A stretch of DNA of 64,000 bases from the NCBI RefSeq assembly GCF_028553885.1, contig NZ_CP067169.1:186001-250000 (forward strand). Reading direction: 5' to 3'. How positions within the stretch are numbered: the first letter of the stretch is position 1; every line of letters begins with the position of its first letter. Under the pieces are notes generated by a model. It was not told where the DNA came from and did no database searches. It worked only from the letters and a program-made list of their open reading frames with translations. This document shows positions 1 through 64,000 of the stretch, piece by piece. This DNA is from Paracoccus aestuarii. Lineage in GTDB: Bacteria > Pseudomonadota > Alphaproteobacteria > Rhodobacterales > Rhodobacteraceae. A program made the position numbers and the translations under genes.

Positions 1-130
1 CGGTCACGATCTGAAAGAAGGCCATGATCGCGATCAGCGCGAACAAGAGCCCGTATTCGCGGATATGCCGCGCGATATAGGCACCGATGCCGATGCGGTC
101 GGCCTGTGCGGTGGTCTCGGTCCGGTCCAT
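1..130 (-). CDS. mmsB: Monosaccharide ABC transporter permease MmsB/GguB (N-terminal fragment)
   Basis: This is the first 43 codons of an inner-membrane permease; the rest lies beyond the left edge. The visible protein starts MDRTETTAQADRIGIG and then enters a hydrophobic segment (residues about 25-43, EYGLLFALIAIMAFFQIVT), as in MmsB/XylH-type permeases. It starts 13 bp after the stop of the ATP-binding gene, and the order binding protein, ATPase, permease is that of chvE-gguA-gguB. The function rests mostly on that context because so little of the protein is present. Confidence 0.8.
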   Translation of the reverse strand, partial: MDRTETTAQADRIGIGAYIARHIREYGLLFALIAIMAFFQIVT

Positions 131-143
131 GCCGCGTTCCCCC

Positions 144-1655
144 TTATTCCCTGACGATCAGCGACATGATCGCTTCCTGGCTGGCCTCGTCCGCGGACAG
201 TTCGCCCACGAAGCGGCCCTCGTTCATCACGTGGATCCGGTCGCACAGGCCCAACAGCTCGGGCATCTCGGACGAGATCAGGATGACCGCCTTGCCCGCG
301 CGGCTCAGCTCGTTGATGATGGTGTAGATCTCGTATTTGGCGCCCACGTCGATGCCGCGGGTCGGTTCGTCCAGGATCAGCAGCTCGGGTTCGGTGAACA
401 GCCATTTGGCCAGGACGACCTTCTGCTGGTTGCCGCCCGACAGGTTCACGACCTTCTGGAACACGGATGGCGTGCGGATGCGCAGGCTGCGGCGATAGCG
501 TTCGGCGACCTCGGTCTCGCGCCGTTCGTCGACGATGCCATGGGCCGAGACGGCGGGCAGGTTCGCCAGGATGGTGTTGCGCCGGATCGTCTCGTCGAGG
601 ATCAGGCCCAGGGTCTTGCGGTCCTCGGTCACATAGGCCAGCCCGGCGGCGATGGCGCGGTCCACGGTGGACACGTCGACCACCTTGCCATGCATGCGCA
701 CCGTGCCCGATATGTCGCGCCCCCAGCTGCGGCCGAAGACGCTCATGGCCAGTTCGGTCCGACCCGCGCCCATCAGGCCCGCGATGCCCACAACCTCGCC
801 CGCGCGGACCTGCATCGACAGATCGCGGATCGCGCGGCGGTCGCGCTGTTCGGGATGGCCCACGTTCCAGTCGCGCAGCTCGAACACCACCTCGCCCGCG
901 CGGCGTTCGCGTTCGGGGTAGCGATGGGCCATGTCGCGGCCCACCATGTCGCGCACGATGCGGTCCTCGGTCAGGCCGGCGGCATCCAGCGTGCTGATGG
1001 TCGATCCGTCGCGGATCACCGTCACCCGGTCGGCCACGCGGCGGACCTCGTTCAGCTTGTGGCTGATGATGATGCTGGTCACGCCTTGGGATTTCAGCTC
1101 CAGCAGCAGGTCCAGCAGGGCCTGGCTGTCGCTTTCCGACAGGGCGGCGGTCGGTTCGTCCAGGATCAGCAGGCGGACGTTGCGCGACAGGGCCTTGGCG
1201 ATCTCGACCAGCTGCTGCTGGCCGACGCCCAGGGTGTCGACCCGCGCGCCGGGCGGCTTGAGCAGCCCCACCTTGTCCAGAAGGGCGCGGGTCTGGCGGA
1301 AGGTGTCGGGCCAGTCGATCACCCCGCGCCGGGCGCGTTCATTGCCCAGAAAGATGTTCTCGGCGATGGTCAGCTGGGGGATCAGCGCCAGTTCCTGATG
1401 GATGATGATGCCCAGATCCTCGCTGTCGCGGATGGACCGGAACCGGGCGTCCCGGCCGTCGAAGACGATCCGCCCGTCATAGCTGCCATGGGGATAGACC
1501 CCCGACAGCACCTTCATCAGCGTCGATTTCCCCGCGCCGTTTTCCCCGCAGATGGCGTGGATGTCACCCTCGGCCACGGTCAGGCTGACATCGTCCAGGG
1601 CGCGGACGCCGGGAAAGGACTTGCCGATGCGCTGCATTTCCAGAATCGCGCCCAT
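144..1655 (-). CDS. mmsA: Monosaccharide ABC transporter ATP-binding protein MmsA/GguA
   Basis: A 503-residue protein with two tandem ABC domains, as in the sugar importers XylG and MmsA. The first Walker A is GENGAGKST at residues 37-45, followed by [15 protein letters not shown] as signature and [11 protein letters not shown] as Walker B. The second half has the degenerate Walker [10 protein letters not shown], the signature [14 protein letters not shown] and [12 protein letters not shown]. It energises uptake of monosaccharides delivered by the ChvE-like binding protein encoded just upstream. Length and domain order are normal for the family. The start at [11 protein letters not shown] leaves a 33-bp gap after chvE. 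Confidence 0.95.
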
Positions 1656-1688
1656 CGCGTCCCCTCTCCCGTCCCGGCGCCCGCGATC

Positions 1689-2744
1689 TCAGTTGATCTG
1701 GTCTTCGGTGTAATAGCCGCTGTCGATCAGCACCTCGCGCCAGTTCGACTGATCCACGCCCACCGGCTCCAGCAGGAACGAGGGGACGACCTTGACGCCG
1801 TTGTCATAGGTCTCGGTGTCGTTGATCTCGGGCTCGGTGCCCTGCAGCATCGCATCGACCATGCCGACGGTCACCCGGGCCAGTTCGCGCGTGTCCTTGA
1901 AGACGGTGGAATACTGTTCGCCCGCCAGGATCGACTTGACCGACTGGACCTCGGCATCCTGGCCGGTGACGATGGGCATGGTCTGGTCGCCCGATCCGTA
2001 GCCCACGCCCTTCAGCGACGACAGGATGCCGATGGACAGCCCGTCATAGGGCGACAGCACCCCATGCACCCGTTCCTGGGTGTAGTTCGCCGACAGCACG
2101 TTATCCATCCGCGCCTGCGCGGCCGCCCCGTCCCATCGCAGCGTGCCGACCGTCTCCATCCCCTGCTGGCCCGAGGGGATGGTGATGCGGCCGTCATCGA
2201 TCAGCGGCTGCAGGACCGACATCGCCCCGTCATAGAAGAAATAGGCGTTGTTGTCGTCCGGGCTGCCGCCGAACAGCTCGACATGCCACGGCGACTGGTC
2301 GGGAAAGCGTTCCTCCAGCCCCCGGACCAGCGAATTGGCCTGTTCGACGCCCACGCTGAAATTGTCGAAGGTGGCGTAGTAATCCACATCTGGCGTGTCG
2401 CGGATCAGCCGGTCATAGGCGATCACGCGGATGTCGGATGCGGCGGCATTGGCCAGCGCGTTGGACAGGGTGGTGCCGTCGATCGCGGCAATGACCAGAA
2501 CATCCACCCCTTGGGTGATCATGTTCTCGACCTGGGCCAGCTGGTTGGGGGTGTCGTCCTCGGCATATTGCAGGTTGGTCTGATAGCCGGCTTCCTGGAA
2601 CTGGCGGACCATGTTGTTGCCGTCGTCGATCCAGCGGGCCGAGGACTGGGTCGGCATCGCGATGCCCACGGTCTGCGCGGCGGCCCCGAAGGCCAGCCAT
2701 GACGTGCCGATCGCCAGAGCGACGGCTGCGGTTGTGATCTTCAT
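1689..2744 (-). CDS. chvE: Periplasmic multiple-sugar-binding protein ChvE
   Basis: A 351-residue periplasmic solute-binding protein with a Sec signal peptide ending near AAAQ at about residue 24, followed by [17 protein letters not shown], typical of ChvE. The start MKITTA is preceded by GGAGG six bases upstream. A longer open frame extends further upstream but lacks family similarity there. ChvE homologues bind arabinose, galactose, glucose and related sugars, feed the MmsAB importer, and in Agrobacterium also signal to VirA. No virulence genes are visible here, so a plain uptake role is inferred. First gene of the chvE-mmsA-mmsB operon, divergent from a LysR regulator. Confidence 0.93.
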
Positions 2745-2845
2745 GATATCCTCCCTGACGGACGGCCCCGGTGCCAAGGCCCTTGCGCGACCCGCTCCCC
2801 CGGTTTCGCAGCATGACCCTATCGCGGCGCGGTCATATCGGGAAA

Positions 2846-2882
2846 ATGACATTCCAGACCATCTGCATACCGGAATCGTCAT
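2846..2882. promoter_or_regulatory. Interrupted inverted repeat between chvE and the LysR gene, possible operator
   Basis: The left part ATGACATTCC (2846-2855) is mirrored by GGAATCGTCAT (2872-2882): ATGAC pairs with GTCAT and ATTCC with GGAAT, with one extra base in the right half. The centre is 16 bases. It lies in the divergent chvE/LysR intergenic space and overlaps the LysR start codon. LysR regulators often bind such sites and repress themselves. This is a sequence inference; no binding evidence is available. Confidence 0.4.
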
Positions 2883-3924
2883 GTCGCACCCGCCCGCCCG
2901 ATCCTTTCTGAAGCCCGCCCAGCTGCGCCTGCTGCTGGAGATCGCCGATGGCGGCCAGCTGGGCCGCGCCGCCGCCGCCTGCGCCATGACCCAGCCCGCC
3001 GCATCGCGCATGCTGGCCGAGATCGAGCGTCAGCTGGGCGCACCCCTGTTCCTGCGCCAGCCCAAGGGCATGACCCCGACCGAGATCGGCACGGGCGTGC
3101 TGCGCCGCGCCCGCATCATCCTGCGCGAGATGCATTCCATGGCCGATGACGTGCGCGCGCTGAACGGCGGGCGGGCAGGGGCCGTGCGGATCGGGGCGGT
3201 GACCGGGCCTGCGGTGGGCTATCTGACCCGCGCGATCCGGCGCATCAAGTCCGACACGCCCGGCGCCCAGATCACCGTCGAGGTGATGCCCTCACGCGAT
3301 CTTCTGGACCAGCTGGTCGCAGGGCGGATGGATTTCGCGCTGGCCCGGATCCTGCCCGACCATGACAGCCGCGATTTCGAGATCCTGCCGATGCGCGACG
3401 AAAAGGTCAGCTTCTGCGTGCGCGCGGGCCATGCCTTGGCGGGCGTGCCGCGGGTGGGCCTGTCGGACCTGCATGACAGCGAATGGATCATGCAGAGCCG
3501 CGGCGCGCCTATCCGCGAGGCCACGCGCGAGGCCTTCGCCGCGGTCGGCCTGCCCGGGCCGGGCAACATCGTCGACAGCCCCTCGATCCTGTTCACCATC
3601 GCCTATCTGGCCCAGTCAGACGCCATCGCCGCCATTTCCGAGGAGGTCGCGCTGCTGCTGTCGCGCCCGCCCGTGGGCGCGGGCATCGCGCTGCTGCCCC
3701 ACCCGCGCGAGATCCGGGTCGAGCCCTATTACCTGCTGAACCTGCGCCGCCGCCCGCTCTCGCGCCTGGCCCGCCGCATGCGCGAGGCGGTGATCGAGGA
3801 GGTCAGCCTGGCAACCGGCGATGTCGGGGGACTTGGAGCGGGTGAAGGGAATCGAACCCTCGTCGTAAGCTTGGGAAGCTTCTGCTCTACCATTGAGCTA
3901 CACCCGCAGGCCGGATTTGCCTAG
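2881..3924 (+). CDS. LysR-family transcriptional regulator, GbpR-like
   Basis: The N-terminal winged helix-turn-helix (residues about 10-70, [18 protein letters not shown] through [16 protein letters not shown]) and LysR substrate domain (about 95-300) are clear. LysR genes divergent from chvE are known in Rhizobiales (gbpR), where the protein controls the sugar-binding protein gene, so control of the chvE operon is inferred. The frame gives 347 residues, somewhat long for the family: the last ~30 residues ([14 protein letters not shown] onward) are simply the antisense of the tRNA-Gly gene, up to a stop at 3924. The family-like part ends near 3830. No better start than the ATG at 2881 exists. 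Confidence 0.88.
3834..3907 (-). tRNA. tRNA-Gly (anticodon CCC)
   Basis: Read on the minus strand it begins GCGGGTGTAGCTCAATGG. The acceptor stem GCGGGTG/CACCCGC is perfect, the D arm is GCTC/GAGC, the T arm has loop TTCGATT, and a TCCA 3' end is encoded. The anticodon loop TTCCCAA gives anticodon CCC. One mismatch (G-A) is seen at the top of the anticodon stem. It lies inside the 3' end of the LysR frame in antisense orientation. Confidence 0.95.
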
Positions 3925-4030
3925 CGCAGCCCGGGCGGGCGGTCAAGGGGCGGATGCGGGGCCTCTGGCATCGGGCGCGGCTTTGGCCTAGGACGCGGCC
4001 AAGGGGACCCGCTGGAAGGACCAAGCCGCC

Positions 4031-4915
4031 ATGTTCACCGTCTCGCTGATCGCATCGCCCGTCGCGGCGAACCTGGATGCGGACCTGGCCGGCGGGCTGG
4101 CGCGGCAATGGGGGGGCGATGCGCCGCGCTGGCTGGCCCCGGGGATCGCCGCGGAATTCGACATGATGACCGCCCCCGCCGATGCCGACCAGGTCTGGGC
4201 CGATCTGCAGACCATCGGCATCGACCTGGCCATCCAGCCCGCCGGGGGCCGGCGCAAGCGCATCCTGATCGCGGACATGGATTCCACCATGATCGGCCAG
4301 GAATGCATCGACGAGCTGGCCGACATGGCCGGCTTCGGCCCCCGCGTCGCCGCCATCACCGCCCGCGCCATGAACGGAGAGCTGGATTTCGACCAGGCGC
4401 TGACCGAGCGCGTGGCCCTGCTGCGGGACCTGCCCGAATCGGTGATCGGCCAGGTGCTGGCCGAACGCATCACCCTGGCCCCGGGCGGGCCGCAGCTGGT
4501 CGCGACGATGCGCGCGCATGGGGCCTATGCGGCGCTGGTCTCGGGCGGGTTCACCAGTTTCACCGAGGCCGTGGCCGGGATGCTGGGCTTTGACGAACAC
4601 CGCGCCAATACCCTGGCCGCCCAGGACGGGCGGCTGACCGGGCACGTCGTCCTGCCGATCCTGGGGCGCGAGGCCAAGGTCGATGCCCTGACCCAGATCG
4701 CCGCCCGCTTGGGCACCACGCCGCAGAACGCCATCGCGGTGGGCGACGGGGCCAATGACCTGGGGATGATCCAGCTGGCCGGGGCGGGCGTCGCGCTGCA
4801 TGCCAAGCCCGCGGTCGCGGCCCAGGCCCAGATCCGCATCAATCACGGCGACCTGACGGCGCTGCTCTATCTGCAGGGCTTCGCGCAGGACGATTTCGTG
4901 ACCCCCGAGCTGTGA
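4031..4915 (+). CDS. serB: Phosphoserine phosphatase SerB
   Basis: A 294-residue HAD-family hydrolase for the last step of serine synthesis, phosphoserine to serine. The catalytic motif DMDST is at residues 82-86 (nucleophile Asp82, acid Asp84), followed by MIGQEC. Motif II is SGGFTSF and motif III is GDGANDLGM near residue 238. An N-terminal ~75-residue extension before the HAD core is common in alphaproteobacterial SerB. The length fits the family. The gene stands alone between the tRNA and a TSUP permease. Confidence 0.95.
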   Translation: MFTVSLIASPVAANLDADLAGGLARQWGGDAPRWLAPGIAAEFDMMTAPADADQVWADLQTIGIDLAIQPAGGRRKRILIADMDSTMIGQECIDELADMAGFGPRVAAITARAMNGELDFDQALTERVALLRDLPESVIGQVLAERITLAPGGPQLVATMRAHGAYAALVSGGFTSFTEAVAGMLGFDEHRANTLAAQDGRLTGHVVLPILGREAKVDALTQIAARLGTTPQNAIAVGDGANDLGMIQLAGAGVALHAKPAVAAQAQIRINHGDLTALLYLQGFAQDDFVTPEL

Positions 4916-4952
4916 CGCCCCCATCGGCCATTCCCGCGAAGGGGCGCCCGCC

Positions 4953-5711
4953 ATGTTCGACCTGACGCTGGATCTGGTGATGCTGCTGATGCTGGCGGCC
5001 TTCGCCGCGGGCTTCGTCGATGCCATCGCCGGGGGCGGGGGGCTGATCACTCTGCCGGTGCTGATGCTGGCGGGGGTGCCGCCGGCCCAGGCCCTGGCCA
5101 CGAACAAGGTCCAGGGGGTCTTTGGCGCGGGCACGGCGGCCATCAGCTATGCCGCGCGGGGGCTGGTCGATCTGCGCAGCCAGTGGCGGTCCGCCCTGGT
5201 CGCCGGGGCGGCGGGGGCCGGGGGGGCGCTGCTGGTCAGCGCGGTGCCGACCGAGGGGTTGCGCCTGATCCTGCCGGTGATCCTGATCGGCATCGCGCTG
5301 TTCTTCGCGCTGAAGCCCGGGCTGGACGATCTGGACCGCACGCGGCGGCTGACGCCCCTGGTCTTTGCGCTGACGGTGGTGCCCTTCATCGGGTTTTACG
5401 ACGGACTGATGGGGCCGGGGGCGGGGGCCTTCTACATGATCGGCTTCGTCACCTTGGCGGGATACGGGGTGCTGAAGGCCACGGCGCATACCAAGCTGCT
5501 GAACTTCGCGTCGAACCTGGGCGGGCTGGGGGCCTTTGCGCTGGTCGGCCAGCCGCTGTGGATGCTGGGCGTGGCGATGGGGGCTGCGCAGATCGCGGGC
5601 GCCTGGCTGGGGGCGCGGCTGGCGTCGCGGGTGGGGGCGCGGCTGATCAAGCCCCTGCTGGTGGTCACATCGACCCTGCTGGCGGCGCGGTTGATCTGGC
5701 AGATGCTGTGA
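4953..5711 (+). CDS. TSUP-family (TauE/SafE) membrane transporter
   Basis: A 252-residue polytopic membrane protein with about eight hydrophobic segments and the family motif AAFAAGFVDAIAGGGGLITLP near residues 14-34, typical of TauE/SafE (YfcA) proteins. These export or import small sulfur-containing or organic anions. The substrate cannot be told from sequence. It follows serB by 37 bp on the same strand and is convergent with the asparaginase gene; the 110-bp gap between them holds only GC-rich short repeats. Confidence 0.9.
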   Translation: MFDLTLDLVMLLMLAAFAAGFVDAIAGGGGLITLPVLMLAGVPPAQALATNKVQGVFGAGTAAISYAARGLVDLRSQWRSALVAGAAGAGGALLVSAVPTEGLRLILPVILIGIALFFALKPGLDDLDRTRRLTPLVFALTVVPFIGFYDGLMGPGAGAFYMIGFVTLAGYGVLKATAHTKLLNFASNLGGLGAFALVGQPLWMLGVAMGAAQIAGAWLGARLASRVGARLIKPLLVVTSTLLAARLIWQML

Positions 5712-5821
5712 CGGCTGCCGGCGCCCGCTCTGCCAAGGGGCGCCGGGCCGGGACAGGGGGCGGAACGGGGGGACATTCCGCAGCGCCATAAGACCATGCG
5801 GATGCGTCGATTGCGTGACGG

Positions 5822-6808
5822 TCAGCCGGGAAATCCCGCCGCCGGACGCAGCGCGCCGGTCGCGATGCCGCGCCAATTCGCGATCGGCCCGCCCAGCAGG
5901 TCGCGCGCCGCCGGTTCGGCGGCGTCCAGCACGCCCAGATGGGTCAGGATGGCGGTGATCGCGGCCTCGCTGGCGCGGGTCGATCCATCCTCGATCTTCA
6001 GCGCGACGCCCAGGCCCTGTTCGGGCAGGATCGCGACGAAGACCGCCTCGGCCCCGGTCTTGACGGCGACGCGGCCGTCCATCGCGCCCATCAGCCGGGT
6101 GCAGGACCGGCCCTCGCCCGCGACCATGTCGGGATGGGCGCGCATCGCATCCACCAGCCGCCGCATCGCCCGGCCCCGTGCGTCCGGGCCGGGATTGGCA
6201 AAGCGCGCCATGGCGCGGGCCAGCCCCTCGACCGTGCAGGCCCAGTTGGGGGCCGAGCATCCGTCGATGCCGAAGCCGGGGCTGTCCTCTGCCGTGACCT
6301 CCTCGAAGGCGCGGCGGACGGCCTGCTGGACGGGATGGTCGGGGCGTTCGTAATCCGGCCCGCCGCCCAGATGGCGGTTCAGGGTCAGAAAGCCCGCATG
6401 CTTGCCCGAACAGTTGTTATGCGCCTGGCGCGGGGCCAGATCGGCGCAGGTCAGGCGGCGGTTCTCGACCCGGTCGCGGGGCATGTGGCAGCCGCAGCGC
6501 AGATCGTCGTCGGCCAGGCCCAGCCCCGCCAGCCAGCGGTCCACCCCGTCCACATGCGCGGCCCCGCCCGAATGGCTGGCGCAGGCCAGGGCCAGCTGGC
6601 GGGCGGTCAGGCCCGCGGCATCTGCCGCGCCACTCTCGATCAGGGGCAGGGCCTGGATCATCTTGCAGGACGACCGGGGATAGATCACCTGGCCCGGATT
6701 GCCCCAGGCCTCGACCACGCCATGGGCGTCGCAGATCACGGCATGGCCGCGATGCAGGCTCTCGCGCAGGTCGCCGCGCCACAGTTCGATCATTTCGGCC
6801 GGGCGCAT
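5822..6808 (-). CDS. L-asparaginase II-family amidohydrolase
   Basis: A 328-residue protein of the asparaginase II family, distinct from the classical bacterial type I/II enzymes. Supporting motifs are RSSCKMIQALPLIESGAAD, the SHSGG element, CGCH, NNCSGKHAGFL and DGCSAPN. It is predicted to hydrolyse asparagine to aspartate and ammonia in the cytoplasm. The start MRPAEMIELWRGD at 6808 matches family N-termini; the open frame extends further upstream without similarity. It is divergent from the IalB gene. Confidence 0.9.
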   Translation of the reverse strand: MRPAEMIELWRGDLRESLHRGHAVICDAHGVVEAWGNPGQVIYPRSSCKMIQALPLIESGAADAAGLTARQLALACASHSGGAAHVDGVDRWLAGLGLADDDLRCGCHMPRDRVENRRLTCADLAPRQAHNNCSGKHAGFLTLNRHLGGGPDYERPDHPVQQAVRRAFEEVTAEDSPGFGIDGCSAPNWACTVEGLARAMARFANPGPDARGRAMRRLVDAMRAHPDMVAGEGRSCTRLMGAMDGRVAVKTGAEAVFVAILPEQGLGVALKIEDGSTRASEAAITAILTHLGVLDAAEPAARDLLGGPIANWRGIATGALRPAAGFPG

Positions 6809-6957
6809 GGTCTTTCCCTGACAATTGCGCGATATTGCATCCGCAGCCTTTTCGGGGCCGCGAATTTTGCTATCCTGACGACAGATGGTTGAAAAGACCA
6901 CAGCAATCGGGAAAAACGCCGCATGAGCCGGCGAAATGAATGGCAGGAGGCCAGAGC

Positions 6958-7479
6958 ATGACCATCACCACGCTGCGCAGCATCGGCGCCAGCCTTGTCC
7001 TTATCGCCGGGCTGGGCACGGCGTCTGCGCAGGAATCCAGCAACGTCGTGGCCACCGAGGGCGACTGGACCGTCTTTGCCGCGGACAATCCGCGCGAATG
7101 CTGGGCCGTGTCGCCGCCGCGGTCCACCCAGAACACCCGCGACGGCCAGACCGTCGAGGTGGCGCGCGGCGACATCCGCCTCTATGTCGCCTATCGTCCG
7201 GGTCAGAACGGCGAGGTCTCCTTCAGCGGCGGCTATCCCTTCGCCCCCGATTCGACGGTCGAGGTCGATGTGGGCGGGCGCACCTTCAACCTGTTCACCG
7301 AAGGCGACAGCGCCTGGACCGGCAGCCCCTCGGATGACGAGGCGCTGATCGGCGCGCTGCGGGCCGGGGCCTCGGCCGTGGTGACGGGGCGTTCCTCGCG
7401 CGGGACGACCACCAAGGACACGTTCAGCCTGACCGGCATCACCGCCGCCACCAACACCGCCCGGTCGCGCTGCCAATAA
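6958..7479 (+). CDS. Secreted invasion-associated locus B (IalB) family protein
   Basis: A 173-residue protein with a Sec signal peptide (hydrophobic core about residues 8-20, cleavage after ASAQ) and an IalB-like domain: [16 protein letters not shown], a central LYVAYRP strand and a C-terminal Cys near the end. The two cysteines may form a disulfide. AGGAGG sits seven bases before the ATG at 6958, which favours it over an upstream ATG at 6940. IalB was named in Bartonella, but homologues are widespread in non-pathogenic Rhodobacterales and their function is unknown. Confidence 0.88.
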
Positions 7480-7504
7480 GGCCTGCGCCGGGACGACGAC
7501 ATCG

Positions 7505-7538
7505 GGCGGGCCGGTTGATTTCCGGCCCGCCTTTGCTT
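7505..7538 (+). terminator. Rho-independent terminator after the IalB gene
   Basis: A perfect 10-bp stem GGCGGGCCGG / CCGGCCCGCC with loop TTGATTT is followed by TTTGCTT. It starts 26 bp after the IalB stop and lies before rlmN, so it should separate the two transcription units. Confidence 0.85.
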
Positions 7539-7585
7539 ATGTGGCTGTCTTTCGCCCCGTTCCGTTCCCGATTCCGGTGATCCCC

Positions 7586-8791
7586 ATGACCGATCAGACC
7601 CCGTCTGCAGCGATCCCGTCTGCGCCGATCACGCAGGACGTCATGACCCTGCCGCGCAAGCTGCCCCAGACCGACCGCATCAACCTGGTCGGGCTGACGC
7701 GCGACCAGCTGCGCGACGCGCTGATCGCCGCCGGCACGCCGGAACGCCAGGCCAAGATGCGCGTGGGCCAGGTCTGGCAGTGGATCTATCACTGGGGCGT
7801 GCGCGATTTCGCGGACATGACGAACCTGGCCAAGGATTACCGCGCCCTGCTGGCCCAGCATTTCACCATCGCCCTGCCCGAACTGGTCACCCGCCAGGTC
7901 AGCAGCGACGGCACCCGCAAATACCTGGTCCGCATCGCCGGCGGCCACGAGGTCGAGGTCGTCTACATCCCCGAGGAAGGCCGCGGCACGCTGTGCGTCA
8001 GCAGCCAGGTGGGCTGCACGCTGACCTGTTCCTTCTGTCATACGGGCACGCAGAAACTGGTCCGCAACCTGACCGCGGGGGAAATCGTCGGCCAGCTGAT
8101 GCTGGCGCGCGACGATCTGGGCGAATGGCCCGTCCAAGGCGCGCCCAAGGACGAGACGCGTCTGGTCAGCAATGTCGTGATGATGGGCATGGGCGAGCCG
8201 CTCTACAATTTCGAGAATGTCCGCGACGCGATGAAGGTCGTGATGGATGGCGAGGGCCTGTCCCTGTCGCGCCGCCGCATCACCCTGTCGACCAGCGGCG
8301 TGGTCCCCGAGATCGCCCGCACCGCCGAGGAGATCGGCTGCCTGCTGGCCGTCAGCTTCCACGCCACCACCGACGAGGTCCGCGACCGGCTGGTGCCGAT
8401 CAACAAGCGCTGGAACATCGCCACCCTGCTGGACGCGCTGCGCGATTATCCGCGCCTGACCAACAGCGAACGGATCACCTTCGAATACGTGATGCTGGAC
8501 GGGGTGAACGACACGGATGCGGATGCGCGCCGCCTGGTCAAGCTGATCCAGGGCATCCCGGCCAAGATCAACCTGATCCCCTTCAACGAATGGCCCGGCG
8601 CGCCCTATCGCCGATCCTCGCCCGAACGGATCCGGGCCTTCGCGGACATCGTCTACAAGGCGGGCTATGCCAGCCCGATCCGCACCCCGCGCGGCGAGGA
8701 TATCATGGCCGCCTGCGGCCAGCTGAAATCCGCGACCGAACGCGGCCGCAAATCCGCAGCCCAGATCGCGGCCGAGACCGCCGCCAGCTGA
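7586..8791 (+). CDS. rlmN: Dual-specificity rRNA/tRNA adenine-C2 methyltransferase RlmN
   Basis: A 401-residue radical-SAM enzyme that methylates C2 of A2503 in 23S rRNA and A37 in some tRNAs. The 4Fe-4S cluster cysteines are C144, C148 and C151 (CTLTCSFC). The C-terminal cysteine in MAACGQLK fits the methyl-relay cysteine. [10 protein letters not shown] and STSGVVPEI are also typical. ATG at 7586 is taken as start; the first ~20 residues are family-variable. It is convergent with rsgA. Confidence 0.96.
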
Positions 8792-8810
8792 CGGCGCGCG
8801 CCGCCGGGTC

Positions 8811-8863
8811 GTCCGGTCAGCGGCGTTTCCCGCCACGACGTCCGTTCAGCGGCGTTTCCCACC
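8811..8863. repeat. Imperfect tandem duplication at the rsgA 3' end
   Basis: Two 24-bp copies start at 8811 and 8840 (GTCCGGTCAGCGGCGTTTCC and GTCCGTTCAGCGGCGTTTCC plus four more bases) and differ at two positions. The 29-bp offset is not a multiple of three. The second copy carries the last rsgA codons (GGKRR-stop); the first copy repeats them, out of frame, in the rlmN-rsgA gap. Confidence 0.8.
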
Positions 8864-9865
8864 GCGGGGCAGGGTCGTGCGGTTGCCGCGCGGCCCGGTC
8901 TGGACGGGGGTGTTGGCGCGGTTCTCCTCGGCCAGCTTGCGCCAGCGGTCCAGACGCTCGGCGGGCAGGCGGCCGTCCGCCACGGCGGCCAGCACCGCGC
9001 AGCCCGGCTCGTGCTGATGGGTGCAGTCGCGGAACCGGCACTCGGGGGCCAGCTCGGTGATTTCCGCAAACAGCATGTCCAGCCCCGAGGCGACATCGCC
9101 CAGATGCAGCGTCCGCATGCCGGGCGTGTCGATGACCCAGCCCCCGCCCGCCACCGGATGCAGCGACCGCGCGGTGGTCGTGTGCCGCCCCTTGGCATCC
9201 GATTCGCGGATCGCGCCGGTCGCCTGGCCCGTATCGGCGGTCAGCCCGGCCAAGGTGTTCAGCAGGGTCGATTTCCCCACCCCCGACGATCCGATCAGCG
9301 CCAGCGTCCGCCCCGGCCCGCACCACGGGGCCAGCCGGTCCCGCGCCTCGGGGGATTTGGCGTTCAGGGCCACCACCTCCAGATCGCGCTGCAGGTCGCG
9401 GGCGCGGGCGATCCAGGGGGCGGGGTCGTCGACTTTGTCGATCTTGGTCAGCAGGATGACGGGCCGGATCCCGGCCTCGTTCGCGACGGCCAGGTAACGC
9501 TCCAGCCGGGCCGGATTGAAATCGTCATTGCAGGAGGTGACGATGAACAGCACGTCCACATTGGCCGCGATCAGCTGGCGGATATCCGTGCCCTCGGTCC
9601 GGCGGCGCAGCAGGCTGCGGCGGTCCAGCAGGCGCAGGGCCACATGGGTCGCCGGATCGGCCAGGACCCAATCGCCCACCGCGTAATCGGCCGTGGTGGC
9701 GTGCAGCGGCAGGTCCAGCCGCTGACGCCCCCGCCCGGTTTCCGCCACCAGGCGCGACCGATGGACCGAGGCCACCCGCATCGGCAGCAGCGCATCCTCG
9801 TCATCGCCCCGCTGGTCGGCGAAGAACGCGTCCCAGCCCAGGTCCCGCAGCGCGTCGTGATCCAT
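8846..9865 (-). CDS. rsgA: Ribosome small-subunit biogenesis GTPase RsgA
   Basis: A 339-residue circularly permuted GTPase that checks 30S subunit maturation. It has the OB-fold N-terminal region, G4 TKID ([10 protein letters not shown]), the P-loop GSSGVGKST, the G3 DTPG motif ([10 protein letters not shown]) and a C-terminal zinc knuckle [14 protein letters not shown]. The start [12 protein letters not shown] at 9865 lies 10 bp after the upstream LOG-family gene, so the two are probably cotranscribed. Its 3' end is partly duplicated in the gap towards rlmN. Confidence 0.95.
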
Positions 9866-9875
9866 CGCCGTCCTT

Positions 9876-10712
9876 TCAGCCCTTGGGGGCGGGCCAGGCC
9901 TCGATGATGGCGATGGCCTCGTCCGCGGTCTCGACATAGCGGATCAGGTCCAGATCCGAGGGGCTGATCGTGCCCGCATCGGCCAAGGCCTGCCAGTTGA
10001 TGATCCCGTCCCAGAATTCCGCCCCGAACAGCAGCACCGGCACCCGCGCCATGCGGCCGGTCTGGATCAGGGTCAGCGCCTCGAACAGCTCGTCCAGCGT
10101 GCCGAAGCCGCCGGGAAAGACCGTGATCGCGCGGGCGCGCATCAGGAAATGCATCTTCCTGATCGCGAAATAATGGAAGTTGAAGCACAGTTCCGGCGAG
10201 ACATAGGGGTTCGGCGCCTGTTCATGCGGCAGCACGATGCCCAGGCCGATGGACCGGCCGCCGGCCTCCTGCGCGCCCAGATTGCCCGCCTCCATGACGC
10301 CGGGGCCGCCGCCGGTGCAGATGACCATCTCGGTCCCGCCCTGGGCCAGGCTGCGTTCGGTCATCTTGCGGCCGAAATTGCGCGCCTCGGTGTAATAGCG
10401 CGACATCGAGGCCAGGGCCGGGCGGCGCGGATCGCGCTGATTGCCGTCGGGGGCGGGGATGCGCGCGCCGCCGAACATCACCACGGTCGATTCGATCCCG
10501 GCCTCGTCCATGATCATCTGCGGCTTCAGCAGCTCCAGCTGCAGGCGGACGGGGCGCAGCTCCTCGCGCAGCAGGAAATCGCGGTCGGTGAAGGCCAGCT
10601 TGTAGGCGGGGGCGCGGGTCTGGGGGGTGTCGGGGATGGTCTCGGCCCGGGCGGCGTCCTGGGTGCTATGGGGCAGCGGATGGGCGCGGTCCTCGTCTCT
10701 GGTCTGGGTCAT
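9876..10712 (-). CDS. LOG-family (TIGR00730) nucleotide phosphoribohydrolase-like protein
   Basis: A 278-residue protein with the signature pair of LOG proteins: [11 protein letters not shown] near residue 130 and [12 protein letters not shown] near residue 210. The family is often mislabelled lysine decarboxylase; characterised members release cytokinin bases or ribose 5-phosphate from nucleoside monophosphates. The first ~45 residues are a polar, low-similarity extension. The start MTQTRDEDR follows GAGGCACCG. The physiological substrate here is unknown. Divergent from dapD. Confidence 0.88.
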
Positions 10713-10817
10713 CGGTGCCTCGGTTGGGGGCTTGCGCGGATTGCGCCTGCGTTGACGGCTGCTTATAGCCCTGAGGCAACAGTTTCCACCCGGACGCGAC
10801 AGCAGCAAGAGGCCAAG

Positions 10818-11639
10818 ATGACCCAAGACCTGGAACAAGCCATCGAAACCGCATGGGACGGCCGCGACGGCATCGGCGCCACCACCCGGGGCGAGGTCCG
10901 CGACGCCGTCGAGGAGACGCTGCGCCAGCTGGATCAGGGCAGCCTGCGCGTCGCCGAACGGCGCGGTACGGATTGGCATGTGAACCAATGGGCCAAGAAG
11001 GCGGTCCTGCTGTCCTTCCGCCTGAACGACATGGAGGAGATGTCGGGCGGCCCGCAGGGCGCGAACTGGTGGGACAAGGTGCCGTCGAAATTCCTGGGCT
11101 GGACCGCCGATGACTGGCGGCAGGCGGGGTTCCGCGCGGTGCCGGGCGCGATCGTGCGCCGCTCGGCCTTCATCGGCAAGGGCGCGGTGCTGATGCCGTC
11201 CTTCGTGAACCTGGGCGCCCATGTGGGCGAGGGCACGATGGTCGATACCTGGGCCACCGTGGGCTCCTGCGCGCAGATCGGCCGCAACGTCCACCTGTCG
11301 GGCGGCGTGGGCATCGGCGGCGTGCTGGAACCGCTGCAGGCGGGGCCGACGATCATCGAGGATGACTGCTTCATCGGCGCGCGCTCCGAGGTGGTCGAGG
11401 GCTGCATCGTGCGCGAGGGCTCCGTGCTGGGCATGGGCGTCTATATCGGCCAGTCGACCAAGATCGTCGATCGCGAGACGGGCGAGGTCATGTATGGTGA
11501 GGTTCCGGCCGGATCGGTCGTCGTGGCGGGCACGATGCCGTCGAAGAACGGCGTGAACCTCTATTGCGCGGTGATCGTGAAGCGGGTGGACGCGAAGACG
11601 CGGTCCAAGACATCGATCAACGAGCTGTTGCGCGACTGA
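10818..11639 (+). CDS. dapD: Tetrahydrodipicolinate N-succinyltransferase DapD
   Basis: A 273-residue trimeric left-handed beta-helix enzyme of the succinylase branch of diaminopimelate/lysine synthesis. The hexapeptide-repeat region runs from about residue 110 ([15 protein letters not shown]) to 220, with [15 protein letters not shown] and [12 protein letters not shown] as family markers. AAGAGG precedes the start. The next gene starts within its stop codon (ATGA overlap), and a dapC-like aminotransferase of the same pathway lies at about 37 kb. Confidence 0.97.
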
Positions 11640-12094
11640 TGACCACGATCTTCGTCGATGCGGATGCCTGCCCCGTCAAGGCCGAGGCCGAGCGGGTCGC
11701 CATCCGCATGGGCGTTCCGATGGTGCTGGTCTGCAATGGCGGCCTGAGGATGCCCACGCATCCGCTGGTCCGGCTGCAGATCGTGCCCGAAGGCCCGGAT
11801 GTGGCCGATATCTGGATCGCGGATCATTGCGGGCCGGGCGATGTCGTGGTGACGGGCGACCTGCCGCTGGCGGATCGCTGCATCAAGGCGGGGGCGGCGG
11901 TGCTGACCCATGCGGGCGAGGTGCTGGATGCCCGCAATATCGGGCCCCGCCTGGCCACGCGCGACCTGATGGCGGATCTGCGCGCCGCCGATCCGTTCCG
12001 CCAGGGTGGCGGCGCGGCCTTCGGCAAGGCGGACCGGGCGCGGTTCCTGCAGGCGCTGGACCGGCTGGTGACGGCCGCGCGGCGCGCGGGCTGA
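11639..12094 (+). CDS. YaiI/YqxD-family (DUF188) protein
   Basis: A 151-residue PIN-like fold protein with [17 protein letters not shown] at the N-terminus, [11 protein letters not shown], and [15 protein letters not shown], all conserved in the YaiI family. The aspartates resemble a nuclease-like acidic cluster, but no activity is established. Its ATG overlaps the dapD stop as ATGA, so translational coupling is likely. Confidence 0.92.
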
Positions 12095-12161
12095 CAGGCG
12101 AACCCGCAGGGGGGCCGCGGCGTTCGGTCGCGGTCACCCGCCCCCAAGGAGAATGTCCGGC

Positions 12162-12740
12162 ATGTCCGACGCCATGATCATCACCGACCTGCTGGGCCGG
12201 GTCCGCCAGATCGCCGATGGCGACCGGGTCAGCGTGGCGGCGATCACCACCGCCTTGGGCCGCGATTCGCTGCCGCCGAACCTGATGATCCCGGCGCTGG
12301 CCGTGGTGTCGCCCCTGTCGGGGGTGCCACTGTTCTCCAGCATCTGCGGGCTGCTGATCGCGCTGATCTCGGCGCAGATGCTGATGGGGCGCGATCGGGT
12401 CTGGCTGCCGGGCTTCCTGATGCGGCGGCAGGTGTCGGGGGCGCCGCTGCGCAACGCGCTGGACTGGATGCGGCGGCCGGCGGCATTCCTGGACCGGGTG
12501 ACCGAGGTGCGGCTGACGCCCTTGGTGCGCCGCCCGATGCGATGGGTGACCGAGCTGATCTGCCTGTGCTGCGGGCTGGCCATGCCGTTTCTGGAGCTGG
12601 TGCCCTTCACCTCGTCGCTGATGGGGGTGGTGGTCAGCCTGCTGGCCTTCGGGATGCTGGCGCGGGACGGGGCCTTCGCGCTGCTGGGGATCATGGCGAT
12701 CGGCGGGCTTGTGACGTTGGTCCTGAAGGTCGTGACCTGA
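12162..12740 (+). CDS. exoD: ExoD-family exopolysaccharide synthesis membrane protein
   Basis: A 192-residue membrane protein with three or four hydrophobic segments in the C-terminal half and the ExoD pattern RVSVAAITTALGRDS, PLSGVPLFSSICGLLIALISAQM and LPFLEL-like text (MPFLELVPFTSS). ExoD mutants of Sinorhizobium have altered exopolysaccharide and alkali sensitivity; the mechanism is unknown. The ATG at 12162 is ten bases from AAGGAG, a better fit than the ATG at 12153. Confidence 0.88.
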   Translation: MSDAMIITDLLGRVRQIADGDRVSVAAITTALGRDSLPPNLMIPALAVVSPLSGVPLFSSICGLLIALISAQMLMGRDRVWLPGFLMRRQVSGAPLRNALDWMRRPAAFLDRVTEVRLTPLVRRPMRWVTELICLCCGLAMPFLELVPFTSSLMGVVVSLLAFGMLARDGAFALLGIMAIGGLVTLVLKVVT

Positions 12741-12763
12741 TCCCGGACCCGGGAGCGCGCGGC

Positions 12764-12780
12764 CGGGGCATCGAGCCCCG
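12764..12780. terminator. Small hairpin between convergent exoD and crotonase genes
   Basis: Stem CGGGGC / GCCCCG with loop ATCGA in an 85-bp gap that also contains several GGCGCC-type repeats. There is no clear T tract, so termination is only a suggestion. Confidence 0.3.
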
Positions 12781-12825
12781 CCCGCGCGCCGCCCCCGCGC
12801 CTGTCGGCGCCGGCGCGCGGGCGCC

Positions 12826-13626
12826 CTATTCCGTGGGCCGGATGCGGGCGGCGGCGCCGCTGGCAAAGGCCGCCAGCCGATCGCGCGCCGCGGCCTGGGT
12901 GTTGACCACGCCGGCCACCGCCGATTCCGCATAGGCCGCGTCCAGCGCGCTCATGTTCTGCATATGGCTGATGGCCGAGCAGATGGCGAAATTCGACAGC
13001 GGCGGGTTCTGCGCGGCCTGGCGCGCGATGGCCAGCGCCTTGGCGGCCGGGTCGTCGTCGAGATATTGGCACAGGCCCACCGACAGGGCCTCCGGCCCGC
13101 GATAGAGCCGGCCCGACAGCATCATGTCGATCATCCGCGCCTTGCCGATCAGGTCGGCCACCCGGATCGTGGCACCCCCGCCGGTGAAGAGGCCGCGCTG
13201 ACCCTCGGGCAGGCCGAAATAGGTGTCCGGCCCCGCCACGCGGATATGGGCGGCCGAGGCCAGTTCCAGCCCGCCGCCCACGACCGCGCCCTGCAGCACC
13301 GCGATGACCGGCACGCCGCCGTATTCCATGCGGTTGAAGGCGTCATGCCAGCGCAGGCAGACCTGCATGAATTCCGCCGCGCTGCGATCCTCGCGGTGAT
13401 GTTCGACCAGATCGAGCCCCGCGCAGAAATGATCGCCCGCCGCGTCCAGGATGGCCGCGCGCACGCCCGCCCGGGGCAGGGTGGTGAAGATGTCGATCAG
13501 CTCCTCGATGGTGGCCAGGTCCAGGGCGTTGCGCTTGGACGGGCGGTTCAGGGTGACGCGGGCGATGCCCTCGTCATCCACCGCCAGCAGGATGTTGGTC
13601 AGCCGCAGATCGGCGATGTCGCGCAT
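12826..13626 (-). CDS. Enoyl-CoA hydratase/isomerase family protein (crotonase fold)
   Basis: A 266-residue crotonase-superfamily protein. Markers are [16 protein letters not shown], the first oxyanion element [12 protein letters not shown], the second [20 protein letters not shown] and a glutamate in [15 protein letters not shown]. It probably acts on an acyl-CoA, but the exact reaction cannot be assigned. Last gene of the seven-gene minus-strand run that starts with the sensor kinase; 68 bp separate it from the AEC transporter gene. Confidence 0.88.
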
Positions 13627-13694
13627 GTGGTCCTCTCCTCCCTCGATTGCCTCATGGGGATAGCGGCTGGCCGCGCAGGGGTCGAGAGGGGGCG

Positions 13695-14618
13695 TCAGGC
13701 GCCGATCAGCAGGATCAGCGCCGGGATGGTCACGATGCTGGCCGCAGTCGAGATCAGGATCGCGGTCGAGACCCGCTGCTGCGCCAGGCCGAAATGCTGG
13801 GCCAGGATATAGACGTTGCCCGCCACGGGCAGGCCCGCCGCCACGACCATCACCCCCGCCGCGACCGGATCGACGCCGAAGCCCCAGGCCGCCAGGCCCA
13901 CCGCCGCCGGGTGCAGGACCAGTTTCGCCCCCGACAGCCAGGCCGAGGGCGCCAGCCGCGCCAGCCGCCGCCCCGCCAGGCTGGCGCCGATGGCGAAGAG
14001 CGCCCCGGGCGTGGCCGCGGCCCCCAGCAGGGCCAGGAAATCGTCCACCGGACCGGGCAGGGGCAGGGACAGCCCGCCCCAGGCCAGGCCTGCGACCATC
14101 GCCAGGATCATCGGGTTGGCGGCCACCCCGCGCAGCACCGGCAGCACCGCCGCCAGCCGCAGCCCGCCATGGCGCGCGCCATGCACGATCAGCGTGATCA
14201 GCGTCGAAAAGACCAGCATGTCGATGGTCAGCACCATCAGCACCGGCCCGATCGCCGCCGGCCCCAGCAGCACGACCAGCATCGGCACGCCCAGAAAGCC
14301 GGTATTGCCGGTCATGGCGGAATGCGCCTCCATCGCGGCCTCGGGCAGGGTCAGGCCGCGGGCGCGGGCGATCCACAGGGCCACGGCCCAGACCGCCGCA
14401 GACCCCGCCAGATAGGCCGCGACGAAGCGCGGATCGAAGATCGCGCCCATGTCCAGCCCCGCCGCAAAGCGGAACAGCATCGCCGACAGCGCGAAATAGA
14501 ACACGAATCGGGTCAGCCAGGCCGCGCCCTCGGGCGGGAACAGCCGCGTCGCGGCGGCCCCCCAGCCCAGCCCGATCAGGGCGAAGAAGGGCAGGGTCTT
14601 CAGCAGGATCTCGGTCAT
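13695..14618 (-). CDS. AEC-family (auxin efflux carrier-like) permease
   Basis: A 307-residue membrane protein with about ten hydrophobic segments and the AEC marker [21 protein letters not shown] in the middle, plus [12 protein letters not shown]. Bacterial members carry malate, malonate or other organic acids; the substrate here is unknown. A hairpin GGCCCCC-CGA-GGGGGCC (14620-14636) fills the 19-bp gap to mbfA. Confidence 0.9.
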
Positions 14619-14637
14619 GGGCCCCCCGAGGGGGCCG

Positions 14638-15618
14638 TCAGCCCGATCCGATCAGCACCCCCACGGCCAGCACCAGACCACCGCCCACCACGACTTGCAA
14701 GGTCGCCCGCCAGAAGGGCGTCTGCATCCAGCGGTTCTGGATCCAGGCGATGGCCCACAGCTCGATGAAGACGACGATGATCGCGATGGTCGTGGCGGTC
14801 CAGAAATCGGCGATCAGATAGGGCAGGGCATGGCCCAGCCCCCCCACCGTGGTCATCACCCCCGATGCGATGCCGCGCTTGATGGGCGATCCGCGCCCCG
14901 ACACGACCCCGTCATCGGATGCGGCCTCGGTGAAGCCCATGCTGATCCCCGCGCCCAGGCTGGCGGCCAAGCCCACGATGAAGGTGGTCCAGGGATCCTG
15001 GGTCGCGAAGGCCACCGCGAAGATCGGCGCCAAGGTGGACACGCTGCCATCCATCAGCCCGGCCAGCCCCGGCTGGACCCAGGTCAGGACGAAATCGCGA
15101 TGGGCGACGGCATCCTCCTCGGCGCGGGCATCCTCGGGCAGCAGTGTCTCGGACAGCTCATGGGCGCGGTTCTCGTGGCCGCGTTCGGCGGCGGCCAGAT
15201 CGCCCAGCAGCTTGCGCGTCGCGGCATGGCCGCTGGACTGGGCGGCGCGGGCATAGAAATCGGCCGCGTCGCGTTCCATGCCGGCGGCCTCGGCGCGGAT
15301 CGCCTCCAGCGACAGGTTCTCGATCATCCAGGCGGGGCGGCGGGTCAGATAGCCCGCCACATGTTCGCGCCGGATGACCGGGATCGCATCGCCCCACCGG
15401 GCGCGATAGGCATCCAGCAGCATTCGGCGGTGGCCGTCCTCCTCGGCGCTCATGGCGTCGAAGACGGCGGCGCTGGCGGGATAGTCCTTGCGCAGGAAGG
15501 CCGCCCAGTTGCGATAGATGCGGGCATCGTCCTCCTCCGAGGCGATGGCCAGGGCCAGGATCTCGCGTTCGGTCAGCTCGGACAGGCGCTTGCGGTTGGC
15601 CAGGAAGGGCATGGTCAT
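14638..15618 (-). CDS. mbfA: Membrane-bound ferritin MbfA (rubrerythrin-VIT1 fusion), iron exporter
   Basis: A 326-residue fusion: an N-terminal ferritin-like/rubrerythrin domain (residues about 10-160) with metal-ligand candidates in IASEEDDARIYR, SAEEDGHRR, AGMERDAADFY and AAERGHENRAHE, then a VIT1/CCC1-type membrane domain (about 180-326) starting VQPGLAGLMDGSVSTLAP. MbfA proteins of Bradyrhizobium and Agrobacterium export iron and protect against iron and peroxide stress under Irr control. Here it sits only 12 bp after the TusA-like gene, with no Irr-type box in that gap, so it should depend on an upstream promoter. Confidence 0.93.
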   Translation of the reverse strand: MTMPFLANRKRLSELTEREILALAIASEEDDARIYRNWAAFLRKDYPASAAVFDAMSAEEDGHRRMLLDAYRARWGDAIPVIRREHVAGYLTRRPAWMIENLSLEAIRAEAAGMERDAADFYARAAQSSGHAATRKLLGDLAAAERGHENRAHELSETLLPEDARAEEDAVAHRDFVLTWVQPGLAGLMDGSVSTLAPIFAVAFATQDPWTTFIVGLAASLGAGISMGFTEAASDDGVVSGRGSPIKRGIASGVMTTVGGLGHALPYLIADFWTATTIAIIVVFIELWAIAWIQNRWMQTPFWRATLQVVVGGGLVLAVGVLIGSG

Positions 15619-15630
15619 GATCGGTCGTGA

Positions 15631-15888
15631 CTATCCTGAAGGGGTGGGCCCGCCATTCCCGGGCCGGGGATCACCCCTGCGGACCGTGAACTCGAACGCG
15701 CCGTCACCCAGATCGCGCTGCGCCACCATGACATGACCGGCCCCTTGGCAGAAATGCGGCACATCGACCACCGCCATGGGATCGGTGGCGATCAGGCGCA
15801 CCTCGATGCCCGGTGCCGCATCCTCCAGCACCTTGCGCAGCCGCAGCACCGGCAGCGGGCATAACAGGCCGCGCGCGTCGATGCGCAT
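15631..15888 (-). CDS. TusA-family sulfur-carrier protein
   Basis: An 85-residue protein with the TusA signature DARGLLCPLPVLRLRKVL, the catalytic persulfide cysteine being C10 in LLCPLP. TusA-like proteins relay sulfane sulfur in tRNA thiolation, molybdenum-cofactor maturation or sulfur oxidation. The start codon overlaps the stop of the DUF2478 gene (TGATG). The partner is not known; the DUF2478 and two-component genes suggest a regulated rather than housekeeping role. Confidence 0.88.
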   Translation of the reverse strand: MRIDARGLLCPLPVLRLRKVLEDAAPGIEVRLIATDPMAVVDVPHFCQGAGHVMVAQRDLGDGAFEFTVRRGDPRPGNGGPTPSG

Positions 15889-16412
15889 CACTGCGCCCCC
15901 GCCCGGTCCAGGCACCAGTCGCAAAGGTCCTCCGGTTCGACCCGCTGCGCCAGATCGCCCGCGAAATCGGCGAAGGCCGCGGCCTGCTGGCGGGGGACAT
16001 AGGTGACGACGGGCTGGCCCTCGGCCACGGCGCGGCCGATCAGGTCGCGAAAGCCGCGGCCCATCGCCTCCTGCCGGCCGAATTTCGGGATGATGACCAA
16101 GGCGGCGCCGGGCAGGCGCGGGGCGGTCCGCGCCACCGCCTGTTCCAGCGCGCCCGTGTCCAGCCGGCAGCCCTGCGCCCCCGGCCCGAGCGATTGCGAG
16201 ATCCGCAGCGGCGGGCCGTCGCAGCCCAGGACCACCATCTCCATGTCGCAGGGGATGTCGGGGCCCAGATCCAGGTTGCGCTGAACCGCGCCCGCCAGCG
16301 CCAGGCCGCGCCGCGCCAGCGCGGGTTCCAGCCGGCGGGCCAGATCCTCCAGCAGGCGGTCGGCATGGCCGGGCGCGCAATCGTCGGTCGTGGTGAACCA
16401 AGCCAGCATCAT
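15888..16412 (-). CDS. DUF2478 domain protein
   Basis: A 174-residue cytoplasmic protein. Features consistent with DUF2478 are GAVQRNLD after an N-terminal strand, a SQSLGPGAQGCRLDTGAL segment, LVIIPKFGRQEAMGRGFRD and GQPVVTYVPRQQAAAFADFAGDLA. DUF2478 proteins often lie near molybdate transport or redox genes; no biochemical function is established. It overlaps the response regulator by four bases upstream and the TusA gene by one base downstream, so the three are probably translationally coupled. C-terminal CDWC is a possible metal or redox site. Confidence 0.75.
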   Translation of the reverse strand: MMLAWFTTTDDCAPGHADRLLEDLARRLEPALARRGLALAGAVQRNLDLGPDIPCDMEMVVLGCDGPPLRISQSLGPGAQGCRLDTGALEQAVARTAPRLPGAALVIIPKFGRQEAMGRGFRDLIGRAVAEGQPVVTYVPRQQAAAFADFAGDLAQRVEPEDLCDWCLDRAGAQ

Positions 16413-17062
16413 GCCCCCTGAACGCCGCTGTCCAGCGCAAATTTCATCAGCCCGTTGATCCCGTCGACGCCCAGCTTGCGTTTCAGCGCCGAGGATGTGT
16501 TGGCCGCCGTCTTGTAGCTAACGCCCAGCTGGTCGGCGATGGCCTGCAGCCCGTGGCCCTGCCCGATCAGCGCCAGGACCTGCCTTTCGCGATCCGACAG
16601 CGCCCCCAGGGGGTCGTCCGCCGCCCCCGCCCGCAGCGTGGCCAGCGCCATGGCCTGCTTGGGCGACAGGTAGAACTCGCCCGCCTCCAGCATGCGCACG
16701 GCGTCGCGGAAATCGGCGGGGGGCGCGTTCTTGGACAGAAAGCCCTGCGCGCCCAGCTGCAGCGCGCGGGCGGCGAAACCGGTCTGGTCGTTCATCGAAA
16801 AGACCAGGATGCGGGCCTCGGGGGCGGCCCCGCGCAGCGCCGCGATCGCGTCCAGCCCGCCCAGGCCCGGCAGGCTGATATCCAGCAGGATCAGGCCGGG
16901 GCCCGCATCCGCATCCGCATCCCTATTCGCGGCCAGCTGGTCCAGCGCCTCCTCGGCGGACATGGCCTGGCCCACGGGGTCATAGCCCAGGTCGCGCAGC
17001 AGGCGGCTGGCCCCCAGATGGGTGATCGGGTGGTCGTCGATGACCAAGGCGCGTTTCGTCAC
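16409..17062 (-). CDS. NarL/LuxR-family response regulator
   Basis: A 217-residue regulator: receiver domain (residues 1-125) with acidic DDH near residue 9 and phosphoacceptor Asp in LILLDISLPGLGG at about residue 61, then a LuxR-type helix-turn-helix (about 150-210, LSDRERQVLALIGQGHGLQAIADQLGVS, split here by a long helix). It pairs with the kinase encoded 45 bp upstream. The end overlaps the DUF2478 gene by 4 bp, which makes that operon a likely output or sensor branch. Confidence 0.94.
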   Translation of the reverse strand: MTKRALVIDDHPITHLGASRLLRDLGYDPVGQAMSAEEALDQLAANRDADADAGPGLILLDISLPGLGGLDAIAALRGAAPEARILVFSMNDQTGFAARALQLGAQGFLSKNAPPADFRDAVRMLEAGEFYLSPKQAMALATLRAGAADDPLGALSDRERQVLALIGQGHGLQAIADQLGVSYKTAANTSSALKRKLGVDGINGLMKFALDSGVQGA

Positions 17063-17107
17063 GTCGTCGTCCAGTTCCTGTCTTGGCCCGCAGGGGCGCC
17101 GCGGCGG

Positions 17108-18415
17108 TCATGGCAGCCGGGGCAGCGCCGCCTGCAGCGTGGTGCCGGAGGGCCCGGCATCGACCTGCAACCGCCCGCCCATCAGGGTGATGCGTTCGCG
17201 CATCCCGGTCAGGCCGGTCCCCTCGGGGCGGTCGGGGTCGATCCCCTTGCCGTCATCGGCCAGGATCATGCGCCAATGCGCCGGATCGGTCCAGAGCCGG
17301 ATCCGCACCAGATCCGCATCGGCATGGCGCAGGGCGTTGGTCGTGCCCTCCTGCAGGATGCGGAACAGGGTCAGGGCGGTGGCCTCGTCCGGTTCGGGCA
17401 GGCCCGAGGCGATCTCCAGCGCGAATCGGGGCCGGGCAAAGCGGCGTTGCAGGTCGTCGACGTAATCGCCCAGCACCACCGGCAAGGGCAGCTGGCCCAC
17501 CGCGACCGGGCGCAGGTCGTCCAGTAGGGCGCGGTTCACGCGGGCGATCTGTTCGGCGATGGCGGCGATCTGGTCGGCAGCCTGGGCGGTGGCCGCGTCG
17601 GGGGCCTGGGCGCGCAGGGCATCCGCCTCGACCCGCAGGCCGAAAAGGCAGGGCCCCATCTCGTCATGCAGGTCGCGGGCGATGGCCTTTCGTTCCGCAT
17701 CAGCCCGCGCGACGATCTGCTGCTGCAGGCGCAGGCGGTCGGCGCGGGCCTGTTCCAGGGCCTGGGCCAGCCGGTCGGCATGGGCGGCCAAGGGCGCCAG
17801 ATCGGGCTGGGGCAGGGGGCCGATGCGCGATTCCAGCTCGCCCCGGGTCATGCCGGACAAACGGTCCTCGATCAGGGCGACGGGGCGCAGGCCTTGGGAC
17901 AGGGCCAGCGCGATCAGCCCCGCCTGCGCCAAGGCCGCGGCCACCGCCAGCGCCATCAGGTCGCGCATGTCGCGCCAGGCCCGCGCGATGCCCGGCCCCG
18001 GATCGCCGGTGATCAGCACATAGCCGCGGGGCCGGCCGTCGATGATGACGGGCAGGCGGGTCTCGGACGGGGCGGGGGCGACCAGCGCGCCGAACCAGCC
18101 CGGCGCGCGGGCGCGCGGATCGCCCGGGCCCGGCGGCTGGCGCAGCGTGCCGTCCAGCACGTCCACCACGCCGATCCGGGCATGGCGCGGTTCGGTCAGC
18201 CGTTCGGGCAGCAGGGCCATGATCCGGTCGGCGGGCACCGCGCCCTGCATCGTGCCGATCGTGGCCAGCACCAGCGCGCGGGCCGTGTCGGCGCCCATCC
18301 GCGTCTCGGCCGCGATGTCGCGGCGCAGGCGGTCCAGGCTGCCCAAGGCCAGCGCCGCGACCAGCAGCATCTGGACCGCCAGGATCACCGTCAGGATGCG
18401 GCCGCGCAGCGTCAT
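17108..18415 (-). CDS. HisKA_3-type sensor histidine kinase
   Basis: A 435-residue membrane kinase: first membrane segment residues about 6-24, an extracytoplasmic domain (about 25-165) ending in VIIDGRPRGYVLITGDPGPGIARAW, second membrane segment about 170-195, a HAMP-like linker, the phosphoacceptor box RDLHDEMG, and an HATPase region with N box TTNALRHADAD and G box DDGKGIDP and GTGLTGMRERI. The periplasmic domain recalls the LapD/MoxY type, as in FlhS/MoxY sensors of Paracoccus one-carbon metabolism; that link is a resemblance only. The ATG at 18415 precedes the first membrane segment. Confidence 0.9.
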   Translation of the reverse strand: MTLRGRILTVILAVQMLLVAALALGSLDRLRRDIAAETRMGADTARALVLATIGTMQGAVPADRIMALLPERLTEPRHARIGVVDVLDGTLRQPPGPGDPRARAPGWFGALVAPAPSETRLPVIIDGRPRGYVLITGDPGPGIARAWRDMRDLMALAVAAALAQAGLIALALSQGLRPVALIEDRLSGMTRGELESRIGPLPQPDLAPLAAHADRLAQALEQARADRLRLQQQIVARADAERKAIARDLHDEMGPCLFGLRVEADALRAQAPDAATAQAADQIAAIAEQIARVNRALLDDLRPVAVGQLPLPVVLGDYVDDLQRRFARPRFALEIASGLPEPDEATALTLFRILQEGTTNALRHADADLVRIRLWTDPAHWRMILADDGKGIDPDRPEGTGLTGMRERITLMGGRLQVDAGPSGTTLQAALPRLP

Positions 18416-18493
18416 GGCGGGCAGGATCGCGCGAATGGCGCGCCGGGGCAATGGCCCCTTCCCAAGCCGCGCGCGCCCGATTATGCAGCGCGG

Positions 18494-18946
18494 ATGAGCA
18501 GCTATGACGACCTTGCCGCCCGCATCCGGGCCCTGACCGAGGGCGAGACCGACGAGGTCGCGCTGATGGCCACCCTGGCCTGCGAACTGCACCATTCCGA
18601 CGACCGCTTCGACTGGACCGGATTCTACCGGGTGACCGCGCCCGAGATGCTGAAGATCGGCCCCTATCAGGGCGGCCACGGCTGTCTGGTGATCCCGTTT
18701 TCGCGCGGGGTCTGCGGGGCGGCGGCGCGCCTGCGGCAGGTCCAGATCGTGCCCGATGTCGAGGCGTTTCCCGGCCATATCGCCTGTTCCAGCAGCACCC
18801 GGTCGGAAATCGTCCTGCCGGTCCTGGGGCGCGGGGGTCGGCTGATCGGGGTGCTGGACATCGACAGCGACCGGCCGGATGCCTTCGATCAGGCCGATGC
18901 GGATGCCTTGGCCGCGATCCTGGCGCAGGTCTTTGGCGACCTCTAG
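18494..18946 (+). CDS. msrC: Free methionine-(R)-sulfoxide reductase (GAF fold)
   Basis: A 150-residue GAF-domain protein. It keeps the three cysteines of the fRMsr/YebR family: GHGCLVIPF, RGVCGAAA and HIACSSSTRSEIV. The enzyme reduces free methionine-R-sulfoxide with thioredoxin. The gene is divergent from the sensor kinase gene with a 78-bp gap. A nearby MbfA iron exporter fits a loose oxidative-stress theme. Confidence 0.92.
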   Translation: MSSYDDLAARIRALTEGETDEVALMATLACELHHSDDRFDWTGFYRVTAPEMLKIGPYQGGHGCLVIPFSRGVCGAAARLRQVQIVPDVEAFPGHIACSSSTRSEIVLPVLGRGGRLIGVLDIDSDRPDAFDQADADALAAILAQVFGDL

Positions 18947-19012
18947 ACGCATGAGGGGGCTTGCGCCCGGCCGCGCGCGGATCAAACCTGCGCGAAACGG
19001 GGGATTTCGGGC

Positions 19013-19639
19013 ATGATCTGGGACACTTTGGCCAATATTCCGGCGGGCCAGCTGACGGCGTTCATCCTGGGGGGGCTGGTGCTGAACTTCGCCCCCGGAC
19101 AGGACGTGTTCTTCGCCAGCGCCTGCGGCATCCAAGGGGGCCCGCGCGCCGGGGCCTGGGCGGGGTTCGGCGTGGGGCTGGGCGTGCTGATGCATGTCAC
19201 CTTGGCGACCGTGGGGCTGGGCGCCGTCGTCGCCGCCCATCCCGAGGCGCTGCGTGCGATCAAATGGGCAGGCGCCGCCTATCTGCTGTGGCTGGCGTGG
19301 AAAAGCTGGAACGCGGGCGAGGTCGATCCCTCGGCCCGGGGCAGCGTGCGGGTCTGGAACATCATCCGGCGCGGGTTTTTGTCCAATGCGCTGAACCCCA
19401 AGCCGGTGCTGTTCATGCTGGCCTTCCTGCCGCAATTCACGAACCCGGCCTGGGGCCCGGTCTGGCAGCAGATCCTGGGGCTGGGGCTGGTCTTCGCCTT
19501 CACCGGCACGCTGGTCACGATGGGCTACGGCATCGTCGGCGGCGTCGCGGGTCAGGTGATCGGCAAGCGCTTGGGCCTGGTCAACCGCATCGCCGCGGTG
19601 ATGTTCGCGGGGCTGGCGCTGCGGCTGATCTGGAAATGA
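19013..19639 (+). CDS. LysE/RhtB-family amino-acid exporter
   Basis: A 208-residue membrane protein with six hydrophobic segments and the LysE-family pattern FAPGQDVFFASACGIQGGPRAG near residues 25-46, AGAAYLLWLAWKSW and GFLSNALNPKPVLFMLAFLPQF. It probably exports amino acids or related metabolites; the substrate is unknown. The stop overlaps the start of the pseudouridine synthase gene (ATGA). Confidence 0.93.
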   Translation: MIWDTLANIPAGQLTAFILGGLVLNFAPGQDVFFASACGIQGGPRAGAWAGFGVGLGVLMHVTLATVGLGAVVAAHPEALRAIKWAGAAYLLWLAWKSWNAGEVDPSARGSVRVWNIIRRGFLSNALNPKPVLFMLAFLPQFTNPAWGPVWQQILGLGLVFAFTGTLVTMGYGIVGGVAGQVIGKRLGLVNRIAAVMFAGLALRLIWK

Positions 19640-20286
19640 CCGGCTTCGTCTATGACCCGCCGCCGGATCCGGCCCGCATCATCCATGCCGATGCCGAGGT
19701 GCTGGTCGTGGACAAGCCCGCGGGCCTGCTGTCGGTGCCGGGGCGGGGCGAGGATCGGGCCGATTGCCTGACCGCCCGGCTGCGCGCCGCCTTTCCGACC
19801 GTGCTGCTGGTGCATCGGCTGGACCTGGACACGTCGGGGGTCATGGTCTTTGCGCTGACCCCCCATGCCCAACGCACCCTGTCGCGACAGTTCGAGGACC
19901 GGCTGACCCGCAAGGTCTATGTCGCGCGGCTGTGGGGGGATCTGGCGGAACGGCAGGGGCGGGTGGATCTGCCGCTGATGGTGGATTGGCCCAACCGCCC
20001 CCGGCAAAAGGTCGACCATGCCGAGGGCCGCCCCGCCCAGACCGATTGGCGCGTGGTGCGTCGCAGCGGGGCCGAGACGCGCGTCCGGCTGATGCCCGTC
20101 ACCGGGCGCAGCCACCAACTGCGGGTGCATATGGCCTCGCTCGGCCATCCGATCCTGGGCGATCCGCTCTATGCCGAAGGGGCGGCGGCGGATCATCCCC
20201 GGCTGATGCTGCATGCGGAAAACCTGCGCTTTCGCCATCCCGAAAGCGGGGTGCAGATGGGGTTTTCGGCCCCCGTCCCGTTCTGA
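19636..20286 (+). CDS. rluA: RluA-family pseudouridine synthase
   Basis: A 216-residue enzyme with the RluA motifs VVDKPAGLLSVPG, the catalytic HRLDLDTSGVMV with active Asp, and GRSHQLRVHMASLGHPILGDPLY. There is no S4 domain, and the short length matches RluA itself (23S rRNA U746 and tRNA U32) better than RluC or RluD. The exact target site is inferred. Translation is probably coupled to the LysE gene. Confidence 0.88.
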   Translation: MTGFVYDPPPDPARIIHADAEVLVVDKPAGLLSVPGRGEDRADCLTARLRAAFPTVLLVHRLDLDTSGVMVFALTPHAQRTLSRQFEDRLTRKVYVARLWGDLAERQGRVDLPLMVDWPNRPRQKVDHAEGRPAQTDWRVVRRSGAETRVRLMPVTGRSHQLRVHMASLGHPILGDPLYAEGAAADHPRLMLHAENLRFRHPESGVQMGFSAPVPF

Positions 20287-20290
20287 CCGC

Positions 20291-21031
20291 TCAGGCGGCG
20301 GTCCGGCGGCGCAGGCGCCGGGTGATCCAGCGCGCGATCCAGGGAAACAGCGCCAGCGCCAGGATCACCGCGATCACCCGCGGCCCCATGATGTCCGAGA
20401 TCTGGTCCAGTTCCGCCAGCTGGGTGCCGGCGGCGGTCAGGATCGCCTTGTTGGGCAGCACCCCAAGCGCCGTGACCCAGGCAAAGACCCGCGCCGGCAG
20501 CACGCTGACCCCGCCCGCCAGGTTCAGCACGAAGAAGGGCAGCGCCGGGGTCAGCCGCAGGCTCAGGAGCGCCAGCGCCCCGTCGCGTTCGACCATCCGG
20601 TCCAGCTGATCGGCGCGCGCCCCCAGCATCCGCCGGACCGGTCGCAGCAGCAGGTATCGCGCGACCAGAAAGGTCAGCATCGAGGCCAGAACCGTCCCCG
20701 CCACCGACAGCACCACCCCCAGCCAGAAGCCGAAGAACGCGCCCCCCGCCAAGGTCAGCACCACCACTACCGGCACGGGCAGCGCCGCCAGCAGCCCGAA
20801 ACCCGCCAGAAAGGCCGCGACCGCCAGCACCGGGTTGCGGTCGCGCCAGCCCTGGCCGTGTTCGAACAGCTCGTGCAGGCGGGTCAGGTCGGATTGCAGC
20901 GCGGGCAGGGACGGCCACAGCCACAGCACCGCCCCCGCCAGGACGGCCAGCCCGGCCAGGACGGCCGCGATGGTCAGCCATGGCAGGCGGGGGCGGTGCG
21001 GTGCGGCCACGGGATCAGTCCGCGTCGTCAT
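20291..21031 (-). CDS. TVP38/TMEM64 (DedA-like) membrane protein
   Basis: A 246-residue membrane protein with five to six hydrophobic segments and the SNARE-associated/TVP38 motif GGAFFGFWLGVVLSVAGTVLAS and F-LRLTPALPFFVLNLAGG (LSLRLTPALPFFV). DedA-superfamily proteins are linked to lipid scrambling and membrane homeostasis. Its start lies 17 bp inside the end of the metallo-beta-lactamase gene, so the two are cotranscribed. It converges with the pseudouridine synthase gene four bases away. Confidence 0.9.
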   Translation of the reverse strand: MTTRTDPVAAPHRPRLPWLTIAAVLAGLAVLAGAVLWLWPSLPALQSDLTRLHELFEHGQGWRDRNPVLAVAAFLAGFGLLAALPVPVVVVLTLAGGAFFGFWLGVVLSVAGTVLASMLTFLVARYLLLRPVRRMLGARADQLDRMVERDGALALLSLRLTPALPFFVLNLAGGVSVLPARVFAWVTALGVLPNKAILTAAGTQLAELDQISDIMGPRVIAVILALALFPWIARWITRRLRRRTAA

Positions 21032-21767
21032 ACCAAGGCGCGATCACGACCTGGGCGCCCGATCCGCCCTCGGCCACCAAGCGGGTGAATTCCTCCAGGT
21101 CGCTGTCGCGGTGATGATAGGGATAGACGAAATCCGGCGCGAAGGCCGTCACCGCCTCGGCCGCCTGCCCGACCGTCATCGTATAGGGCAGGTTCATCGG
21201 CAGGAAGGCAACGTGGATGTCCTCCAGCGCGCGCAGTTCGGGCGTGTCCTCGGTATCGCCCGCGATCAGGAAGCGGCGATCCCCGATGGTCAGGACATAG
21301 CCGTTGTCGCGCCCTTGGGGGTGAAAGTTCAGCCGGTCCTCGGTGATGTTATAGGCGGGGACGGCTTCGATGGCGATCTCCAGCGCCTGCGCCCTGTCGC
21401 CGTTCTCCATCACGGTGGTGCGTTCGGCCATCGCTGCGGGCAGCATCCCGGCCACCGCCGGATTGGCGATGATCGGCACCGCGGCCAGCGCGTCCAGCGT
21501 CGGCTGGTCGTAATGGTCGCCATGTTCATGGGTGATCAGGATCAGGTCCGGCGCGGGCAGATCGGCATAGAGATCAGCGCCCCCCACCGGATCGACATGG
21601 ATGACGCCCGACGGCGTCTCCAGCACCATCGAGGCGTGATCGACCGGATGGATCACGACCTCGCCGCCCTCGACGGCATGGCGGAAACCGTCCTGGGCCA
21701 GGGCGGGACCGGCGAGGATCGCCAGCGTCAGGGCGGCGGGGGTCAGGGCGGTGCGCATCGGGGTCAT
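21015..21767 (-). CDS. Exported metallo-beta-lactamase-fold hydrolase (UlaG-like)
   Basis: A 250-residue protein with a signal peptide (LTLAILAGPALAQ) and a metallo-beta-lactamase core: HVDPVGG, the metal motif THEHGDHYD near residue 82, and LIAGDTEDTPE as a later ligand. The ordering resembles UlaG/ComA-like beta-lactamase_2 proteins. The substrate is unknown; export to the periplasm is inferred from the signal peptide. GGAG lies upstream of the ATG at 21767. Overlaps the TVP38 gene by 17 bp. Confidence 0.88.
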   Translation of the reverse strand: MTPMRTALTPAALTLAILAGPALAQDGFRHAVEGGEVVIHPVDHASMVLETPSGVIHVDPVGGADLYADLPAPDLILITHEHGDHYDQPTLDALAAVPIIANPAVAGMLPAAMAERTTVMENGDRAQALEIAIEAVPAYNITEDRLNFHPQGRDNGYVLTIGDRRFLIAGDTEDTPELRALEDIHVAFLPMNLPYTMTVGQAAEAVTAFAPDFVYPYHHRDSDLEEFTRLVAEGGSGAQVVIAPWYDDAD

Positions 21768-21911
21768 CGGGGAGTCTCCGGGGGTTTCGAGGGAAAGGCC
21801 TCGGGGCAAACCACGCCGGGGGCCAAGGGTTCCGCCTCGGGCCCTGCGCGGCTTGCGATGCCCGGGCCCCTGACCTAGACCTTGGGGCAGGGATCATGAC
21901 GGGGGACGGCG

Positions 21912-22985
21912 ATGACACATCTGTGGGTCCGGGCGGAAAGCCGCCCGAACGAGGAACGCGTGGGCATCACCCCGGAGGGCGTCGCGCGCCTGATCGCCGC
22001 GGGGTTTTCGGTCACGGTCGAGGACAGCCCCCGCCGCATCATCCCCATCGACGCCTATCGCGAGGCCGGCGCCGCCATCGCCCCGGAGGGCAGCTGGCCC
22101 GCAGCCCCCGACGATGCGGTGATCTTTGGCCTGAAGGAGCTGCCCGCCGACGGCACGCCGCTGCGCCACCGCCATGTGATGTTCGGCCATGCCTTCAAGG
22201 GCCAGGCGGATGGGCGCGTCCTGCTGGGGCGCTTCGCCCAAGGCGGCGGGACGCTGCTGGATCTGGAATACCTGACGGATGAGGACGGGCGGCGGCTGGC
22301 GGCCTTCGGCTATTGGGCGGGCTATGCGGGGGCGGCGGTGGCGCTGATGGCCTGGGCCGCCCAGCAGCAGGGCGGGGTCTGCGGTCCGCTGCGGACCTGG
22401 CCCGACCGCGAGGCGATGACCACCGCCCTGCGCGCCCGGCTGGACGGCACCGGTGGGCCACGGCCCCGCGCCCTGGTGATCGGCGCCAAGGGCCGCGTCG
22501 GGCGCGGCGCGGCGGATCTGATGGTGGCGATGGGCCTGCCCGTCACCCGGTGGGACCAGGAGGAGACCGCCCATGGCGGCCCCTTCCCCGAGGTGCTGAT
22601 GCATGACATCCTGATCAACGCGATCCTGGCGCAGCCGGGCGCGCCGGTCTTCGTGCCTGCGACCGCCACGGCGCCGGGCCGGGCGCTGACGGTGATCGGC
22701 GACGTGGCCTGCGATCCGTCCAGCGACTATTCCCCGATCCGCGTGAACGACCGGCTGACCAGCTGGGACGCGCCGGTGAACCGCGTGGCCCAGGACCCGC
22801 CCTTGGACGTGGTGGCCATCGACAACCTGCCATCCCTGCTGCCGCGCGAAAGCTCGGTCGATTACGCCGACCAACTGCTGCCCGTTCTGCTGCGGCTGGA
22901 CGATCCGCAGGACCCGGTCTGGGCGCGGGCGGCGGCGCTGCATCGCGACCATGTCGCGGGAATCGAACCGGATCGTTCCGCCTGA
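21912..22985 (+). CDS. Saccharopine dehydrogenase (NAD+, L-lysine-forming), LYS1 type
   Basis: A 357-residue protein matching yeast LYS1-type enzymes: RAESRPNEERVGITPEGV at the N-terminus, the catalytic Lys in FGLKELP, the catalytic His in MFGHAFKGQ, the LLDLEYLTDEDGRRLAAFGYWAGYAGAA block and an NAD-binding ALVIGAKGRVGRGA. It interconverts saccharopine and lysine plus 2-oxoglutarate. No second saccharopine-pathway gene lies beside it, and lysine is made by the DapD route here, so lysine breakdown or a related imino acid is more likely than biosynthesis. Confidence 0.9.
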   Translation: MTHLWVRAESRPNEERVGITPEGVARLIAAGFSVTVEDSPRRIIPIDAYREAGAAIAPEGSWPAAPDDAVIFGLKELPADGTPLRHRHVMFGHAFKGQADGRVLLGRFAQGGGTLLDLEYLTDEDGRRLAAFGYWAGYAGAAVALMAWAAQQQGGVCGPLRTWPDREAMTTALRARLDGTGGPRPRALVIGAKGRVGRGAADLMVAMGLPVTRWDQEETAHGGPFPEVLMHDILINAILAQPGAPVFVPATATAPGRALTVIGDVACDPSSDYSPIRVNDRLTSWDAPVNRVAQDPPLDVVAIDNLPSLLPRESSVDYADQLLPVLLRLDDPQDPVWARAAALHRDHVAGIEPDRSA

Positions 22986-23077
22986 TGACGCCATCGTGAG
23001 CGGTCGTGAACCGCCGTGCGGGGAACGTCCCCCCGCCGGGCGCATTGGTCCGGACAATTCACACCCGGAGGACCACG

Positions 23078-24286
23078 ATGACGCGCCGCATTCGCCGCAC
23101 GACGACAAGCCTGACCGCCCTCGCCGCCACCGGTTTCCTGGCATCCATGGCCGTCGCGCAGGACTGGAACGAGGAACCGCCCCATGGCGCGGCCTATGAC
23201 CAGACCCCCGCCTTCGAGGGCCAGACCCGCGCCCCGGCGCTGGAATCGGGCAATGTCGATCTGGAACAGACCGTCGTGCTGGACGAGCTGGAACACCCTT
23301 GGGGCCTTGTGCAGATGCCCGACGGCGACTGGCTGCTGACCGAACGTCCGGGCCGCATGCGCATCGTCACCAATGACGGCGAGATGTCCGACCCGATCGA
23401 GGGCATTCCCGAGGTCGATGCCCGCGACCAGGGCGGTCTGCACGACGTCTCCATCGCCTCGGATTTCGACGAGACGCGCCGCGTCTGGTGGACCTATGCC
23501 GAGCCGCGCGGCGATGGCGAGAACGCGACCGCCGTGGCCACCGGAATCCTGTCCGAGGACGGCTCCACCATGGAGGAGGTCAACGTCATCTGGCAGCAGC
23601 AGCCGGCCTGGGCCTCGACCAAGCATTTCGGCGCGCGCATCGTCCATGACGGCGAAGGCCATATCTTCGTGGGCCTGGGCGAACGGTCCGATCCCGAACC
23701 CCGCGTCTATGCCCAGGACCCGCAATCGACCTTGGGCAAGATCATCCGCATCAATGCCGAGGATGGCAGCCCCGCCGGATCGGGCATCGACGGCGCCCTG
23801 CCCGAGATCTGGTCCATGGGCCATCGCAACATCCAGGGCGCGGCCATGTCCCCCGACGGCCAGCTGTGGATGAACGAGCACGGTCCCCGCGGCGGCGACG
23901 AGCTGAACCTGATCGAGCCGGGCCTGAACTATGGCTGGCCCGAGGCGACCTATGGCACCGAATATAACGGCGACGAGCTGGGCCAGACCGAGGTCGAGGG
24001 CACGCAGCAGCCGAACTATTACTGGGATCCGTCGCCTGCGATCAGCGGCATGGCCTTCTACGAGGGCGACATGTTCCCCGAATGGCAGGGCCATGCCCTG
24101 ATCGGCGGCCTGCGGTCGGGCGACATCATCCGCCTGCAGCTGGAGGACGGCATGGTCGTGGGCGAGGCCCGTCATGCCGAAGGCATCGGCCGCGTGCGCG
24201 AGATCGAGGTCGCCCAGGACGGGTCGCTGATGGTCATCACCGACCACGAGAACGGCCAGCTGATCCGCATCACCCCCGAGGGGTGA
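23078..24286 (+). CDS. Periplasmic PQQ-dependent aldose sugar dehydrogenase (GSDH/YliI family)
   Basis: A 402-residue protein with a signal peptide (cleavage near AVAQD at residue 28) and the six-bladed propeller sequence of soluble glucose/sorbosone dehydrogenases: HPWGLVQMPDGDWLLTERPGRM, HFGARIVHDGEGHIFVGLGER, WSMGHRNIQGAAMSPDG and NEHGPRGGDELN. Such enzymes oxidise aldose sugars in the periplasm with PQQ. No PQQ synthesis genes are in the window. GGAGG precedes the ATG at 23078, and a strong terminator follows. Confidence 0.92.
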   Translation: MTRRIRRTTTSLTALAATGFLASMAVAQDWNEEPPHGAAYDQTPAFEGQTRAPALESGNVDLEQTVVLDELEHPWGLVQMPDGDWLLTERPGRMRIVTNDGEMSDPIEGIPEVDARDQGGLHDVSIASDFDETRRVWWTYAEPRGDGENATAVATGILSEDGSTMEEVNVIWQQQPAWASTKHFGARIVHDGEGHIFVGLGERSDPEPRVYAQDPQSTLGKIIRINAEDGSPAGSGIDGALPEIWSMGHRNIQGAAMSPDGQLWMNEHGPRGGDELNLIEPGLNYGWPEATYGTEYNGDELGQTEVEGTQQPNYYWDPSPAISGMAFYEGDMFPEWQGHALIGGLRSGDIIRLQLEDGMVVGEARHAEGIGRVREIEVAQDGSLMVITDHENGQLIRITPEG

Positions 24287-24306
24287 TCGCGCCTGCACAG
24301 GCTTCG

Positions 24307-24333
24307 GGCGGTCCCTTCGGGGGCCGCCTTTCC
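24307..24333 (+). terminator. Rho-independent terminator after the PQQ dehydrogenase gene
   Basis: Nine-base-pair stem GGCGGTCCC / GGGGCCGCC (one G-U pair) capped by a TTCG tetraloop and followed by TTTCCT, starting 21 bp after the stop codon. Confidence 0.85.
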
Positions 24334-24346
24334 TATGCGCGGACCG

Positions 24347-24634
24347 TCATGGGCGCAGGCCCAAGGCCTCCATCCCCGCCTCCAGGAAATCGGGCAGGCG
24401 GGGTTCGCGGGACAGATAATCCTGCGCCTCGGCAATGGGCGCCTGGCGCGCGGCGCTGCGGGCCTCGTCCAGTTCCTCGGCCTCGAAGCTGTCGCGGCCG
24501 ATCCAGGCCAGGGCCACCAGGTCGGTGCGCGCATCGGCATCCAGCCCCGCGATTGTGTCGCGCAGCCGGTCCTGCGCGCCGTCCCGCGCCATGTCGATCA
24601 TCCGGGCCACGGTCTTGGTGGGAATGTTCAGCAT
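24347..24634 (-). CDS. DUF3775 domain protein
   Basis: A 95-residue acidic cytoplasmic protein matching DUF3775: ALAWIGRDSFEAEELDEARSAA, AQDYLSREPRLPDFLEAGMEALG at the C-terminus. The function is unknown. It lies 66 bp downstream of mutL on the same strand. Its Shine-Dalgarno sequence sits inside a perfect 7-bp hairpin (24644-24663), which suggests translational control. Confidence 0.85.
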   Translation of the reverse strand: MLNIPTKTVARMIDMARDGAQDRLRDTIAGLDADARTDLVALAWIGRDSFEAEELDEARSAARQAPIAEAQDYLSREPRLPDFLEAGMEALGLRP

Positions 24635-24641
24635 CTGAAGA

Positions 24642-24663
24642 CTCCTTCACTCATCCGTGAAGG
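24642..24663 (-). promoter_or_regulatory. Hairpin covering the Shine-Dalgarno sequence of the DUF3775 gene
   Basis: On the minus strand: CCTTCAC, loop GGATGA, GTGAAGG, then AG and seven bases to the ATG. The second arm contains the ribosome-binding sequence GAAGGAG, so folding would hide it. No T tract follows, which argues against a mutL terminator. Confidence 0.5.
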
Positions 24664-24700
24664 ATCGGCGCAACCTGGCGTTGCGTCAAGCCCGTTCGCA

Positions 24701-26527
24701 TCAATCCCGGCGGCCGAACAGCCGTTCGATATCGGCAAGGTCCAGCCGCACCCAGGTCGGGCGGCCGTGATTGCACTGGCCGGACCGGGGCGTGCGCTCC
24801 ATGTCGCGCAGCAGGGCGTTCATCTCCTCCGGGGTCATGCGGCGGCCGGATCGGACCGATCCGTGGCAGGCCATCGAGGACAGCACCGCGTCGATCCGCG
24901 CCTGCAGCCGGTCGGACCGGCCCTGATCCTGCAGATCGTCCAGGATGTCGCGGATCAGCGCCGCCCCGTCCAGCCGGGCCAGCATGGCAGGCACCTCGCG
25001 CAGGGCCACCGCGCCCGGGCCGAAGGGTTCGATCACCAGCCCGAGCCGCGCCAGATCCGGCGCCAGCCCCAGGATGCGTTCGGCATGGGCGGGGTCCAGC
25101 TCGACGATCTCGGGGATCAGCAGGGCCTGGGCGGGGATGGCGTCGCGGGCGGCCTGGGCCTTCAGCCGTTCATAGACCAGCCGTTCATGGGCGGCATGCT
25201 GATCGACGATCACCATGCCCTCCGCGGTCTGGGCGATGATGTAATTCTCGTGGATCTGGGCGCGGGCGGCGCCCAGGGGGGCCTGATCGGCCACCGGGTC
25301 CGGGCCCACCGCGTCGAACCGGGCCGAGGGGGCCTCGGCAAAGCCCGGATCGGGGGCCTGCAGGTCCAGCCCCGCCCGGATCGCCGCGCCCGACGGGGTC
25401 CGCGCCTGCCATGCGGGCAGGGGGCGCGCGGCCTGGGGTTCGGGGCGAAAGGCCGCCAGGGTCGCCTGGCCCAGGGTGCTGTCGGCGCGCTGGCCGGTCC
25501 CGGCCAAGGCATGGCGCAGCGCGCTGACGACCAGGCCCCGCGCGGCCTGGGGGTCGCGGAACCGCACCTCGGCCTTGGCGGGGTGGACGTTCACATCGAC
25601 CATCTGCGGGTCGCATTCCAGAAACAGCACCGCCGCCGGGTGCCGCCCCGCCGACAGCACATCCATATAGCCCGCCCTGAGCGCCCCGGTCAGCAGCTTG
25701 TCGCGCACCGGGCGGCCATTGACGAAGACATGCTGGGCCACCGCCGCGCCGCGCGTATAGGTCGGCAGCGCGGCCAGCCCGGTCAGGGACAGCCCGTCGC
25801 GTTCGGCATCGATGGGAATGGCGTTCTCGGTGAAATCCGGCCCCATCAGGCGGGTCAGCCGGGCGGTCAGGGCGCCGAACAGCTCGCCCTGTTCGGCATC
25901 GGCGCGCAGGATCTCGCGCCCGTCTGATGTCAGGGTGAAGGCGACCCAAGGCTGCGCCATGGCCAGGCGGCGCAGGGTCTCGGCCACGGCCTGGGTCTCG
26001 GCCCGGTCGCTGCGCAGGAATTTCAGCCGCGCAGGCGTGGCGAAGAACAGATCGCGCAGTTCCACCACCGTGCCGCAATTGGCCGCCGCTGGACGCACCG
26101 GCGCCGCGCGGCCCCCAGTCACGGCGATCATCGCCCCGGCGCCATCCCCCGTGCGCGAGGTGATGGTCAGCCGCCCCACCGCCCCGAGCGAGGGCAGCGC
26201 CTCGCCCCGAAAACCGAAGCTGGTGATGGCCAAGAGGTCCGATCCGTCGATCTTGCTGGTCGCATGGCGGGCCAAGGCCAGGGGCAGGTCGCCCTCGGCC
26301 ATGCCGCAGCCGTCATCGGTGACCCGGATCAGCCCGCGCCCGCCCTGCTCGATCGCCACGTCGATGCGCGTGGCGCCCGCATCCAGCGCGTTCTCGACCA
26401 GTTCCTTGACGGCCGAGGCGGGGCGTTCGACCACCTCGCCCGCCGCGATGCGGTTGGCGGTGTCTTCGTCCAGCTGTCGAATGACGGGACGGGGGGGCGG
26501 GCTCATCTTGGGTGCGGCGCTGGTCAT
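24701..26527 (-). CDS. mutL: DNA mismatch repair endonuclease MutL
   Basis: A 608-residue GHKL ATPase and endonuclease. The ATP site has NALDAGA (residues 46-52), DDGCGM (71-76) and TSFGFRGEAL (102-111). The C-terminal dimerisation domain has the nuclease motif DQHAAHERLVYE (442-453), so it is the nicking type of MutL used by bacteria lacking MutH. The linker (about 340-425) is Pro/Ala-rich. Translation could also begin at M8 (MSPPPRP). mutS lies at 60.6 kb in this window, unlinked. Confidence 0.97.
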   Translation of the reverse strand: MTSAAPKMSPPPRPVIRQLDEDTANRIAAGEVVERPASAVKELVENALDAGATRIDVAIEQGGRGLIRVTDDGCGMAEGDLPLALARHATSKIDGSDLLAITSFGFRGEALPSLGAVGRLTITSRTGDGAGAMIAVTGGRAAPVRPAAANCGTVVELRDLFFATPARLKFLRSDRAETQAVAETLRRLAMAQPWVAFTLTSDGREILRADAEQGELFGALTARLTRLMGPDFTENAIPIDAERDGLSLTGLAALPTYTRGAAVAQHVFVNGRPVRDKLLTGALRAGYMDVLSAGRHPAAVLFLECDPQMVDVNVHPAKAEVRFRDPQAARGLVVSALRHALAGTGQRADSTLGQATLAAFRPEPQAARPLPAWQARTPSGAAIRAGLDLQAPDPGFAEAPSARFDAVGPDPVADQAPLGAARAQIHENYIIAQTAEGMVIVDQHAAHERLVYERLKAQAARDAIPAQALLIPEIVELDPAHAERILGLAPDLARLGLVIEPFGPGAVALREVPAMLARLDGAALIRDILDDLQDQGRSDRLQARIDAVLSSMACHGSVRSGRRMTPEEMNALLRDMERTPRSGQCNHGRPTWVRLDLADIERLFGRRD

Positions 26528-26574
26528 CGCCCCAGATCTAGCAGGTCGCGCCCCCCTGTGCCAGAGATTCGGGG

Positions 26575-27888
26575 TCAGTCCTGCGGGTCGCCCTGGATCC
26601 CGTCGGGCCGCCCAACCAGCACGAAGCGCAGCCGCTCGGGGTCCAGCAGGCGATCGGCCACCCGGGCCACGTCATCGGCGGTCACCGCCTCGACCTTGGC
26701 ATTGCGCCCGTCGATATAGTCGATGGGCAGGCCCACCAGCTGCATCCCCGCCAGGATCGAGGCGATCCGCCCGTTCCCGTCGAAACGCAGCGCATATTCG
26801 CCGGTCAGGAAGGTCTTGGCATCGGCCAGCTCCTCATCGCCCACGCCTTCGGTCATGCGGGCCCATTCCTGCCGGATCAGGTCCACGGCCTCGGCGGTGG
26901 TGGCGTTCGATCCGGCCATTCCGCCCTGCCAGGTCTGACCGAAAAGGCCCGTGGCCAGCCCGGTGCCCACGCCATAGGTCAGGCCGCGCTTCTCGCGGAT
27001 CTCCTCCATCAGGCGCGAGCTGAAGCCGCCGCCGCCCAGGATGTGATTGGCTACGAAGGCCGCGAAGTAATCGGGATCGTCGATGGGCAGGCCCGGCCCG
27101 GCAAAGGCCACGACCGTCTGCGGGCTGTCCCAATCGATGACGGTGACGCCCCCGTCCAGCCGCAGCTCGGCCGGCTCGGGCAGGGGGGCGGTGGCCTGGG
27201 CCGGCAGCCCGCCCAGGATGCGGTCCAGCAGCAGGCCCAGCTCCTCGGCCGAGATGTCGCCCGCGGCGCCCACCACCACGCGGTCACGGGCCAGGACGCG
27301 GTTCTTGGCCGCGACCAGGTCCTGGCGGGTCAGGGCGGCGACGCTCTGGGACGTGCCGTTGATCGAGGTCGCATAGGGGTGGTCGCCCCAGGCCTGGCGC
27401 GCCATCTCCTTGGCGGCGATGGCATTGGGGTCGGTCGCCTCGGCCCGGATCACCGCCTGGACCTGGCCGCGCACGCGGTTCAGCGCATCCTCGTCGAAAC
27501 GGGGCTGGGTCAGGGCCTGGGCCAGCAGGTCGGCGGCCTCGTCGCGGTTCTCGCTCAGCGCGCGCAGGCCCACCGAAACCGTGTCGTCGCCCGCCGAAAA
27601 GGACAGCCTCGCCCCCAGATCCTCGACCGATTGCGCAAAGGCCACGGCGTCGCGATTGCCCGCGCCCTCCTCCAGCAGGGCGGTCATCAGGTTGACCGCG
27701 CCGCGCTTGTCGGGCTGGTCCATGCTGGCGCCGCCCTTGAACTGTATGTCCAGCGCGACGAAGGGGATGCTGTCATCCTGGACCAGCCAGGCCTGGACCC
27801 CGCCGGGCGAGGTGACGTCCTGGATCTCGATCGCCAGGGCGGGCGTGGCCAGCAGGGTCAGGACGGTGGCGATTGCGGCACGGATCAT
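26575..27888 (-). CDS. M16 peptidase family protein, non-catalytic subunit
   Basis: A 437-residue exported protein (signal peptide ending ATPALA at about residue 19) with M16 fold blocks: FVALDIQFKGGASMDQPDKRG, GGGGFSSRLMEEIREKRGLTYGVG and GEYALRF. It lacks the HxxEH zinc site (DKRGAVNLMTALLEEG instead), while keeping the R/Y pair of the C-terminal half. This is the usual inactive partner of a two-subunit M16 protease. It overlaps the catalytic subunit gene by four bases (ATGA), so equal production is expected. Confidence 0.92.
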   Translation of the reverse strand: MIRAAIATVLTLLATPALAIEIQDVTSPGGVQAWLVQDDSIPFVALDIQFKGGASMDQPDKRGAVNLMTALLEEGAGNRDAVAFAQSVEDLGARLSFSAGDDTVSVGLRALSENRDEAADLLAQALTQPRFDEDALNRVRGQVQAVIRAEATDPNAIAAKEMARQAWGDHPYATSINGTSQSVAALTRQDLVAAKNRVLARDRVVVGAAGDISAEELGLLLDRILGGLPAQATAPLPEPAELRLDGGVTVIDWDSPQTVVAFAGPGLPIDDPDYFAAFVANHILGGGGFSSRLMEEIREKRGLTYGVGTGLATGLFGQTWQGGMAGSNATTAEAVDLIRQEWARMTEGVGDEELADAKTFLTGEYALRFDGNGRIASILAGMQLVGLPIDYIDGRNAKVEAVTADDVARVADRLLDPERLRFVLVGRPDGIQGDPQD

Positions 27889-29459
27889 CCTTGCACCTCG
27901 GGGCTGGTCATGGGGTCGGCATCGGGGGGCATCGGCCCCACCGGGGCGGGCAGGTCGGGCGCCGCGCCGGGGGCGTCCCCGCCCTCTGGAGGCGGTTCGG
28001 GCAGCAGCCATCCGGTCACCGATCCACGGGTGGTCAGCACGTCGCGCGCGGCCGCCATCACGTCTTCGGCGGTGACCTGGGCCAGGATGTCGGGCCAGTC
28101 GTTCACGTCCTGCACCGTCAGGCTGGTCGCCAGCCCCTGGCCATAGTCATAGGCCCGCCCATGCGCGGAATCGCGGGCATAGATCTGGGCGGCGCGGATG
28201 CGCGTCTTGACGCGTTCCAGCGCCTCGGGGTCGGGGCCCTCCTCCAGGAAATCGGCCAGGACCGCGTCCAGCGCGGCCTCGGCCTCTTCCGGCGGGGTGC
28301 CGTCGGCGGGGATCAGCGACAGGCGGAACTGGGTCCGGTCAAGGGACAGCCCGTCATAGCTGGCCCCCGCCCAGAGCGCCTTGCCCGGCAGGACCAACCG
28401 CTGCCCCAGGACCGAGGTCTGGGACGACCCGCCCAGCAGGTCGGCCAGCACGGTCAGCGCCGCCGCCTGGCGTTGTTCGCCCGGGTCGCGTTCCTGGGCC
28501 AGCACGGCGCGCATCATGCGGGGCTGGGCCACGCGGGGGTCCGACATCTCCAACCGGCGGGCGGACCGGCGGGGCGGCTCGGCCGGGCGCAGGCGCTCGG
28601 CGGTGGCGTCGCGGCCGGGGATGGGGCCGTAATGCTCCTCGGCCAGGGCGCGGACCTCCTCCGGGGTGACGTCGCCCGCGATGACCAGGATGGCGGCAGC
28701 GGGCGAGTAATGCGCCTGATACCAGTCCATCGCATTGTCCAGCGTCAGCGCCTCGATCTCGTCGCGCCAGCCGATGATCGGGCGGCCATAGGGATGGTTG
28801 TCATAGAGGACCGCGTTGAACTCCTCGGCAAAAAGCGCGGTGGGGTTGCTGTCCACACGCTGCGCGCGCTCCTCCAGCACGACTTGGCGCTCGGCCTGCC
28901 AATCCTCGTCCGAGACGCGCAGATTGGCCATGCGGTCGGCCTCCATCCGCATGATCAGGTCCAGCCGGTCGCTGGCGATGCGCTGGAAATAGCCGGTGAA
29001 ATCCCATGACGTGAAGGCGTTGTCCCGCCCGCCATTGGCGGTCACGATGCGCGACAGCTCGCCCGGGCCCAAGGTCTCGGTGCCCTTGAACATCAGGTGT
29101 TCCAGGTAATGGGCGATGCCGGACTTGCCGGGCGCCTCGTCGGCGGCGCCGATGCGGTACCAGACCATCTGAACGACCACGGGGGCGCGGTCATCCTCGA
29201 TCACCACGGCCTCCAGCCCGTTGGGCAGGGTGAAATGGCTGATGCCCTCGGGCATGGCGGCGTCGGGACGGTCGATCTGCGGGGACTGTTCCGCGGATGT
29301 GCCGGGCTCGGCCGCGGTCAAGGCAGGGCTCTGCGCGGGGGCGGGCAGGGCCGTCAGCAGGGCGATCAGCCCGATGGCGGGGATCAGCCCGGCCAGCGGC
29401 GGCAGGGCTGCGCTGCGCGCCAAGGCGCTGGCGGTGACGCGGGATGCGGGGCGACGCAT
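27885..29459 (-). CDS. M16 zinc peptidase, catalytic subunit (pitrilysin family)
   Basis: A 524-residue exported zinc protease. The inverted zinc motif HYLEH (in GIAHYLEHLMFKGT) is present, with the downstream glutamate in QAERQVVLEERAQR. A signal-anchor region precedes it (residues about 15-45, ALPPLAGLIPAIGLIALLTALPAPAQS). The C-terminal ~40 residues are Pro/Gly/Asp-rich. The start at 29459 (MRRPASR) has AGGAGG eleven bases upstream; the open frame extends a further 21 codons. Forms a heterodimer with the following gene product by family analogy. Confidence 0.92.
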   Translation of the reverse strand: MRRPASRVTASALARSAALPPLAGLIPAIGLIALLTALPAPAQSPALTAAEPGTSAEQSPQIDRPDAAMPEGISHFTLPNGLEAVVIEDDRAPVVVQMVWYRIGAADEAPGKSGIAHYLEHLMFKGTETLGPGELSRIVTANGGRDNAFTSWDFTGYFQRIASDRLDLIMRMEADRMANLRVSDEDWQAERQVVLEERAQRVDSNPTALFAEEFNAVLYDNHPYGRPIIGWRDEIEALTLDNAMDWYQAHYSPAAAILVIAGDVTPEEVRALAEEHYGPIPGRDATAERLRPAEPPRRSARRLEMSDPRVAQPRMMRAVLAQERDPGEQRQAAALTVLADLLGGSSQTSVLGQRLVLPGKALWAGASYDGLSLDRTQFRLSLIPADGTPPEEAEAALDAVLADFLEEGPDPEALERVKTRIRAAQIYARDSAHGRAYDYGQGLATSLTVQDVNDWPDILAQVTAEDVMAAARDVLTTRGSVTGWLLPEPPPEGGDAPGAAPDLPAPVGPMPPDADPMTSPEVQG

Positions 29460-29627
29460 GGGTGGGGCAACCTCCTCTTGCTGGCCACAACTTGGACCGC
29501 AGGACAGAGGCGTGCAAGGCACCCTCGCGGGATTGTAATGGACGGCGGCGGGGGCTGGGACCGGCGGCGACAGCCGCCCGCGCCGGCGGCCCCCTCGATG
29601 GGGGGCGTCGGCGCGTGCCCCCGGCGG

Positions 29628-30878
29628 TCAGGCGCGGGGAGTGATCCGCAGCGGCAGGCTGCGCGGGCCATGCGCCTGCAGCCCGGTCTTCCAGCGCACC
29701 GGCCCGGCCTGTTCCAACGCCGCGCTGCGGTCCAGCAGGGCCGCGAACAGCACCTCCATGTTCAGCCGCGCCAGGTTGTTGCCCAGGCAGACATGCACCC
29801 CTGCGCCAAAGGCCAGATGCACGTTGGGCCTGCGCGCGATGTCGAACCGGTCGGGCGCCTCAAAGGCCTCCGGGTCGCGATTCGCGCTGGCATAGAGCAG
29901 CCCGAACTTCGTCCCCCGCGGCCAGTCCCGCCCCGCGACGCTCAGATCCTCGGCGGCATAGCGGTGAAAGAAGGGCAGGGGCGCGGCAAAACGGAACATC
30001 TCCTGCACGGCCTGGGGCATCAGCGCGGGTTCCGCCCGCAGCCGCGCCATCTGGTCGGGATGGCCCAGCAGCGCATGCAGCCCCGACCCCATCACGTCGA
30101 TGGTCGATCCGTGGCCCGCATGCAGGATCTGCATGATCGTCGCGATCAGCTCGTCATGGCTCAGAAGGCCCGCGCGCTCGGCTCCGATCATCGCCGACAT
30201 CAGGTCGTCGCGCGGACGCGCCGCGCGTTCGGCATGCAGATCCTCCAGCAGCGCCGCGAACAGCCGCGTCGCCTCCTCGGCGCGGGCCTTCTTGGCGGCG
30301 GTCCGGTCGATGTCGAAATAGCTGACGACATCCTCGGACCAAGCGGTCATCCGTGCGGCCATGGCGGGGTCGGTGCCGATCAGATGGCCGATCACCTCGC
30401 CCGGCAGGCGCGCGGCCAGATCCGCGATGAAGTCGATCCGCCCGCGGGCCAGGGCCTCGTCCACGGCGCGGTCCACCCAAGCGGTGACGAAGCCGCGCAT
30501 CCCCTCCAGCCGGGTCTTGGTGAAGAACGGAAAGACCGCGCGCCGCAGGCGGTCGTGATCGGGCCCGTCCGTGTCCAGCATGGAGGTCTGCACGAAGCGT
30601 TCGTGAAAGGGCATGTCGTGGAAATTGCCCGCGACCTTCAGGCGGCGCACCTCGCCCGGGGGGCAGAAGGCGGCGGGTGCCCGCACCATCCGCCGGTCCA
30701 GCGCGATGGCGCGGATATCGGCCATGCGGCTGACCAGGTGGCCGTCGAATTCCGGCCAGAAGGGCAGGCCGGGCCGGGCCCGCAGATCGGCATAGACGCC
30801 CCAGGGATCGGACCCGAATTCCGGCAGCGTGGGGTCGAACCGGACCGTGCCCTCGGGCGCGCCCAGGTCGATGGGCAT
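29628..30878 (-). CDS. Cytochrome P450
   Basis: A 416-residue soluble class I-type P450. The heme-thiolate motif FGAGVHVCLGNNLARLNME carries the axial cysteine; the I-helix has HAGHGST, the K-helix EMFRF preceded by AVQ, and ANRDPEAFEAPDRFDIARRPN is the typical pre-heme block. The substrate is unknown and no ferredoxin or reductase gene is nearby. It starts inside the stop codon of bamF (TGATG overlap), so it has been integrated in the lspA-bamF operon. The 168 bases between it and the M16 gene contain a GC-rich hairpin (GCCCCC-TCGAT-GGGGGC) without a T tract. Confidence 0.93.
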   Translation of the reverse strand: MPIDLGAPEGTVRFDPTLPEFGSDPWGVYADLRARPGLPFWPEFDGHLVSRMADIRAIALDRRMVRAPAAFCPPGEVRRLKVAGNFHDMPFHERFVQTSMLDTDGPDHDRLRRAVFPFFTKTRLEGMRGFVTAWVDRAVDEALARGRIDFIADLAARLPGEVIGHLIGTDPAMAARMTAWSEDVVSYFDIDRTAAKKARAEEATRLFAALLEDLHAERAARPRDDLMSAMIGAERAGLLSHDELIATIMQILHAGHGSTIDVMGSGLHALLGHPDQMARLRAEPALMPQAVQEMFRFAAPLPFFHRYAAEDLSVAGRDWPRGTKFGLLYASANRDPEAFEAPDRFDIARRPNVHLAFGAGVHVCLGNNLARLNMEVLFAALLDRSAALEQAGPVRWKTGLQAHGPRSLPLRITPRA

Positions 30879-31399
30879 CAGCGCGCCCTCGGCGCGGGCG
30901 CGGTCGAGGTGACGGCCCCCGCCCGCTGCCAGCGCAGCTGTTCGGCCGCCGCATCCAGCGCCATCGGCGCATAGGCCCGCTGATAGACCGAGGTGCCGAA
31001 GACCCGCTCGAGCGGGCGGCGGCCGTTGCGGGCGCGCCATTCGGCATCCGACTGCGCCAGGCGGGCGCGGATCTGGGGATCGGTCCCGACACGGGCGGCA
31101 TGGGCGACCAGCGCCTGGTCCGCCGCGCCCACGCCCCGATCGGCCAGCCGGTCGGGCGACCCGCCCAAGGCTGCGACCGCATCGCCCATCGGGTTCGGAT
31201 CGGTGATGTTGGCCCCGCCCGGCGTCGGCGCGGGCAGGACCGACAGGTCGGCGGGCATGGACAGGCTGCGCGTGGGCAGGATCGCGAATTCATCGGGCGA
31301 ATTCTGCCCGGCCCGCAGGTTGTTCAGCCCCCCGCCGCCCCCGCAGGCGCCCAGCAGCATCACGGCCGCAACCTTGATCATCAGCGCGCCTGTCCGCAT
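30878..31399 (-). CDS. bamF: BamF-like outer-membrane lipoprotein (DUF3035)
   Basis: A 173-residue lipoprotein: signal peptide with lipobox LLGAC (Cys about residue 19), a Gly run, then [38 protein letters not shown], which is the hallmark of DUF3035. In alphaproteobacteria such proteins are part of the BAM outer-membrane assembly complex (BamF). It follows lspA by 31 bp, which is fitting because LspA processes lipoproteins. The stop overlaps the P450 start. Confidence 0.85.
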
Positions 31400-31430
31400 G
31401 TCCCGTCCCCTCGGCTTGGTTCGGCCCTTG

Positions 31431-32141
31431 TTAGCGCGGATTTCCGTCCCCGTCACGACCCTGTCTTGCCGGCGGCACCGCCCCGCCATCCGGCGCATCC
31501 CCGAACAGGTCCGGCTGGACCGGGGCCTTCGGCGCGCGCCCCCCTGCCGGTTTTGCCGTCGGTTTCATGGCCGGTTTGCGGCTGCGCGGCGCGGGCTTGG
31601 CTGCGGGCTTGGCGGGCTGGGGCAGCAGGACCAGCCCGATCGCCCCGGCAAAGATTGCGATATCGGCCACGTTGAAGCTGTAGGGGTTCTGCCAGTTCGG
31701 CAGCGACATGTTCAGGAAATCGGCCACCGCCCCGTAAAGGAACCGATCCACCACATTCCCGAGCGCGCCCCCGATCAGCATCCCCGCCGAGATCCGGGCC
31801 AGCCGCCCGAGCGCGGCCCGCCAGACCCAGATCCAGACCCAGATGCAGATCACGAAGGCGATGCCGATCAGCACCCATCGCATGAAGTCCTGATCGGAGG
31901 CCATCAGCCCGAAATTCACCCCCTGGTTCCACGCCATGCGCAGGTTCAGCCATGGCGGAAAGACGTCGATCTCGCGCACGCGGTCCAGCTGCAGGACATG
32001 CACGACCAGGTATTTCAGCGCCTGGTCCAGCGCAAAGATCGCCGCGGCGACCCATGCGACCAGGCGCATGTCGCTGCGCTGCGGGCCCGTCTGCCTGCGC
32101 GGACGGCCCGGCTTGCGCGCGGTCTTGGGGGCGGCGGCCAT
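31431..32141 (-). CDS. lspA: Lipoprotein signal peptidase LspA with C-terminal extension
   Basis: Signal peptidase II, 236 residues. Four membrane segments lie between residues about 28 and 170. The aspartate dyad is in [10 protein letters not shown] and GAVADFLN, with NQGVNFGL and SFNVADIAI also conserved. It cleaves prolipoprotein signal peptides after lipid attachment. Unusual are a basic N-terminal ~25 residues and a ~65-residue Lys/Pro/Ala-rich cytoplasmic tail after residue ~170; typical LspA is about 160-170 residues. The start overlaps the purH stop (TGATG). Confidence 0.94.
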
Positions 32142-33736
32142 CAGTGGCGGAAATGGCGCTGGCCGGTCAGGACCATCGCCAGCCCAAGCCGGTTCGCCGC
32201 CGCGATCACCTCGTCGTCGCGCATCGAGCCGCCAGGCTGGATGACCGCGCGGGCCCCGGCCTCGGCCAAGGCCTCGATCCCGTCGGCAAAGGGGAAGAAC
32301 GCGTCGGACGCCACCGCCGCCCCTTGGGTCAGAGGTTCGGACAGGCCCAGGGCCTGGGCCATGTCTTCGGATTTGCGGCGCCCGATGCGGGTGCTGTCCA
32401 CGCGGCTCATCTGGCCCGCGCCGATGCCGACGGTGGCGCGGTCCTTGGCATAGACGATGGCGTTGGATTTCACATGCTTGGCTACGGTCCAAGCGAACAT
32501 CAGGTCGGCCAGCTCCTGCTCGGACGGCTGGCGGTCGGACACGATGCGCAGATCGGCGCGGGCCACATGGCCGTTGTCGCGGCCCTGCACCAGCAGGCCC
32601 CCCGCGACCTGGCGCCAAGCCAGCCCGCCCGCCCGCGGATCGGGCAGCCCGCCCGTGGTCAGCAGGCGCAGGTTCTTCTTCGCGGCAAAGATGCGGCGCG
32701 CATCCGCGTCGGCATCGGGGGCGATGACGACCTCGGTGAAGATCTTGACGATCTCCTCCGCCGTGGCCCCGTCCAGCGGCTGGTTCAGCGCGATGATGCC
32801 GCCGAAGGCCGAGGTGCGGTCGCAGTCGAAGGCCCGCCTGTAGGCCTCCAGCGCGGTCGCGCCCTGGGCCACGCCGCAGGGATTGGCATGCTTGATGATT
32901 GCGCAGGCAGGGCCGTTCGCCGGGTCGAACTCGGACACCAGCTCGAAGGCGGCATCCGTGTCGTTGATGTTGTTGTAGGACAGCTCCTTGCCCTGATGCT
33001 GCTGGGCCGTGGCCACGCCGGGGCGCGCATCGCCCGTGACATAGAAGGCCGCCTGCTGATGCGGGTTCTCGCCGTAGCGCAGGCCTTGGGCCAGGGTGCC
33101 CGCGAAGGCGCGGCGGCGGGGCGTGGCCTCGCCGATCGCATCCGCCATCCAGGACGACACGGCGGCGTCATAGGCGGCGGTGCGGGCATAGGCCAGCTGC
33201 GCCATCCGCTGGCGGAAGGGCAGGGTCGTGCCGCCATTGGCGTCCAGCTCGGCCAGGACCGCGTCGTAATCCTGCACATCCACGACCACGGTGACGAAGC
33301 CGTGGTTCTTGGCCGCGGCGCGGATCATCGCCGGGCCGCCGATATCGATATTCTCGATGCAGTCGTCATAGGCCGCACCCTTGGCGACCGTCTCCTCGAA
33401 CGGGTAGAGGTTTACGACCAGCAGGTCGATCGCGCCGATGCCGTGCTGCTCCATGGCGGCCACGTGGTCCGCATTGTCGCGCAGCGCCAGCAGCCCGCCA
33501 TGCACCGCCGGGTGCAGCGTCTTGACGCGGCCATCCATCATCTCAGGGAAGCCGGTCACGTCGGCCACGTCGGTCACGGTCAGACCCGCATCGCGCAGCG
33601 CCTTGGCGCTGCCGCCGGTGGACAGGATCTGGACACCGCGCGCATCCAGCGCGCGGGCGAAATCGATCAGGCCGGTCTTGTCGGAAACGGAGATCAGCGC
33701 GCGCTTGAGCGTAACGGGGGCTGCGGGTGCAGACAT
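32141..33736 (-). CDS. purH: Bifunctional AICAR formyltransferase/IMP cyclohydrolase PurH
   Basis: A 531-residue enzyme for the last two steps of IMP synthesis. N-terminal cyclohydrolase domain (residues 1-200: [46 protein letters not shown]) and C-terminal transformylase domain (about 205-531: [41 protein letters not shown]). Length is normal. It is the probable first gene of purH-lspA-bamF-P450, with a 62-bp gap to the small ORF gene upstream side being on the same strand. Confidence 0.97.
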
Positions 33737-33798
33737 GGGAGGGGCCTCGTGTCTCTGGGTCAGGCCCAGTTAGCGAAAGCCCCGCCGAAGGTCCAGCC

Positions 33799-33972
33799 TC
33801 AGCGCCGCGGCGACAGGACCTGGCGCGCCAGCTGGACGGCGGCCACGACCATCACCGCCGTGCCGATGCCGGATGCCAGCCCGCCCGCGCCCCGCGCCGC
33901 CGTCGTCGCCCCGCGCGTGCGCAGGACCAGCTGGGCCAGTTTCAGTCCCATGGCGACAGTGCTCAGTTTCAT
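33799..33972 (-). CDS. Small hypothetical membrane protein
   Basis: A 57-residue basic protein that starts MKLSTVAMGLKLAQLV, with an amphipathic first helix, an RTRG-rich middle and one likely membrane helix (GIGTAVMVVAAVQLARQVL) before a basic RR end. AAGGA lies about 12 bases before the ATG at 33972; a start at 34017 is also possible. It lies between rsmB and purH on the same strand. I do not recognise the family. Codon use matches the neighbours. Confidence 0.55.
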   Translation of the reverse strand: MKLSTVAMGLKLAQLVLRTRGATTAARGAGGLASGIGTAVMVVAAVQLARQVLSPRR

Positions 33973-34036
33973 CGGGGCATCTTTTCCTTGGCGTGGGGTC
34001 GCAGGGGAAAGGCGCAAACTGTGCAGACGGTTCCGT

Positions 34037-35293
34037 TCATCCCGCCTTGCGCAGCCGGGCCATGTAGAATCCGTCCATGCCGCCCCGATCCGCCCAGAGG
34101 TCCGGGCGCAGGCGCAGCCCGCCCTCCTCGGTAGTCCATTCGGGGTCGATGCCGGGCAGGGTGGGACGCTCTACGGTCAGGCCGGGATGGCGGGACAGGG
34201 CTTCCTCGATCTGGACCTCGCCCTCATCGGGGATCAGCGAGCAGGTGGCAAAGACCAGCCGACCGCCCGGGCGCAGGATCGACAGAGCGTGGTCCAGCAT
34301 CGCGGCCTGCAGCTCGATCAGCTCGGCGATGCCGTGGCCGTCGCGGATGAAGGGCAGGTCGGGATGGCGCCGGATCGTGCCCGTGGCCGAACAGGGCGCG
34401 TCCAGCAGGATCGCATCCGGCGCGGTGGCGGGCCGCCAGTCCAGCGCGTCGGCCGTGACCAGATCGGCGGACAGGCGGCAGCGGGTCAGGTTCTCGGTCA
34501 CGCGGCGCAGGCGGGCGTCCGAGATGTCCAGCGCGGTGACCTGCGCCCCGGCGGCGGCCAGTTGCAGCGTCTTGCCGCCCGGCGCGGCGCAGAGATCGAC
34601 GATCCGCTCGCCCGGTTGCGCATCCAGCAGGCGCGCGGGCAGGGCGGCGGCGGCGTCCTGCACCCACCAGTCGCCGGCCTCATAGCCCGGCAGGGCGCTG
34701 ACATGGACCGGGCCATGCAGGCGGAAGGACCCGGTGGGCAGCGCCTCGGCCCCCGGCGGGGGGGTGGCGCCGGGCTTCAGCGTCAGGTCGATGGGTGCGC
34801 CCTGCTGATGGGCGGCCTCGATCGCGGTCAGGATGGCGGGGCCGTAGGCCTCCTCCAGCGCGGGGCGCAGCCATTCGGGCAGGGATTGGGGCGGCAATGC
34901 CGTCCAGTCGGCGAAACCCGAGGCCTTGCGCAGCACCGCGTTCACCATCCCCGCCGCCGCCTGGCCGCGCTTGCCCAAGGTGCGGGTCAGATCGACCGCC
35001 GCGCCCACCACGCCATGGGCGGGGGCGCCCAGCTCCAGCATCTCGACCACGGCCAGGCGCAGGACATCGGCGATCTGGGGTGCGGGCTTGCGGGCGACCA
35101 GCGGGTCGATGACCCGGTCGGCGCGGCCCTGATGGCGCAGGGTCTCGGCCGCCAGCCGCGCCGCGCGGGCCTGGTCGGCCACGGTCAGGGCGCGCAGCGC
35201 GCCGGGCTGGTCGGTCAGCGCGCGCCCCTGGCGCACGCCCTGGATCAATCGCAACGCGCCCATTCGCGCCATATCGCCGCCCGGCTTTGCCAA
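34037..35293 (-). CDS. rsmB: 16S rRNA cytosine-C5 methyltransferase, RsmB type
   Basis: A 418-residue protein: N-terminal NusB-like domain (residues about 8-140) and C-terminal SAM-dependent methyltransferase. Motif I is VDLCAAPGGKTLQLA, motif IV is LLDAPCSATGTIRRHPD with the PC catalytic cysteine, and motif VI FATCSLIPDEGE has the second cysteine. It methylates C967 of 16S rRNA in the E. coli numbering. The frame starts at 35293 with MAKPGGDMARMGALRLI; M8 or M11 are alternatives. Divergent from the sdhAF4-like gene. Confidence 0.94.
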   Translation of the reverse strand: MAKPGGDMARMGALRLIQGVRQGRALTDQPGALRALTVADQARAARLAAETLRHQGRADRVIDPLVARKPAPQIADVLRLAVVEMLELGAPAHGVVGAAVDLTRTLGKRGQAAAGMVNAVLRKASGFADWTALPPQSLPEWLRPALEEAYGPAILTAIEAAHQQGAPIDLTLKPGATPPPGAEALPTGSFRLHGPVHVSALPGYEAGDWWVQDAAAALPARLLDAQPGERIVDLCAAPGGKTLQLAAAGAQVTALDISDARLRRVTENLTRCRLSADLVTADALDWRPATAPDAILLDAPCSATGTIRRHPDLPFIRDGHGIAELIELQAAMLDHALSILRPGGRLVFATCSLIPDEGEVQIEEALSRHPGLTVERPTLPGIDPEWTTEEGGLRLRPDLWADRGGMDGFYMARLRKAG

Positions 35294-35363
35294 AACGCTT
35301 TCCTTTGCCTAAGTGATGTTCAAGACTGATCCCGCCCCATAGCCTCATTCGGAGGATTGTTCC

Positions 35364-35540
35364 ATGAGCGATGCCAAACCCGACCTGCCGCCCGCCGCAC
35401 AGCGCGCCCTGGCCGAGGCCGAGGAACGCCGCCGCGCCCGCACAGCCCAGATCCTGCCCAAGGAATATGGCGGCCGCGAGGGGCCGGAACCCGTCCGCTA
35501 CGGCGATTACGAAAAGAATGGCATCGCGGTGGATTTCTGA
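35364..35540 (+). CDS. DUF1674 protein, SdhAF4-like succinate dehydrogenase assembly factor
   Basis: A 58-residue protein ending in RYGDYEKNGIAVDF, the conserved C-terminal signature of DUF1674/SDHAF4 (Sdh8). Homologues bind flavinylated SdhA and help succinate dehydrogenase assembly. It has GGAGG upstream (GGAGGATTGTTCC then ATG). The stop codon directly abuts the ATG of the amidase gene. No sdh genes are in the window. Confidence 0.88.
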   Translation: MSDAKPDLPPAAQRALAEAEERRRARTAQILPKEYGGREGPEPVRYGDYEKNGIAVDF

Positions 35541-36869
35541 ATGGATTGGTTGCGCGCATCGGCGACCCAGCAGGGCCGCGCCATCTTGGCGGGCGTCCTG
35601 GACCCCATCGATCAGACCGAGGCCTATCTGGCCGCCGCAAAGGATCACCCCGACTGCGACCGCATCTATGCCCGGCTGACCCCCGCCCGCGCCCGGTCCG
35701 AGGCCGTGGCCGCCCATGACCGCGCCAAGCAGGAACGCCGCCAGAGCCTGCTGGATGGCGTGGCCATCAGCTGGAAGGACAATATCGACAGCGGCGGCAC
35801 CGTGACCGAGGCCGGATCGCGCCTGCTGGAGGGGCGGGTGCCGCGCAAGGATGCCAATATCCTGGCCCGCGCGGCGCGGCGCGGCATGATCTGCCTGGGC
35901 AAGACGCATATGACGGAACTGGCCTTTTCCGGGCTGGGGCTGAACCCGCGCACGGCGACGCCGCCCAATGCGCTGGACCCCGACCTGGCGCCGGGGGGAT
36001 CGTCCTCCGGGGCGGCGGTGTCGGTGGCCTTGGGGCTGGCGGCGGCGGCGGTGGGCACGGATACCGGCGGATCCATCCGGGTGCCCGCGGCCTGGAACGG
36101 GCTGGTGGGGTTCAAGCCCACGCAGGGCGCGCTGCCCGAAAAGGGCGTGGTGCCCTTGGCGCGGAAATTCGACATCGCCGGCCCCATCGCCCGCACGGTC
36201 GAGGATTGCGCCCAGATCTTCGCGCTGATGGCCGATCAGCCCGCGCCGGATCTGGATGGCGCGACCGTCCGCGGCCTGCGCCTGATGGTGCTGGAGGGCC
36301 TGCCCTTCGACGAGGCCGAGACCGGCCCCGTCACCGCCTTTCAGGACGCGGTGGACCGGCTGGCCCGGGCCGGGGCGCAGATCGCCCATGTCTCGACCGA
36401 CTGGCTGGACAAGGCCATGGCGCTGTCGCCCCAGCTGTTCGCCCCCGAGGCCTATGGCATCTGGCGCGCCCAGATCGAGGATGCGCCCGAACTGATGTGG
36501 CAGCCCATCCTGGAACGGTTCCGCGGCGGGGCGGATGTCAGCGGCCCCGATTACGTCGCGGCCTGGGAAAGCCTGGCGCGGATCCGCCGCAAATGGATCA
36601 AGGAGGTCACCGGCGGCTATGACGCGGTGCTGGTCCCCACCGTGCCGATCCTGCCGCCCGACCGCGAACGGCTGATGACCGAGACGGCGGAATTCGTGCG
36701 TGCCAACCTGCTGACGCTGCGCAACACGCGCATCGCGAACCTGATGAACCTGCCCTCGGTCACGCTGCCGACGGGGCATCCGGCCTGCGGGATCTCGCTG
36801 ATGGGGCATGCGGGGCGCGACCGGCATCTGCTGCGCGTGGCGGCAGGGGCCGAGGCGGCGCTGGCCTGA
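35541..36869 (+). CDS. Amidase-signature family amidase
   Basis: A 442-residue amidase with the Ser-cisSer-Lys triad: catalytic Lys in GVAISWKDNID (residue about 78), the Gly/Ser-rich block PGGSSSGAAVSVALG holding the cis-Ser, and the nucleophile in GTDTGGSIRVPAAWNG. The substrate amide is unknown, and GatA is excluded because the length and C-terminus differ and no gatBC genes are adjacent. It starts immediately after the DUF1674 stop. Confidence 0.93.
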   Translation: MDWLRASATQQGRAILAGVLDPIDQTEAYLAAAKDHPDCDRIYARLTPARARSEAVAAHDRAKQERRQSLLDGVAISWKDNIDSGGTVTEAGSRLLEGRVPRKDANILARAARRGMICLGKTHMTELAFSGLGLNPRTATPPNALDPDLAPGGSSSGAAVSVALGLAAAAVGTDTGGSIRVPAAWNGLVGFKPTQGALPEKGVVPLARKFDIAGPIARTVEDCAQIFALMADQPAPDLDGATVRGLRLMVLEGLPFDEAETGPVTAFQDAVDRLARAGAQIAHVSTDWLDKAMALSPQLFAPEAYGIWRAQIEDAPELMWQPILERFRGGADVSGPDYVAAWESLARIRRKWIKEVTGGYDAVLVPTVPILPPDRERLMTETAEFVRANLLTLRNTRIANLMNLPSVTLPTGHPACGISLMGHAGRDRHLLRVAAGAEAALA

Positions 36870-36953
36870 CCCGGTCTTTGCTGGACGCAAGGGCGCGATC
36901 ACGCTAAAGTTTCCGCCAAGGAACGGGGCGAAGACCCCGAGAGCGAGGCAGAA

Positions 36954-38153
36954 ATGACATTCCCCGAGCGGTTCTCGAACCTGCCCGACTACGCGTTTCC
37001 GCGTCTGCGGGCGCTGTTGGCGGATCTGCAGCCTGGGCTGGCCCCGGGCGAATCCCCCATGATCCTGACCATCGGCGAACCCCGCCACCCGATGCCGGAT
37101 TTCGTGGGGCCGGTCCTGGCGGACAGCCTGTCCGAATTCGCGAAATACCCCCCGAACGAGGGCGCGCCCGAATTGCTGGCGGCGATCGGCGGCTGGCTGG
37201 ACCGCCGCCATGGCCTGACCGTCACGCCGGACCGGCTGATGGTGCTGAACGGCACGCGCGAGGGGCTGTTCAACGCGGCCTTGGCGCTCTGCCCCGAAAC
37301 GAAGGCCGGGCAGCGGCCCGCGGTGCTGATCCCGAACCCCTTCTATCAGGTCTATGCGGTGGCGGCGGCGGCGGTGGGGGCCGATCCGGTCTTTGTCCCC
37401 GCGACGCCCGATACGGCCAACCTGCCCGATTACGCGGGCCTCGATCCGGCGCTGCTGGACCGGGTGGCGCTGGCCTATCTGTGTTCGCCCGCCAATCCGC
37501 AGGGCGCGGTGGCCGACCGCGACTGGCTGGCGCAGGTGATCCGCTTGGCCGAGCGGCATGATTTCCTGATCCTGGCCGATGAATGCTATTCCGAGATCTG
37601 GCGCGACGCGCCCCCGCCGGGCGCCCTGGCCGTGGCGACGGAGCTGGGCCTGGCGGACCGGGTGGTGATGTTCAATTCGCTGTCCAAGCGGTCGAACCTG
37701 CCGGGGCTGCGCTCGGGCTTTGCGGCGGGCGGGCCCGCGCAGATCGCCCAAATGCGGCGGCTGCGCAGCTATGCCGGCGCGCCCCTGCCGCTGCCCGTGC
37801 AGCGGGTCAGCGCCGCCGCTTGGGGCGATGAGGATCACGTCGCGGCCAGCCTGGCGCTCTATCAGGAAAAATACCGCATCGCGGACGCGGTTCTGGGCGA
37901 CATCCCCGGATATCGCGCGCCGCAGGGGGGCTTCTTTCTGTGGCTGCCCGTCGCGGATGGCGAGGAGGCCGCGCGCCTTTTGTGGTCGCGGGCGGGCATC
38001 CAGGTGCTGCCCGGGGCCTATCTGGCGCGGGCGGTGGACGGGGTGAACCCGGGCGCGGGCTTCATCCGCGTGGCCTTGGTGGCCGATGCGGACCAGACCC
38101 GCGCGGCGCTGACGCGGCTCAGGGCCGTGCTTTACGACGAAACGGGGGGTTGA
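36954..38153 (+). CDS. dapC: PLP aminotransferase, succinyldiaminopimelate transaminase (DapC)-like
   Basis: A 399-residue class I/II aminotransferase: N-terminal LTIGEPRHPMPDFV, GTREGLFNAALAL, CSPANPQGAVADRDWL, ADECYSEIW and the PLP lysine in FNSLSKRSNLPGLRSGF. Sequence type resembles the DapC group that makes N-succinyl-diaminopimelate, which fits the DapD pathway present at 11 kb. Other alanine/aspartate transaminase roles cannot be excluded. Four bases separate it from ftsK. Confidence 0.85.
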   Translation: MTFPERFSNLPDYAFPRLRALLADLQPGLAPGESPMILTIGEPRHPMPDFVGPVLADSLSEFAKYPPNEGAPELLAAIGGWLDRRHGLTVTPDRLMVLNGTREGLFNAALALCPETKAGQRPAVLIPNPFYQVYAVAAAAVGADPVFVPATPDTANLPDYAGLDPALLDRVALAYLCSPANPQGAVADRDWLAQVIRLAERHDFLILADECYSEIWRDAPPPGALAVATELGLADRVVMFNSLSKRSNLPGLRSGFAAGGPAQIAQMRRLRSYAGAPLPLPVQRVSAAAWGDEDHVAASLALYQEKYRIADAVLGDIPGYRAPQGGFFLWLPVADGEEAARLLWSRAGIQVLPGAYLARAVDGVNPGAGFIRVALVADADQTRAALTRLRAVLYDETGG

Positions 38154-38157
38154 GGAC

Positions 38158-40707
38158 ATGGCAAGCTGGCAGGCGAAACACCGCGATCCGCTCTTCGACC
38201 AATCCACCCAGGCCGCGCTGGAACGCCGCCTGAAGGAGGCGATCGGTGCGGGCCTGATCGTCCTGGGCGCATTGATCGCCATGATGCTGGGTAGCTGGTC
38301 CCCCGATGATCCCAGCTTCGGATCGGCCACCGACGCGCCCGCGCAGAACATGCTGGGCGGCGCGGGGGCGATGATCGCCTCGGCCTTGGTGATGATCGCG
38401 GGGATGGGCGCCTGGATGCTGGTCGTCGCGGCCTGGGTCTGGGGCCTGCGGCTGATGCTGCACAAGGGCGAGGACCGGCTGATGCGCGGGATCTTCACGC
38501 CCTTGGCGGTGGCCTTGGCCTCGATCTATGCCAGCACCTTGGTCCCCGGCCCGGGATGGCAGCAGAATTACGGGCTGGGCGGGCATTTCGGCGACATGAT
38601 GATGGGCGCGATGCTGAACCTGCTGCCGATGAAGGCGCAGCTGGGCATCCGCGTGGCTGCCCTGCTGGTGGCGCTGGCGCTGGTCGCGGCGGGGGCCTTC
38701 GTTCTGGGCTTCGACCGGCTGGAGCTGCGGGGCCTTTGGATGCGGTTCCGCCGGGGCCTGGGCACGGCGGGGCAGGGCGCGATGGCCGCGGGCGGGGCGG
38801 CGGCTGCGGGCGTGGCGCGGCTGCGCCGCCCGCGGGCGATCCGCCCCCGCGCGCGAGGCCGCGGCCCCCAAGGCGCGGCGCAAGCCCGCCCCGCCCCCGG
38901 CATTCGAGCTGGAATCCGACATGCCCGAACCCGAGCTGATCGAACGCGACATCGATTTCGACACCGACGCCCCCTCGGACGAGGAGGTGCGCGGCCGCAT
39001 CAGCGACGCGATCCGGTCCAGCACTGCGAAATCCTCGGTCCTGAAGGCCGTGGCGCAGCGCCTGGCACGTGACGGCGCCCCTGCGCCCGCCCATCCCGAG
39101 GACGACCCCGAGGACCACCCCGACCCCGTGGTCGTGACGCAGAAGCCCGCGGCCCCCGCCCGCCCCGCCCCCGCCCCCGGCCGGAGGAGACGGGCATGGG
39201 ATATGAGCGCCCGCCGCTGGACCTGCTGTCGGCGCCGACCGATGCCGATGCCGTCCCCGTCTCGCAGGAGGCGTTGATGGAGAACGCCCGCATGCTGGAG
39301 GCGGTGCTGGACGATTACGGCGTCAAGGGCCAGATCACCGAGGTCAGGCCCGGCCCGGTCGTCACGCTCTACGAACTGGAGCCCGCGCCGGGCCTGAAGG
39401 CCAGCCGGGTGATCGGCCTGGCCGATGACATCGCGCGGTCCATGTCGGCCTTGTCGGCGCGGGTCAGCACCGTTCCGGGCCGCACCGTCATCGGGATCGA
39501 GTTGCCCAATGCGCGGCGCGAAAAGGTCCTGCTGCGCGAGATCTTCGCCAGCCGCGCCTTTGGCGACGGCACGCAGCCGCTGCCTTTGGCGCTCGGCAAG
39601 GATATCGGCGGCGATCCGGTCGTGGCGAACCTGGCCAAGATGCCCCACCTGCTGATCGCGGGCACCACCGGTTCGGGGAAATCCGTGGCGATCAACACAA
39701 TGATCCTGTCGCTGCTGTACAAGCTGACCCCGGATGAATGCCGGCTGATCATGATCGACCCCAAGATGCTGGAACTGTCGGTCTATGACGGCATCCCGCA
39801 TCTGCTGTCCCCGGTCGTCACCGACCCCAAGAAGGCCGTCGTGGCGCTGAAATGGGTCGTGGGCGAGATGGAGGACCGCTATCGCAAGATGTCCAAGATG
39901 GGCGTCCGCAACATCGAGGGCTATAACGGCCGCGTCCGCGAGGCGCTGTCCAAGGGCGAGCTGTTCAAGCGCACCGTCCAGACCGGCTTCGACGAGGATA
40001 CCGGCGATGCCATCTGGGAAACCGAGGAATTCCAGCCCGAGACCTTCCCCTATATCGTCGTCATCGTGGACGAGATGGCCGACCTGATGATGGTCGCGGG
40101 CAAGGAGATCGAGGCCTGCATCCAGCGCCTGGCGCAGATGGCGCGGGCCTCGGGCATCCACCTGATCATGGCCACGCAGCGCCCCTCGGTCGATGTCATC
40201 ACCGGCACGATCAAGGCGAACTTCCCCACCCGGATCAGCTTTCAGGTCACATCCAAGATCGACAGCCGCACCATCCTGGGCGAACAGGGGGCCGAACAGC
40301 TGCTGGGCCAGGGCGACATGCTCTATATGGGCAACGGCGCGCGGATCACCCGCATCCACGGCCCCTTCGTCAGCGACGAGGAGGTCGAGGAGGTGGTGAC
40401 CCATCTGAAATCCTTCGGTCCCCCCAGCTATAAGTCCGGCGTGGTCGAGGGCGTGGACGAGGAGAAGGCCGACGATATCGACGCGGTTCTGGGCCTGGGC
40501 GGCGGCGACGGGGGCGACGACGCGCTCTATGATCAGGCGGTGATGATCGTGGCCAAGGACCGCAAATGTTCGACCAGCTATATCCAGCGCAAGCTGGCCA
40601 TCGGCTATAACAAGGCCGCGCGGCTGGTCGAGCAGATGGAGGAGCAGGGCGTCGTCAGCAGCGCCAACCATGTCGGCAAGCGCGAGGTGCTGGTCCCCGA
40701 GGTCTGA
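38158..40707 (+). CDS. ftsK: DNA translocase FtsK, reading frame broken twice in the linker
   Basis: N-terminal membrane domain (38158 to about 38820) with four hydrophobic segments, a Pro/Ala-rich linker, and a C-terminal RecA-like motor (from 39196): Walker [11 protein letters not shown], Walker [25 protein letters not shown] and a C-terminal gamma winged helix ([21 protein letters not shown]). It pumps DNA at the division septum. The continuous protein would be about 849 residues, but coding moves to the +2 frame near 38830-38870 and back near 39150-39190, both in C-rich runs. Net length stays in phase, pointing to two indels. An in-frame ATG at 39196 with GGAGGAG upstream could start the motor alone. 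Confidence 0.9.
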
Positions 40708-40733
40708 CCCCGCGGGACCCGAGGGAGAGAGCC

Positions 40734-41486
40734 ATGCCGATCTGGCAGCTGCACATGCTGAACGCGCGCGGCGCGCTGACGCCCATCATGGCCGAGATCC
40801 GCGCCCATGCGCGCGAGGTCGTGGCGCTGGTCGAGGATCATCTGGACCTGCCGCGATTCGACCTGGTGGTGCGGGCGGGGGACGGGGTCATCCCGGAATG
40901 GGGGATCGGCGGCCATGCCCCGGCGCCCGGCATCATCGAGCTGATGCTGGACCCCGCCCGCGTTGCGCCCGAGCATTTCCGCCGCACGCTGGTCCATGAG
41001 ATGCATCACCTTGCCCGGTGGGAGGGGCCGGGATATGGCCGGTCCCTGGGCGAGGCGCTGGTCACCGAGGGGCTGGCCGGGCATTTCGTGCTGCAGGTGC
41101 TGGGCGGGCCAGCCGACCCCTGGGACCAGGTGCGGCCGGGCACGGGCGTTCTGAAACAGGCGGCCACGGGCTGGGCCCGGCGCGATCATGATCACGGCGA
41201 CTGGTTCATGGGCCGGGGGCGGATGCGGAAATGGACAGGCTATGGGCTGGGCCACCGCATCGTGGCCGAGCATCTGACCGAGGGCGGCGATGCGGCGGCG
41301 CTGGTCCATGCGCCCGCCGATGATTTCCGCCAGGCCCTGCGCCGCCTGATGGCGACCGAAGCGGTCGAGGAGCCGGCAGCCGAGCATTTCGGCCCGCCCG
41401 CGCCCGATAGTGCGTCCCGCGACGCCGGGGGGCCAGCCCCCCGGACCCCCCCGGCCGGCACGGGGCCGGAACCGGAGGGGCGCTGA
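40734..41486 (+). CDS. DUF2268-type putative zinc metalloprotease
   Basis: A 250-residue cytoplasmic protein with HEMHH (residues about 88-92) and a downstream glutamate in LVTEGLAGHF, the gluzincin-like layout of DUF2268 (predicted Zn-dependent proteases). The C-terminal ~45 residues are disordered, Pro/Gly/Glu-rich. The target is unknown. It follows ftsK by 26 bp and ends two bases before the convergent ettA stop. Confidence 0.8.
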   Translation: MPIWQLHMLNARGALTPIMAEIRAHAREVVALVEDHLDLPRFDLVVRAGDGVIPEWGIGGHAPAPGIIELMLDPARVAPEHFRRTLVHEMHHLARWEGPGYGRSLGEALVTEGLAGHFVLQVLGGPADPWDQVRPGTGVLKQAATGWARRDHDHGDWFMGRGRMRKWTGYGLGHRIVAEHLTEGGDAAALVHAPADDFRQALRRLMATEAVEEPAAEHFGPPAPDSASRDAGGPAPRTPPAGTGPEPEGR

Positions 41487-41488
41487 GG

Positions 41489-43144
41489 TCAGCGGGTGAA
41501 CTTCTTGTGCTTCACCCGGGTCGGGTTCACGGAATCCGGGCCGAGGCGGCGGATCTTGTCCTCCTCGTAGGCCTGGAAGTTGCCCTCGAACCATTCGACA
41601 TGCGCGTCGCCCTCGAAGGCCAGGATATGGGTGCAGAGACGGTCGAGGAAGAAACGATCGTGGCTGATGATCACCGCGCAGCCGGCGAAATCCTCCAGCG
41701 CGGCCTCCAGCGCCTGCAGCGTCTCCACGTCCAGGTCGTTGGTCGGTTCGTCCAGCAGCAGGACGTTGCCGCCCGATTTCAGCAGCTTGGCCATGTGGAC
41801 GCGGTTGCGTTCCCCGCCCGAGAGCTGGCCCACCTTCTTCTGCTGGTCGCCGCCCTTGAAGTTGAAGGCCGAGCAATAGGCGCGGCTGTTCATCTGCGCA
41901 TCGCCCAGCACGATCTGTTCGGCGCCGCCGCTGATTTCCTCCCAGACAGTCGCGTTGGGGTCCAGGGCGTCGCGGGACTGGTCCACATAGGACAGCTGGA
42001 CCGTGTCGCCGAAGGTGATCTGACCCTCGTCGGGGGCCTCGTTGCCGGTCAGCATGCGGAACAGCGTCGACTTGCCCGCGCCGTTGGGGCCGATCACGCC
42101 GACGATGCCGCCGGGCGGCAGGCTGAAGGTCAGATCCTCGATCAAGAGCTTGTCGCCCATGGCCTTCTTCAGGCCCTCGACCTCGATCACCTTGTTGCCC
42201 AAGCGTTCGCCGTTGGGGATGATGATCTGGGCGCGGGACAGCTTGTCGCGCTCGGACTGGTTGGCCAGCTCGTTATAGGCGTTGATCCGGGCCTTGGATT
42301 TCGCCTGGCGCGCCTTGGCGCCGGCGCGGATCCATTCCAGCTCGCGCTCCAGGACCTTCTGCTTGGACTTGTCCTCGCGGGATTCCTGTTCCAGCCGCTT
42401 GGCCTTCTGTTCCAGCCAGGCCGAGTAGTTCCCCTCGTAGGGGATGCCCCGGCCGCGATCCAGCTCCAGGATCCAGCTGGTGATGTCGTCCAGGAAATAG
42501 CGGTCATGGGTCACGGTCAGGATCGTGCCCGGATATTCGATCAGGTGCTTTTGCAGCCAGGCGATGGTTTCCGCGTCCAGGTGGTTGGTCGGTTCGTCCA
42601 GAAGCAGCATGTCCGGCGCCTCAAGCAGCAGCTTGCAGAGCGCCACGCGACGCTTTTCGCCGCCCGACAGGGTGGTCACATCCGCATCGTCGGGCGGGCA
42701 GCGCAGGGCTTCCATCGCCACGTCGATCTGGCTGTCCAGATCCCACAGGTTTTCGGCGTCGATCTGGTCCTGCAGGGCGGCCATCTCCTCGGCCGTCTCG
42801 TCGGAATAGTTCATCGCCAGGTCGTTGTAGCGGTCGAGGATGGCCTTTTTCGCGGCCACGCCCAGCATCACGTTGCCGCGCACATCCAGCGATTCGTCCA
42901 GCTGGGGTTCCTGGGGCAGATAGCCCACGGTCGCGCCCTTGGCGGCCCAGGCCTCGCCCGAGAAATCCTTGTCCCAGCCCGCCATGACGCGCAGCAGGGT
43001 GGATTTGCCGGCGCCATTGACGCCGACGACGCCGATCTTGACGCCGGGAAGAAAGTTCAGACGGATGTTCTCGAAGACCTTCTTGCCGCCGGGATAGGTC
43101 TTGGACACGCCGTCCATGTGATAGACGAACTGATAGGCCGCCAT
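41489..43144 (-). CDS. ettA: Energy-dependent translational throttle protein EttA (ABC-F)
   Basis: A 551-residue soluble ABC-F ATPase with two ABC domains: GVNGAGKST and LSGGEKRRVAL plus LLLDEPTNHLD in the first, GPNGAGKST and LSGGERNRVHM plus LLLDEPTNDLD in the second, joined by a basic helical P-site tRNA-interaction motif (LEQKAKRLEQESREDKSKQK). It gates early elongation on ribosomes according to energy state. Length and the YQFVYHMDGVSKTYP start fit EttA. Confidence 0.95.
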   Translation of the reverse strand: MAAYQFVYHMDGVSKTYPGGKKVFENIRLNFLPGVKIGVVGVNGAGKSTLLRVMAGWDKDFSGEAWAAKGATVGYLPQEPQLDESLDVRGNVMLGVAAKKAILDRYNDLAMNYSDETAEEMAALQDQIDAENLWDLDSQIDVAMEALRCPPDDADVTTLSGGEKRRVALCKLLLEAPDMLLLDEPTNHLDAETIAWLQKHLIEYPGTILTVTHDRYFLDDITSWILELDRGRGIPYEGNYSAWLEQKAKRLEQESREDKSKQKVLERELEWIRAGAKARQAKSKARINAYNELANQSERDKLSRAQIIIPNGERLGNKVIEVEGLKKAMGDKLLIEDLTFSLPPGGIVGVIGPNGAGKSTLFRMLTGNEAPDEGQITFGDTVQLSYVDQSRDALDPNATVWEEISGGAEQIVLGDAQMNSRAYCSAFNFKGGDQQKKVGQLSGGERNRVHMAKLLKSGGNVLLLDEPTNDLDVETLQALEAALEDFAGCAVIISHDRFFLDRLCTHILAFEGDAHVEWFEGNFQAYEEDKIRRLGPDSVNPTRVKHKKFTR

Positions 43145-43199
43145 GGGGAATCTCCTGCAATTTGCGGCTTTCTAGGGCATTCGGGCCGCCGGGGAAAGG

Positions 43200-44120
43200 T
43201 CAGCGCATCCGGTCCGCGAAATCGCGGCCCATGATCGCGCGCACGGCATCGACCTGGGGGGCAAGGCGGGCCTCCAGCGCGGCCACGGCCTCGGGCGGGG
43301 GCATCAGGCCGGGGGCGTTGGCAAAGACCTTCTGATCCAGGTTGCCATAGGCCATCGGGCCGATGCCCAGATAGGCCTCGACCTCGTCCATCACCAGATG
43401 CGGCTCGCGCGCGATGCGGCCGAAGGGGATGACCAGCATGTCGGGATAGCGTGCCAGCCAGCGCGGCAGATAGGCCGCATAATCGCCGCGTTCGTCCAGC
43501 ACGGGGTTCGCGACCTCGGCCAGCCAGTCCTCCAGCGTGGCGGGGGCGCGTTTCTCGCGGCGCAGGTTCATGCGCAGCTGGGATATGGCGCGGTCGACCG
43601 GGTGGCGCAGCAGATAGATCACCCGCGCCTTGGGCAGCAGCGCATGGACCGCATCGACCCCCGCCTCGGGCAGGCCGGAATATTCGGGGGTGAAATCCAT
43701 CGGGATGGCATGGGCGGGGGCGGGGGCGAAGACGCGCTTGTACCATTGGTTGTGGAACATCTTGCCCGCGGTGATCGCGGTCAGATAGGCGTCCAGCGCT
43801 GGATCCAGCGGGACCTCGCGGAAGACGTGGCGGTCGCGGATCTCCTGCGGCTTGTTGCGGTAATGCCAGCCGATCCAGCGGCGGTGTTCGGGGATGTGCA
43901 GATGGTTGAAATACTGCACCTCCTTGAAGGGAGGGATCCAGATCTGGGGATGCTGGCCCAGCATCTGGGCCAGCCAGCTCGTCCCGGCCTTCTGCGCGCC
44001 GATGCACAGCGCGCCGGGCTTGCGCGGCCGGCCCTCGGGGTCGAAGGCCGGGCTGATCGCCAGCACCGTGCGCAGCCGCGTAACCGTCTCAGCCGTCGTC
44101 GCGTGTTCCCCAAAGGTCAT
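43200..44120 (-). CDS. Sulfotransferase-domain protein
   Basis: A 306-residue protein with the 5'-phosphosulfate loop [16 protein letters not shown] (residues about 39-54) and 3'-phosphate region [22 protein letters not shown]. It should transfer sulfate from PAPS to an unknown acceptor, perhaps a surface polysaccharide or lipid. The only Met before the PAPS loop is at 44120, so the gene overlaps the end of rimO by 32 bp; translation is likely coupled. Confidence 0.88.
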
Positions 44121-45471
44121 AATCGCCCGCCTCGTCCACCGTCACGGTCACCATATCGCCGGGGGCCAGGCCGTCAAAGCCCTGATCGATGAACAGGTTG
44201 CCGTCGATCTCGGGGGCGTCGGCCTTGGTGCGGCAGGTGGCGCCGTCCGCATCGACCTCGTCCACGATGACCTGGATCCGGGTGCCGACCTTGGCGGCCA
44301 GCTTGGCGGCGCTGATGGCTTGTGCCTTTTCCATGAAGCGCTCGAAGCGGTCCTGCTTGAGATCAGGGGCGACATGATCGGGCAGGTCGTTGGCCCGCGC
44401 GCCCTTGACGTTTTCATATTGAAAGGCGCCGACGCGATCCAGCTGCGCCTCGTCCAGCCAGTCCAGCAGGGTCTGGAATTCGGCCTCGGTCTCGCCGGGG
44501 TAACCGACGATGAAGGTGGAACGCAGGGTGATCTCGGGGCAGACCGCGCGCCATGCGGCGATCTCGTCCAGCGTCCTGGCCGCCGCTGCGGGCCGGGCCA
44601 TGCGCCGCAGCACGTCCGGATGGGCGTGCTGGAAGGGGATGTCCAGATAGGGCAGCACCAATCCGTCCGCCATCAGCGGGATGAGGTCGCGCACATGCGG
44701 ATAGGGATAGACGTAATGCAGCCGCACCCAAGCCCCGAGCGACCCCAGATCGCGCGCCAGATCGGTGATATGGGCGCGGTGCCCGCGATCGGTGGCATGC
44801 TTCAGGTCCAGCCCATAGGCGCTGGTATCCTGGCTGATGACCAGCAGTTCCTTGACGCCGGCCTGCACCAGGCGTTCCGCCTCGCGGATCACGGCATGGG
44901 CCGGTCGGCTGGCCAGGCGGCCGCGCATGTCGGGGATGATGCAGAACCTGCACTTGTGATTGCAGCCCTCCGAGATCTTCAGATAGCTGTAATGCCGCGG
45001 CGTCAGGCTGACGCCCGATGCCGGCAGCAGGTCAATGAAGGGGTCGGGGCGCGGCGGCACCGCGGCATGGACCGCGTCCAGAACCTGTTCGTATTGATGC
45101 GGACCGGTGACGGCCAGAACCTTGGGATGTGCGCCGGTAATGTAGTCTGGCTCGGCCCCCAGGCAGCCGGTGACGATGACGCGTCCGTTCTCGCGCAGCG
45201 CCTCGCCAATGGCGTCCAGGCTTTCGGCCTTGGCGCTGTCCAGGAAGCCGCAGGTATTGACCACCACGGCATCGGCGCCGTGGTAATCCGCGCTGATCGC
45301 ATAGCCCTCGGCCCGCAGGCGGGTCAGGATGCGTTCGCTGTCCACCAGCGCCTTTGGACAGCCGAGCGAGACCATGCCGATGGTCGGCTGGCCGTCGCGG
45401 CGGTCGTCGGGCACGCGCGCACGGGCGAGGTCGGGGCGAAGATCGGGCGGGTTCTGCTGCATCCGCCGCAC
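44089..45471 (-). CDS. rimO: Ribosomal protein S12 methylthiotransferase RimO
   Basis: A 460-residue radical-SAM enzyme that methylthiolates Asp of ribosomal protein S12. Order: N-terminal UPF0004 domain with [18 protein letters not shown] and CGFLDSAK, radical-SAM cysteines in [12 protein letters not shown], and a C-terminal TRAM domain (about 395-455). The name follows the SLGCPKN-type text and overall match to RimO rather than MiaB. The gene is preceded by a 21-residue ORF and overlaps the sulfotransferase gene. Confidence 0.95.
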
Positions 45472-45504
45472 ATAAGCGATTCGCCCCGTCGGGAAAAGAG
45501 GCGC

Positions 45505-45570
45505 TTACCGGTGGCGGCGCGACCGGCGGAACAGCTTGAACAGGGCGAACAGCTTCAGCAGACGGAACAT
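45505..45570 (-). CDS. Candidate 21-residue basic amphipathic peptide
   Basis: A 22-codon ORF with AAAGGA about seven bases before its ATG and a TAA stop, 33 bp upstream of rimO on the same strand. The peptide begins MFRLLKLFALFKLF and ends in an Arg/His-rich tail (RRSRRHR), so it is a strongly cationic amphipathic helix that could insert in or lie on the membrane. It is too short for family assignment. No direct evidence of translation. Confidence 0.45.
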   Translation of the reverse strand: MFRLLKLFALFKLFRRSRRHR

Positions 45571-46186
45571 GGGTCTTCCTTTCGTTGCGTGGTCGTCACG
45601 TGGATCACCGGGGGAACGCGCCCGGGCCCTCCGGGGGTCCATCACGTCGTCGCCGGAACGTGATTTCACTTGGCCCCGCCGCGGCGGCACTCTGGCGGGG
45701 AAGAAAGCCCTGATCGCCCTTGCCCTGACCCTCTCCGCCGCGCTGGCCGCCCCCGCCGCCGCGCAGCAGTCCAGCATCCAGCGCAACGGCCCCTATATCG
45801 AGGTCTGGGACAATCGCGGCGGCAACGTGCTGGAGATGGTGCGCACCCGCGAACAGCTGGCCGCATCGGGGCGCGAGGTGCGCATCCGCGGCTATTGCCG
45901 GTCGGCCTGCACGATCCTGACGACCATGCCCAATGCCTGCCTGGGGCCGAACGCGCGCATCGGGTTCCACGCGCCGCGCATCCAGGGCACGCAGATCATC
46001 CCGCCCTATGTCGATCAGATCATGGGGAATTTCTATCGCAACGGTATCCGCGACCGCTGGTTCGGCGGCTGGAACCGCCGGATGGAGATGCAGGTCATCA
46101 GCGCGCAGGACTATGTCCGCCTGGACCCGGAAACGCGCATCTGCGACAGCCTGCGCACCCACGAACAGCGCACCCGCCGCTACTGA
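45569..46186 (+). CDS. Secreted ClpP/COG3904-like protein, start uncertain
   Basis: From about 45692 the frame reads a signal peptide (GKKALIALALTLSAALAAPAAAQ) followed by EVWDNRGGNVLEMVRTREQL, RGYCRSACTIL and ARIGFHAPR. The order Gly-rich turn, C-x-SAC with a Ser, then His resembles ClpP-fold periplasmic proteins of the COG3904 type. The only ATG in frame is at 45569, giving 40 residues unlike a leader; a CTG at 45692 would give a clean 164-residue precursor. No ATG, GTG or TTG lies between. Either an unusual start or a 5' frame disruption is present. Confidence 0.6.
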   Translation: MGLPFVAWSSRGSPGERARALRGSITSSPERDFTWPRRGGTLAGKKALIALALTLSAALAAPAAAQQSSIQRNGPYIEVWDNRGGNVLEMVRTREQLAASGREVRIRGYCRSACTILTTMPNACLGPNARIGFHAPRIQGTQIIPPYVDQIMGNFYRNGIRDRWFGGWNRRMEMQVISAQDYVRLDPETRICDSLRTHEQRTRRY

Positions 46187-46228
46187 CGCGCGGTGATGCA
46201 GACGCGCCACAGCGGCGCGGGGCTGCGA

Positions 46229-46258
46229 CATGGCGGCGGGTTGCATCGCGCCGCCATG
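46229..46258. repeat. Perfect 10-bp inverted repeat upstream of cydA
   Basis: CATGGCGGCG (46229-46238) and CGCCGCCATG (46249-46258) with a 10-base centre, 86 bp before the cydA start and 43 bp after the preceding gene. There is no T tract, so it could be an operator or an RNA hairpin. No FNR/Anr-type TTGAT-N4-ATCAA site is seen in the gap. Confidence 0.55.
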
Positions 46259-46344
46259 CTGGCACAGTCGGGTCATGGGCGCGCCCGCGCCGCATCTGAA
46301 CCGGCCACGCCCAAGGCGCGTGCCCCCGCCGTGAAAGGCACCCG

Positions 46345-47784
46345 ATGTTCGAGACTGCCGATGCCGTGCTGCTGGCGCGAATCCAGTTCGCCTTTACCGT
46401 CAGCTTTCATTTCCTGTTCCCCGCCTTCACCATCGGCCTGGCCAGCTTTCTGGCGGTGCTGAACGGGCTGTGGCTGTGGACCAAGGACACGAAATACCTG
46501 GATCTGTTCCGGTACTGGGTCAAGATCTTCGCCCTGGCCTTTGCGATGGGCGTCGTGTCGGGCATCGTCATGTCCTATCAGTTCGGCACCAACTGGTCGG
46601 TCTTTTCCGACAAGGCGGGGCCGACCATCGGCGCGCCCATGGCCTATGAGGTCCTGTCGGCCTTCTTCCTGGAGGCCGGGTTCCTGGGGATCATGCTCTT
46701 CGGCCGCGACCGGGTGGGGCCCACGCTGCACATGATCGCCTGCCTGGCGGTGGCGGTGGGCACGGCGATATCCGCCTTCTGGATCCTGTCGGTGAACAGC
46801 TGGATGCACACACCCGCGGGCTTCATGATCGACCCCGATACGGGCCAGTTCCTGCCCACGGATTTCTGGCAGGTGATCTTCAACCCCTCCTTCCCCTATC
46901 GTCTGGCGCATACGGTGACGGCGGCCTATCTGACCACGGCCTTCATCGTGGGCGGCGTGGCGGCGCTGCACCTGCTGCGCCACCGCCACCGCCGCGACCG
47001 GGTCAGCCCGGCCACGAGGACAATGTTTTCGATGGCGATGTGGATGGCCACGATCTTTGCGCCGGTGCAGATCTTTCTGGGCGACATCCACGGGCTGAAC
47101 ACGCTGGAACATCAGCCCGCCAAGGTCATGGCGATGGAGGGTCATTTCGAAAGCCATCCCGAAGGCGCGCCGCTCTATCTGTTCGGCCTGCCCAATCAGG
47201 CCGAACAGCGGCTGGATTACGCCATCGGCATCCCCAAGCTGTCCTCGCTGATCCTGAAGCATGACCTGAACGCGCCGCTGGCGGGGCTCGACACCATCCC
47301 GATCGAGGATCAGCCCCCCGTCGCCATCGTCTTCTGGTCCTTCCGGGTGATGGTGATGCTGGGCTTCGCGATGCTGGGGATCGGGCTGTGGTCAGCCTGG
47401 TCGCGCTGGCGCGGCACGCTGTTCGACAGCCCGATGCTGCACCGCGCGGCGCTGATCATGGCGCCATCGGGGCTGGTCGCGGTGCTGGCGGGCTGGATCA
47501 CGACCGAGGTCGGCCGCCAGCCCTACACGATCTATGGCTATCTGCGCACCGCGGATAGCGCGGCGCCCTTGGACGCGGCGGCGGTGGGGTCCTCGCTGAT
47601 CGCCTTCGTCATCGTCTATTTCGCGGTGTTCGGGGCCGGGACATACTATATCATGCGGCTGATGAACCGCGCCCCGGTGGTGGCCGAACCGCGGATGAAG
47701 GACCATGCCGACGGTCCCATCCGCACCGCCGGCACCACCCCCGCCCAGCAGCACAAGACCCGCAGCATCCAGCCCGGAGAATGA
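46345..47784 (+). CDS. cydA: Cytochrome bd-type (CIO-like) ubiquinol oxidase subunit I
   Basis: A 479-residue membrane protein with about nine helices. Family text: ARIQFAFTVSFHFLFPAFTIGLA with heme-ligand His, GVVSGIVMSYQFGTNW with heme-ligand Met region, EAGFLGIMLFG and WITTEVGRQPYTIYG. The quinol-binding loop is short, the form seen in cyanide-insensitive oxidases (CioA) rather than E. coli CydA. It oxidises quinol and reduces O2 with high affinity. First gene of a three-gene operon; no cydDC transporter genes adjoin. Confidence 0.95.
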   Translation: MFETADAVLLARIQFAFTVSFHFLFPAFTIGLASFLAVLNGLWLWTKDTKYLDLFRYWVKIFALAFAMGVVSGIVMSYQFGTNWSVFSDKAGPTIGAPMAYEVLSAFFLEAGFLGIMLFGRDRVGPTLHMIACLAVAVGTAISAFWILSVNSWMHTPAGFMIDPDTGQFLPTDFWQVIFNPSFPYRLAHTVTAAYLTTAFIVGGVAALHLLRHRHRRDRVSPATRTMFSMAMWMATIFAPVQIFLGDIHGLNTLEHQPAKVMAMEGHFESHPEGAPLYLFGLPNQAEQRLDYAIGIPKLSSLILKHDLNAPLAGLDTIPIEDQPPVAIVFWSFRVMVMLGFAMLGIGLWSAWSRWRGTLFDSPMLHRAALIMAPSGLVAVLAGWITTEVGRQPYTIYGYLRTADSAAPLDAAAVGSSLIAFVIVYFAVFGAGTYYIMRLMNRAPVVAEPRMKDHADGPIRTAGTTPAQQHKTRSIQPGE

Positions 47785-47786
47785 CC

Positions 47787-48818
47787 ATGCCCATCGCAGA
47801 CGGAGTATCCTTCGACCTGACCGTCATCTGGGCCTTCATCATCGCCTTCGCGGTGCTGGTCTATGTGGTGCTGGACGGGTTCGACCTGGGCCTTGGCATG
47901 CTGTTCGCGGTCGAGCCCGAGGGCCATGACCGTGACGTGATGATGAATTCCGTGGCCCCGGTCTGGGACGGCAACGAGACCTGGCTGGTCCTGGGGGGCG
48001 GCGGCCTCTTCGCGGCCTTTCCGCTGGCCTATGCGCTGATCCTGCCCGCGCTTTACGTCCCGATCATCGTGATGCTGCTGGCGCTGATCTTTCGCGGCGT
48101 CGCCTTCGAGTTCCGATGGAAGACCAAGCGCTGGCGCCCGGTCTGGGATCTGGCCTTCATCGGCGGATCGACCATGGCGGCCGTCGCGCAGGGCGTGGCC
48201 TTGGGCGGGCTGCTGCAGGGGATCGACATCGACAAGGCCGCGCGCAGCTATTCCGGCGGCTGGTGGGACTGGCTGACGCCCTTCACGCTGATGGTCGGGC
48301 TGGCGGTCGCGGTGGGCTACATGCTGCTGGGCGCGACTTGGCTGGTCATGAAGACCGAAGGCCGCCTGCAGGAACGCATGCGCGGCCGGGCCTGGCTGCT
48401 GGGCCTGGCGACGGTGGCCTTCATGGGCGTGGTCAGCCTGTGGACGCCGTTCCTGCAGGACGGCTATTACAGCCGCTGGTTCGGGGGCTGGAACATCGTG
48501 CTGGCAGCAGGCGTCGCCGCGATGGTGGGCCTGCTGGCCTTGGGGATGTTCCGCACGCTGATGGTGCGCCATCACGACTACTGGCCGTTCCTCTGCGCCT
48601 TGGGGATGTTCGTCCTGGGCTTCGCGGGGCTGGGCTATTCCATGTATCCCTATATCGTCCCGGTCGAGGTCACCATCTGGGAGGCCGCCGCCCCCGAGAA
48701 CAGCCAGATCTTCATGCTGGTCGGCGCGGCGGTGCTGATCCCGATCATCCTGTCCTATACCGCCTATTCCTATTGGGTGTTCCGCGGCAAGATCGACCCG
48801 AACGAGGGGTATCACTGA
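47787..48818 (+). CDS. cydB: Cytochrome bd-type (CIO-like) ubiquinol oxidase subunit II
   Basis: A 343-residue membrane protein with about eight helices. Markers are VLDGFDLGLGML, VAPVWDGNETWLVLGGGGLFAAFP and YSMYPYIVP. GGAG is seven bases before the ATG at 47787, which is preferred over the ATG at 47781 that overlaps the cydA stop. Partner of subunit I. The stop overlaps the start of the small accessory gene (TGATG). Confidence 0.95.
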   Translation: MPIADGVSFDLTVIWAFIIAFAVLVYVVLDGFDLGLGMLFAVEPEGHDRDVMMNSVAPVWDGNETWLVLGGGGLFAAFPLAYALILPALYVPIIVMLLALIFRGVAFEFRWKTKRWRPVWDLAFIGGSTMAAVAQGVALGGLLQGIDIDKAARSYSGGWWDWLTPFTLMVGLAVAVGYMLLGATWLVMKTEGRLQERMRGRAWLLGLATVAFMGVVSLWTPFLQDGYYSRWFGGWNIVLAAGVAAMVGLLALGMFRTLMVRHHDYWPFLCALGMFVLGFAGLGYSMYPYIVPVEVTIWEAAAPENSQIFMLVGAAVLIPIILSYTAYSYWVFRGKIDPNEGYH

Positions 48819-48922
48819 TGCCCCGCGGCCTGTCGCGGATCGCGTGGTTCGTGGCCCTGTGGGTGGCCAGCGTGGCGGCCCTGGGGGCCGTCGCCTGGCT
48901 GATCCGGCTGTGGATCCTGTGA
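48818..48922 (+). CDS. DUF2474-type small subunit of the bd oxidase (CydX-like)
   Basis: A 34-residue single-helix membrane protein (MPRGLSRIAWFVALWVASVA then a second hydrophobic stretch). Small ORFs of this type follow cydB in many proteobacteria, and CydX is needed for stability of E. coli bd-I oxidase. The ATG overlaps the cydB stop (TGATG), so it is translationally coupled. The subunit role is inferred from position and size. Confidence 0.8.
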   Translation: MPRGLSRIAWFVALWVASVAALGAVAWLIRLWIL

Positions 48923-48961
48923 TGCGCGCTTGACGCCCGGGCGCGCGCGGGCCATGCAGGC

Positions 48962-49150
48962 GCCGATGGTTCCCGTGCGCCACAGGCTGCGCGCGGGTGA
49001 AAAGGGAACGCGGTGAGGTGTAGCCATCAGGCGCCGAACCCGCGACTGCCCCCGCAACTGTAAGCGGCCAGGCCCCCCGACGATGCCACTGTCCCCCTGC
49101 GGGATGGGAAGGCCGGGGACGCCGTATCCGCCAGTCAGGAGACCTGCCAT
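48962..49150 (+). ncRNA. Cobalamin (B12) riboswitch
   Basis: The leader has the ordered elements of the class: GGTTCCCGTGC, GGGTGAAAAGGGAACGCGGTG, GCCGAACCCGCGACTGCCCCC, GCAACTGTAAGCGG, a GATGCCACTG segment and the 3' B12 box GCCAGTCAGGAGACCTGCC (49130-49148). Orientation and position point to control of the downstream BtuFCD-type importer. Boundaries are approximate. Confidence 0.93.
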
Positions 49151-49234
49151 CGCTTGACACTTGAACCGGGCGGGGTGCGCGGGCGGGTCCGGCATGGCGC
49201 GTCCCGTCTGGCATCGCGTGCGGTCCGTCGCGGC

Positions 49235-49257
49235 CCTTCCCCCTGTTTTCGGGAAGG
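49235..49257 (+). promoter_or_regulatory. Shine-Dalgarno-covering hairpin of the cobalamin riboswitch leader
   Basis: CCTTCCC (49235-49241) pairs with GGGAAGG (49251-49257), a 7-bp perfect stem with a 9-base loop. The second arm holds the ribosome-binding site GGAAGGA, seven bases before the ATG at 49265. This is a plausible expression platform for translational control, about 85 bases after the B12 box. Confidence 0.6.
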
Positions 49258-49264
49258 AAGACAG

Positions 49265-50257
49265 ATGACGCGTATCCTGCCGCTGGCCCTGCTGGCGCTG
49301 TTCCCCGCGGCGGCCTTGGCCGACCACCCCCTGACCATCGAGAATTGCGGCCGCACCGTGACGCTGGCCGAACCGCCCGCCAATGTCGTCTCGATCGGCC
49401 AGTCCACGACCGAGATCCTCTATGCCTTGGGCGCCGAGGACCGCATGGCGGGCACCGCGCTGTGGTTCAACGCGGTGCTGCCCCGGCATGCCGATGCCGA
49501 TGCGGGCGTGCCGCGCATCGCCGACAACATGCCCAGCTTCGAATCCGTGGTGAACCGCCGGCCCGGCCTGGTGGTGACCATGTTCGAATGGATGATCGGC
49601 GCGCAGGGCGTGGTCGGTCGGCCCGAACAGTTCGCCGATCTGGGCATCCCCGTCTATGTCATGCCGACCGATTGCGCGGCCAAGGACAATACCGTGGGCG
49701 CCGACGGCACGCGCGAGGCGGATTTCGACATCGAGACGCTCTATGCCTCGGTCGACCAGATGGCGCGGATGATGGGCCTGGGCGATCGCGGGCGGGCGCT
49801 GCAGGCCGATCTGCGCGCCCGGCAGGCGGCGGCGGTGGACCGGGCTCGGGGGCTGGACCTGCCCGACGCCTCGGCGGTGGTCTGGTTTTCTTCCGCGCAT
49901 CTGGAGGTCGATCCCTATGTCGCGGGGGCGCGCGGCATCCCGGCCTGGATGCTGGACCAGCTGGGCCTGCGCAACGTCGTGCAGTCGGACGAGGAATGGC
50001 CGACCGTGGGCTGGGAAAGCATCGCCCGCGCCGATCCTTCGGTCATCGTGATCGCGCGGATGGACCGCCGCCGCTTTCCCGCCGACGATCACGAGGCCAA
50101 GCTGGACTTCCTGCGGTCCGACCCGGTGACCAGCCGCATGACCGCCGTGCGCGAGGATCGCATCGTCATCCTGGATGCCGAGGCGATGCATGCGGGCCTG
50201 CGCATGTTCGACGGGCTGGAGGCCCTGACCGAGGCCATGGCCGGGCTGGCCCCGTGA
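49265..50257 (+). CDS. btuF: Periplasmic cobalamin/iron-chelate-binding protein (BtuF/FecB family)
   Basis: A 330-residue periplasmic binding protein of the FecB/BtuF fold: signal peptide ending AALA at about residue 20, ENCGRTVTLAEPPANVVSIGQSTTEIL-type start, and GWESIARADPSVIVIARMD in the second lobe. Family members bind B12 or ferric siderophores. The B12 riboswitch directly upstream makes a corrinoid the best guess. The stop overlaps a possible GTG start of the permease (GTGA). Confidence 0.82.
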   Translation: MTRILPLALLALFPAAALADHPLTIENCGRTVTLAEPPANVVSIGQSTTEILYALGAEDRMAGTALWFNAVLPRHADADAGVPRIADNMPSFESVVNRRPGLVVTMFEWMIGAQGVVGRPEQFADLGIPVYVMPTDCAAKDNTVGADGTREADFDIETLYASVDQMARMMGLGDRGRALQADLRARQAAAVDRARGLDLPDASAVVWFSSAHLEVDPYVAGARGIPAWMLDQLGLRNVVQSDEEWPTVGWESIARADPSVIVIARMDRRRFPADDHEAKLDFLRSDPVTSRMTAVREDRIVILDAEAMHAGLRMFDGLEALTEAMAGLAP

Positions 50258-51307
50258 CGGACGGATCCCTGGCCGCCCCCGGGGCGCTTGCGCGCGGGGC
50301 GGGGCGGTGCCGCGCTGCGGGTGGGGGCGGTGCTGGCGGTCACGCTGCTGGCCGGCATCTGCATCGGCGAGACGCCCGCCCATCCCCCCGGCACCGTCCT
50401 GCGGGCGCTGGCGGGGCCGGTCTTGGGCCTGCCCGCGCCCGATGCGATCGAGGCGGGGATCGTGCGCGCCTATCGCCTGCCGCGCACGCTGGTGGCGGGG
50501 CCTGCGGGGCGGGGCTGGCGATCTGCGGGCTGGTCCTGCAATCGCTGCTGCGCAATGCGCTGGCCGATCCGTGGCTGCTGGGCATATCGGCGGGGGCCTC
50601 GACCGGGGCCGTGCTGGTCACGGTGGCGGGCCTCGGCGCGGGCATGGTGCCGATGGGGGCGGGGGCGCTGGCGGGCGGTAGGGGCGTTCCTGCTGGTCGC
50701 GGGGCTGGCGCGGCTGGCCGGCGCGGGCGCGCAGGCGACGAGCCAGATCGTGCTGGCCGGCATCGCGGGGTCGCAGCTGTTCAACGCGCTGACGGCCTTC
50801 ATCATCGCGCGATCGGCCAATGCGGAACAGGCGCGCGGGCTGATGTTCTGGCTGTTGGGGAACCTGTCGGGGGTGCGCTGGCCCGATGTGCATCTGGCCC
50901 TGCCCGCGGCGCTTGTCGCGCTGGTCGTGGTGACGGCCCATGCGCGCAGCCTGGACGCCTTCGCCTTCGGCCCCGAGGCCGCCGCCGCCTTGGGCGTCCG
51001 GGTGGGCCCGGTGCGCGTGGTGCTGATCGGCGTCACGGCCATGGCCGCGGCGGTGATGGTGTCCATCGCGGGGGCCATCGGCTTTGTCGGGCTGGTCGTG
51101 CCGCATGCGGCGCGGATGCTGGTCGGCACCGGGCATGGGCGGCTGATCCCGGCATCGGCGCTGATCGGGGCGGTCTTTCTGGTGGGGGCCGACATCCTGT
51201 CGCGCATCGTCATCCCGGGCCAGGTCCTGCCCATCGGCGTGGTGACCGCGCTGATCGGCGCGCCGATCTTCGCCGTCATCCTGATCCGCCACGGAGGCCC
51301 CCGATGA
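50254..51307 (+). pseudogene. btuC: FecCD-family permease (BtuC-like), frame interrupted
   Basis: Reading frames must be joined to give a normal ~350-residue BtuC/FecCD permease. The start is GTG at 50254 in one frame or TTG at 50288 in the main frame. RVGAVLAVTLLAGICIG to RLPRTLVAG is in the main frame; LAICGLVLQSLLRNALADPW and the SAGASTGA block sit in another frame (about 50510-50680); then GAFLLVAGLARLAG onward (about 50690-51307) returns to the main frame. Each shift falls in a G-rich run. Conserved motifs survive on both sides, so single-base indels, possibly assembly errors, are likely. A true pseudogene remains possible. Confidence 0.8.
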
Positions 51308-52065
51308 CCGTGCTGGAGGCGCGCGCCCTGCATCTGCGCCGCGGCCGGGCCCGGGTGCTGGACGATGTCTCGCTGCGGGTCGGGCGGGCCGAGGTTCTGG
51401 GCCTGGTCGGTCCCAACGGGTCGGGCAAGTCGACCCTGCTGCGGGCCTTGGCGGGGCTGGCGCGGGCGGATACGGGCCGGGTCCTGCTGGACGGGCGGGA
51501 CATCGCCCGGATGCCCCGCCGCGCGGTCGCCCGCCGGCTGGCCTTCGTCGCGCAATTCGCCGACACGGCCGACCGGCTGACCGTGGCGGGGGCCGCAGGT
51601 CTGGGCCGCATCCCCTGGCTGGACCGCGACAATCCCTGGGGCCCGGCGGACGACGCGCGCGTTGCGGACGGCCTGGCCCGCGTCGGGCTGGCGGGGATGG
51701 AGGACCGGGACTGGGCCTCGCTTTCGGGGGGCGAACGCCAGCGGGTCCATATCGCCCGCGCCCTGGTCCAGGCGCCGCAAATCCTGCTGCTGGACGAGCC
51801 GACGAACCATCTGGACATCCGCCACCAGCTGCAGCTGCTGGACCTGGTGACGGGGCTGGGCATCGCGGTGGTCATCGCGCTGCATGACCTGAACCACGCG
51901 CTGCGCTGCGACCGGGTGGCGGTGATGCAGGCGGGTCGGCTGGTCCGGGCGGGGCCGCCCGACCGGGTGCTGGAGCCCGCGCTGCTGGGCCGGGTCTTCG
52001 GCATCCGCGCCCATCGGCTGACCGATCCGGCGGATGGGCAGGCGGTCTGGCGGTTTCAGCCCTGA
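51304..52065 (+). CDS. btuD: ABC transporter ATP-binding protein (BtuD/FecE family)
   Basis: A 253-residue ATPase: Walker A GPNGSGKST at about residues 36-44, signature LSGGERQRVHIARAL, Walker B ILLLDEPTNHLD and switch His in VIALHDLNHALR. The sequence is of the siderophore/B12 class. It starts in an ATGA overlap with the permease stop and ends 10 bp inside the convergent DUF1850 gene. Confidence 0.9.
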   Translation: MTVLEARALHLRRGRARVLDDVSLRVGRAEVLGLVGPNGSGKSTLLRALAGLARADTGRVLLDGRDIARMPRRAVARRLAFVAQFADTADRLTVAGAAGLGRIPWLDRDNPWGPADDARVADGLARVGLAGMEDRDWASLSGGERQRVHIARALVQAPQILLLDEPTNHLDIRHQLQLLDLVTGLGIAVVIALHDLNHALRCDRVAVMQAGRLVRAGPPDRVLEPALLGRVFGIRAHRLTDPADGQAVWRFQP

Positions 52066-52427
52066 TCGCAATCGGCCGCCTGCCACAGGCGGATCGGGCC
52101 GCGGTCCTCGGGCAGGGCGTGGCATTCGCCCCGGGCGCAGATCCGCCAAGCCCCGCCCGTGGCCCCGGATGCGGCCAGCGTGACCTCGGGGCGGGGCGGC
52201 AGATGGGGCGTGAAATGCCACACGCCGTCGCGCAGAACGGCATCGGGGGGCAGGTCGATCCCCGCGCCGGGCCCGGCGATGCGCGCCTCGACCGGGGCCA
52301 GCCCCGCGGCATCGGCGCGCCAGCGTTCCCACCAGCGGTCGCGGGTCACGGAATGGGACCAGTCCAGCGTGAAATCCGGCCCGCTCAGCGCCAGGATCAC
52401 CGCCGCCCCGGCACCCAGACAGATCAT
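52056..52427 (-). CDS. DUF1850 protein, TRAP-transporter accessory
   Basis: A 123-residue protein with an N-terminal hydrophobic segment (about residues 1-15) and FTLDWSHSVTRDRWWERWR, the usual DUF1850 core. These genes nearly always follow TAXI-type TRAP permeases, so the protein is probably a membrane-anchored accessory. The start overlaps the permease stop by four bases (ATGA). Function unknown. Confidence 0.82.
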   Translation of the reverse strand: MICLGAGAAVILALSGPDFTLDWSHSVTRDRWWERWRADAAGLAPVEARIAGPGAGIDLPPDAVLRDGVWHFTPHLPPRPEVTLAASGATGGAWRICARGECHALPEDRGPIRLWQAADCDQG

Positions 52428-54535
52428 GCCCGCCGCAGCCGCAGCCCATGCGCAGCCAGAAAGGCCAGCGCCAGGCCAAAGCCGATCGCATCGCTGTTGG
52501 GCAGGGCCAGGATCATCGACACCCCCGCCGCCATGGCCAGCAGCCGTTCGCCCAAGGTCGTGCGGCCAAAGAGGTATCCGACCACCGCCACCCCCCAGAG
52601 GCCCACGCCGACCACCGTCTTGACCAGAACGAAGGCCACCTCGACCGGATAGCCCCAGGCCTCGGCGATGGCGCCCCCGTCCTGCAGCATCAGCGACGGC
52701 GTATAGACCGCCATGAAGGGGATGATGAACCCCGCCGCCGCCAGCCGGATCGCCTGCATCGAGATCTTCAGCCCCGTCGATTTCGCGATGGGGGCGGCGG
52801 CAAAGCAGGCCAGCGCGACCGGCGGCGTCAGGTCCGCCATGATCCCGAAATAAAAGACGAACATGTGGCTGACCAGCAGCGGCACCCCCAGCTCCAGCAG
52901 CGCGGGGCCGGCCAGCGACGAGGTGATGATGTAGTTGGGGATGGTCGGGATGCCCATGCCCAGCACCAGGCAGGTCAGCATGGTCAGCAGCAGCGACAGG
53001 AACAGGTTGTTCTGGCCCACCGCGATGATCGCCCCGATGAAGGTCGATGCGATGCCGGTCAGTGTCAGCGTGCCGATCACGATGCCCACGATCGCGCAGG
53101 CCATGCCCACCGGCAGGGCGTTCCTGGCCCCCTGTGCCAGCGCGTCGCGGATGATCCCGAGCGTGGGGCGCGCGCCCTTCAGCAGCGCGCAGGCGACCAT
53201 CAGCCCCGCGATGACGATGGCCAGCAGGTTGACGCCGAACTCCACGAAGCTGGCCGCCGCCACCCCGAGCGCCACCCAGAAGACCATGCGGAAGGCAAAC
53301 GGCCCGATCATCGCGGCCAGCGGCGTGCCCAGGATCAGCACCGTCACCAGTGCCAGCCCCATCGTCCCCGCGAAGATCGGCGTATAGCCCGCAAAGAGCA
53401 GATAGACCAGCGCCGCCAGCGGCAGGACCAGCGGCCACTGGTCGCGCACCGCGTGCCAGGGATTCGGCAGGCTCTCGCGCGGCAGGCCACGCAGGTTGTC
53501 GCGCCCGGCCTGCAGCCAGACCATCCAGAACACCACCCCGAAATAGAGGATCGCCGGGATCACCGCCGCCTGCACGACGCGGGCATAGGGGACGTTCAGC
53601 GTCTCGGCCATGATGAAGGCCACCGCGCCCATGACCGGCGGCATGATCTGGCCGCCCATGGATGCCGTCGCCTCGACCCCGCCCGCGAAGGCGGGGCGAA
53701 AGCCCGACTTCTTCATCATCGGGATGGTGAACTGGCCCGAGGCCACCACATTCGCCACCCCCGAGCCCGAGATCGTGCCCATCAGCGCCGAGGACAGCGT
53801 GGCCACCTGCGCGGGCCCGCCCCGTACATGGCCCACCATGCCAAGCGCGAAATCGTTGAACAGGTTCAGCATCCCCGCCCGTTCCAGAAACGCCGCGAAG
53901 ACCACGAAGATGAAGATATAGGCCGAACTGACATAGATCGGGCTGCCATAGATGCCTTCGGTGCCGAAGGCGAAATGCTCGATGATCTGGTCATAGCCAT
54001 AGCCGCGATGGATGAAGGGCGCGGGCAGGTGCTGACCAAAGAAGCAATAGGCCAGAAAGATCCCCGCGATCACCGCCAAGGGCCAGCCCATCAGCCGCCG
54101 CGCGCCCTCGAAGACCAGCACGATCAGGACGGTGCCCATGATCAGGTCGGTCTGGTTCAGAAACCCCGTGCGCCGGATCAGCGGCACATATTCCATCCAT
54201 TGATAGAGCCCGGTGGAAAAGCCCAACAGCCCGAGCGCCCAGTAGAAGGCCTGGCCCATGCGGCTGCGCGCCACCAGGTTGCCCACCAGCACGAAGCCCA
54301 GCAGCAGCAGGAACCCCACATGCATCGCCCGCACGATCTGGCTGGGCAGGGTGCCATAGGCCGCCGCCCACAGCTGGAACAGCGAGAACACCACCGCCAG
54401 CCAGAAGGCCACGCGGCCGGGGATGCCGGTGCCGAAGCCGGGGGGCAGGCCCTCGCTGACCTCGGCCTCGGCATTGGGGTCCAGGCGGTTCCGGTCGGCC
54501 GGGACGGGCCCGCTGGCGGGGGTGGGGGATCTCAT
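52424..54535 (-). CDS. TRAP transporter fused permease (DctM and DctQ in one chain)
   Basis: A 703-residue membrane protein with about 16 hydrophobic segments: a short DctQ-like N-terminal part (about residues 30-190) and a long DctM-like part (about 200-690). Text such as SGSGVANVVASGQFTIPMMKK, ASMGGQIMPPVMGAVAFIMAE and LGMGIPTIPNYIITSSLAGPAL is characteristic. It is the permease of the TAXI-type TRAP system, usually driven by a sodium or proton gradient. The substrate is probably an organic acid, not determined. Confidence 0.93.
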   Translation of the reverse strand: MRSPTPASGPVPADRNRLDPNAEAEVSEGLPPGFGTGIPGRVAFWLAVVFSLFQLWAAAYGTLPSQIVRAMHVGFLLLLGFVLVGNLVARSRMGQAFYWALGLLGFSTGLYQWMEYVPLIRRTGFLNQTDLIMGTVLIVLVFEGARRLMGWPLAVIAGIFLAYCFFGQHLPAPFIHRGYGYDQIIEHFAFGTEGIYGSPIYVSSAYIFIFVVFAAFLERAGMLNLFNDFALGMVGHVRGGPAQVATLSSALMGTISGSGVANVVASGQFTIPMMKKSGFRPAFAGGVEATASMGGQIMPPVMGAVAFIMAETLNVPYARVVQAAVIPAILYFGVVFWMVWLQAGRDNLRGLPRESLPNPWHAVRDQWPLVLPLAALVYLLFAGYTPIFAGTMGLALVTVLILGTPLAAMIGPFAFRMVFWVALGVAAASFVEFGVNLLAIVIAGLMVACALLKGARPTLGIIRDALAQGARNALPVGMACAIVGIVIGTLTLTGIASTFIGAIIAVGQNNLFLSLLLTMLTCLVLGMGIPTIPNYIITSSLAGPALLELGVPLLVSHMFVFYFGIMADLTPPVALACFAAAPIAKSTGLKISMQAIRLAAAGFIIPFMAVYTPSLMLQDGGAIAEAWGYPVEVAFVLVKTVVGVGLWGVAVVGYLFGRTTLGERLLAMAAGVSMILALPNSDAIGFGLALAFLAAHGLRLRRA

Positions 54536-54557
54536 GGCGCGCTCCGCAAGGGGGGAT

Positions 54558-54580
54558 GCCCGCGCCCTTTCGGCGCGGGC
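54558..54580 (-). other. Intercistronic hairpin between TAXI and TRAP permease genes
   Basis: A perfect 9-bp stem GCCCGCGCC / GGCGCGGGC with loop CTTTC (plus-strand orientation) fills the 55-bp gap. No T tract follows in either direction. Such hairpins often protect the upstream mRNA part and let the binding protein be made in excess over the permease. Confidence 0.55.
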
Positions 54581-54590
54581 TGGGGGGGGG

Positions 54591-55547
54591 TCAGTCGATC
54601 AGGCCGATCTCGCGATAATAGCGTTCGGCGCCCGGGTGCAGCGGGATGGGCAGGCCGTCCAGCGCCGTCTCGGCGGTGATGTCGCCCGCCGCGCCATGGG
54701 CGCTGCGCATGCGGTCCAGGTTGTCGAACATCAGCTTGGTCATCTGATAGGCGGTCTCCTCCGGGACGCCTTCATGGGTGATCAGCATGTTTCCCACCGC
54801 CGCGGTGGCGATGTCCTGGTCGATGCCCGCATAGGTGCCCGCCGGGATGGTGGCGGGGACGAAGGGTTCGCCGATGGCGGTCACGACATCCTCGGGGATC
54901 TCGACGATGGTGATGTCATGGGTGGCCGACAGGTCCTGGATGAAGGCCACGCCCAGCCCCGAGGATTGCAGCGTCGCCTGCAATTGCCGGTTCTTGATCA
55001 GCTCAGCCGATTCCGCATAGGGCAGGTATTCGACGCGGGCCAGATCGTCATAGCCCATCCCGGCGGCGGCAAAGATCGCGCGGGCGTTCAGCTCGGTCCC
55101 CGATGCGGGGGCGCCCACGGAGAGGGTCTTGCCGCGCAGATCCTCCAGCGTGGTGGCGCCCGCGCCGGCATCGGCCACGATCTGGATATAGTTGGGATAG
55201 ATCGCGGCGATGGCGCGCAGCTCGGTCAGGGGGCGCGGAAAGCCCGCCTCCTCGTTGCCCTCCCAGGCCATCTGGACGCTGTCGCCCAGGGCGAAGGCGA
55301 TCTCGCCCCGGCCTTGGGCCAGCAGGTTCAGGTTCTCGACCGATGCCTTGGTGGCCTGGACCTGGGTGCGCGCGCCGTCGATGCCCGCGGCATAGATCTC
55401 GGACAGGGCGACGCCCAGGGGGTAATAGACCCCGGACGTCCCGCCGGTCAGCACATTGATGAAGTCCTGGGCCTGGGCCTGGGGCGCGCCCGCCAGCGCG
55501 GCCGTCAGGGCCAGCGCCGAACCGGCGACGGCGATGCGATGGAACAT
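54591..55547 (-). CDS. TAXI-family TRAP solute-binding protein
   Basis: A 318-residue periplasmic binding protein: signal peptide to about residue 26 (AQAQ), then FINVLTGGTSGVYYPLGVALSEIY, the TAXI-family opening, TKASVENLNLLAQGRGEIAFALGDS and VGAPASGTELNAR. GGAGG precedes the ATG at 55547. It delivers substrate to the fused TRAP permease encoded next. The substrate is unknown; characterised TAXI proteins bind dicarboxylates or glutamate-like acids. Confidence 0.93.
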   Translation of the reverse strand: MFHRIAVAGSALALTAALAGAPQAQAQDFINVLTGGTSGVYYPLGVALSEIYAAGIDGARTQVQATKASVENLNLLAQGRGEIAFALGDSVQMAWEGNEEAGFPRPLTELRAIAAIYPNYIQIVADAGAGATTLEDLRGKTLSVGAPASGTELNARAIFAAAGMGYDDLARVEYLPYAESAELIKNRQLQATLQSSGLGVAFIQDLSATHDITIVEIPEDVVTAIGEPFVPATIPAGTYAGIDQDIATAAVGNMLITHEGVPEETAYQMTKLMFDNLDRMRSAHGAAGDITAETALDGLPIPLHPGAERYYREIGLID

Positions 55548-55633
55548 GAAATCCTCCCGTGATGTCCTCTGGCGCAAGGCTAGCAGGATTGGCCGGGCGC
55601 ATGCATCAGCTTATCTCGCAGATCGTGCAATTT

Positions 55634-57190
55634 TCACGCGCCCGCCGCGGCCATGGCGGCCCATCGGTCGGCGGCGGCGCCGAAGCAGTCATGGATGCTG
55701 TCCGCCGCGATCACCCGGCCCATGGTGATGCGGCCCAAGGCGGCCAGCCCCGGCACCGGGCCGCGATCCCCGATCAGCACGCCGTCCGCGCCCGCATCCA
55801 GCCCCGGCCCCGCCGGATGGGCGCGCGCCAGACCCCGGCGCTGCAGGTCCAGCAGCAGCGGGTCGTCCAGCCGGTCCAGCGCCGGGGGCGGCAGGACGGC
55901 ATCGACAATCACATCGGCCTCGGCCCGGGTCGCGCCCTCCAGCCGCCAGCCGCGATCGGTCAGCGTGATGTCGGGATCGTCCGCGGCGCGGGGATCGACC
56001 AACCCCGCATCGATCAGCGCCGCCAGCCGTTCCGACATGTCCAGCGGCGGGCCGTAGGAATAGCGCTTCAGCCCCTCGTCCAGCGCGATCAGCGCCTTGG
56101 CGGTGGGGGCGGGCGGATCGGCGGGGTTGAAGGCCCGGCGCAGCGGGTTCTGCCATTTGCGCCACAGCGCCCCGATGACATAGCCCGCATCCGGTGCCGC
56201 CCGCCCCGAGGCCATGGCGATGCCGTGATCCAGCAGGGCGCGGGGGCCGCCCTGATGCTGGGATGCGGGGTCGCGGATCTCCTGGCGCAGCCAGGCGGCG
56301 GGGATGGCGGGATCGCAGCCCAGGATCCGCGCGGCGGCGCGGGCCACGGGGGGGATCAAAGCCTCGGCCGCGGCATCGGGCGGCAGGGTCAGGGCATGGT
56401 CCAGCGCGCGGCGGAAGGCGTCCGTCTCCTCGGGCAGGGGGTCAAGCGCGCGGTCCAGCGCCTGCGATCCGGGCTTGGGAAAGGGCGGCAGCCCGTCCAG
56501 CGAAAAGGGCAGGATGCGCGCCGGTTCCCGCCCCGAGCGGTGATAGGTCCCGTCGCGCAACCGCCCGCCCAGCCCCTCGGTCAGCAGGCGCAGCACATCC
56601 ATCGTCGACAGGCCCAGGCCGCGCACCGCGACGGTCAGCCCCGCCCAGCCCTGCGCCCGGCGCAGCAGCCGGTGGTCGGGATAGGCGGGCACTACCCTGT
56701 CGGGGCGATGCGCCATCCAGCGCGCCAGCTGGTCGTCGGGCCGCGACCGGGGCTGGCCCGGCACCAGCAGCACCTGGTCGAAGCGCGCATCCCCCACGCG
56801 CCAGCCCCCGGCATCCGGGGCGATCCGGTCGATGCGCCGCGCATCCCGGACCACCGCAAGGGGTCCGCCCTCGATCAGCGCGGCCAGCCGGGCCATCAGA
56901 TAGGCCCCCAGCTCGGCCCGCTGCGGATAGCGGTCGGGATCGCAGGCGCCCAGCCAATCGGCCAGGTCGGGAAAGCCCACAGGCGACGCGGGCAGGTCGA
57001 TCCCCCGCAGTGCCACGTTCAGCAGGCACAGCACCGACTGGTCGGGCGCGAAATTCGCCCCCGCACCGGGCCAGGGGGTGGGGTCGAACAGGGTGACGCG
57101 GGGCCGCGCGGGCCCCGGCAGGCGGGCCAGCGCCTCCAAGGCGCCAAGCGCGCGGGGGCCGGCCCCGATCAGCGCGATGGTTCGGGTCAT
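55634..57190 (-). CDS. FAD/NAD(P)-binding protein (NAD_binding_9-like)
   Basis: A 518-residue protein with an N-terminal dinucleotide-binding motif IALIGAGPRALGALEAL (residues about 4-20), FDPTPWPGAGANF and a C-terminal PGLAALGRITMGRVIAADSI region. It resembles the FAD-NAD(P)-binding family (Pfam NAD_binding_9) of uncharacterised oxidoreductases. It follows thiQ by 39 bp on the same strand, so it is probably the last gene of the TPP-riboswitch operon. Role in thiamine metabolism is only suggested by this position. Confidence 0.8.
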   Translation of the reverse strand: MTRTIALIGAGPRALGALEALARLPGPARPRVTLFDPTPWPGAGANFAPDQSVLCLLNVALRGIDLPASPVGFPDLADWLGACDPDRYPQRAELGAYLMARLAALIEGGPLAVVRDARRIDRIAPDAGGWRVGDARFDQVLLVPGQPRSRPDDQLARWMAHRPDRVVPAYPDHRLLRRAQGWAGLTVAVRGLGLSTMDVLRLLTEGLGGRLRDGTYHRSGREPARILPFSLDGLPPFPKPGSQALDRALDPLPEETDAFRRALDHALTLPPDAAAEALIPPVARAAARILGCDPAIPAAWLRQEIRDPASQHQGGPRALLDHGIAMASGRAAPDAGYVIGALWRKWQNPLRRAFNPADPPAPTAKALIALDEGLKRYSYGPPLDMSERLAALIDAGLVDPRAADDPDITLTDRGWRLEGATRAEADVIVDAVLPPPALDRLDDPLLLDLQRRGLARAHPAGPGLDAGADGVLIGDRGPVPGLAALGRITMGRVIAADSIHDCFGAAADRWAAMAAAGA

Positions 57191-57229
57191 CGCCGCAGGA
57201 TAGGGGGCAGGATGCGGTGCATGCAAGCC

Positions 57230-57916
57230 TTAGCCCAGATAGGCGCGCAGGCCCGGCGGCGGATCGTCCAAGAGCGGCCCGGTCGGGAGGGGCGGGTGGA
57301 CGCGGTGATCCTCGATCAGCAGGGTGGTGGGGGCGAAGGCGCGGGCATCCGCCGGGTCATGGGTGACCATCAGCACCGTCGCATCCCCCGCCAGATCGGC
57401 CAGCAGGGCCAGCATCTCGGATTTCAGCGCCGGGCCGAGGGCGGCGAAGGGCTCGTCCAGCAGCAGGATGGGCCGGGCGCGCAGCAGGGCGCGGGCCAGC
57501 GCCACGCGGCTCTGCTGGCCGCCGGACAGATCGCCGGGGCGGCGCGGGCCGGTGCCCGCCAGCCCGACCTGATCCAGCGCGCGCGTGACCCGGTCCCGCT
57601 GGTCGCGGTCCAGCCGCAGGTCGGGGCGCAGGCCCATGCCGACATTCTGCGCGACGCTCAGATGCGGGAACAGGTTGTGGTTCTGAAACAGCGTCGTGAC
57701 CGGCCTGCGGCCCGGCGGCAGTAGACCCAGATCGCGCCCCTGCCAGCGCAGCCGCCCCCGGTCGGGCGCCAGATAGCCGCCGATCAGCGACAGCAGCGTG
57801 GATTTCCCGGACCCCGACGCGCCGATCACCGCATGGCGGCCCGGCGGCAGGGTCAGGTCGGCCATCAGGGTGAAATCCCCCTGCCGCACCACGATGTCGT
57901 CGAATTCAAGCGCCAA
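57230..57916 (-). CDS. thiQ: Thiamine ABC transporter ATP-binding protein ThiQ
   Basis: A 228-residue ATPase with Walker A GASGSGKST at about residues 33-41, Q loop, signature LSGGQQSRVALARAL and Walker B ILLLDEPFAAL. MADLTLPPGRHAVIG and VTTLFQNHNLFPHLSVAQNV match ThiQ. It overlaps thiP by 11 bp. The substrate assignment rests on the TPP riboswitch and thiB/thiP neighbours. Confidence 0.93.
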   Translation of the reverse strand: MALEFDDIVVRQGDFTLMADLTLPPGRHAVIGASGSGKSTLLSLIGGYLAPDRGRLRWQGRDLGLLPPGRRPVTTLFQNHNLFPHLSVAQNVGMGLRPDLRLDRDQRDRVTRALDQVGLAGTGPRRPGDLSGGQQSRVALARALLRARPILLLDEPFAALGPALKSEMLALLADLAGDATVLMVTHDPADARAFAPTTLLIEDHRVHPPLPTGPLLDDPPPGLRAYLG

Positions 57917-59435
57917 GCCGGCCTCCGCGATCGAACAGCCAGAAGAGGCCGAAGCTGAGGATCATCAGCAGCACGGATGCCGCCGCCGCATCCGCCATCC
58001 GGTAACCGTTCATCAGCTGATAGAGTTTCAGGGGCAGCGTCGGCTGATCGCTGGCGAAGAGCGTGATGACCCCCAGATCGCCCATCGCCAAGGCCGCCGC
58101 CAGCCCGCCCGCGAACCCCAGGGGCCGGGCCAGACGCGGCAGGGTCAAAAGGCGCAGCCGCGCCAGCCCCCGCAGGTCCAGCGACAGGGCCAGCCGGTCG
58201 TAATCCGCCCGCAGCGCCTGCGCCGCGGGGATCAGCGCGCGCAGCCCGAAGGGCAGGGCCATGGCCGCGTTGACCGCCACCGTCACCGGCAGGGCCATCT
58301 GCTGCGGGCTGGCCACCCCGCGCAGCAGGATGAAGAGCCCCGTCCCCAGCACCAGAGGCGAGGCGATCAGGGGCAGCATCCCCGCCGCCTCGACCCACCG
58401 CGCCCGGCCTGCCGCAATGGTCAGGGCCAGCGCCAGGCAGGCCCCGACCGACAGCAGGGCCGAGGCCACCGCCATGACGACCGACCGCCAAGCGGCGTCC
58501 CAGACATCGGCGGGCAGCGCGGGGATGCGCGGCAGTCCGGTCGTGATCACGGCCCCCATCGGCCAGAGCAGGAACCCCGCCGCCAATGTGATCACAAGCG
58601 CATCCGCCCCAAGCCGCCAGCCCCCCGGCGCGGGCGGGCCGTGGCGCGCGTCCAGCCCCGCGCCGAAAGCCGCAGGCACCACGATCCGCCGCGCCACCAG
58701 CGCCGCCGCGACACAAAGGCCGATCTGGACCAGCCCCAGGCTGGCCGCCCGACCCAGGTCGAAATCGAAGCGGAAGGCCTGATAGATCGCCAGCTCGACC
58801 GTGGTGGCGCGCGGCCCGCCGCCAAGCGCCAAGGCAACCGTGAACGAGGTCAGGCAGACCAGAAAGACCGCCAGCCAGACCCCCGGCAGCACGGCGCGCA
58901 GCATCGGGCGTTCCAGATGGCGGGCAATGTCGCAGGGCGCGAAATCCAGGCTGGCGGCCAGGCGGAAACGCTCGGCCGGGATCGCCTGCCAGCCCTGCAG
59001 GATCAGCCGCACCGACAGCGGCAGGTTAAGGAAGACATGCGCCAGGATCACCCCCTGCCAGCCATAGATCACCATCTCGGGCAGGCCGAGGGCGCGCAGG
59101 GCCTCGTTCACGGCGCCGTTGCGGCCAAAGACCGCGATCAGCCCCATGATCGCCACGATCACCGGCAGGATGAAGGGCGCGCCCAGCAGCGTCACCAGCA
59201 GGCCCCGCCCCCGGAACCGCCGCCGCGCCAAGGCCCGCGCCACCGGCACCGCGAGCAGCGCGGACAGCGTCGCCGACAAAGCCGCCTGCCACAGCGTGAA
59301 GCGCACCGCGCGCCAGTCCCATTCGCTCAAGGCCCCCAGGCCGCCGGCGGACCAGGCCACCGCGCCCAGGGTGCCCAGGATCGCCGTGGCAAGGAAGGCC
59401 GCGACCAGATGGCCTAGTTGAAGGCGCGCAGCCAT
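57906..59435 (-). CDS. thiP: Thiamine ABC transporter permease ThiP
   Basis: A 509-residue membrane protein made of two fused permease domains, about twelve hydrophobic segments. EAA-like loops are VPVARALARR..., HVFLNLPLSVRLILQGWQAIPAERFRLAASL and the second-half ALRADYDRLALSLDLRG region. This fused layout is typical of ThiP. It overlaps thiB by 22 bp and thiQ by 11 bp, so all three are translationally linked. Confidence 0.93.
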   Translation of the reverse strand: MAARLQLGHLVAAFLATAILGTLGAVAWSAGGLGALSEWDWRAVRFTLWQAALSATLSALLAVPVARALARRRFRGRGLLVTLLGAPFILPVIVAIMGLIAVFGRNGAVNEALRALGLPEMVIYGWQGVILAHVFLNLPLSVRLILQGWQAIPAERFRLAASLDFAPCDIARHLERPMLRAVLPGVWLAVFLVCLTSFTVALALGGGPRATTVELAIYQAFRFDFDLGRAASLGLVQIGLCVAAALVARRIVVPAAFGAGLDARHGPPAPGGWRLGADALVITLAAGFLLWPMGAVITTGLPRIPALPADVWDAAWRSVVMAVASALLSVGACLALALTIAAGRARWVEAAGMLPLIASPLVLGTGLFILLRGVASPQQMALPVTVAVNAAMALPFGLRALIPAAQALRADYDRLALSLDLRGLARLRLLTLPRLARPLGFAGGLAAALAMGDLGVITLFASDQPTLPLKLYQLMNGYRMADAAAASVLLMILSFGLFWLFDRGGRLGA

Positions 59436-60382
59436 TCGTCCAGCGCGGGTTGCCGCAGGGCCTCGGCCTCGTCCTCGGAATAGAACAGCGTGGTGTCAGG
59501 GCGCGGAAGGTCGCGCATGACCTGGGGCCATTGATCCTCGGGCAGGGCGGCGGGCAGGGACCAGTTGGCCAAGGGCACGACCTGCTGGAATTCGGGCGTC
59601 ACGATCCAGTCCATGAAGGCCTGGGCCAGTTCGGGCTGATCGGACCCGGCCAGCTGGCCCGCCACCTCGGTCATGAAGTAATGGCCTTCGGGAAAGATCG
59701 CGGCGCGTTTGGTCACGTCATCCTCGGCGGCGATGTGATAGGCGGGCGAGGTCGTGTAGGACAACACCATATCGGCCTCGCCGCTGGTGAACATGCCATA
59801 GCTTTCAGACCAGCCGCGCGTCACTGTCAGCACCTTGGGCGCCAGCTGCGACCAGGCCGCGCCCGCCTCGTCGCCATAGACCTGCTTCACCCAGAACAAG
59901 AGCGCCAGCCCCGAGATCGAGCTGCGCGGGTCCTGGATGACGATGCGGATATCCTCGGCCTCCAGCAGTTCGGCAAAGCTGGCGGGCGGGTTCTCCAGCC
60001 GAGTCGTATCATAGACGAAGGCCGTCTCGCCCCAGTTATAGGGCAGGAAGGTCGGATCGTCCCATGCGATGGGCAAGGACATGTCGGACGTGTCCTGACC
60101 ATGCGGCGCAAAGAGGCCCGACGCCCGCGCGCGGGCCAGCACGTCGGTATTCAGGCCGAAGACCACATCGGCCTGGGTGTTCGCGCCCTCCATCAGGATG
60201 CGGGGCAGGATGTCGCCGGTCACGAAGCGCAGCGTGCAGTCGCAGAAGGCCTCGAACCCCTCCTTGATGGCGGGGCCGGGGCCCCATTCGCTGGCGATGT
60301 AATCCTCGGCATAGACCGTCAACACGCGGTCCTGGGCCGCGACGGGCGTGGCCATCAGCAACAGGGCAAGGGCGGTTCGCAT
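59414..60382 (-). CDS. thiB: Periplasmic thiamine-binding protein ThiB
   Basis: A 322-residue binding protein: signal peptide to AVAAQ (about residue 16), then LTVYAEDYIASEWGPGPAIKEGFEAFCDC and TRGWSESYGMFTSGEADMVLSYTTSPAYH, as in ThiB/TbpA. It binds thiamine, its mono- and diphosphate. AGGAGG precedes the ATG at 60382; that site is part of a hairpin (60391-60418) below the TPP riboswitch. Confidence 0.94.
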   Translation of the reverse strand: MRTALALLLMATPVAAQDRVLTVYAEDYIASEWGPGPAIKEGFEAFCDCTLRFVTGDILPRILMEGANTQADVVFGLNTDVLARARASGLFAPHGQDTSDMSLPIAWDDPTFLPYNWGETAFVYDTTRLENPPASFAELLEAEDIRIVIQDPRSSISGLALLFWVKQVYGDEAGAAWSQLAPKVLTVTRGWSESYGMFTSGEADMVLSYTTSPAYHIAAEDDVTKRAAIFPEGHYFMTEVAGQLAGSDQPELAQAFMDWIVTPEFQQVVPLANWSLPAALPEDQWPQVMRDLPRPDTTLFYSEDEAEALRQPALDEWLRAFN

Positions 60383-60390
60383 GGGCGCCT

Positions 60391-60418
60391 CCTTTCATAG
60401 GGGGTTTCGGATGAAAGG
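60391..60418 (-). promoter_or_regulatory. Hairpin covering the Shine-Dalgarno sequence of thiB
   Basis: On the minus strand CCTTTCAT (60418-60411) pairs with ATGAAAGG (60398-60391), an 8-bp perfect stem with a 12-base loop. Half of the AGGAGG ribosome-binding site (60393-60388) lies in the second arm, so folding would block thiB translation. It follows the riboswitch by about 10 bases. Confidence 0.6.
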
Positions 60419-60427
60419 GGCGCGTGA

Positions 60428-60512
60428 CCTTCCCTCCGCCGGTGTGAGCCGGATCAGGTTCAACGGGTCCGCCTGCAGCGTCTCAGCCCGATGGGGCACC
60501 CCGAGGTGGCCC
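60428..60512 (-). ncRNA. TPP riboswitch (THI element)
   Basis: Minus-strand reading shows GGGGTGCCCCAT, GGGCTGAGACGCTGCAGG, ACCCGTTGAACCTGATCCGG and TCACACCGGCGGAGGGAA in order. These are the conserved CTGAGA, TTGAACCTGAT and CGGAGGGA elements of the thiamine-pyrophosphate aptamer. It lies about 46 bases upstream of thiB, so thiBPQ and probably the FAD protein are controlled by it. Confidence 0.95.
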
Positions 60513-60559
60513 CGAATGTAGAGGTTTCGCGCCCGCGCGCAAGGCGCTAGAACGCGGGC

Positions 60560-63187
60560 ATGGTGAAGGACATGACCGATCAGCCCACGCCGATGATGGC
60601 CCAGTATCTTGCGATCCGCGAGGCCAATCCGGGTGCGCTGCTCTTCTATCGCATGGGCGATTTCTACGAGATGTTCTTTGACGATGCGGTGGCCGCCGCG
60701 GCCGCGCTGGACATCGCGCTGACGAAACGCGGCACCCATCTGGGGGAACCCATCCCGATGTGCGGCGTGCCGGTCCATGCGGCGGAATCCTATCTGCTGA
60801 CGCTGATCCGCAAAGGATTCCGCGTGGCCATCGCCGAACAGACGGAGGACCCCGCCGAGGCGAAGAAGCGCGGGTCCAAATCCGTCGTGGCGCGCGACGT
60901 GGTGCGGCTGGTCACGCCGGGCACCCTGACCGAGGAATCGCTGCTGGAGGCGCGGCGGCACAATTACCTGGCGGCCTTCGTGGTGGTGCGCGACGAGGGC
61001 GCGCTGGCTTGGGTCGACATCTCGACCGGGGCGTTTTCGGTGATGGACTGCCCGCTTCCACGCCTGGCGCCCGAGCTGGCGCGGCTGGCCCCGCGCGAGG
61101 TGCTGTCCTGCGACACGGGGCTGGAGGATCTGATCGCCGAAGCGGGCGCGGCCATGACCGACCTACATGCCAGCGCCTTCGACAGCGGGGCGGGGGCGCG
61201 GCGGCTCTGCGCGCTCTATGGCGTCGAGACGCTGGACGGTTTCGGGACCTTCACCCGGGCCGAGCTGTCGGCGATGGGCGCCATCGTCGATTATCTGGAG
61301 ATGACGCAGAAGGGCCGCCTGCCCCTGCTGCGCCCGCCTTTGCGGGAACGCGCGGGCGGCGCGATGCAGATCGACGCCGCGACCCGGCGCAACCTGGAAC
61401 TGACCCAGGCCCTGTCGGGCGGGCGCGAGGGATCCTTGCTGGCCGCCATCGACCGCACCGTGACCGCACCGGGCGCGCGGCTGCTGGAGCGTCGGATCGG
61501 CGCGCCCTCGCGCGATCTGGCGCTGATCGCGGCGCGGCATGATGCGGTGGCCGCGCTTTCGGGCGATGCGCGCCTGCTGGCCGATCTGCGCGCGGCGCTG
61601 TCGCGGGTGCCGGACATGGACCGGGCGCTGTCACGGCTGGCCTTGGACCGCGGGGGGCCCCGCGATCTGGCCGCGATCCGCGCCGGGCTGACGCAGGGCG
61701 CGGCCATCGCCGCCCGCCTGCCCGGCGACGCGCCGCAGGTGCTGCGCGATGCGGCGCGCGATCTGGTCGGGCATGACGATCTGGTAGCGCTGCTGGATCA
61801 GGCGCTGGTGGCCGAGCCGCCGCTGCTGGCCCGCGATGGCGGCTTCGTGGCCGAGGGGTTCGACGCCGATCTGGACCAGACCCGCCGGTTGCGCGACGAG
61901 GGGCGCGGCGTCATCGCCGGGATGCAGGCCGATTACGCGGCGCAGGCGGGCATCCCCGGCCTGAAGATCAAGCATAACAACGTCTTGGGCTATTTCATCG
62001 AAACGACGACCACCCATGCCGAGCGCATGCGTGCGATGCCCGACCGTTTCATCCACCGCCAGACCACCGCGAACCAGATCCGCTTCACCACGGTCGAACT
62101 GAGCGAGCTGGAGACCCGCATCCTGAACGCCCGCGATCGCGCGCTGGAGATCGAGCGCGCCGTCTTCGACCGCCTGCGTGCCGCGATCCTGGACCGCGCC
62201 GCGCTGATCGGACAGGCGGCGCGTGCGCTGGCCGAGATCGATCTGGCCGGGGCCTTCGCCGATCTGGCCTCGGGCGAGGGCTGGGTGCGCCCGCGCATCG
62301 ATGACAGCCGCGCCTTCGTCATCGACGGGGGCCGCCACCCGGTCGTGGAACGCGCGCTGCGCCGCAAGGCGGAAAGCTTCGTCGCCAATGATTGCGACCT
62401 GACCAAGGGGACGACGCCCGCGATCTGGCTGCTGACCGGGCCGAACATGGCCGGGAAATCGACCTTTCTGCGCCAGAACGCGCTGATCGCGGTGCTGGCG
62501 CAGGCCGGGGCCTTCGTGCCCGCACGCGCGGCCCATATCGGGCTGGTCAGCCAGCTGTTTTCGCGCGTGGGCGCCGCCGACGATCTGGCGCGGGGCCGGT
62601 CCACCTTCATGGTCGAGATGGTCGAGACGGCCGCGATCCTGAACCAGGCCGATGACCGCGCGCTGGTGATCCTGGACGAGATCGGGCGCGGTACCTCGAC
62701 CTGGGACGGGCTGTCGATCGCTTGGGCGGTGATGGAGCATCTGCAGGCCGCGAACCGCTGCCGTGCCCTGTTCGCCACGCATTACCATGAGATGACGGCG
62801 CTGTCGGCCAAGCTGGACGGCGTCGAGAACGCCACCGTTGCCGTGCGCGAATGGGAGGGCGAGGTGATCTTCCTCCACGAGGTCCGAAAGGGCGCGGCCG
62901 ATCGCAGCTATGGCGTGCAGGTCGCGCGGCTGGCGGGCCTGCCCGCATCGGTCGTGGATCGCGCCCGCACCGTCCTTGACGCGCTGGAATCGGGCGAGCG
63001 TCAGTCGGCCCGGCCCATGGCGCTGATCGACGACCTGCCGCTGTTCCGCGCCGCCCCGCCGCCCGCGCCGAAGGCCCGTCCGCTGGATGACCGCCTGAAG
63101 GCCGTCCATCCCGACGCCCTGTCCCCGCGCGAGGCGCTGGACCTGATCTATGAATTGAAAGCCCTGTCCGAGGAGACGCGCCCATGA
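60560..63187 (+). CDS. mutS: DNA mismatch repair protein MutS
   Basis: An 875-residue MutS. Mismatch-binding FYE motif is at residues 35-37 (GDFYEMFF). The ATPase has Walker [21 protein letters not shown] signature, Walker [17 protein letters not shown] and the HYHEM switch ([10 protein letters not shown]). The C-terminal tail is Pro/Ala-rich. Start at 60560; M5 at 60572 is an alternative with GAAGGA just upstream. It is divergent from thiB and ends in an ATGA overlap with aroC. MutL is encoded at 24.7 kb. Confidence 0.97.
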
Positions 63188-64000
63188 GCTACAACACCTT
63201 CGGCCGCGAGTTCCGCTTTACCACCTGGGGCGAAAGCCACGGCCCCGCCCTTGGCGCGACGGTGGACGGCGTGCCGCCCGGCGTGCCCCTGACGAAAGAC
63301 TACATCCAGCGCTTCATGGACCGCCGCCGCCCCGGCACGTCGAAACACACCACGCAGCGGCGCGAGCCCGACCAGGTGCGCATCCTGTCCGGCGTCTTCG
63401 AGGGCGTCACCACCGGCACGTCGATCCAGCTGATGATCGAGAATACCGACCAGCGGTCCAAGGATTACGGCGACATCGCCACCAGTTTCCGTCCGGGGCA
63501 TGCGGACATCACCTATCACCTGAAATACGGGGTGCGCGATTATCGCGGCGGGGGCCGATCATCCGCGCGTGAGACGGCGGCGCGGGTCGCGGCGGGCGCG
63601 GTGGCACAGGCGGTGCTAGGAGCGCTGGTGCCGGACCTGAAGATCACCGGTTACATGGTGCAGATGGGGGCGATGCATCTTGACCGCGCGCGGCTGGACC
63701 TGTCGGCGGTGGACGACAATCCCTTCTTTCTGCCCGATGCGGACGCTGTTCAGGCCTGGTCCGATTATCTGGACGGTATCCGCAAGGATCAGAACAGCGT
63801 CGGCGCAGCGATAGAGGTCTGCGTTCAGGGCTGCCCCGCGGGCCTCGGCGCGCCGGTCTATGCCAAGCTGGATACCGATCTGGCCGCCGCGATGATGTCG
63901 ATCAATGCCGTGAAGGCGGTCGAGATCGGCGAGGGCATGGCCTCCGCCGCGCTGACCGGCGTGGACAATGCCGATGAGATCCGCATGGGGCCGGACGGGC
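63184..64000 (+). CDS. aroC: Chorismate synthase AroC (3'-truncated by window edge)
   Basis: The first 272 codons of chorismate synthase are present. [20 protein letters not shown] is the usual start, followed by [53 protein letters not shown] and [12 protein letters not shown]. It converts EPSP to chorismate using reduced FMN. The ATG overlaps the mutS stop (ATGA). The C-terminal end lies beyond the window. Confidence 0.95.

Follow-up and report, generated by a model that had tools for sequence, protein, structure and literature searches.

An mbfA iron-exporter gene behind DUF2478 and TusA-like genes, without an Irr box, in Paracoccus

Introduction

Members of the MbfA family export ferrous iron. 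In the window, the 64,000-nucleotide stretch of Paracoccus aestuarii DNA analysed here, the gene for such a protein stands fifth in a row of seven that begins with a histidine kinase and a response regulator, and the locus raises the question of what drives its expression. A preliminary description had read this row as a module, equipped with a dedicated sensor, for redox, sulfur and iron stress. Comparison with other loci suggests another answer: in many Paracoccus, this standard alphaproteobacterial iron-export gene lies outside the Irr regulon, in a new upstream neighbourhood where one gene encodes a sulfur carrier and another a protein that probably assists the molybdenum cofactor. What drives mbfA where Irr is missing becomes a directly testable question.

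Results and Discussion

A tightly packed gene row conserved across Paracoccus

The features of the row are:

18416..18493, minus strand: intergenic stretch before the kinase (78 nt; divergent from a GAF-domain gene)
17108..18415, minus strand: histidine kinase (HisKA_3 and HATPase_c domains)
16409..17062, minus strand: LuxR/NarL-type response regulator (Response_reg and GerE domains)
15888..16412, minus strand: DUF2478 protein (DUF2478, 135 bits)
15631..15888, minus strand: TusA-like sulfur carrier (ATG at 15888; PF01206, 69.3 bits; CPLP motif)
14638..15618, minus strand: predicted MbfA iron exporter (Rubrerythrin, PF02915, and VIT1, PF01988)
13695..14618, minus strand: AEC-family permease (Mem_trans)
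12826..13626, minus strand: crotonase / enoyl-CoA hydratase family protein (ECH_1)

Kinase and regulator genes are separated by 45 nt, the regulator and DUF2478 genes overlap by 4 nt, and the stop of DUF2478 is overlapped by the start of TusA by 1 nt; gaps of 12, 19 and 68 nt then follow between TusA and MbfA, MbfA and the AEC permease, and the permease and the crotonase. The seven-gene order and the gaps of 45, -4, -1 and 12 given in the preliminary description are borne out; the strand, on which it was silent, is minus for all seven genes. The main promoter of the row likely lies in the stretch before the kinase, where no conserved site was evident by eye or from an 8-mer count.

The gene order is kept across Paracoccus rather than being unique to this strain, and the co-occurrence that had been proposed as a check is found: DUF2478 lies upstream of mbfA in 41 of 49 Paracoccus mbfA loci, TusA in 38/49, and the kinase pair also in 27/49 (counts that leave out partial MbfA matches in genomes G021 and G027). 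TusA is not recognisable in four genomes with mbfA behind DUF2478. The complete row occurs in P. indicus, and P. gahaiensis carries every gene of it except the crotonase. Where neighbours share a strand and lie under 300 nt apart, with start codons taken as the candidate closest to the start of the window protein, the overlap of DUF2478 with TusA is exactly 4 nt in 41 of 57 loci; kinase and regulator share 4 nt in 14 of 34 loci, and the spacing from regulator to DUF2478 is -4 to +32 nt in all 33. Because these overlaps and gaps are kept across loci, the packing exceeds what would be expected by chance.

One possibility would be that slow rearrangement alone keeps the neighbours together, with no common function or control. 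The flanking dapD, exoD, GAF and LysE genes are likewise syntenic across the genus, as such an explanation would anticipate. However, it would not anticipate the recurrent 4-nt overlap of DUF2478 and TusA, nor the survival of the DUF2478-TusA-AEC order with different upstream partners (the kinase pair, a mobA-like gene or a tetrapyrrole methylase), and it is considered very improbable. The accessible parts of the literature searched on Paracoccus mbfA make no mention of a DUF2478-TusA linkage, and nothing joining Paracoccus, Irr, Rhodobacterales and mbfA was found in the literature searched.

MbfA and its older AEC partner

The window MbfA scores 538 bits against the NCBIfam MbfA model (cut-off 450) and, as known from its family, is predicted to be a ferrous iron exporter. 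In a midpoint-rooted tree, 46 Paracoccus MbfA proteins form one clade of the row type (support 100/98).

Outside Paracoccus, 64 of 100 mbfA loci carry a codirectional AEC permease gene downstream. No match to DUF2478, TusA, the kinase or the regulator was found in the flanks of these 100 loci, and a crotonase beside mbfA was not found outside the genus. Since 64/100 outside loci carry AEC and 0/100 carry DUF2478 or TusA, the mbfA-AEC partnership is indicated to be the older one, with DUF2478-TusA a newcomer before it. Insertion of mbfA between TusA and AEC was considered and dropped, as AEC adjoins mbfA in most non-Paracoccus loci.

In a midpoint-rooted AEC tree, from which rows under 200 residues were dropped and in which bootstrap values had not settled, the AEC proteins from mbfA-bearing and mbfA-less Paracoccus fall into a single group, where a clade (support 99/93) has five genomes lacking mbfA nested among genomes that carry it.

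Absence of Irr and of the Irr box

PMC3413700 reports that Irr binds mbfA of Rhodobacter sphaeroides. A matrix search, which covered the Irr box as its only operator, recovered the box before mbfA in 27 of 29 non-Paracoccus loci, a training-set figure because the matrix was built on these 29, and in 66 of 71 further loci, a few of them from outside the family; the two collections overlap in species to some extent, two pairs of identical MbfA proteins being present in the MbfA tree. In sharp contrast, the box precedes mbfA in 0 of 49 Paracoccus loci, and the best site anywhere in the window scores 4.6 against a threshold of 11.6. Thus an Irr box of its own, which the preliminary description had named as an argument against its proposal, is not found for mbfA here. 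The description of mbfA as normally stand-alone and Irr-regulated holds for regulation outside the genus, as the box counts attest, but not for standing alone, given the frequency with which AEC follows.

The protein shows the same distribution. An Irr-like protein scoring above 90 bits, with a query that itself passes the NCBIfam Irr cut-offs, is present in 2 of 125 Paracoccus genomes, both without mbfA, and in 179 of 196 other genomes of the family. Irr had no match in genome G000 at E <= 1e-8. The three FUR-family stretches of G000 (121, 101 and 32 bits) are best matched by Fur or Zur models, and Irr models reach at most 43 bits on them, over partial stretches, against cut-offs of 150-170. 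Five non-Paracoccus mbfA genomes lack a strong Irr match: the box is missing in three (G074, G145 and G169) and is nevertheless present in G147 and G222, where Irr may have been missed because the assemblies are fragmented (270 and 320 contigs).

Compared with the Irr-regulated mbfA genes of R. sphaeroides (RSP_0850) and Bradyrhizobium (blr7895), the window mbfA belongs to the same family, encodes both domains and, as is often seen outside the genus, has AEC adjacent; it differs in having no Irr box, in lying in a genome without Irr, and in sitting behind DUF2478-TusA. For Paracoccus denitrificans, PMC9409073 lists RirA, IscR and Fur-family regulators, and names one of the latter mur/irr because its identity to the rhizobial proteins Irr, Mur and Fur is 42-44%. 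This protein is read here as Mur, one of the names given there.

DUF2478 and the TusA-like protein

In 72 aligned DUF2478 proteins, Cys82, Lys110, Glu115 and Trp166 are invariant. The AF2 model (mean pLDDT 95.8) aligns with 1ye8 (Z 12.4, rmsd 3.3, 151 aligned) and 2i3b (Z 11.5, rmsd 3.6, 163 aligned), the following row falling to Z 7.6, and a THEP1-like fold is predicted. Foldseek by itself gave no match at E <= 0.001, and no solved structure was related in sequence at E <= 1. The predicted fold is like that of the THEP1 / NTPCR nucleoside triphosphatases, but the conserved Walker A lysine is absent: at no position from residue 7 to 20 is lysine one of the four commonest letters in the 72 proteins. 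The neighbouring protein is best called TusA-like, as its 48.5 bits against the NCBIfam TusA equivalog (cut-off 78) do not support identity as the tRNA-thiolation TusA.

Elsewhere, DUF2478 adjoins narGHJI, fdhD, mobA, mobB, glp or torAD. It is the common element between the window row and molybdoenzyme or cofactor clusters such as narGHJI-PPIase-DUF2478 and an fdhD-mobA-mobB-glp cluster that holds DUF2478 and has a TusA gene close by; in Alloyangia pacifica, DUF2478 has TusA near it. The window row, in contrast, adjoins mbfA and the kinase pair and has no molybdoenzyme gene beside it. Because of the nar, fdhD, mobA, glp and torA neighbours, a cofactor reading is preferred: DUF2478-TusA suits molybdenum-cofactor maturation better than redox stress, and the two proteins most likely assist in delivering sulfur or cofactor to molybdoenzymes. 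This would give DUF2478, named in the accessible parts of the literature searched only in an archaeal plasmid table, a testable role beside TusA. Consistent with a molybdoenzyme link, DUF2478 is missing in G008, which has one PF00384 match; against it, DUF2478 is unmatched in G014 and G035 (86-88% complete), yet these have 4-5 molybdopterin-domain matches (G017 was left out of this comparison).

These neighbours bear directly on the proposal that kinase, regulator, DUF2478, TusA and MbfA are a single unit devoted to redox, sulfur and iron stress. The tight packing would fit such a unit, and a sulfur-iron link is plausible because, according to PMC11302051, E. coli cells that have lost TusA translate less fur and accumulate iron. 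However, the kinase pair, DUF2478-TusA and mbfA are gained or lost separately within the genus, and the company that DUF2478 keeps elsewhere suggests molybdoenzymes, making the proposal distinctly improbable.

The kinase-regulator pair

The periplasmic part of the window kinase matches LapD_MoxY_N at 17.1 bits, below the Pfam cut-off of 25; every one of 35 aligned relatives reaches a match to this domain at E <= 5, with 1.5e-7 as the best value. MoxY/MoxX is a two-component system of methanol oxidation. Both systems have a HisKA_3 kinase and a LuxR-type regulator, and their periplasmic parts may be alike, the window kinase staying below the LapD_MoxY_N cut-off; the window pair differs in adjoining DUF2478-TusA.

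A sensor dedicated to mbfA is not what the distribution suggests, with the pair upstream in only 27/49 mbfA loci and the regulator present in 8 of 19 mbfA-less DUF2478-TusA-AEC loci. Conversely, the regulator was not found at E <= 1e-35 in 10 of 14 genomes that have DUF2478-mbfA and no adjacent regulator; in one of the ten, G288, it was probably missed because the contig ends there. As DUF2478-mbfA persists in several genomes where the regulator is missing, general control of mbfA by this regulator is excluded. For the window, the level of the row is most likely set by the MoxY-like pair.

Proposed origin and control of the row

Taken together, the comparisons favour a joint reading, with a probability of about 0.6, in which Irr was lost, DUF2478-TusA came to lie before mbfA-AEC, and the pair controls a row whose transcript includes mbfA. 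The ancestral state of the family would be mbfA with an Irr box, often with an AEC permease next. The Paracoccus lineage would have lost Irr and its box, while directly upstream of mbfA-AEC it would have acquired DUF2478-TusA, which many genomes have behind the kinase-regulator pair. Later loss of mbfA in some species would then yield DUF2478-TusA-AEC. In the window, mbfA would most likely be read within a single predicted transcript that starts before the kinase.

A more speculative and rather unlikely extension is that the loss of Irr was answered by placing mbfA under the MoxY-like pair within a molybdenum-cofactor/sulfur-carrier operon, with molybdoenzyme demand setting iron export. Many molybdoenzymes also carry Fe-S clusters. 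If true, a local respiratory switch would stand in place of the global iron switch, Irr, for mbfA.

The counterpoint to the joint reading is a promoter of mbfA's own, possibly in the 3' end of tusA, that would answer to a different iron or peroxide regulator, such as RirA, IscR, OxyR or Mur, and leave the upstream genes mere neighbours. Persistence of the row where kinase and regulator are gone would be explained in this way, RirA, IscR and Fur-family regulators do exist in P. denitrificans (PMC9409073), and a GC-rich element ending CCCCCGAGGATATTTG follows tusA in some loci. However, just 12 nt separate TusA from MbfA in the window, and the element occurs in 8 of 37 loci with mbfA versus 6 of 23 without (L236, of unclear orientation, was left out). 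An internal promoter is accordingly regarded as possible but unlikely, and the joint reading is retained.

The GC-rich element was itself weighed as an mbfA operator or terminator and rejected on these counts; being no commoner with mbfA than without, it is unlike an mbfA operator. The window holds no copy at up to 3 mismatches. Where the element does occur, it folds no better than shuffled sequences (z 0.14 to -1.26), and its orientation to the genes is mixed.

Irr control of mbfA and its probable replacement

The best reading of the gene row is that control of mbfA, the iron-export gene, has changed across Paracoccus: the iron regulator Irr and the Irr box have both disappeared, and the site of the former Irr-boxed promoter is taken by DUF2478-TusA, in many genomes together with a kinase-regulator pair. 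The arrangement given in the preliminary description is true and unusual, and its genes and coordinates are exact, all on the minus strand (domains from domain searches):

18415-17108, minus: sensor kinase (HisKA_3/HATPase_c)
17062-16409, minus: response regulator (Response_reg/GerE)
16412-15888, minus: DUF2478 protein (DUF2478 domain)
15888-15631, minus: TusA-like protein (TusA domain)
15618-14638, minus: MbfA (Rubrerythrin and VIT1; NCBIfam MbfA, 538 bits against a cut-off of 450)
14618-13695, minus: AEC permease (Mem_trans)
13626-12826, minus: crotonase (ECH_1)

The Irr-box matrix was trained on 29 non-Paracoccus mbfA loci, with the 99th percentile of simulated sequence as threshold. A box above threshold precedes mbfA at 27 of these 29 loci and, beyond this training set, at 66 of 71 named loci from outside Paracoccus. 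An Irr box at mbfA, which was named in advance as evidence against the module, was looked for in Paracoccus and found above threshold at 0/49 loci. The expectation that mbfA is elsewhere a stand-alone, Irr-regulated gene agrees with the Irr box found there. It does not fully hold for isolation: of 100 mbfA loci outside Paracoccus (L092-L120, L273-L343; L, locus), 64 have an AEC permease gene following mbfA in the same orientation.

The Irr query, encoded beside a FabA-domain gene and passing both NCBIfam Irr cut-offs, finds a match in 185 of the 196 non-Paracoccus genomes of the family, a strong one in 179 (E <= 1.3e-40, counted by eye). Within Paracoccus, 89 of 125 genomes give any match, and only G330 and G339 (G, genome) exceed 90 bits; the remaining best matches reach at most 49.5 bits at 30-40% identity. 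Several of these weak matches coincide with FUR-family places found separately, which are read as Mur or Fur. G330 carries two Irr-like proteins in tandem (contig C2, L349), one of which passes the NCBIfam Irr cut-offs, and the Irr-like protein of G339 (C37, L350) falls below them; mbfA was found in neither genome.

Conservation of the row

Among Paracoccus genomes, 49 of 125 have mbfA, and 32 of 36 other genomes of the genus have a DUF2478 relative. Across the 49, where some contigs stop early (for example G288), DUF2478 lies within 2 kb upstream of mbfA in 41, TusA within 1 kb upstream in 38, and regulator and kinase within 2.5 and 4 kb upstream in 27. An AEC gene follows mbfA within 1.5 kb in 41, and 31 have a crotonase gene within 4.5 kb. 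The closest named MbfA loci are those of Paracoccus sp. PAMC 22219, P. gahaiensis, P. marcusii, P. indicus, P. tibetensis, P. salsus and P. marinaquae.

Junctions in the window, from kinase to crotonase, measure +45, -4, -1, +12, +19 and +68 nt. At related loci, counting pairs on one strand that are separated by less than 300 nt, a 4-nt overlap joins kinase to regulator in 14/34 and DUF2478 to TusA in 41/57, and regulator-DUF2478 spacing is -4 to +32 nt in 33/33.

The kinase pair is common in the row and not required. Fourteen genomes have DUF2478-mbfA with no adjacent regulator; in four (G006, G024, G331, G336) it lies several kb upstream, and in the other ten it was not found. At L054 and L055 (G006, G024), a glycosyltransferase-61 gene and two other genes stand between regulator and DUF2478. 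Each of the 35 kinases in the alignment has a LapD_MoxY_N match (E <= 5; best 1.5e-7), with the window kinase scoring under the cut-off. A GAF-domain gene (18494-18946, plus strand), which we take to be free methionine sulfoxide reductase-like, lies 78 nt from the kinase gene in divergent orientation and still stands beside DUF2478 in several genomes that have neither kinase nor regulator.

Minor variants also occur. Recognisable TusA is absent between DUF2478 and mbfA at L048, L239, L242 and L246. A nitroreductase-family gene separates mbfA from AEC in G036 (L049:9780-10448), and mbfA-AEC gaps of ~695 nt at other loci suggest the same arrangement there. At L083, L084, L088 and further Paracoccus loci, the interval between tusA and the gene after it, whether mbfA or another, contains a GC-rich element that ends in CCCCCGAGGATATTTG.

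Origin of the row

Outside Paracoccus, mbfA is present in 126 of 196 family genomes, DUF2478 in 103 and both in 80. In 69 of the 80 they are on separate contigs; in the other 11 they share one, the closest pair being 52 kb apart. In the flanks of the 100 non-Paracoccus mbfA loci (29 with ~1.5 kb, 71 with up to 5 kb), no counterpart was found for the window's DUF2478, TusA, kinase, regulator and crotonase, and the AEC permease had a match (52-68% identity) at 65. Because AEC often accompanies mbfA outside the genus and the other row genes had no match in these flanks, the mbfA-AEC pair predates the row.

In a tree of 105 MbfA proteins, one clade (100/98) holds the 42 Paracoccus copies that have DUF2478 or TusA ahead of them, together with those of G007 and G317 (beside AEC-crotonase only) and G296 and G297 (alone); the lone Paracoccus MbfA of G275, G033 and G301 group among other genera. 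In the AEC tree (94 proteins), all 59 Paracoccus rows group together (94/94). DUF2478-TusA-AEC occurs without mbfA at 19 Paracoccus loci, eight with the regulator. The AEC of mbfA-less G003, G010, G012, G022 and G025 is nested among mbfA-bearing rows (99/93), which points to loss of mbfA in these genomes. The simplest reading is that an old mbfA-AEC pair came first, that DUF2478-TusA then arrived in front of it, and that losses followed.

A proposed cofactor-related role for DUF2478-TusA

Paralogous Paracoccus DUF2478 genes lie downstream of narGHJI and a PPIase gene (P. ferrooxidans, P. kondratievae and, also with glp, P. zhejiangensis). Other DUF2478 neighbours in the genus are a divergent mobA-like gene and a tetrapyrrole methylase. 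At 30 family DUF2478 loci (1.5-kb flanks; one member per neighbour type tested by Pfam), neighbours were an FdhD cluster (3), NnrU (5), MobA with TusA (1) and a NapC-type cytochrome (1), with none of these at 20. Among six plasmid records hand-picked from 30 with a match, five have a molybdoenzyme or cofactor gene nearby, such as fdhD-mobA-mobB-glp with TusA nearby, or torAD, and one has none. In E. coli, according to PMC11302051, TusA is needed for molybdenum-cofactor synthesis and its loss upsets iron balance. Given these neighbours and the E. coli requirement, we favour cofactor maturation as the likely role of DUF2478-TusA. The DUF2478 protein shares a predicted fold with THEP1 but lacks the Walker A lysine.

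G008 (99% complete, no DUF2478 match) has one PF00384 hit, as against 3-7 in the other 31 genomes; G014 and G035 speak against a strict DUF2478-molybdoenzyme link. A molybdopterin-domain protein of ~1040 residues with one in-frame TGA, presumably a selenocysteine formate dehydrogenase, is encoded at G000:C3:142609-144063 and in many genomes of the genus.
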